A stretch of 21,901 nucleotides of DNA from a virus. The notes beneath the pieces are model-generated. The model was not told the DNA's origin. It saw only the letters and a list, made by a program, of their open reading frames with translations, and searched no databases. Positions 1-21,901 of the stretch are shown in pieces. How positions within the stretch are numbered: position 1 is the first letter of the stretch; each line of letters starts with the position of its first letter. The stretch spans positions 1 through 21,901 of the IMG/VR virus record IMGVR_UViG_3300035698_005532; one strand, 5' to 3'. The translations under genes were made by a program, and so were the position numbers.

Positions 1-170
1 TAAAGAAAGAGAGGGAGAGAATAGAGAAAGTTGTTCTAGACAGAAAGGCTGGTTTCAAAAAGACATATCGAGTAGCCGACAGGCACGTTTTTGAGTGTGT
101 TACAGAAGCTGTAAACCATTTCCTAGATGATATTATAAAAGAAATCCGCAAGGATTTCCCGAAGGAGTAA
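1..170 (+). CDS. C-terminal end of an unidentified protein (partial)
   Basis: The reading frame is open from base 3 and stops at TAA 168-170; its start lies outside the window. The visible 55 residues are strongly charged and probably helical, ending in DDIIKEIRKDFPKE. The next gene starts one base after the stop, and a GAAGGAG ribosome-binding site overlaps this gene's last codons, so the two are probably in one operon. No catalytic motif is visible and I do not recognise the family. That it is coding is supported by the open frame and the tight junction; the function is unknown. Confidence 0.6.
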   Translation, partial: KKERERIEKVVLDRKAGFKKTYRVADRHVFECVTEAVNHFLDDIIKEIRKDFPKE

Positions 171-171
171 A

Positions 172-477
172 ATGACAGACAAACAATGGGAGAAGAAGAT
201 AAGAAGCATCGTAGTCAATAGCTTCGCAGATACTTCTAAGAATTGGAAAGTAGAGTTTTCCTGCACCAACGGAACTGGCAAAGAAGAAATATCACCGATA
301 GAAACCATAGTTTCAAGAGTTGGCGAGTTTATCTCCCAAGAAGTAAAGAAACAAAGGAAGAGAATAATTGGACTTATCGGAAAATGTAAAAACACAGGTG
401 AAACAGACCATAGCGATTATTATGGAGATGAAATTGACAAACTTGTAACAACTCTTGAAAGAGAACAAAATGACTGA
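172..477 (+). CDS. Hypothetical small phage protein, 101 aa
   Basis: This 101-residue soluble protein starts at ATG 172, just after a GAAGGAG Shine-Dalgarno site and one base after the upstream stop. The sequence is mostly charged, with a probable amphipathic helix around residues 45-70 (ISPIETIVSRVGEFISQEVK) and no membrane segment, signal peptide or cysteine cluster. The next short gene overlaps its stop (ATG at 470, TGA at 475-477), which implies translational coupling. I do not recognise the family. Its position among small genes well upstream of the structural genes suggests an early or accessory role, which is inference. Confidence 0.7.
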   Translation: MTDKQWEKKIRSIVVNSFADTSKNWKVEFSCTNGTGKEEISPIETIVSRVGEFISQEVKKQRKRIIGLIGKCKNTGETDHSDYYGDEIDKLVTTLEREQND

Positions 478-562
478 TTGGCAACAAATAGAAGAAGCTA
501 TGGAATATTTGCTAGCAACATCTAATAATTTAACTTGGCAAGAATTACTAGGAAAGGAATAG
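470..562 (+). CDS. Short ORF, 30 aa, between two small genes
   Basis: ATG at 470 overlaps the end of the preceding gene, and TAG at 560-562 is followed at once by the ATG of the next gene. The reading frame exactly fills the gap between its neighbours, which is the main evidence that it is real. The peptide (MTDWQQIEEAMEYLLATSNN and ten more residues) is acidic, helical and rich in Trp, Gln and Leu. The first residues MTD echo the start of the upstream gene product (MTDKQW). No function can be assigned. Confidence 0.55.
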   Translation: MTDWQQIEEAMEYLLATSNNLTWQELLGKE

Positions 563-799
563 ATGAAAGAAATAACCGACCTAGACTTCCTCAAACTAAA
601 AGACAAAGTAAGAGACTTCGCTTACGGTTTCGTTAAGTTCAAAAGAGAATTAAGAAAGATGATAAGAAACATAGAAAACCCCTCTGACACTTACATAGAG
701 GAGAAGATAAGAGATGAGTTCACAAAGAAGTACGGAGACATATACGAACAACTATTTAGATTAAGTGAACGATTAGATAAATTAGAAAATAATAAATAA
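563..799 (+). CDS. Hypothetical helical protein, 78 aa
   Basis: A 78-residue, Lys/Glu-rich protein with spaced Leu, Ile and Phe, likely almost entirely alpha-helical and perhaps coiled-coil (residues 55-78 include EQLFRLSERLDKLENNK). It starts at ATG 563 directly after the preceding TAG; GGAAAGGAA just upstream, within the end of the 30-aa ORF, can serve as ribosome-binding site. It ends 9 bases before the next ATG. No domain is recognised. It could be a small DNA-binding or oligomerising accessory factor, but nothing in the sequence proves this. Confidence 0.65.
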   Translation: MKEITDLDFLKLKDKVRDFAYGFVKFKRELRKMIRNIENPSDTYIEEKIRDEFTKKYGDIYEQLFRLSERLDKLENNK

Positions 800-808
800 G
801 GAGGCATT

Positions 809-1123
809 ATGCCTATGATTGACGTGAGCGACGAGACTTTAGCGAAGATTAAAGACCAGCTAGGAGATGATTTTGAGCCGATTGAGGTGAACGAAATGGA
901 AGATTTAGTGGGTAAAAAGTGGGCGTTTCAGTGTGCAAGGTACATCTACTTTGGGAAAGTTAAGTCTGTAAACTCAACTTTTATCGAGTTAGATGAGGCA
1001 CAGATTGTTTATGAAACTGGAGAATGGTCGAACACAGAAGCAGATGATGTTCAAAAGGCACCAAAGGGCAAGATAATCCTGATGCGACAATCTATCGAAA
1101 GCATTTTACCAACTTTGTGGTAG
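809..1123 (+). CDS. Hypothetical 104-aa phage protein (small beta-rich accessory protein)
   Basis: This starts at ATG 809 after a strong AAGGAGG site. The 104-residue product has an N-terminal segment resembling an acidic helix and then a beta-rich core: GKKWAFQCARYIYFGKVKSV, STFIELDEAQIVYETGEW and KGKIILMRQSIESILP. The pattern (GKK-aromatic strand, 'G-V' strand, 'W/Q-V-Y-TGEW', Ile/Arg/Ser-Ile strand) recalls a small protein often seen in environmental phages and plasmids beside a repeat-encoded peptide; that comparison is from memory. Here too a repeat peptide follows 10 bases downstream. The function is not known. Confidence 0.7.
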   Translation: MPMIDVSDETLAKIKDQLGDDFEPIEVNEMEDLVGKKWAFQCARYIYFGKVKSVNSTFIELDEAQIVYETGEWSNTEADDVQKAPKGKIILMRQSIESILPTLW

Positions 1124-1133
1124 AAAGGATAAA

Positions 1134-1226
1134 ATGAACAATTACTTTTTAATTCAGGCTTACAATTTGCCTGATTGGTCGTGGTCGGGGTCGAGGTCGG
1201 GGTCGAGGTCGTGGTCGTGGTCGTGA
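1134..1226 (+). CDS. Repeat-encoded WS/GS/RS peptide, 30 aa
   Basis: ATG 1134 follows a GAAAGGA site with a 5-base spacer, and TGA is at 1224-1226. The first 14 residues (MNNYFLIQAYNLPD) are ordinary. The last 16 are WSWSGSRSGSRSWSWS, encoded by eight hexamers of the form NGGTCG. Each hexamer keeps TCG (Ser) and varies only at base 1 (T, G or A), giving Trp, Gly or Arg. Translation is supported by the ribosome site and by the repeat staying in frame to the stop. No function is known; possibilities are a small secreted or membrane-active peptide, or a hypervariable surface peptide. Confidence 0.5.
   Translation: MNNYFLIQAYNLPDWSWSGSRSGSRSWSWS
1176..1223 (+). repeat. Eight tandem hexamers NGGTCG
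   Basis: Eight consecutive hexamers are present with first bases T,T,G,A,G,A,T,T followed by an invariant GGTCG. All variation sits at the one codon position that changes Trp, Gly and Arg. The period of 6 keeps the reading frame whatever the copy number. The block lies inside the 30-aa ORF. Confidence 0.9.
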
Positions 1227-1228
1227 TT

Positions 1229-1259
1229 TTATAAGCGGTACATTCGTGTATCGCTATAA
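1229..1259 (+). other. Strong hairpin with UUCG loop
   Basis: The arms TTATAAGCGGTACA (1229-1242) and TGTATCGCTATAA (1247-1259) pair over 13 base pairs with one bulged A and one G-U pair, around a TTCG tetraloop. It begins 2 bases after the stop of the repeat peptide. No T-run follows, so it is not a classical terminator. It could protect or process the 3' end of the upstream mRNA. Confidence 0.6.
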
Positions 1260-1263
1260 GAAC

Positions 1264-1296
1264 TTGACATAAAAGAAAAGAAATAGTAACTTATAA
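1264..1296 (+). promoter_or_regulatory. Possible sigma70-type promoter before the leader ORF
   Basis: A consensus -35 box TTGACA lies at 1264-1269. Seventeen bases downstream is a weak -10 (TAACTT, 1287-1292); TTATAA at 1291-1296 fits better in sequence but lies 21 bases away. The sequence TTATAAGCG resembles the TTATAAGGTG part of the 17-base motif at 6740 and 18651, so a phage-specific promoter is also possible. The position just after a hairpin and just before a short ORF and terminator supports a regulatory role. Confidence 0.4.
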
Positions 1297-1308
1297 GCGA
1301 GGAAATAA

Positions 1309-1371
1309 ATGCAAATTTGTTTCAAAATCAAACAGCAAAGAGAGGGCTTGGCAGAGTCTAGTATTATCTAG
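1309..1371 (+). CDS. Possible 20-aa leader peptide of an attenuator
   Basis: ATG 1309 follows a GAGG site (1299-1302) with a 6-base spacer. The frame encodes MQICFKIKQQREGLAESSII and stops at TAG 1369-1371, inside the 3' arm of the terminator at 1353-1380. A promoter-like TTGACA lies upstream. This arrangement (promoter, short ORF, terminator overlapping the stop codon) is what translation-controlled attenuators look like. A ribosome reaching the stop would cover the hairpin and allow read-through. No run of one amino acid points to a particular signal. Confidence 0.35.
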   Translation: MQICFKIKQQREGLAESSII

Positions 1372-1380
1372 CTCTTTTTT
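1353..1380 (+). terminator. Rho-independent terminator
   Basis: The stem AGAG-T-CTAG (1353-1361) pairs with CTAG-CTCT (1368-1375) with one bulged T and a six-base loop TATTAT, followed by a T-run through 1380. The stem is A/T-moderate but well formed. It separates the upstream small-gene operon from the GC-richer island that follows. Confidence 0.65.
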
Positions 1381-1389
1381 ATTTGTCTT

Positions 1390-1428
1390 ATCCAGAGTAG
1401 GTCGATACCCCTCCGATTTTCTCTGGAT
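1390..1428 (+). other. Hairpin at the start of the HNH region
   Basis: ATCCAGAG (1390-1397) pairs perfectly with CTCTGGAT (1421-1428); inside, GGT/ACC can form a short second stem. It lies directly after the terminator T-run and overlaps the first codons of the HNH frame. It may be part of the control of that region or an alternative fold to the terminator. Confidence 0.4.
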
Positions 1429-1702
1429 TGGGCAAGTACATTGAAAAGGAGATGATGCCATACGAGCTGGCCAAAGGGCCTGAAAGAACGGGTCTGGGAA
1501 GAGCAGGGACACTGCTGTGCAGTGACTGGTCAATTCGTACCACTCAAGGACTTCGTTCTTCACCATCGCAAAAACAAATGCGTAAAAGGAGGCGACACGA
1601 AGGAGAATGCTGAAGGGCGTTCTGTGTTCGGTGAGAACCTAGCTCACAGACTTGACAAGAGAGGCAATCCCACCTCAACACAGGTGGAGGAGGCGATCAA
1701 CG
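1401..1702 (+). pseudogene. HNH-type endonuclease, frame-broken or frameshifted
   Basis: Two frames together read like one HNH nuclease. The first, from 1401 to about 1475, gives PPIFSGLGKYIEKEMMPYEL then AKG. The second, one base further on, gives KGLKERVWEEQGHCCAVTGQ, then FVPLKDFVLHHRKNK, GGDTKEN and SVFGENLAHR. The C-C-x-x-T-G, D-F-V-L-H-H-R, GGDTKEN and N-L-x-H-R elements match the order of the HNH fold (metal/His strand, loop, helix with final His). The frame changes near CCAAAGGGCC (1471-1480). No good ATG exists in the second frame; candidate starts in the first are TTG 1428 or ATG 1452/1455 after AAGGAG. It may be a decayed gene, a sequencing indel in AAAGGG, or a +1 frameshift. The true 3' end is unclear because the next gene's GTG lies at 1703 in a third frame. 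Confidence 0.5.
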
Positions 1703-1909
1703 GTGATAGTCTCAATCGGAATCAGGGTTCAGGAAGAAGACGGGTTTTGCATAGAGTCCGTACTCGTAACAAGAGAAGGAACAAACGGAAGCGAAAACTA
1801 TCTCATCTCAAGAGTCGGTATGAAGAGCGGTTCCGAGACCCTAGTCGTCAGCACTCTCGCAGAAGTAAAGGCACGCCTCCTCGCTATCGTTGAGGAGGTG
1901 GTTGTATGA
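1703..1909 (+). CDS. Hypothetical 68-aa protein
   Basis: I choose GTG 1703, which has a GGAGGAGG site (1686-1693) nine bases upstream; the frame extends upstream to TTG 1652 but that segment is Arg-rich and unlike protein. The product reads as alternating beta-strands and a C-terminal helix: VSIGIRVQEEDGFCIESVLV, ENYLISRVGMKSGSETLVVS and LAEVKARLLAIVEEVVV. TGA 1907-1909 overlaps the next ATG (1906), so the two genes are probably translationally coupled. Codon use is GC-richer than in the structural genes. The family is not recognised. Confidence 0.55.
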   Translation: MIVSIGIRVQEEDGFCIESVLVTREGTNGSENYLISRVGMKSGSETLVVSTLAEVKARLLAIVEEVVV

Positions 1910-2115
1910 GGTTCCTCCAAGGCTTCAGCTACGGGGAATACTCATTCGACCTCTACTACGCCAACGGCAGGTACCACGCCTTCATCAACAAGTGTAGTAG
2001 TCAGGTGAAATACACCGTCAGCGAGTTCAGCTCCGAACAACAAGCGAGGAAGTGGCACTCTACGGCTTCACAGGAGGCTATGGAGCAACTGGAGAATGGG
2101 GTTGAGCCGAGGTAA
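1906..2115 (+). CDS. Hypothetical 69-aa protein
   Basis: ATG 1906 overlaps the TGA of the preceding gene (ATGA); GAGGAGG at 1892-1898, seven bases upstream, is the ribosome-binding site. The sequence has an aromatic beta-rich N half (GFSYGEYSFDLYYANGRYHA) and a helical C half (SSEQQARKWHSTASQEAMEQ). This strand-strand-helix pattern with 'ngkYhAfI' resembles small phage accessory proteins but no family can be named. It ends just before the hairpin-rich stretch at 2132-2368 and shares the higher GC content of that island. Confidence 0.65.
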   Translation: MRFLQGFSYGEYSFDLYYANGRYHAFINKCSSQVKYTVSEFSSEQQARKWHSTASQEAMEQLENGVEPR

Positions 2116-2131
2116 GCAGATAGGTGTAAAA

Positions 2132-2368
2132 TCTGGGTATCTCGTAACCGATGAGTAATAAACTAGGTTACCAAACTCCCAGAGGGTTTCGGGGGTGTCC
2201 CTAACACCTCCGACCAGACCATCATTCGCAAGGAGTGATGTCAAGATGAGAACGAGGCTAGAAGTCAGGCTGTTTCGTACAGCGTCTCTGAACATCGTGG
2301 CGACGACCTTCGTGGCGTGATGACCCGGTCTGCAAGACACGGAGGAGAGGCTTAACCGCTTCTCCTCC
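2132..2368 (+). ncRNA. Candidate structured RNA, about 240 nt, unknown family
   Basis: This gap between genes contains a series of hairpins. TCTGGG (2132-2137) pairs with CCCAGA (2178-2183), enclosing GTAACC (2144-2149) with GGTTAC (2166-2171) across a symmetric internal loop. TCGGGGGTGT (2189-2198) pairs with ACACCTCCGA (2204-2213), 10 bp. CATCA/TGATG lies around 2220-2240. TCAG-GCTGT pairs with ACAGC...CTGA (2265-2291). CCG-GTCT/AGAC-ACGG lies around 2325-2342. GGAGGAGA (2341-2348) pairs with TCTCCTCC (2361-2368). No T-run follows. A possible 24-aa ORF (2246-2320, GGAG site 12 bases upstream) lies inside, so a coding explanation is not excluded. Elevated GC in an AT-rich genome favours selection for structure, but it could also mark foreign origin. 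Confidence 0.4.
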
Positions 2369-2391
2369 AACACACTAATTAAAAGGAAAAG

Positions 2392-2535
2392 ATGAAAAAG
2401 GGACAAGTACCCAAGAAACAATGTATAAGCTGTGGCAAGTGGATGAAGCCTGTCAAAGATAGAATTACCAAAACTTATACTGGACATTTGTGGAAGTGTG
2501 ATTGTTTTCCAAAAGATGTTGTTTTGTCGAGATAG
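2392..2535 (+). CDS. Small zinc-ribbon-like protein, 47 aa
   Basis: ATG 2392 follows AAAAGGA with a 4-base spacer, and TAG is at 2533-2535. The 47-residue product has a C-x2-C pair (CISC, residues 11-14) and a C-x-C pair (CDC, residues 36-38) separated by 21 residues, with several Lys around them. Such paired cysteines usually bind one zinc ion in phage treble-clef or ribbon proteins that contact nucleic acid; the binding itself is inferred. It opens the run of very small genes that contains the repeated RNA cassette. Confidence 0.6.
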   Translation: MKKGQVPKKQCISCGKWMKPVKDRITKTYTGHLWKCDCFPKDVVLSR

Positions 2536-2564
2536 GGTAATCAACTAAGAAACAGAGGTAAAGG

Positions 2565-2738
2565 ATGAAAAAAGAACTAGAAGCAATTAAGGAATTATCT
2601 AAAACTGTAGAAAAACTACACGAGTTAGTCACTTCACAGGGAGAGTTAATTACGTTGATGCAGGAGAGAATGGATTGTGCAGAAGATTCAAAACACTATC
2701 CATCAAAGTCAGTAGCTTATCTATTAAGAAATTCGTAA
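2565..2738 (+). CDS. Hypothetical coiled-coil protein, 57 aa, ending in RNS
   Basis: ATG 2565 lies directly behind a GAGGTAAAGG site. The sequence has heptad-like spacing of Leu/Ile (LEAIKELSKTVEKLHELV, residues 5-22), suggesting a short coiled coil. Its last codons AGA AAT TCG TAA lie in the inverted repeat GAAATTC-GTAA-GAATTTC, so the stop codon sits in the loop of a hairpin. The gene at 2963 ends in the same way with the same three residues. The function is unknown. Confidence 0.55.
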   Translation: MKKELEAIKELSKTVEKLHELVTSQGELITLMQERMDCAEDSKHYPSKSVAYLLRNS

Positions 2739-2745
2739 GAATTTC
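2728..2745 (+). repeat. Inverted repeat GAAATTC-GTAA-GAATTTC, copy 1
   Basis: A perfect 7-bp stem with a GTAA (GNRA-type) loop. The stop codon TAA of the 57-aa gene is in the loop. A 20-base core AGAAATTCGTAAGAATTTCC is identical in copy 2 (3053-3072), and the 16 inner bases recur at 21863-21878. Confidence 0.85.
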
Positions 2746-2752
2746 CCCAAGA

Positions 2753-2829
2753 TTACATCTTAGCTAGATAGAAAATGGCCGCAGGTTTCGCCCTGCCACT
2801 TGGCGGTTTTCTATCTAAGTGAGATGTAA
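2753..2829 (+). ncRNA. Conserved stem-loop element, copy 1
   Basis: TTACATCT (2753-2760) pairs perfectly with AGATGTAA (2822-2829). After a 4x4 internal loop (TAGC/AGTG), TAGATAGAAAA (2765-2775) pairs perfectly with TTTTCTATCTA (2807-2817). The apical part can form GCAGG/CCTGC. The internal loop and inner stem base (AGCTAGATAGA ... TCTATCTAAGTGAGAT) recur at 3083-3154 with a different apical sequence. Nineteen base pairs at this length are far beyond chance. The function is unknown: RNA processing, stability or regulation of the flanking small genes are possible. Confidence 0.65.
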
Positions 2830-2940
2830 CAAAGAAACGAGCCGAAAGCCAAGTGCTGATGGTCACGCCTTTCCGCTAATCCGAGTCGGAAGATGCGGGT
2901 ATAAGTGGGACAAAAAGCGTTAGCGTAACAAAGCCCACAT
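2830..2940 (+). other. Variable insert of RNA cassette 1 (no gene seen)
   Basis: This stretch stands where cassette 2 carries its tRNA. It holds several potential hairpins: CCGC/GCGG around TCC/GGA near 2874-2900, and GTGGG/CCCAC near 2906-2938. TAACAAAG occurs at its beginning and again near its end. I could not fold it into a tRNA and found no ORF of useful length. Confidence 0.3.
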
Positions 2941-2959
2941 ACTTAATTAACTTGGAGAC
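2941..2959 (+). promoter_or_regulatory. Shared leader with ribosome-binding site, copy 1
   Basis: ACTTAATTAACTTGGAGAC is identical at 3244-3262. It contains TTGGAGA as Shine-Dalgarno site, 6 bases before ATG 2963. The same 19 bases precede the small ORF at 3266, so this is the 3' end of a duplicated cassette. Confidence 0.7.
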
Positions 2960-2962
2960 AAT

Positions 2963-3064
2963 ATGAAAGAAGAAACTGTGGAAACAGACGAAGATGGTAA
3001 TATTGCAACGACAACAGAAGAACCGTTTGTTGTAGATGCAGATAATACTAATAGAAATTCGTAA
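2963..3064 (+). CDS. Hypothetical acidic peptide, 33 aa, ending in RNS
   Basis: ATG 2963 follows the TTGGAGA site of the shared leader; TAA 3062-3064 is in the loop of the second inverted repeat. The product is very acidic (MKEETVETDEDGNIATTTEE then PFVVDADNTNRNS) and probably unstructured. Both ends are fixed by elements shared with the neighbouring cassette: the leader at the 5' end and the stop-codon hairpin at the 3' end. This supports translation. The function is unknown. Confidence 0.5.
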   Translation: MKEETVETDEDGNIATTTEEPFVVDADNTNRNS

Positions 3065-3071
3065 GAATTTC
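3054..3071 (+). repeat. Inverted repeat GAAATTC-GTAA-GAATTTC, copy 2
   Basis: The same 7-bp stem and GTAA loop as at 2728-2745, again with the stop codon of the preceding gene (RNS-stop) in the loop. It starts the second RNA cassette, upstream of the stem-loop and tRNA-Ala. Confidence 0.85.
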
Positions 3072-3081
3072 CATAATTAAG

Positions 3082-3154
3082 GAGCTAGATAGAGGCAACC
3101 AAAACAACCACCCGAAAGGGTTACCTATGGAGTCAGCCTCTATCTAAGTGAGAT
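3082..3154 (+). ncRNA. Conserved stem-loop element, copy 2
   Basis: TAGATAGAGGC (3086-3096) pairs perfectly over 11 bp with GCCTCTATCTA (3136-3146). The apical part has ACCC-GAAA-GGGT, a GNRA hairpin. The flanks AGC on the 5' side and AGTGAGAT on the 3' side match copy 1 even though the outer 8-bp stem of copy 1 is not kept. Conserved loop bases with changed, compensating stem bases (AAAA/TTTT versus GGC/GCC) are the signature of a selected RNA. The tRNA begins about 10 bases downstream. Confidence 0.65.
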
Positions 3155-3160
3155 TTATTC

Positions 3161-3235
3161 GGGCGGATGGTGATAATGGTAACACACCTGTTTTGCATAC
3201 AGGAAACTAGGGTTCGATTCCCTATCTGTCCACCA
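3161..3235 (+). tRNA. tRNA-Ala (anticodon UGC), CCA encoded
   Basis: The cloverleaf is complete. The acceptor stem GGGCGGA/TCTGTCC includes a G3:U70 wobble, the classic identity element of alanyl-tRNA. The D-stem is GTG/CAC with loop ATAATGGTAA. The anticodon stem CCTGT/ACAGG encloses loop TTTGCAT with anticodon TGC at 3194-3196. The T-arm is TAGGG-TTCGATT-CCCTA, the discriminator is A and CCA is encoded (3233-3235). It is the only tRNA I find in the window and lies inside the second copy of the repeated RNA cassette. Confidence 0.93.
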
Positions 3236-3243
3236 AGCTGGAC

Positions 3244-3262
3244 ACTTAATTAACTTGGAGAC
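3244..3262 (+). promoter_or_regulatory. Shared leader with ribosome-binding site, copy 2
   Basis: Identical 19 bases to 2941-2959. TTGGAGA is placed a few bases before ATG 3266. It closes the second cassette directly after the tRNA. Confidence 0.7.
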
Positions 3263-3265
3263 CAA

Positions 3266-3379
3266 ATGATTACACACTTGTCTAAATTATTAGCAAGGAT
3301 GTATGAAACAAATCAATGTAATATTTTTAATCGTTGTAATACTAAACTGTTACAACATAAGAGCAGAGGAGAAACATAA
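3266..3379 (+). CDS. Possible small ORF, 37 aa, overlapping the lysis gene
   Basis: ATG 3266 follows the duplicated TTGGAGA leader, and TAA is at 3377-3379, within the AAGGAGG site of the nested membrane gene. The product (MITHLSKLLARMYETNQCNI and 17 more residues) shows no known motif. It overlaps the signal-peptide part of the CHAP gene (ATG 3303) in another frame. The conserved leader argues for translation, perhaps as a short ORF that feeds ribosomes into the two lysis frames. Evidence for the protein itself is weak. Confidence 0.35.
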   Translation: MITHLSKLLARMYETNQCNIFNRCNTKLLQHKSRGET

Positions 3380-3854
3380 GGAGGTAGTAGATGACATTCA
3401 TAGATACATTATGGGAGATGATAGTAGCGACAATAATACTCGCCATAGTTTTATTGGGGGTGATTCAGTGCATCAGGTGCTTGAACAAGAAGCCGAAGTT
3501 GAACGAGACCGAGAAAGAGTACGCCAAGCTAATCAAGTCAGCACGACCTTGTACAAAGGAAGCTACACAGGTCAAGGCTCAGACATTAAAGTCGTTGGAA
3601 CAAGCTGGGAACAATGCGTCATCTACGCTAAAAAGGCCACAGGCATTACAAGAAGCATTGGCTACGCAGGAACGGCTCAAACGCAAGGGCAAGAAGCCCA
3701 AGTAGGGGCGATAGCTTTAGAGTGGAATCACGCCTCGGTGGTAATAGCAGTATATGATGATTCAATACGAGTCGAGGAAAGTAATTATTATCGGGGCAAA
3801 ATAACAAGACGAACAACACCAAAGAACCAAGTAAGAGGATATATTTATTCATAA
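3303..3854 (+). CDS. Exported CHAP-domain (cysteine amidase/peptidase) lysis protein
   Basis: A 183-residue protein with an N-terminal signal peptide (MKQ, then hydrophobic INVIFLIVVILNCYN, likely cleaved after IRA). A charged linker follows (residues 25-85), then a CHAP-like catalytic domain (about 95-183). The expected triad is visible: Cys105 in SWEQCVIYAKKATG, His143 in WNHASVVIAVY and Glu159/Asn161 in VEESNYY, ending in the typical ...QVRGYIYS strand. CHAP domains cut peptide or amide bonds in peptidoglycan, so this is probably the endolysin or an exported wall hydrolase. The Sec signal would remove the need for a pore to deliver it. An AAGGA site precedes ATG 3303. A second gene is nested at 3391-3705 in the +1 frame. 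Confidence 0.75.
   Translation: MKQINVIFLIVVILNCYNIRAEEKHKEVVDDIHRYIMGDDSSDNNTRHSFIGGDSVHQVLEQEAEVERDRERVRQANQVSTTLYKGSYTGQGSDIKVVGTSWEQCVIYAKKATGITRSIGYAGTAQTQGQEAQVGAIALEWNHASVVIAVYDDSIRVEESNYYRGKITRRTTPKNQVRGYIYS
3391..3705 (+). CDS. Nested membrane protein (holin/spanin-like), 104 aa
   Basis: ATG 3391 follows a strong AAGGAGG site (3377-3383, spacer 7). The product has one clear membrane segment (residues 8-27, including WEMIVATIILAIVLLGVIQC) and then a Lys-rich, helical soluble tail ending KRKGKKPK. This layout is that of single-pass holins or inner-membrane spanin-like proteins in phage lysis modules. The gene lies completely inside the CHAP gene in the +1 frame and covers the linker and the catalytic Cys region of that protein. 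The strong ribosome site and the hydrophobic segment argue it is real; the lysis role is inferred from context. Confidence 0.6.
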   Translation: MTFIDTLWEMIVATIILAIVLLGVIQCIRCLNKKPKLNETEKEYAKLIKSARPCTKEATQVKAQTLKSLEQAGNNASSTLKRPQALQEALATQERLKRKGKKPK

Positions 3855-3867
3855 TTAGGAGGAAAAG

Positions 3868-4209
3868 ATGAAATGGATTAAAAGATTAGATGAGAAGTTG
3901 AAAGACCACAAAGGAAAAGTGGTAGACGGTGAAGAGACAATGGCAGACGTTTTAACGTTCATACTTTATCGAACTAAAGTCAATGAAGCAGAAGATGTAC
4001 TGCGGGTTAACAACAAATTAATACCAATGGTATCGGCTTCAAAGAAAGCTCTTGAGTTAGAAGATAACGATTACGAGCTAGTCAAAGGTATTGTTGAAAA
4101 GAACGAATTGCAGATGATGGTTGGTCATTTCGGTCAAATATTAATGATATTTGAAGATGAAAAAGAGGTAAAAAAAGATGCGGTTCAAAACAAAGATAAG
4201 ACCAAGTGA
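3868..4209 (+). CDS. Hypothetical 113-aa protein
   Basis: It starts at ATG 3868 after TTAGGAGGAAAAG, a strong ribosome-binding site. The product is soluble and charged: a basic N-terminus (MKWIKRLDEKLKDHKGK), then helices such as ETMADVLTFILYRTK and YELVKGIVEKNELQMMVGHF, and an acidic-basic tail. There are no cysteines or membrane segments. The next gene starts 32 bases before its stop, so expression is coupled to the NinG-like gene. I do not recognise the family. Confidence 0.65.
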   Translation: MKWIKRLDEKLKDHKGKVVDGEETMADVLTFILYRTKVNEAEDVLRVNNKLIPMVSASKKALELEDNDYELVKGIVEKNELQMMVGHFGQILMIFEDEKEVKKDAVQNKDKTK

Positions 4210-4585
4210 TCGGTTGTGGACAGAGTATATCAGATTAAGAGATAAAGGGATTTGTTTTAAATGTGGCAAAACGATAAAAAATAAACGCAATTCTGGTGTA
4301 TCTCATTTTCGTGGTCGTAGGAAAGAATCAGTTAGATTCGATGATGATAATTGTGATTTAATGTGTACTATACCATGTCATCAAAATTGGGAACACGAAA
4401 AGAAAATTGAAGGTATAAGTGGAGCAGAATATGATGGAGAATACACAATTAAGAAAAAAGCACAATTAGGAGAAAAGAGATTTAATTTATTGTTAGTAAG
4501 AGAACGCAATATCAAGAAAAGAGACGATGAGATGGATAAATTGGTTATTGAAGCAAAGATTGACATTTTAAAAAATAACTGTTAA
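4178..4585 (+). CDS. NinG/Rap-like recombination protein (HNH-like zinc fold)
   Basis: A 135-residue protein with the layout of phage lambda NinG (Rap): DRLWTEYIRLRDKGICFKCG (residues 11-30) carries the family's 'W-x-Y-I-R-x-R-D ... C-x2-C' start. SHFRGRRKESVRFDD (42-56) is the 'G/SHF-x-x-R-R' segment, and NCDLMCTIPCHQNWE (58-72) supplies further Cys and His ligands. A Lys/Glu-rich C-terminal helix follows. NinG/Rap proteins are structure-specific nucleases in phage recombination; zinc binding and activity here are inferred from the motif. ATG 4178 overlaps the upstream gene by 32 bases, with GAGGTAAAAAAAG upstream. Confidence 0.7.
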   Translation: MRFKTKIRPSDRLWTEYIRLRDKGICFKCGKTIKNKRNSGVSHFRGRRKESVRFDDDNCDLMCTIPCHQNWEHEKKIEGISGAEYDGEYTIKKKAQLGEKRFNLLLVRERNIKKRDDEMDKLVIEAKIDILKNNC

Positions 4586-4680
4586 ACAAAAAGAAATATG
4601 ATGACTTGAGGATAAGAGCAAATATATCAGCTAAAGGGCAAGACTTAGAAGCTATTAAACTATATCTATGCCAGAAATAA
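4579..4680 (+). CDS. Possible 33-aa ORF without a standard start
   Basis: The gap after the NinG-like gene is open in one frame from CTG 4579 (overlapping the NinG stop) to TAA 4678-4680. It reads like protein: NKKKYDDLRIRANISAKGQD then LEAIKLYLCQK. No ATG or GTG is available; TTG 4606 or CTG 4579 would be needed and no good ribosome site is seen. It overlaps the next ATG (4668). It may be a coupled minigene, the remnant of a longer gene, or chance. Confidence 0.25.
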   Translation: MLNKKKYDDLRIRANISAKGQDLEAIKLYLCQK

Positions 4681-4856
4681 ATGAGACAGCAATAGAGGGT
4701 GCAATAACCTTAGACTTTAAAGGCAACCCCAAAATCAAGATAACAAAAGACAAACCAGAGGTAACGTTTGATTTATACTCTGATGATATTAACTTTATTA
4801 AGTCCTGCATTGATAAAACTTGGGCTTTAGTACCAATGAAAAAACCACGTCAATAA
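4668..4856 (+). CDS. Hypothetical 62-aa protein upstream of terminase
   Basis: ATG 4668 to the TAA at 4854-4856. The product looks like a small beta-rich domain (GAITLDFKGNPKIKITKDKP, EVTFDLYSDDINFIKSCI) followed by WALVPMKK. The ribosome-binding site is poor, so coupling to upstream translation is likely. It ends 16 bases before the small terminase start. No known family is recognised. Confidence 0.5.
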   Translation: MPEINETAIEGAITLDFKGNPKIKITKDKPEVTFDLYSDDINFIKSCIDKTWALVPMKKPRQ

Positions 4857-4872
4857 CCACGAAATAACCACA

Positions 4873-5247
4873 ATGGCAAACCCAAATCCAACATACAAGT
4901 TTCCAAAGAATAATAATGCTAATCCCAACGGAGCACCCAAGAAAGAACTGGCGATGACTGGAGCTCTTAGAGAGATTTTGTTAGAGAAGAATCCTGATAC
5001 AAAAATAGAGAGGTACAAGGAGCTTTTACGAAAGGCTTTATCAATGGCTATGAGAGGTGATGGCGATATGCTTAAATACCTTATTAACAGAATAGAGGGT
5101 ATGCCAAAAGGTTCAGAGAAAGAAACAAATATAAATATATTAAATGTTATCCCAGTAAAGGATAGAATATACGGAGGTGAAAGTGTTTCAGGGATTTTAC
5201 GACACGACAGCGACCAAGAGGATATTCAACCTAAAGAAGAGAATTAG
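4873..5247 (+). CDS. Terminase small subunit (DNA-recognition)
   Basis: A 124-residue protein directly upstream of, and overlapping, the large terminase gene. Its N-terminus NPNGAPKKELAMTGALREIL (residues 18-37) resembles the 'NPnGRPkg' start of small terminase-like proteins. KALSMAMRGDGDMLKYLINR then IEGMPKGS (residues 54-81) matches the 'A-x-x-GD-x-x-A-x-K-x-x-x-D-R-x-x-GKP' helix-turn typical of these proteins. Small terminase binds the packaging site and hands DNA to the large subunit. Identification rests on motif plus position. Confidence 0.65.
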   Translation: MANPNPTYKFPKNNNANPNGAPKKELAMTGALREILLEKNPDTKIERYKELLRKALSMAMRGDGDMLKYLINRIEGMPKGSEKETNINILNVIPVKDRIYGGESVSGILRHDSDQEDIQPKEEN

Positions 5248-6361
5248 AGCCGTAGCAGGTGGCACAGCAGCTTCTAAGACAATATCTATACTTGTTTGGT
5301 TGATAGACTATGCTCAATCAGTTCAAAACGAAATAGTGACTGTTGTTTCAGAGTCGTTTCCCCATTTATCAGGTGGTGCGATAAGAGACTTTGAAAACAT
5401 AATGAAAGCTCAAGGATGTTGGGAAGACAAGAGATGGATTAAAAGCCCAAACAGCATATACACGTTTGAAACTGGGACAAAGATAGAGTTTATATCAGTA
5501 GATACTTATGGAAAGGCACACGGTCCCCGGCGAGATGTGCTCTTTTTGAATGAGTGTAACAACTTATCGTACACAATAGCTGACCAGCTTATTACTCGTA
5601 CTCGTAAGATAGTTTGGATGGACTGGAACCCTAGTGCAGAGTTTTGGTTCTATACTGAAATGAAAGACAAACGAGATGACATAAACTTCATTACTTTAAC
5701 TTATAAAGACAATGAAGCGTTAGACGAGTCAACAATCCGAGAGATAGAATCCCACAGGGACAACAAGAACTGGTGGTTGGTCTATGGGTTGGGACAATTA
5801 GGAGAGCTAGAGGGAAAGATATACAAAGATTGGAACATAATAGACAAGATACCACACGAGGCACGTTTAGAGAGGTACGGATTAGACTTTGGGTATAGTA
5901 ACGACCCTGCTTCAATCATATCTATCTACTACTACAACGGAGGGTATATCTTAAATGAGGAGTTGTATCAACGGGGTATGACCAACAACCAACTAGCTGA
6001 CTTCTTAAAGAATAGACCTCAAGCTTTAGTGATGGCTGACTCGGCAGAGCCTAAGTCTATAGATGAGATGAAAGAATATGGACTTAACGTTCTACCTTGT
6101 ACTAAAGGAGCTGACTCTGTAACTCAAGGAATAAACTATGTTCAACAACAACGTATCTCAATGACTAAGCGTAGCTTAAACCTTATAAGAGAGTACCGTA
6201 ATTATATGTGGATGACAGATAAGGATGGGAATATACTAACAAAACCCGACAAAGCCTTCGATCATACTATGGATGCTACACGATATGGCTTTGAGGCATT
6301 GAAGGGAGGACAAGAGAAGAAGAAAGTATCTCACTACAGGAGGGACTATGCTGTCCGCTAG
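5183..6361 (+). CDS. terL: Terminase large subunit (packaging ATPase/nuclease)
   Basis: An about 392-residue protein with both terminase domains. Counting from GTG 5177, Walker A is GGTAASKT (residues 28-35), and Walker B with its catalytic Glu is VLFLNE (121-126). The C-terminal nuclease has LDFGYSNDP (about 235-243), MADSAEPKSIDEM (about 286-298) and FDHTMDATRYGFEAL (about 360-374), supplying the acidic metal ligands. It cuts concatemeric DNA and pumps it into the prohead through the portal. I prefer GTG 5183 because the GGAGG site (5173-5177) touches GTG 5177 and leaves a usable spacer only for 5183. It overlaps the small terminase gene upstream and the next gene (6348) downstream. Confidence 0.9.
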   Translation: MFQGFYDTTATKRIFNLKKRIRAVAGGTAASKTISILVWLIDYAQSVQNEIVTVVSESFPHLSGGAIRDFENIMKAQGCWEDKRWIKSPNSIYTFETGTKIEFISVDTYGKAHGPRRDVLFLNECNNLSYTIADQLITRTRKIVWMDWNPSAEFWFYTEMKDKRDDINFITLTYKDNEALDESTIREIESHRDNKNWWLVYGLGQLGELEGKIYKDWNIIDKIPHEARLERYGLDFGYSNDPASIISIYYYNGGYILNEELYQRGMTNNQLADFLKNRPQALVMADSAEPKSIDEMKEYGLNVLPCTKGADSVTQGINYVQQQRISMTKRSLNLIREYRNYMWMTDKDGNILTKPDKAFDHTMDATRYGFEALKGGQEKKKVSHYRRDYAVR

Positions 6362-6740
6362 GGACTATGTAGAGATAATGACTTGTAAGAGGCTAAATAG
6401 ATGCCTACCAACAGACAGAGAAGTTTTTGACCAAGAGTTTAATGAGGTATGGAACAAACTAGACAAGCTAACAAACTCACTAGCACACAACAATAAGATA
6501 GATGGCTTCGGTGAAGATGACTTAAAAGGTTTCTTTGCTATGAACGTACATCAATCACTCAGAAGAGGCAAATATGACAAGAATAGACCACCTTATGGGT
6601 TTTTTAAGACAAACTTTGACAATTTACTACGTAATTTGGTCAGAGAAATAGAAAACACAGAGAAAAAACTCTCTCCACGTGAAGATTTGTATGATTTTAT
6701 AACAGATTCTGACCTTTTTGACGGTTTTCACTCACTATGA
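6348..6740 (+). CDS. Small protein with sigma-factor region 2-like pattern, 130 aa
   Basis: ATG 6348 follows AGGAGGG and overlaps the end of the terminase gene. The central part FGEDDLKGFFAMNVHQSL then KYDKNRPPYGFFKTNFDN and LLRNLVREIEN (about residues 54-105) resembles region 2 of sigma-70 family proteins, which reads 'DL-x-Q-E... l... kyD...R-f-x-t-y...I-x-N-x-l-x-d-x-x-R'. Region 4 is missing at 130 residues. It could be a phage late-transcription factor that recognises the repeated 17-base motif starting on its own stop codon (6740). That link is inference. Otherwise it is a hypothetical protein. Confidence 0.45.
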   Translation: MLSARDYVEIMTCKRLNRCLPTDREVFDQEFNEVWNKLDKLTNSLAHNNKIDGFGEDDLKGFFAMNVHQSLRRGKYDKNRPPYGFFKTNFDNLLRNLVREIENTEKKLSPREDLYDFITDSDLFDGFHSL

Positions 6741-6756
6741 ATTGTATTATAAGGTG
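6740..6756 (+). promoter_or_regulatory. 17-base repeated motif before portal (probable late promoter), copy 1
   Basis: AATTGTATTATAAGGTG is identical at 18651-18667. It starts on the last base of the upstream stop codon and ends directly before portal ATG 6757. TATTAT (6745-6750) is one base from the -10 consensus. TTGACG lies at 6718-6723 but with a 21-base spacer, and copy 2 has no good -35, so a phage-specific or extended -10 promoter is likelier. Confidence 0.55.
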
Positions 6757-8673
6757 ATGAGTAAAGAAACTGATACAATTCAAGACTACGTAGGAGAGTT
6801 TACATCTTGGAAATATGAGCTAAAGAAGTATTGGACGACCATAGATAAGAACCAAGAGATGTACGAGTTCTACAAAAGCGAAGACTCTGAGACACAGAGC
6901 CAAGTTTCGTTGAACACTCCTTTTGCCATAGTTGAGAGTATGGTGTCTAAAGCTAACGACTCCAACATAAACATAACTGTCAACGCTACCGGAGAGAAGG
7001 GCTTACAAGAGATAGAGAAGTGGATAGCCTCTATATTAGAAGACGCACTAGAAGACCCAGATGTTGCTATGTTCGAGGGTACGTTCAGAAAGAAACGTGA
7101 GCAGTTCTTCAGAGACTTCCTTACTAAAGGTAATGCAGTAGCTTCAGTAGAGTGGATAAAGAAAAGAGACACCAAAGGCAAAGTTATAGCTAACAACCCT
7201 TTTGTTAAGATAAGAAACCTAAAGAGTGTTATCTTCAACCCAACTAAAACACTATCTAACTCAGATGTTTACTACATAGAGTCTCACGTTAAATACTCCG
7301 ACCTTAAAAAGAACAAATACAGCACTAAAGATGACACGGGCTTATACAAGAACCTATCAAAGATAAAAGACCTAGCAAATAAGAAAGATGTTGATATAGA
7401 AGATGAATACTACTACGCAGGTAAAGAGAAGATTACTAAGAGGGGTGCTCCTATACGGATAATCGAGAGGTGGGAAGGCTCAAAGTATCTTGTTATAGCT
7501 GATGACTCAGTGATTATAAGAGAAGAAGACGATCCGTTTGAAATAGGTGGACACAACCTAGTTACCGCTATGAATTACGTTGTAGGTGAGAGACCATATG
7601 CTTATGGAGAGATAGACGCTATCTATACAACGGTGAGAGCACAAGACACTATAATCAACCAGTCAATAGACATTATAAATCGTTATTTAAGACCTTCAAT
7701 AGTAGTTGATGCAATAGCCGATATGGATTTAGACCAACTCCAAGACTTGATTGAGAATGGTGGAGTTATGGAGGGCAAACCTGAGATGATAGGCACAGTA
7801 CCAACTAACGTACCACCAGCACAAGCCTTCCAAACAGTTGATACCCTACAACAAGCTATAGAACGCACAGAGAGGTTTTCTCCATATTCTACAGGTGTTC
7901 CTAACAGTGCAGTAGATAAGACCGGAGGCACAGCTACAGGCATAGTTAAGATGCAACAGGCTTCAGAGCCTAACTTCCAAATCAAGCTAGATGCCCTTGA
8001 AGAGTCATTTATGCGACCAGTAGCTAGAATAGAGTTGAAGATGATAGCTAACCTTATGTCCCCAACAGACTTCAGATATGGAATGCTACAAGGTAAGACT
8101 TCCGAATGGGTTAAGGCAGGACGGAATCTACTTAAAGGAAAGCCAAAGATAAAAGACTTACTAGACATAGGCTACACCACCGAAGAGGGAGCATTGGAAT
8201 ACACACACACAGTTGACCCTTACACAATGGATATTATACCTATCCCTGGTGCAGATAAAGCACCGGTGTTTGATATAGATTGGTTAATAGATGTAAGACT
8301 AGACGACCAGAGTGCTGCTGACAAAGAAGAGGAAACCAACAAGTTAATGGCTTGGGTACAGTTTGCAGAACAGATTGGTAATAGATTCCACCCTGAAAGA
8401 ACTGCTGTATATGTAGCTGAGAAGCAAGGTATAGAAGACCCTGAGAACTTAATGCTGACCGAAGAAGAGACAGCCGAGGAAGAACAACAGATGATGCAAC
8501 AACAGCAACAGGAGCAACAGCAGGTTCAAGAACAACAACAACAACAGGTACAGCAACAACAACAAGATACGCAAGTTGAACAACAACAACAAGCTCAACA
8601 AGAGCAACAGCGACAACAGTTTGAGTTACAAAAAGAACAAGTAAAACAAAGAGGACAGTATGTTATCGGATAA
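6757..8673 (+). CDS. Portal protein
   Basis: A 638-residue protein between the large terminase and the scaffold/capsid genes. It has the length and texture of podovirus portal proteins: N-terminal SWKYELKKYWTTIDKNQEMY, a long alpha/beta body, PYAYGEIDAIYTTVRAQDTI followed by NQSIDIINRYLRPS (the usual portal long-helix region), and FSPYSTGVPNSAVDKTGGTA then TGIVKMQQAS (the conserved 'G-x-x-T-A-t-g' segment). The C-terminal 60 residues are glutamine-rich. The portal is the ring at one vertex through which DNA enters and leaves. ATG 6757 is chosen; the frame is open upstream to TTG 6718, but that part overlaps the previous gene and the repeated promoter-like motif. No properly spaced Shine-Dalgarno site precedes 6757. 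Confidence 0.85.
   Translation: MSKETDTIQDYVGEFTSWKYELKKYWTTIDKNQEMYEFYKSEDSETQSQVSLNTPFAIVESMVSKANDSNINITVNATGEKGLQEIEKWIASILEDALEDPDVAMFEGTFRKKREQFFRDFLTKGNAVASVEWIKKRDTKGKVIANNPFVKIRNLKSVIFNPTKTLSNSDVYYIESHVKYSDLKKNKYSTKDDTGLYKNLSKIKDLANKKDVDIEDEYYYAGKEKITKRGAPIRIIERWEGSKYLVIADDSVIIREEDDPFEIGGHNLVTAMNYVVGERPYAYGEIDAIYTTVRAQDTIINQSIDIINRYLRPSIVVDAIADMDLDQLQDLIENGGVMEGKPEMIGTVPTNVPPAQAFQTVDTLQQAIERTERFSPYSTGVPNSAVDKTGGTATGIVKMQQASEPNFQIKLDALEESFMRPVARIELKMIANLMSPTDFRYGMLQGKTSEWVKAGRNLLKGKPKIKDLLDIGYTTEEGALEYTHTVDPYTMDIIPIPGADKAPVFDIDWLIDVRLDDQSAADKEEETNKLMAWVQFAEQIGNRFHPERTAVYVAEKQGIEDPENLMLTEEETAEEEQQMMQQQQQEQQQVQEQQQQQVQQQQQDTQVEQQQQAQQEQQRQQFELQKEQVKQRGQYVIG
8485..8619 (+). repeat. Glutamine-rich CAA/CAG tract in the portal gene
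   Basis: Most codons here are CAA or CAG, interrupted by Glu, Met, Val, Thr, Asp and Ala, giving tracts of up to five Gln. CAA and CAG are mixed, so this is not a pure microsatellite and the protein composition itself seems selected. Confidence 0.8.
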
Positions 8674-8935
8674 ATTACAAGGATTACTAGGCAGAGCTTC
8701 AATGTATTCTGGTTTATATGTGAACCCAGACTTTATAGTTTGGAAAGACGAAGTTGTAGATAAACGCCTAGAGAGTCTTAAAAAGAACATATTAGAAACA
8801 GACCCAGACAGTGAAGCACACAAGAAGTTTGTTATTAGGTATCAAGAGTTGAAATATATCACAGATGATTTCTTTAGAGTTATGAAGAAAACAGAGGACA
8901 AATTAAGGAAAGAGGAATCCTCTAAAAAGGGTTAA
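8660..8935 (+). CDS. Hypothetical 91-aa protein downstream of portal
   Basis: ATG 8660 lies inside the end of the portal gene (14-base overlap), with AAAGAGGAC as ribosome site. The 91-residue product begins MLSDKLQGLLGRASMYSGLY and is helical and charged from about residue 30 on (KRLESLKKNILETDP, KTEDKLRKEESSKKG). Its stop codon lies in the 5' arm of a long hairpin. The place between portal and scaffold and the coupling suggest a small head-assembly role; the sequence shows no recognisable domain. Confidence 0.6.
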   Translation: MLSDKLQGLLGRASMYSGLYVNPDFIVWKDEVVDKRLESLKKNILETDPDSEAHKKFVIRYQELKYITDDFFRVMKKTEDKLRKEESSKKG

Positions 8936-8972
8936 AGGGTTAGTCCTCTGGTCTTTTAACCCTTCTTTGAGG
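8917..8972 (+). terminator. Long hairpin, possible terminator before the scaffold gene
   Basis: AAGGGTTAAA (8927-8936) pairs perfectly with TTTAACCCTT (8955-8964); outside, CCTC (near 8919-8922) pairs with GAGG (8969-8972). The loop is 18 bases. Only a short, broken T-run (CTTCTTTG) follows, so it may slow transcription or process the mRNA rather than end it. The stop codon of the 91-aa gene is in the 5' arm. Confidence 0.5.
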
Positions 8973-9039
8973 AAATTAACGGTTCGCCACCAAAACAACG
9001 TGCAATAGGCTCGTAACCTAAATAGCGAGAAAGATTCGT

Positions 9040-9690
9040 ATGGCAGACGAAAATGCTACCGAAGACACAACTCCGGTTGAGGAAACTCAAGAAACAAATG
9101 ATGAGGCAAACGTCAGTGAAGACGTGCAAACAGATGATACGGAAAACACTGCCAAAGGAGATTTGAGAGTACCCTTGAAGCAAACGAGAGAGGAATTGCG
9201 TGAGCTAAAAGAGAACCTCGAAAATCCAGACTTCGTTTATCAAAGAGCACAGGCACTTGGGTTGGCAGAGGAGCAACAAACGCAACAACAGCCCAGTTCT
9301 CAAACAATGACCCCGCAGCAAGTTCAAGAGACTGCGAGAAACGAGATAGAAATCTCAAAGGTTTATGAGAAATACCCTGAGCTTAGAGAAGATGAAGAGT
9401 TACGGTTTATGGTCTCTGGTTTAATTACCAAAGGCAATTCACCATTGAAAGCCGCCGATAAGGCGTTCGCTAAAATTAAAACAGCGAATAAGAAAGTTGC
9501 CGAAGATGCTGTTGAGGCAGAAAAACAAGCAAGTAAAAAACAAGATGCAGCACAGACGATTAGTTCAACGTCAGAGCAAACCTCCGATGATGAAGAGATG
9601 GATAGACTCGTTAAAAAGTCTAAAGACAAGTTCGATTCAAGAGGTGCTCAACAGGCGATGGTCGATATAGAAATACTAAAGCAGAAATAG
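9040..9690 (+). CDS. Capsid scaffolding protein
   Basis: A 216-residue, highly acidic protein directly upstream of the major capsid gene, the standard place for a scaffold. The N-terminal 45 residues are mostly Glu, Asp, Thr and Asn (ENATEDTTPVEETQETNDEA). The middle is helical and Gln-rich (LKQTREELRELKENLENPDF), followed by KVYEKYPELREDEELRFMVS and an Ala/Lys-rich helix. The C-terminus is basic-helical (GAQQAMVDIEILKQK), as expected of the capsid-binding end of a scaffold. Scaffolds shape the prohead and leave or are degraded. The ribosome-binding site before ATG 9040 is weak. Confidence 0.7.
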   Translation: MADENATEDTTPVEETQETNDEANVSEDVQTDDTENTAKGDLRVPLKQTREELRELKENLENPDFVYQRAQALGLAEEQQTQQQPSSQTMTPQQVQETARNEIEISKVYEKYPELREDEELRFMVSGLITKGNSPLKAADKAFAKIKTANKKVAEDAVEAEKQASKKQDAAQTISSTSEQTSDDEEMDRLVKKSKDKFDSRGAQQAMVDIEILKQK

Positions 9691-9713
9691 ACAGAGGACA
9701 GAAATAGAGAATT

Positions 9714-10607
9714 ATGGCAGCAGAATCAGGAGCGTTTTCCTATAATGACGGTTCAAACAGAGAAAGTTTGTCCGCTCAAATTAAGGATATAGACGTATTA
9801 GAAACTCACGTGTCATCTACCTCTGCATCAGTACCAGTAACCAACAAAGTTCACTCTTGGGTGATTGACCCAGTTACGGCTCAATCTGCACAGGCAGGAA
9901 CTGTTGAGTTATCCGATACTACGTATGCCGCTACAGACCCAACACTTTTATTGAATACCACTCAGGTTATCGAAAAAGGTGTTGCGGTAGCAGCTACAAA
10001 CCAGAATACAGACCATGCAGGGTTTAAAGACAAGTGGGCGAGAGAGAAGACAAAGAAGATGAAAGAGTGGAAGAATCAGCTAGAGCTTTCAGCCGTATCT
10101 GGCACGTTGGTTTCAGGAACTGGAACAGCAGCTAGAAGTATGGACGGGCTTAGAACATTCGCTTCTACATTAGTAAGTGTTCATGGATCAGGTGTCTCAT
10201 TGACATCAGCGATGTTGAATACTATGCTAAAAGAGGCTTGGACAGCAGGTTCAGACCATGACACTATCTTAGTCGGTGCAGGACTTAAACAGAGAATATC
10301 AATGTTCACTCAGAACACTACACAAAACATTGATGCTGACGAGTTCAAGTCCGTTGGTAGAATAGACGTCTATCAGTCAGACTTTGGCACACAGGAAGTG
10401 GTAAAACACCGATACGTTGAATTGGATGCAGTTACAGCTAACCTTGTAACTTACATCAAAGACTTCGTTTATATGGGTGTGATGGATGAGGTTCACTACG
10501 AAGACAGAGCAAAGACAGGTTACTACAGAAAAGGTGCTATCGTTGGTGAATACACTGTAGAAGTTAAGAATGAAAAGGCAGTTGGTTACTATACACTGTT
10601 GAAATAG
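9714..10607 (+). CDS. Major capsid protein (SU10-like, HK97 fold)
   Basis: A 297-residue protein after the scaffold. The order of segments matches the SU10-type major capsid family (DUF5309) as I know it: HSWVIDP early, an NTTQVIEKGVAVAATNQNTD strand-turn, KWAREKTKKMKEWKNQLELS (the family's 'K...E-L-K-x-x-x-E' helix), GTLVSGTGTAARSMDGLRTF, a TMLKEAWTAGSDHDTILVGA helix-strand, then KSVGRIDVYQSDFGTQEVVK, followed by the C-terminal 'K-T-G...YYRKGAIVGEYTVEVKNE' strands. It builds the icosahedral shell. High expression is expected, yet only a weak AGAGAA site precedes ATG 9714. Confidence 0.85.
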   Translation: MAAESGAFSYNDGSNRESLSAQIKDIDVLETHVSSTSASVPVTNKVHSWVIDPVTAQSAQAGTVELSDTTYAATDPTLLLNTTQVIEKGVAVAATNQNTDHAGFKDKWAREKTKKMKEWKNQLELSAVSGTLVSGTGTAARSMDGLRTFASTLVSVHGSGVSLTSAMLNTMLKEAWTAGSDHDTILVGAGLKQRISMFTQNTTQNIDADEFKSVGRIDVYQSDFGTQEVVKHRYVELDAVTANLVTYIKDFVYMGVMDEVHYEDRAKTGYYRKGAIVGEYTVEVKNEKAVGYYTLLK

Positions 10608-10620
10608 ATTCTTTAGCCGG

Positions 10621-10637
10621 AGGGGCTTCGTGCCCTT
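10621..10637 (+). other. Hairpin after the capsid gene
   Basis: AGGGGC (10621-10626) pairs with GCCCTT (10632-10637) around TTCGT. No T-run follows, so full termination is not evident. It lies between the capsid gene and the modification cassette and could lower read-through or protect the capsid mRNA 3' end. Confidence 0.45.
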
Positions 10638-10664
10638 TCGCTAAACAATTTACCAGGGGACAAG

Positions 10665-11045
10665 ATGATAGACTTCGATGAGAAGAAGAATAGGAGAATA
10701 GCTCAAGCTAAAACTAAAGCTACTGACCACCAGTGGGAGCTTGTTGATTCTATTATTAAAAGTTTCATTGCTACCTACCCTAAGCAGTGGATAGCTTTTA
10801 CTAATATGTTAAAGGCTGAGAGAACCACATATCAACTAGCTACTAAGGATAATAAAGAGATGAGACAAGCCAACTGGCGTAATGTACTAGCCTTCCCTGT
10901 CATTGAAGATAATGAGGGTAATCAGGTTGACTCTATCAAACCCCTTATAGACAAGATAATCCCTGAACTAACACATAGAGACTCAGTTAATATGCCTAAG
11001 TTTATTAAGAAGTACCCAATGCTATGTCCAGCAGAAAAATACTAA
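10665..11045 (+). CDS. Hypothetical 126-aa protein, first gene of the modification cassette
   Basis: ATG 10665 follows an AGGGG site. The product is soluble and mixed-charge with probable helices (QWELVDSIIKSFIATYPKQW, FTNMLKAERTTYQLATKDNK) and a conserved-looking C-terminal IKPLIDKIIPEL. It has no cysteine cluster or membrane segment. The next gene starts 22 bases before its stop. By position, right after the capsid gene, it could be a head protein; by coupling, it belongs to the sugar cassette. I do not recognise the family. Confidence 0.6.
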   Translation: MIDFDEKKNRRIAQAKTKATDHQWELVDSIIKSFIATYPKQWIAFTNMLKAERTTYQLATKDNKEMRQANWRNVLAFPVIEDNEGNQVDSIKPLIDKIIPELTHRDSVNMPKFIKKYPMLCPAEKY

Positions 11046-11416
11046 CGTTCATGGTAGGAGATATGTTCCACAGAGGACACCTCAATCTACTTGAGAGAGC
11101 TTCTAAGTTGGGAGAGGTTATAGTCGGTGTTCCAACGAACTGGCAGATAGAGGAATACACCAAGAAAGTACCACTAGGTATACCTTTTGAAGATAGGTTG
11201 AGGATAGTGTCAGCTTGTAAGTTTGTTTCTTGGGCTTTCGGATACGCTACTGATAAGGATATGACTGACTCGATTCAATACATCAAACCCGACCTATATG
11301 TCAGAGGTGATGATTGGAAAGACTTTCCTGGTAAAAAAGAGTTAGTAAAACAGAGGATTAAAATAAAATATTTACCATATACCACAGGGATATCATCAAC
11401 TAAGTTAAGAGGATGA
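11024..11416 (+). CDS. Cytidylyltransferase-like nucleotidyltransferase (first of two)
   Basis: A 130-residue protein of the HxGH nucleotidyltransferase superfamily. FMVGDMFHRGHLNLLERA (residues 9-26) holds the HRGH ATP/CTP-binding motif, and GISSTKLRG at the C-terminus is the second signature (normally ISSTxIR). PFEDRLRIVSACKFV and IKPDLYVRGDDWKDFP are the usual middle segments of glycerol-3-phosphate or RfaE-type enzymes. Such enzymes make CDP-glycerol, CDP-ethanolamine or similar activated head groups; the exact substrate cannot be read. It overlaps both neighbours (starts inside the upstream gene, ends on the ATG of the next). Confidence 0.8.
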   Translation: MSSRKILTFMVGDMFHRGHLNLLERASKLGEVIVGVPTNWQIEEYTKKVPLGIPFEDRLRIVSACKFVSWAFGYATDKDMTDSIQYIKPDLYVRGDDWKDFPGKKELVKQRIKIKYLPYTTGISSTKLRG

Positions 11417-11682
11417 AAGTAATAATTGACACCGAAAATGAAGAGATGTGCTACCTCCACAATGGCAAGTGGCTCAAGAGAACAGGCAAATGTAAAAAGT
11501 GTGGCTCTTGTTGTATAGGATGTATGCACTTGTTGGCAAGTAATCTTTGTGGGATAAAGAAGCAATATGGTAATCACTTCTTTCAATGTCAGCTAGGTAC
11601 AAGACCAGACGAGAAGAGGCAAATAGTATTAGATAACTGTAATCATAAGTTTAAGGAAACCACACTAGAGGAGTGTTTATGA
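11413..11682 (+). CDS. Cysteine-rich metal-binding protein (YkgJ-like), 89 aa
   Basis: ATG 11413 overlaps the stop of the preceding gene. The product has nine cysteines: Cys13, then GKCKKCGSCCIGCMHL (Cys27, 30, 33, 34, 37), Cys46, Cys59 and Cys76. The C-x2-C-x2-CC-x2-C core is like that of YkgJ-type zinc or iron-sulfur cluster proteins. It overlaps the radical SAM gene by an ATGA junction. This suggests a partner or metal/electron donor for that enzyme. The partnership is inference; the metal could also be zinc. Confidence 0.6.
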   Translation: MKVIIDTENEEMCYLHNGKWLKRTGKCKKCGSCCIGCMHLLASNLCGIKKQYGNHFFQCQLGTRPDEKRQIVLDNCNHKFKETTLEECL

Positions 11683-12320
11683 TTTTAATCATCACCACAA
11701 CCACAGGATGTCCCAATAACTGCTCGTACTGTCCCCAAGAGCTGTATTTAAGCCGATACAAGGGGGTTAAAACGCTTACATTGGATAATTTCAAGAAAAT
11801 ACTCAAGAATGTACCAAAAGATGTCAAAATAGACTTCTCTGGGTACTCTGAGCCCTTCCAGAACCCTAAATGCTCGGAGATGATAACCTATGCCTATACT
11901 CAGGGGTATAAGGTGCAAGTGTTCACTACATTGAACGGATTTACCGAGGAAGATGCTATAAAGCTGAAAGATGTAAAGTTCGAGAGGTTCACTCATCATA
12001 ATGTAATTCCCGACCAGTACATACCAGACTTTATAGACGATACCATCCTCCCAGAGGTTTTAGACAAGACCACTCGTGCTGGTGCATTGGGAGATAGACA
12101 AATGGTGGTTTCTAAGGGTTGCAAGATGGATGACAATGATAATATGAGCAAAGATAAGTTCAGTTACAACTCGATGACTCCTAATGGAGATGTGTACTTG
12201 TGTTGTATGGATTGGGGACTTGAACATAAACTAGGTAATCTATTTAAAACTAACCTCAAGGACTTACAGAGAGATGATATGTATGACCTGTGTCATCACT
12301 GTGAGTATTCAAAATGCTAG
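11679..12320 (+). CDS. Radical SAM enzyme with SPASM-like C-terminal cysteines
   Basis: ATG 11679 (GAGGAG site, ATGA overlap) is preferred to GTG 11673. Residues 11-18, CPNNCSYC, form the C-x3-C-x2-C motif that holds the [4Fe-4S] cluster of radical SAM enzymes. KIDFSGYSEPFQNPKCSEMI is the 'G-x-G-E-P' region. The C-terminal MTPNGDVYLCCMDWGLEHKL then GNLFKTNLKDL and YDLCHHCEYSKC matches SPASM domains ('p-x-G-x-v-x-x-C-C ... lGn ... C-x-x-C...C'), which bind further clusters. At 213 residues it is short, as phage versions often are. SPASM enzymes modify peptides or sugars by radical chemistry; the substrate here is unknown but the setting is glycan synthesis. Confidence 0.8.
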   Translation: MILIITTTTGCPNNCSYCPQELYLSRYKGVKTLTLDNFKKILKNVPKDVKIDFSGYSEPFQNPKCSEMITYAYTQGYKVQVFTTLNGFTEEDAIKLKDVKFERFTHHNVIPDQYIPDFIDDTILPEVLDKTTRAGALGDRQMVVSKGCKMDDNDNMSKDKFSYNSMTPNGDVYLCCMDWGLEHKLGNLFKTNLKDLQRDDMYDLCHHCEYSKC

Positions 12321-12835
12321 GTAAATTAAGATCAGCCAAAAAGATACTAGATGACGCTAAAATAACCTTCTGGCTAGATTGTGGCACTCTGTTGTTTGTT
12401 ATAAGAGAACATAGGATGGATAAGACCGATACAGACTTCTCAATCCACAAAGAGGATACTGATAAACTGTTACTAGCACTGCCTAAGTTCGAGGAAGCTG
12501 GTTTTCAGATGCGAAGGATGTACGTTCACCCCAAGTATGGACTGGTGGAGATATCGTTCAGGAATGAAGGGTTTGGCTTAGATATATTTGTCCGTCAGAG
12601 AGTTGATAAGTTTGTTGTGGGGATTACCAGATATGAGAGAGGGTTTGTGGCTTGGGGACAACCAGCCAAGTTCTTCAAGAAACTCCGCAAGAAGGACTTT
12701 GATGGTAGGAGATATAACATACCAGATGACGTTGAAGGTTACCTGGCATATTTCTTTGGTGCTGATTGGCGTACACCTAAACCAAATTGGGACTCTTCAG
12801 AAGACGCTCCCTGTATTAACGAGAGGTTTCTATGA
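12314..12835 (+). CDS. LicD-like phosphoryl (phosphocholine/ribitol-phosphate) transferase
   Basis: A 173-residue protein with the LicD/fukutin pattern. KLRSAKKILDDAKITFWLDC (residues 4-23) is followed by GTLLFVIREHRMDKTDTDFS (24-43), where the G-T-L-L and D-T-D-F elements are the nucleotidyltransferase-fold active-site motifs. Near the end come VEGYLAYFFGADWRTPK and PNWDS, the usual 'Y...YG-D-W-x-x-P' closing motif. LicD proteins move a phosphocholine- or polyol-phosphate group from a CDP donor to a sugar. Two cytidylyltransferases in the same operon could supply such donors. ATG 12314 overlaps the radical SAM stop. Confidence 0.72.
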   Translation: MLGKLRSAKKILDDAKITFWLDCGTLLFVIREHRMDKTDTDFSIHKEDTDKLLLALPKFEEAGFQMRRMYVHPKYGLVEISFRNEGFGLDIFVRQRVDKFVVGITRYERGFVAWGQPAKFFKKLRKKDFDGRRYNIPDDVEGYLAYFFGADWRTPKPNWDSSEDAPCINERFL

Positions 12836-13389
12836 TACTGAGAAACGATGACATAGCAGTAGATAGCAACGTTAAAAGACTTAAAGAGATTTCCGATGTA
12901 ATAGAGTCCTTTGGACTTCGAGAGACCTATTCAGTCATTCCTTATGGTAGAACTGTCTATGCGGGGGAGTTTGTCGGGGATAATCGGGCAATAGAGAAGC
13001 TGGTTGGGGATAAGAAGCTAGAAGAGAGCCCTAAGGTGGTTAAGTTCTTAAAAGAACAGATCAAGAAGGGTCATCACATAAGTTTACATGGTTGGAAGCA
13101 CGTTTTAGTCAATGAGTACCCCGATGCAGTTGAGCGGATAATCGAGGCTAGAAAGTACCTTGAGAGACTGTTGGACACAGATATTAGCTTATTCACACCT
13201 CCATATAACAATATAAACTACGATTTAACAATAAGAATACCTTTACTGGTATTACTGGAGACAGAAGACCTTGAGAACAGTATCGTAGCCCATAAACAAC
13301 TTACAGGGGATTGCTACTACCACTGGTGGAGCATCGACCCCGTAGAGTTAAAGAAACACTTATCTGCACACTATGACGTTCCTAATTAA
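12832..13389 (+). CDS. Polysaccharide deacetylase-like protein (NodB fold)
   Basis: A 185-residue protein starting at ATG 12832 (ATGA overlap). It has the metal-site motifs of carbohydrate esterase family 4: RNDDIAVD (residues 4-11, catalytic and metal Asp), HGWKH (86-90, the H-x3-H metal ligands) and FTPPYNNIN (121-129, the 'R/F-x-P-Y/F' motif). These enzymes remove N- or O-acetyl groups from glycans or peptidoglycan. It is shorter than most family members, and the C-terminal His motif is uncertain (a His lies in LSAHYD). It probably trims the glycan built by the neighbouring transferases. Confidence 0.72.
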   Translation: MILRNDDIAVDSNVKRLKEISDVIESFGLRETYSVIPYGRTVYAGEFVGDNRAIEKLVGDKKLEESPKVVKFLKEQIKKGHHISLHGWKHVLVNEYPDAVERIIEARKYLERLLDTDISLFTPPYNNINYDLTIRIPLLVLLETEDLENSIVAHKQLTGDCYYHWWSIDPVELKKHLSAHYDVPN

Positions 13390-14092
13390 AACCTTCTTTA
13401 GAGAAGACAAGCTGTTCCGACTGATAGATTCTATCAGAGCCAACTTTAAGGACTTCAAAATAGTGATAGCTGACGACTCTCTCCTTACAGACGCTAAGAC
13501 GGCTGTTTATAATCAACTATCAGCCGAGGGACACAAGATACTCTTGCTCCCCTTTGACTCAGGACTCTCGTATGGCAGGAACCAACTGCTAGAGAACTCG
13601 GAAGGGGTGTTTGTGATGTGTGATGATGACTTCGTATTTACAGAAGACAACGGAGTGTTAGAAGCTACAGAACTCTTAGCTAAGGCTGATATAGTAACTG
13701 GCAACCTCTACACTGGTAGAGCGTTCACAGCCAATAACTACAAGCTGAAGGTGAAGCACAACGCTGCACACAAAATTGCTACAGAGAGTGATGAAATAGA
13801 TATGGGCATCAACTTCTTTGTATCAGATAACCACGATATGAGGTGGGATGAGAAGATTAAGATAAACCACGAACACCTGGACTTCTTCCTCTCTAATGAG
13901 CTAGATGTTAGATACTGCCCAGCACTCAAGGTTAAGCATGACACCTCGTCTTCAGGGGATGAGTACAAAGCGTACAGAGACAGACAAGACGATTACTTCT
14001 TTGATAAGTGGAACATAGATGAGATAATAGAAGGAGATATAATAATAAGGAGGAATAATGATTGCGTTAGCGATGATAGTGAAAGACGATAG
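13373..14092 (+). CDS. Glycosyltransferase family 2 (GT-A fold)
   Basis: A 239-residue enzyme with the standard GT2 elements: FLIKTFFREDKLFRLIDSI (3-21), VIADDS (31-36, nucleotide-binding Asp), SGLSYGRNQLLENSEGVFVM (63-82, the 'N-x-G...R-N...' helix) and CDDDF (83-87, the metal-binding D-x-D). NHEHLDFFLSNELDVRYCP then KVKHD is the C-terminal catalytic region. It transfers a sugar from a nucleotide donor. The start overlaps the deacetylase gene by 17 bases and the end overlaps the next gene, so it depends on coupled translation. Confidence 0.8.
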   Translation: MTFLIKTFFREDKLFRLIDSIRANFKDFKIVIADDSLLTDAKTAVYNQLSAEGHKILLLPFDSGLSYGRNQLLENSEGVFVMCDDDFVFTEDNGVLEATELLAKADIVTGNLYTGRAFTANNYKLKVKHNAAHKIATESDEIDMGINFFVSDNHDMRWDEKIKINHEHLDFFLSNELDVRYCPALKVKHDTSSSGDEYKAYRDRQDDYFFDKWNIDEIIEGDIIIRRNNDCVSDDSERR

Positions 14093-16322
14093 TGAGGTTA
14101 AGGAGCTAGAACAGTGCTTGAAGTCTGTGGATAAGTATGTGGATAAGATATACATCACAGGCACAAACAAGCCAGACAAGAAGATTCAGGAGATTACTAA
14201 GAAGTACAAGGGAGACTACTCATTCTTTAAATGGTGTGATGACTTCTCAAAGGCTAGGAACTTCAACTTTAAACAAGTTCCAAAGAAGTACGAGTTTATC
14301 CTATGGTTGGATGCTGATGACGTTGTACTTAATGCTAAGAACATACCTAAGCTTGTAGAGAGTATGGCTGATAAAGGTGTTGATTGGGTCAACCTAGCCT
14401 ATCTGTACGCCAAGGACGAAGATGGCAGAGTCGTTGCTAGACAAATTAAACCTAGGATACTAAGAAACAACACTTCTAAGTGGGATAAGTCAGTACACGA
14501 GTGTTCTTCACAAACCAAACAGATAACCCTAGTAACTGATGATAGTGTGGTGATAGACCATCGTTCTCACGACATGGAAGGTAAGTCAGAGAGAAACCTC
14601 AAGATACTCATAAAGGAATACGAAAAGGACAAAGACAAAACCGATCCTCGTACATTATTCTATATAGCTCAAACTCTATATGGGATGAGACTGTGGGCTG
14701 ATGCTGCTCAGTTCTTCACCGCCTACTCTAAGAAGTCTGGCTGGGATGAGGAAAAGTACTTCTCTCTTCACTCGTTAGGACATTGCTTGGTTCAGTTGGG
14801 AGAGCTGGACGCAGCTATAGATACAGCCTTTAATATGGTTAAACTATTCCCCAACTGGTCTTTGGGATATTTCGACCTATCAGAATACTACTCTTTAAAG
14901 GGAGACCACAACAAAGTAGTAGAATGGACACAGGTTGGGTTAGAGAAAGAGAGACCATTCACCTTCAACTTTACTAATGACCTAGACTACGAGTACTACC
15001 CACTAGGCAGACTAGCTGATTCTTACCTACAACTACACAACTTCAGAGCTGCACACGATATAGCCAAAGACCTATATAAGAAGTACCCAGACGATATAAC
15101 CAAGGAACTTGAAAAATCAGCATCAGACTTCTTATTAAAGGATAAGTTTGTTGAATCCTTTACTAAGTCGGTTGATATGATACGCAGAGAAGATAGACCT
15201 AAGGCTGCTAAAATGTTTGATTGCCTACCAAATGTACTAGATGATGATATTAGAATCCAACAGATGAGGTTCGAGGTAGTTCCACCTAAGAAGTGGAAGG
15301 ATGTTGTAATCTACTGTGGTAAGAGTTTAGAGAACTGGGCTTACCCCGCCCTCTTCTCAGGTATTGGTGGGTCGGAGGAGATGGTCATAAGGATGTCTCA
15401 AGAACTAACTAAACTAGGATATAAGGTTACTGTCTTTAATGATTGTGGAGAGTATGCCGGAACTTACGATGGGGTTGAGTACATACCCTACTACCACTTC
15501 AACTCAAGGGATAACTTCGACACCTTGATAGCTTGGCGAGTACCATCGTTCTTTAAGATTGATATAAAGGCTAAGAAGAAGATAATCTGGTTGCATGACC
15601 TTGCTTACCCAGAACAGTTTGACGACAAGGCAACCGAGAATACAGACAAGTTCATATTCCTATCAGACTTCCACAGAAAGAATATGCCAAACATACCTGA
15701 TAGTAAAATCTTTATATCAAACAATGGGATAGTCCCAGATGAGTTTAAAGACAAGAAGAAAAAGAAACCTTACTCAATGTGTTGGACGAGTTCGTATGAC
15801 AGAGGTTTGCTTCCATTCATGGAAAACATATTCCCTATAATTAAGAAGGCAATACCCGAAGTAACATTCGATGTGGCGTATGGTTGGCAAAACATAGACA
15901 AAGAGATGGATGTAATGCCTGAATTCAAAGAACTAAAAGAGAAGCTAGTTAAACTCCTAAAGCAAGATGGTGTCAATCACCTAGACAGACTTAACAAGGC
16001 AGATGTAGCAGAACTGTATAAGAAGTCTGTATGTATGCCTTACGCTTCAGAGTTTGGAGAGACCAACAACATCAGTAGTCAGAAAGCTCAAGCAAGTGGT
16101 TGTTATGTCATAACTACCCCAGACGCAGGGGCAACACCTGAATATCTAAAGTTTGGCGAACTTATAGATGGTAAAGGGATTTATACTGACAAAGACCAAC
16201 AGGCAAAGTTCGCTAAAGCGGTGATAGACTACCTTAAAAAGCCTAAAAACGCACCAGAAGGGCTTGTGGAGGCATTTAGTGTCAAAGAAACAGCTAATAG
16301 TTGGAAGAAGGGGTTGTTGTGA
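14058..16322 (+). CDS. Three-part glycosyltransferase: GT2 - TPR - GT4-like, 754 aa
   Basis: The largest gene of the window. ATG 14058 follows AAGGAGG. Residues 1-190 are a GT2 domain: MIALAMIVKDDSEVKELEQC, WCDDFSKARNF and LWLDADDV (DADD 85-88), with DHRSHDMEGKSERNLKILIK at its end. About 195-330 reads like TPR repeats (LFYIAQTLYGMRLWADAAQF, HSLGHCLVQLGELDAAIDTA). About 415-754 is GT4-like: GIGGSEEMVIRMSQELTKLG (near 435-455), FISNNGIVPDEF, and EFGETNNISSQKAQASGCYV (near 665) carrying the E-x7-E-like donor site, followed by ITTPDAGATPEYL. Two transferases on one TPR scaffold could build a disaccharide or repeating glycan. No membrane anchor is seen. Confidence 0.8.
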   Translation: MIALAMIVKDDSEVKELEQCLKSVDKYVDKIYITGTNKPDKKIQEITKKYKGDYSFFKWCDDFSKARNFNFKQVPKKYEFILWLDADDVVLNAKNIPKLVESMADKGVDWVNLAYLYAKDEDGRVVARQIKPRILRNNTSKWDKSVHECSSQTKQITLVTDDSVVIDHRSHDMEGKSERNLKILIKEYEKDKDKTDPRTLFYIAQTLYGMRLWADAAQFFTAYSKKSGWDEEKYFSLHSLGHCLVQLGELDAAIDTAFNMVKLFPNWSLGYFDLSEYYSLKGDHNKVVEWTQVGLEKERPFTFNFTNDLDYEYYPLGRLADSYLQLHNFRAAHDIAKDLYKKYPDDITKELEKSASDFLLKDKFVESFTKSVDMIRREDRPKAAKMFDCLPNVLDDDIRIQQMRFEVVPPKKWKDVVIYCGKSLENWAYPALFSGIGGSEEMVIRMSQELTKLGYKVTVFNDCGEYAGTYDGVEYIPYYHFNSRDNFDTLIAWRVPSFFKIDIKAKKKIIWLHDLAYPEQFDDKATENTDKFIFLSDFHRKNMPNIPDSKIFISNNGIVPDEFKDKKKKKPYSMCWTSSYDRGLLPFMENIFPIIKKAIPEVTFDVAYGWQNIDKEMDVMPEFKELKEKLVKLLKQDGVNHLDRLNKADVAELYKKSVCMPYASEFGETNNISSQKAQASGCYVITTPDAGATPEYLKFGELIDGKGIYTDKDQQAKFAKAVIDYLKKPKNAPEGLVEAFSVKETANSWKKGLL

Positions 16323-17011
16323 AGCTAAACAAGAAAGGCGACTACCAAATCTATACCAGACCAAACCCTAGATTCGATGATGAGTTCGTCTTAAATGAGA
16401 TATGGGAGACAGACACCTACAGATTGAGACCTGAGATGTTTACTGGTGGCTGGATACTCGACATAGGAGCTAATATAGGGGATTTCACAATATTTGCCTC
16501 TCAGTATGGGAAAGTTAGAGCTTACGAGCCTCAACAAAAGAACTTTGGGATGCTTTCTATGAATGTCTCCCTCAACAAAGACAAGTTCAAGCATAAGGTG
16601 GAGATATTTGAGCTGGGTATAGGTGAAAAAGGTAAGTTTACTATAGATAACTCATCAGGACACTCCCAAGTAGGTAAGGCTGGCGAAGAGTGTGAGTGTA
16701 TCACCATAGACGAGGCTACTAAGGATATAGACGTGATAGACCTCTTGAAGATTGACATAGAAGGCTCGGAGTATGAATTGTTTGAAAACATATCCGATGA
16801 GACACTTAAAAAGGTAAGATATATAGTAATGGAGATGCACTCCTGGCGTTGGAGAGATGAGAAGAACCCAGGCTCTCCAAAAGACCAGGAAGCAGTGGTA
16901 AAACACAAACAATTAGTAGATAAAGTAAATAAATGGTTCGACTGCACAAGATGGTCGATATACGATTCAACAATAGGCGGTAAGAACAGAAACATAGGAG
17001 GTGTCGAATGA
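16319..17011 (+). CDS. FkbM-type methyltransferase
   Basis: I choose GTG 16319, which overlaps the TGA of the preceding gene and follows GAAGAAGGGG; the frame is open to TTG 16301. The 230-residue product has the SAM-binding motif WILDIGANIGDFT (residues 45-57), then YEPQQKNF (69-76), and IDLLKIDIEGSEYELF (140-155), the hallmark of the FkbM family. It ends with IVMEMHSWRWR and a His/Lys-rich helix. FkbM enzymes O-methylate sugars, so this one probably caps or protects the glycan of the cassette. The 3' end overlaps the next ATG. Confidence 0.85.
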   Translation: MKLNKKGDYQIYTRPNPRFDDEFVLNEIWETDTYRLRPEMFTGGWILDIGANIGDFTIFASQYGKVRAYEPQQKNFGMLSMNVSLNKDKFKHKVEIFELGIGEKGKFTIDNSSGHSQVGKAGEECECITIDEATKDIDVIDLLKIDIEGSEYELFENISDETLKKVRYIVMEMHSWRWRDEKNPGSPKDQEAVVKHKQLVDKVNKWFDCTRWSIYDSTIGGKNRNIGGVE

Positions 17012-17427
17012 ATAAAGTGGTCTTTTTTCAAGGAAGTTTCGACCTGATTAACTGCGGCCACGTTCGGGCCTTTGCACTGGCAAAGTCTTACGGCGACATT
17101 CTCGTTGTAGGACTCAACACCGATGAGCTGATTGGAAAGGATAAGAACCGAGAGGCAATTATCCCTTACTCTCAGCGAAAGGAGATAGTTGAGGGCAACC
17201 GACACGTTGACCTCGTTATCCCCTGCGACCAGGAACTGGCTCTTCCCTACTTGAAGGCACTAGACGCTGATGTCTTTGTGCTTACCAAGGAGTGGGAGGA
17301 GCGTCACCGAGAGACTGGCATCAAGTGGATTCGTGAGAAGGGCGGAGAAGTTGTATTCTCCCCACGTTGGGGGGATATTCTCTGTTCGTCTGACATCCGC
17401 AAACGTATCATCGAGGGGGGCAAATGA
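17008..17427 (+). CDS. Second cytidylyltransferase-like protein, atypical base composition
   Basis: A 139-residue HxGH-superfamily protein: VVFFQGSFDLINCGHVRAFA (residues 4-23) and a C-terminal CSSDIRKRI. The first His of HxGH is Asn (NCGH), a variant known in some phage and bacterial homologues. VVGLNTDELIGKDK and YSQRKEIVEGNRHVDLVIP are the usual middle motifs. It resembles RfaE/TagD-like enzymes that activate sugar- or polyol-phosphates with CTP or ATP. Its DNA is visibly GC-richer, with C/G-ending codons, than all neighbours, which suggests separate origin and recent arrival. ATGA-type overlaps at both ends keep it in the operon. Confidence 0.8.
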   Translation: MNKVVFFQGSFDLINCGHVRAFALAKSYGDILVVGLNTDELIGKDKNREAIIPYSQRKEIVEGNRHVDLVIPCDQELALPYLKALDADVFVLTKEWEERHRETGIKWIREKGGEVVFSPRWGDILCSSDIRKRIIEGGK

Positions 17428-18062
17428 AGTCCCCCTCAGTTCTTTTTGCTACTAAAACGTGGAAAGGTGATTACCACCACTTCTTGCAGAGTGCTTTTGA
17501 AGACAAATGGAAAGATTGTAAGTATGACTTTACCGATAAGTGGTTGATGATAAATAACGGAGTGCCAGACGGTGCTTTGAAGGGAATAGAAGTAGAACCC
17601 TTAGTAGATGAGGTCTTGGACTTTTTCAAGTTGACTAGAGATGACTTCAAAGATAATAGGTATGATGGTTTCTGGTACTCTATCGCTGAACTAACTGCTA
17701 TTTATAAGGCTAAAGACTACGAGTACCTATGTTGGGTACAGGGTGATTGTAGAATAACCCCACCTTATGATTGGGTTACTCAAGGCATAAAGGAGCTTGA
17801 GAACTGCTCTGTAGTCGCTCCAAGTTCAGAGGTGAACACTTGGCATGGCAAAGACGGTTTAGACCACTTCTTCTCAGATCAAGCCTTTCTGATTAAAGTG
17901 GATGAGTTTCGTAAGCCTATTTATGGAATTAAAGGGTATATGAAAGAATACCCTATCTATGGGGGGAACTACTTTGAGATGATGGTTGGAAAGTATTTGC
18001 ATAAGACTAAAAAGCATAGAAAAATAATTGAGGAGGCTTATTATGAACATGAAGTCTATTGA
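17424..18062 (+). CDS. Probable glycosyltransferase-like protein, 212 aa
   Basis: ATG 17424 overlaps the stop of the previous gene. The central EYLCWVQGDCRITPPYDW (about residues 99-116) looks like the nucleotide-sugar and metal site of GT-A proteins ('l-x-x-x-g-D-x-r-i'), followed by VTQGIKELENCSVVAPSSEV, typical of their acceptor half. DHFFSDQAFLIKVDEFRKPI resembles the 'f-D-x-x-f' segment. No classical D-x-D is present and I cannot name the family with certainty. Its place among glycosyltransferases supports the call. It overlaps the next gene by 20 bases. Confidence 0.5.
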   Translation: MKSPSVLFATKTWKGDYHHFLQSAFEDKWKDCKYDFTDKWLMINNGVPDGALKGIEVEPLVDEVLDFFKLTRDDFKDNRYDGFWYSIAELTAIYKAKDYEYLCWVQGDCRITPPYDWVTQGIKELENCSVVAPSSEVNTWHGKDGLDHFFSDQAFLIKVDEFRKPIYGIKGYMKEYPIYGGNYFEMMVGKYLHKTKKHRKIIEEAYYEHEVY

Positions 18063-18651
18063 TAAAACTAACAGGAAGAAAGTCCAAGCTGTTGTGCCTT
18101 TGTACATCAACTCTCCGTCATTGTTTCCAATAGTGACTGACTTCTTTGAGTCGATGGAAGAACACTACCCCGATATTGAGTTGATAGTGATTGATGATTG
18201 CTCGCCAATGAAGCATAGCTTCCCTATAACCCATCAGAACAAAAAGAACATGGGATTTACCAAGACTGTAAATAAGGGATTAAAGCTCTCTAAAGCTGAT
18301 GTGATACTTGTCCTCAATGATGACTTAAAAATCGCTAAAGGGGACTTAGACCGATACTACTTAATTAGTGGACTAGGTATATGGAGCCCTAGGGATACCG
18401 CCTCTGATGATTCTGATAGATTCGGTGCTATTTGGGGATTGACCCGTCAGACGTTAAATAGGTTGGGGTTTATGAATGATAAATTCAAAAACTACTTCTC
18501 TGACAACGATTACTACCAACGAGCCAAGAAGCTCGACATTCAAATAGTAAAGTGGCACGACATCTGTGTTGAACATAGAGAAAACGCCACCTTTAAGAAC
18601 GAAGACAAGGAAAAACTTTTCAACGAGGACAAAGACGCATTTTTCTCCTAA
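18043..18651 (+). CDS. Glycosyltransferase family 2, last gene of the cassette
   Basis: ATG 18043 follows AGGAGG with a 6-base spacer; the frame is open to TTG 18028. The 202-residue product is a short GT2: VQAVVPLYINSPSLFPIVTD, ELIVIDDCSP (residues 46-55), NMGFTKTVNKGL (69-80, the 'N-x-G-f-x-x-x-x-N-x-G' helix) and VILVLNDDLKI (87-97, metal site). FGAIWGLTRQTLNRLGFMND then YFSDNDYYQRAKKL is the acceptor-side region. It adds a sugar from a nucleotide donor. Its TAA (18649-18651) ends on the first base of the second 17-base promoter-like motif. Confidence 0.82.
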   Translation: MNMKSIDKTNRKKVQAVVPLYINSPSLFPIVTDFFESMEEHYPDIELIVIDDCSPMKHSFPITHQNKKNMGFTKTVNKGLKLSKADVILVLNDDLKIAKGDLDRYYLISGLGIWSPRDTASDDSDRFGAIWGLTRQTLNRLGFMNDKFKNYFSDNDYYQRAKKLDIQIVKWHDICVEHRENATFKNEDKEKLFNEDKDAFFS

Positions 18652-18667
18652 ATTGTATTATAAGGTG
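18651..18667 (+). promoter_or_regulatory. 17-base repeated motif before the tail genes (probable late promoter), copy 2
   Basis: AATTGTATTATAAGGTG, identical to 6740-6756, again begins on the last base of a stop codon. Transcription from a TATTAT -10 at 18656-18661 would start near 18668 and give a leader of about 29 bases with an AGAGGA ribosome site (18677-18682) before ATG 18697. Confidence 0.55.
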
Positions 18668-18696
18668 GAAACTAGAAGAGGACAGAAAGATGCTAA

Positions 18697-19329
18697 ATGA
18701 CATTGTTAGAAATCAAGAACTTCGTAGCTGATATGATTGGAACAGGCGATGGGACTACTTCTGTTCCAAAAAGAGATAGATTGATAAACAGAGCTAGAGC
18801 TAAGTTTTACTCTGAAAGAAAGTGGTCTTATTTACTAAAGACTGCTACTTTGAACTTCACTTCTCAAGTAGCTGACATCTCAACTGATGCTGATGATTTT
18901 AATTACAAATGGAACCCTAAAGCTATTTACACTTACTCGGACACTCATAAATACTATTACACTCTTGTTGATTGGGACGAACTCGAAAGATACAGCACTG
19001 GTTCCTATGTTTATGCCATTGATAAGGCTTCTGAAGAACTAAAAATATCTCAAACTGACGCTACAGTTAGTATGGACTATTACTATTTACCAGCCGATAA
19101 GACTGTAGGTACTGATGATGACTCCGATGCAGAACCAGCACCAGATATAACTCCTATCGGTCTTTTATCTTTGGCTATGTGGTATCTAGGTTCACGTCAG
19201 GCTAGGGGTACTTATCAGCTATTCAAAGAGGAATATCAAAAAGAACTTGCTATGGCTATGTCAAACGACCCTAAAGCAATAAGAAGATTCAACCAACCAG
19301 AAAAAACTAACGAAGGATATAAAAGTTAA
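18697..19329 (+). CDS. Neck/tail adaptor protein (head-tail connector-like)
   Basis: A 210-residue protein that follows the modification cassette and precedes the tail nozzle gene, where podovirus-type phages carry a gp4/gp11-like adaptor. MTLLEIKNFVADMIGTGDGT then SVPKRDRLINRARAKFYSER and KWSYLLK at the N-terminus has the 'l-x-x-i...R-l-I-N-x-A-...-x-W-x-f' pattern of such adaptors. DITPIGLLSLAMWYLGSRQA followed by YQLFKEEYQKELAMAMSNDP is the closing helix pair. ATG 18697 lies 14 bases after AGAGGA; an out-of-frame ATG at 18690 has the better spacing. The role is inferred from pattern and position. Confidence 0.6.
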   Translation: MTLLEIKNFVADMIGTGDGTTSVPKRDRLINRARAKFYSERKWSYLLKTATLNFTSQVADISTDADDFNYKWNPKAIYTYSDTHKYYYTLVDWDELERYSTGSYVYAIDKASEELKISQTDATVSMDYYYLPADKTVGTDDDSDAEPAPDITPIGLLSLAMWYLGSRQARGTYQLFKEEYQKELAMAMSNDPKAIRRFNQPEKTNEGYKS

Positions 19330-20951
19330 TGCCAAAAAAGTTCGAGGATGACAAAACCAAATCCTACAATCTGCCCAACTTCTTGGGTGGATATAATTCT
19401 TATGCTTCAGGTAAAGCTACTGTAAAGGATAACGAGTTTCCTTATGGATTAAATGTTGTTTTGGATAACAACGGTTCGGTGATGAAACGAAACGGAAGTG
19501 CTAGATGGGGTGGAGAAATAGCTTCAGGTAAAGCCATACGGGGTTTGGGTTGGCTGTATAATAATTCTTTAAATATGGTTATAGCAGCCGCAGGAACGGG
19601 TTGGTATTACGCAGACGGAGATAACGCAGGGGTACTATTAACAGGCAAGACTTTTACTAACGACAAAACGACTCATTTTGCACAGTGTATAGATAGGCTA
19701 TACGGAGCCAACAATACAGACAATTTATGCTATACGGATGATGGAGAAGCGGTAACAGATGTTACTTCAAATGGGAATATTGGAGACTACCCTACCTATT
19801 ACAATCAGCGTCTTTATATGACTAATGCTACCTATAAGGATAGGGTGTACTACTCAAACCCAATCACTTCTACAGAATATTCTTATGCTGTGGGTAACTT
19901 CGGAACTTTTAACACAGTTTTAGAAGACACTCCTAAGAAGAACGCTGGTTTTATAATTCTAATTCCTGGCGGTGGGGTAGTGATAACACGAATATATAAA
20001 GACAACTCAGCTGGGGTTGACTATATTTACGCTTATACCAAAAGACACGGAATATGGAGGATAGCTTACTCTTCGATAAATACAGATGGTTCAATAGCAC
20101 ACTCAATTATTCAGATAGTTACTGCTAATGGTACACCAGCCGGTGATTCGGTTGTTAAGGTGGCTAACGATCAATGGTTTTATGGAGGAGATAACCTTTA
20201 CACTTATGGTGAATCAGCTACTTATCAGAATCTAAGAATAACTACTAAGTCAGGAAGAATAAGAACCGAAATAAATGCAATCAATCCAGCAGGTAAGTCG
20301 GGTGTGGTAGGGGGGTATCTAAGAGATAGATTATATTTTGCTTATCAAGTAGGCACTTACAACGATAGAATGATAGTTTACGATATAAGAATGAACGCTT
20401 GGGGTTCGCCTTTGTCAGGGATAAATACAAACTGCTTCCTAGAATACGAAGACGCAACAGGAAATATGAAACTTCTAAGTGGTTCGTCTAATTCGGCTGA
20501 TTCTTACATATATGAACTTGAAAGTGGTACAAATGATGTCTCAACTGCTGTAAATGGGTACTTTGAGACCAAATCCACTGACTGCAAGACTTCACTTCTA
20601 AAAAGGTTTGCTTTCATAGATGTGTTTTATACAACTTTATTCGGAGTGGTAACTTATGAGGTGTGGATAGACGAAGCTCTCTCTTTAACAGGACAAGTAC
20701 AGATAGGTAACTCCTCAGATAAACCGGCAGGTATAGGTTCGCTTCCAATAGGAACTTTTAAAATAGGTGCTGAATACGACACTAGCACTACTTTCGCAAG
20801 TTTATCTCAAAACTCTTTCTTTAGAATAGACACCGCATACGCTGAAGGGCATAGAGTATCTGTAAGAATTACAAATAATGTAGCTAGTGAACAATTTAAA
20901 ATAGACGGTACAACAATTTATTACATCCTCGGTGATGTTTACGAGGAATAA
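19329..20951 (+). CDS. Tail nozzle / tubular protein B-like (beta-propeller)
   Basis: A 540-residue beta-rich protein. NLPNFLGGYNSYASGKATVK (about residues 14-33) and NGSVMKRNGSARWGGEIASG (48-67) are the 'GG-x-N ... G-x-v-x-kR-x-G' opening of podovirus tail nozzle/tubular proteins (P22 gp10 and T7 gp12-like). Repeated Trp/Tyr-rich strands follow (IRGLGWLYNNSLNMVIAAAG, KRHGIWRIAYSS, KVANDQWFYGGDNLYTYGE), as in a beta-propeller. The C-terminal part (FKIGAEYDTSTTFASL, FFRIDTAYAEGHRVSVRITN) is a separate beta domain. It forms the tube through which DNA leaves. ATG 19329 overlaps the upstream stop by one base. Confidence 0.68.
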   Translation: MPKKFEDDKTKSYNLPNFLGGYNSYASGKATVKDNEFPYGLNVVLDNNGSVMKRNGSARWGGEIASGKAIRGLGWLYNNSLNMVIAAAGTGWYYADGDNAGVLLTGKTFTNDKTTHFAQCIDRLYGANNTDNLCYTDDGEAVTDVTSNGNIGDYPTYYNQRLYMTNATYKDRVYYSNPITSTEYSYAVGNFGTFNTVLEDTPKKNAGFIILIPGGGVVITRIYKDNSAGVDYIYAYTKRHGIWRIAYSSINTDGSIAHSIIQIVTANGTPAGDSVVKVANDQWFYGGDNLYTYGESATYQNLRITTKSGRIRTEINAINPAGKSGVVGGYLRDRLYFAYQVGTYNDRMIVYDIRMNAWGSPLSGINTNCFLEYEDATGNMKLLSGSSNSADSYIYELESGTNDVSTAVNGYFETKSTDCKTSLLKRFAFIDVFYTTLFGVVTYEVWIDEALSLTGQVQIGNSSDKPAGIGSLPIGTFKIGAEYDTSTTFASLSQNSFFRIDTAYAEGHRVSVRITNNVASEQFKIDGTTIYYILGDVYEE

Positions 20952-20959
20952 GGAGCAAT

Positions 20960-21862
20960 ATGGCTAAATACACTTTACAAACAAGAACAACTGACACTTT
21001 GAACGGAACAATGGCGGCTTCGGCTGTCTCTTGTACACTTTTAAGTGGTAACTTCGGTTCACCAACAGGAAAGCAGATAATAACTATAGATTACGATGTC
21101 TCCGCTAAGGCTGCTGATTTTCTATGTACTATCGCAGATACAGCAGTGACCTCGATGACTCTATTAAATGGTTCAGATGTAGAACACACCACAGGAGCTA
21201 ATGTGGCTATGACTTTCGTAGATGAACATTATTCTTTACTAATGAATACTCAAAATGATGGTTGGCTAGACCCTGTTGAAACTTGGGCTTATGCCTCGGC
21301 TTCTACAATCACAGTTCCATCGGGGGCTGCTGCTAGGTATGCAGTAGGAGATAAGATTAAATGGACACAGACTACAGTAAAATATGGAGTAATAACTGGA
21401 ATAGCAGATACTGTACTTACAATAGCTGTAAATACTGATTATGTAGTAACAGACGCTACAATCTCTGCTAATTACTATTCAAAGCAGGCTTCACCAGTAG
21501 GATTTCCAGTATGGTTCGCTTGGACACCAACTTGGACAGGTTCAGGCACACTGACATATGCTTCAGTAACCTATAATAGACAACACTTTGCCATTATCGG
21601 TGGAGTCTGCTTGATAAACCTAAACATAGCAGGTGGAACAGTAGCTAATTCAGATACAAATATAGGAATGACACTACCAGTTGATTGTATAGATGGAAAT
21701 AGTATTGGCGGTATGACACAAGGAACAGACGATGGGTCGGTAAAGAATGTTGCCATAAAAGACGATGGAACAACTAATAGTTGTGACTTTGCCCTAGTGT
21801 CAGGAAACTGGACAAACGGAACAGTCACATTTATAGCAAACTTCGCTTATCCGATAGTGTAA
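20960..21862 (+). CDS. Tail fibre-like / receptor-binding structural protein, 300 aa
   Basis: ATG 20960 follows AAGGAGC. The 300-residue product is Thr, Ser, Gly and Ala-rich and beta-stranded. Residues 1-110 have repeated 'GTMAASAVSCTLLSGNFGSP' and 'TAVTSMTLLNGSDVEHTTGA' modules. WAYASASTITVPSGAAARYA then VGDKIKWTQTTVKYGVI resembles a known phage tail module ('w-x-y-x-s-a-t-t-i-x-V-p-x-G...y-x-v-G-D-k-i'). WTPTWTGSGTLTYASVTYNR is a typical tail-fibre C-terminal entry ('W-x-P-T...t-y...Y...G'), followed by VCLINLNIAGGTV. It probably contacts the host surface or joins fibres to the tail. Confidence 0.62.
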   Translation: MAKYTLQTRTTDTLNGTMAASAVSCTLLSGNFGSPTGKQIITIDYDVSAKAADFLCTIADTAVTSMTLLNGSDVEHTTGANVAMTFVDEHYSLLMNTQNDGWLDPVETWAYASASTITVPSGAAARYAVGDKIKWTQTTVKYGVITGIADTVLTIAVNTDYVVTDATISANYYSKQASPVGFPVWFAWTPTWTGSGTLTYASVTYNRQHFAIIGGVCLINLNIAGGTVANSDTNIGMTLPVDCIDGNSIGGMTQGTDDGSVKNVAIKDDGTTNSCDFALVSGNWTNGTVTFIANFAYPIV

Positions 21863-21882
21863 AAATTCGTAAGAATTTTACA
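21860..21882 (+). repeat. Inverted repeat AAATTC-GTAA-GAATTT, copy 3
   Basis: Bases 21863-21878 are identical to the core of the copies at 2729 and 3055. Here the stem extends to GTAAAAATTC/GAATTTTAC with one bulge. It starts at the stop codon of the tail-fibre-like gene and precedes an AAGAAAGGA site at the window's end. In this copy the stop codon is in the 5' arm rather than in the loop. Confidence 0.8.
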
Positions 21883-21901
21883 TAAATAAATAAGAAAGGA
21901 A

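Follow-up and report, generated by a model that had tools for sequence, protein, structure and literature searches.

We find that a phage genome carries twin units in which the same stem-loop precedes two different RNAs: in the first, a structured RNA conserved with covariation in a second phage lineage, and in the second, a tRNA-Ala, next to the start of a putative lysis region. The explanation we favor, at somewhat less than even confidence, is a structured phage RNA locus that was duplicated, in which the insert of one copy was swapped for a tRNA and the stem-loop serves as a processing helix. The window, meaning the whole stretch of DNA analysed, is a virus record of 21.9 kb (21,901 nucleotides) with terminase at 5177-6361, portal at 6718-8673 and major capsid at 9714-10607. 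The locus has the following features:

2728-2745, plus strand: GYAA-loop hairpin of unit 1, at the stop of a 57-aa ORF; a separate element abutting the unit
2753-2829, plus strand: stem-loop of unit 1, fold z -7.75, architecture kept in the related genome G004
2830-2938, plus strand: insert 1, a structured RNA with three helices, conserved in G004
2941-2959, plus strand: 19-nt leader of unit 1 with a GGAG Shine-Dalgarno, before ATG 2963 of a 33-aa ORF
3054-3071, plus strand: GYAA-loop hairpin of unit 2, an identical second copy, at the stop of the 33-aa ORF
3086-3146, plus strand: stem-loop of unit 2, with the upper stem only (3086-3096/3136-3146), then AGTGAGAT
3161-3235, plus strand: tRNA-Ala, anticodon TGC (UGC), by the Rfam tRNA model, cloverleaf and anticodon
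3244-3262, plus strand: 19-nt leader of unit 2, an identical copy, before ATG 3266

As the first-pass annotation had proposed, two units with shared blocks are present, unit 1 at 2727-2966 and unit 2 at 3053-3269. They have the hairpin, the stem-loop arms (AGCTAGATAGA and TCTATCTAAGTGAGAT) and the 19-nt leader in common; the 20-mers and leaders are identical, and the DNA between the shared blocks is unrelated. The perfect 20-mer (2727-2746 and 3053-3072) contains the 18-nt hairpin GAAATTC-GTAA-GAATTTC. ATG 3266 belongs to the small gene that comes first in the putative lysis region, and the start of this gene is similar in two related genomes, G001 and G004. The lysis label is tentative, being drawn from how the genes are laid out and from a transglycosylase (SLT) match in G004 that stays below threshold; Pfam scans of the nearby ORFs gave no match above cut-offs. 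Elsewhere in the window, an identical 17-nt sequence, AATTGTATTATAAGGTG, occurs at 6740-6756, just before the likely portal ATG at 6757, and at 18651-18667, possibly as a second repeated leader or promoter.

The GYAA-loop hairpin, used as a search probe, led to the true relatives G001 (42.1 kb, 80-nt terminal repeat) and G004 (38.6 kb, 114-nt terminal repeat), both of which look complete given the terminal repeats at their ends. A third record, G003, is nearly identical to G004 in this region and identical through the RNA. Recognisable proteins common to the window and G004 are few. Window 2810-2938 and G004 3111-3238 nevertheless share 81% identity over 129 nt, the best-conserved DNA common to both, and this preservation of insert 1 between phages with almost no other DNA in common argues for the favored explanation; it covers two lineages, that of the window and that of G004 and G003. 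Insert 1 is predicted to form helices A (CAAGU loop), B (CCGC/GCGG and UCCG/CGGA) and C (GUGGG/CCCAC). Many of the differences between the phages fall in helix A, with pairs mostly kept or compensated, so that helix A covaries, and the remaining helices are invariant except for one G-U/A-U change. The claim that insert 1 is folded holds on these grounds and not on those of the window sequence: alone, the window copy folds no better than shuffles to a significant degree (z -1.1), whereas that of G004 reaches z -3.0, and the structural support therefore comes from the G004 fold and conservation.

What kind of RNA is insert 1? A coding function was rejected, with stops in every plus frame in both phages. 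So was a degenerate tRNA: tRNA models gave no match up to E 10 and none in G004, where the D-arm-like part is not kept. Stem-loop and insert 1 match no family of Rfam 15 at gathering score in the window, G001, G004 or G003, and no phage or plasmid match was obtained. The best sub-threshold scores belong to different families (RAGATH-33, 13.7 of 120.4 bits; in G004 freshwater-2, 18.2 of 49.9 bits), and a RAGATH-33 identity was discarded, as the weak match was not reproduced in G004.

In both phages the stem-loop immediately precedes insert 1 (z -7.75 in the window and -4.5 in G004 against shuffles; -3.6 to -4.4 for unit 2), which again argues for the favored explanation and is our reason for treating stem-loop and insert 1 as one RNA family, the architecture being the same. 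In unit 1 a lower stem of 10 bp (2753-2762/2820-2829) and an upper stem (2765-2776/2806-2817) enclose what the minimum free energy fold gives as a 2x2 internal loop, GC/AG, inside a wider UUAGC/AGUGA region common to G004. The unit 1 sequence reads TTACATC-TTAGC-TAGATAGAAAA...TTTTCTATCTA-AGTGA-GATGTAA, and that before insert 1 of G004, its arms aligned by hand, TTATATC-TAGT-ATGTAGAGAG...CTCTCTACAT-TAGTG-GATATAA. Every upper-stem pair forms in unit 1, unit 2 and G004 alike, while at 10 of 11 positions both sides have changed; in the 10-bp upper stem of G004 the bases have changed, all remain paired, and the AGUG strand of the internal loop is kept. The lower stem of unit 1 and G004 is fully paired with one compensated position, and the apical parts are wholly different (about 29, 39 and 80 nt). 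Between the two units, three A-T pairs of the inner stem stand against G-C, G-C and C-G, the compensatory change that the first-pass annotation had read as covariation-like, and G004 agrees. That these three stem-loops keep their upper-stem pairs despite base changes supports a selected RNA. Because any two hairpins would pair, homology of the G004 stem-loop relies on its adjacency to insert 1 and on the AGUG strand, and this dependence on position and a short internal-loop motif weakens the case for the favored explanation. The stem-loop described for both units is there in its upper part, but the lower 10-bp stem is confined to unit 1, unit 2 having no proper lower stem. A candidate kissing pair between CACUUGGC of the unit 1 stem-loop and GCCAAGUG of loop A in insert 1 was set aside, since it is found in the window alone.

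In two relatives the stem-loop is incomplete at the corresponding site. G001 has an identical 27-nt 5' arm at the matching place, upstream of the gene corresponding to window 3266, and no 3' arm was found after it. An exact 16-mer of the 3' arm gave 10 matches in IMG/VR, mostly unrelated; one is a true relative, L001 (IMGVR_UViG_3300031227_004498), whose neighbouring genes resemble those of the window (HNH-type protein 61%, endolysin-like 49%, over the matched pieces). There, an intergenic 21-nt 3' arm is identical to window 3137-3157, and some 780 nt upstream of it is a sequence resembling the 5' arm. The two arms, at 519-538 and 1299-1319 of the reverse strand, lie on the same strand and cofold at -12.8 kcal/mol, against a mean of -6.4 (sd 2.1) and a best of -14.5 among 500 shuffles, moderate evidence that the split arms could still pair. 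On the G001 reverse strand, a second 5'-arm-like sequence, ATTACATCTTGGTTAGATAA, occurs at a gene end about 330 nt upstream of the 27-nt arm (L099 minus 2190); its reading frame differs from that of the L001 copy, which suggests a nucleotide-level motif. Stems that are not conserved in homologous phages had been named at the outset as speaking against a selected RNA, and this is in part what is seen, with the 5' arm only in G001 and the 3' arm only at the site in L001. Given these and the missing lower stem of unit 2, the full helix is not universal, which counts against the favored explanation.

Three other explanations were weighed. An ordinary duplication with no function beyond the tRNA would account for the lost lower stem of unit 2 and the partial versions in G001 and L001, but hardly for a non-coding stretch 81% conserved, with covariation, in a distant phage, and we consider it extremely improbable. 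Could the 3' arm (CTATCTAAGTGAGATTTA) instead be a phage-specific promoter that drives the RNA or gene following it? The identical 21-mer precedes the putative lysis genes of L001 without an adjacent 5' arm; against this, only two convincing copies occur in the window and none in G001, the G004 sequence has changed while pairing is kept, and a single-subunit search gave no phage RNA polymerase match, though the controls were silent as well. A promoter is thus very unlikely. Finally, the shared blocks may be short DNA homologies for exchange of intergenic cargo, RNA structure being secondary. Identical short blocks do flank unrelated inserts, the genomes are mosaic, and blocks of 25-27 nt that are identical in the window and G001 adjoin in one of the two but are separated by about 1 kb in the other. 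The arms of G004, however, differ yet pair, which use as homology would not need, and insert 1 is kept in a distant phage; we regard this recombination module as improbable.

Searches for further copies returned few. Among 68 terminase-relative loci (best-segment identity at most 70% amino acid) there was no DNA similarity to the locus and no credible match to model R1, and 77 further loci gave chance-level R1 scores only. The neighbouring 183-aa ORF as query found no relatives. A profile search with the neighbouring 69-aa protein and an insert-1 pattern search of IMG/VR each matched only G003 and G004. A paired-arm pattern had no match in IMG/VR; its one match in genome contigs, on a Lokiarchaeota contig that lacks phage context, was taken as chance.

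The inverted repeat was initially taken as part of the cassette. It is present in both units, but also at 141-158 and 21862-21879 of the window and in the relatives: the GYAA-loop hairpin is a separate genome-wide element and not specific to the cassette. This 18-nt hairpin with a stem of 7 occurs at four places in the window (the other two being 2728-2745 and 3054-3071), in 10 copies in G001 and in 2 in G004. Its frequency in the window greatly exceeds chance: with up to 3 mismatches allowed, shuffles average 0.01. In a further count, sites were chosen by CGYAAG alone, and a stem was scored wherever at least 5 further pairs flanked the site. The window has 16 CGYAAG sites, 4 of them with a stem; G001 has 31, 10 with a stem, and G004 has 13, 2 with a stem. 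These 16 stems compare with about 0.06 expected, and four control loops together yielded 3 from a much larger number of sites. Nine stem types occur, with compensated differences. Most copies are found on the sense strand where a gene ends, immediately ahead of the next Shine-Dalgarno, and lack a T run. The relatives carry hairpins away from any stem-loop, and in G004 a gene separates hairpin and stem-loop. No exact or convincing copy was found in 39 terminase-relative records, and nothing pertinent in the literature on intergenic GNRA hairpins in phages. Other repeats are also seen in these genomes: GGTCGN hexamer repeats in a short ORF at window 1177-1226, of which G001 has a longer array in the corresponding position.

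The insert of unit 2 is, as first annotated, a complete tRNA-Ala (3161-3235; 58.6 bits with RF00005, gathering threshold 29), and the sequence reads an encoded CCA and a G3-U70 pair. ARAGORN found no tRNA at all in G001, G003 or G004, and none of the 50 terminase relatives scanned contains a tRNA. Unit 2 appears to be a duplicate in which a tRNA has replaced the original cargo. The idea of a modular locus fares accordingly: copies and phages do differ in the RNA that follows the stem-loop, but since G004 has stem-loop and insert 1 joined in a single RNA, the swap is seen only once, for the tRNA of unit 2, and no other cargos were found. A functional tRNA needs excision from a longer transcript or its own promoter. 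A weak sigma-70-like match at 3148-3177 overlaps unit 2; the total of such matches is not above shuffles, and sigma-70 may not be the type used by the host.

In the explanation we favor, the locus would encode a structured RNA of about 185 nt (stem-loop and insert 1), placed just ahead of the putative lysis region. In the window phage the unit would have been duplicated, and a tRNA-Ala gene would have taken the place of the insert in the downstream copy, with stem-loop and leader kept as flanks in both; shared flanks around unrelated inserts, one of them a tRNA, are what this predicts. The locus would be co-transcribed in a polycistronic transcript, and the stem-loop, with its upper stem, AGUG internal loop and lower stem, may be a cleavage helix, probably for host RNase III. 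Cleavage would separate the upstream mRNA from the RNA behind, insert 1 or a pre-tRNA; the pre-tRNA would then be finished by RNase P, and insert 1 might act as a free RNA. On the other hand, the 11-bp helix of unit 2 is short for RNase III because the lower stem is missing, and RNase P could mature the tRNA without a stem-loop.

Alternatively, stem-loop and insert 1 may be a 5' UTR that controls translation or mRNA stability of the next small gene, perhaps riboswitch-like or to set the timing of the putative lysis region. The gene that opens this region in G004 has its start codon about 25 nt past the end of insert 1, and CAAGUG of loop A is complementary (6 bp) to codons 3-5 of that gene and of its window counterpart at 3266, a pairing that we treat as a lead and not as evidence because it was spotted after many comparisons. 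In the window, however, insert 1 precedes an unrelated 33-aa ORF with unit 2 intervening, conserved pairing with the Shine-Dalgarno was not found, and a tRNA in the same slot fits badly. Such a cis-regulatory leader is unlikely, if worth keeping in view. In G001, a different structured intergenic RNA (about 31111-31245; L115:11111-11245, minus strand; z -3.4), with no Rfam or phage match, lies upstream of the corresponding lysis-like region.

For the candidate processing helix, the nearest model may be T7 R1.1, with its upper stem, internal loop and lower stem. R1.1 is a signal that RNase III cuts at a single bond (PMC4858673). It is likewise an intergenic phage stem-loop, and for unit 1 and G004 an upper helix, an internal loop and a lower helix are predicted; unlike R1.1, unit 2 has no lower stem and an RNA gene follows, and the comparison is one of layout. 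GOLLD and ROOL are structured phage or prophage RNAs without known function, often near tRNA genes; the GOLLD linker sometimes contains tRNAs, and many GOLLD RNAs exceed 800 nt (PMC12286853). They are the nearest known kind, as structured phage RNAs near tRNAs, but are far larger than the RNA described here of about 185 nt, where the tRNA sits in a duplicated unit, and their Rfam covariance models gave no gathering-threshold match in the window, G001, G004 or G003. The T4 stable RNAs C and D, small and of unknown function, lie beside the T4 tRNA cluster and are alike by description, as small phage RNAs next to tRNAs; we know of no shared stem-loop in front of each RNA in T4. The PeSL (promoter early stem-loop) elements of T4-type phages are likewise repeated intergenic stem-loops, with proposed modular shuffling, whereas the stem-loop described here goes with a single conserved RNA.

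A bolder reading, rather improbable in our estimate, is a new RNA family with swappable cargo, in which a covarying release helix is coupled to a structured regulatory RNA or a tRNA; sitting at the entry to the lysis region, it might time lysis by pairing with the first gene. An uncatalogued conserved structured RNA joins the few phage RNAs that have been found next to tRNAs, and the hairpins at gene ends form another unexplained RNA family in these phages. Given that the same stem-loop stands before different RNAs in one genome, its role is directly testable.
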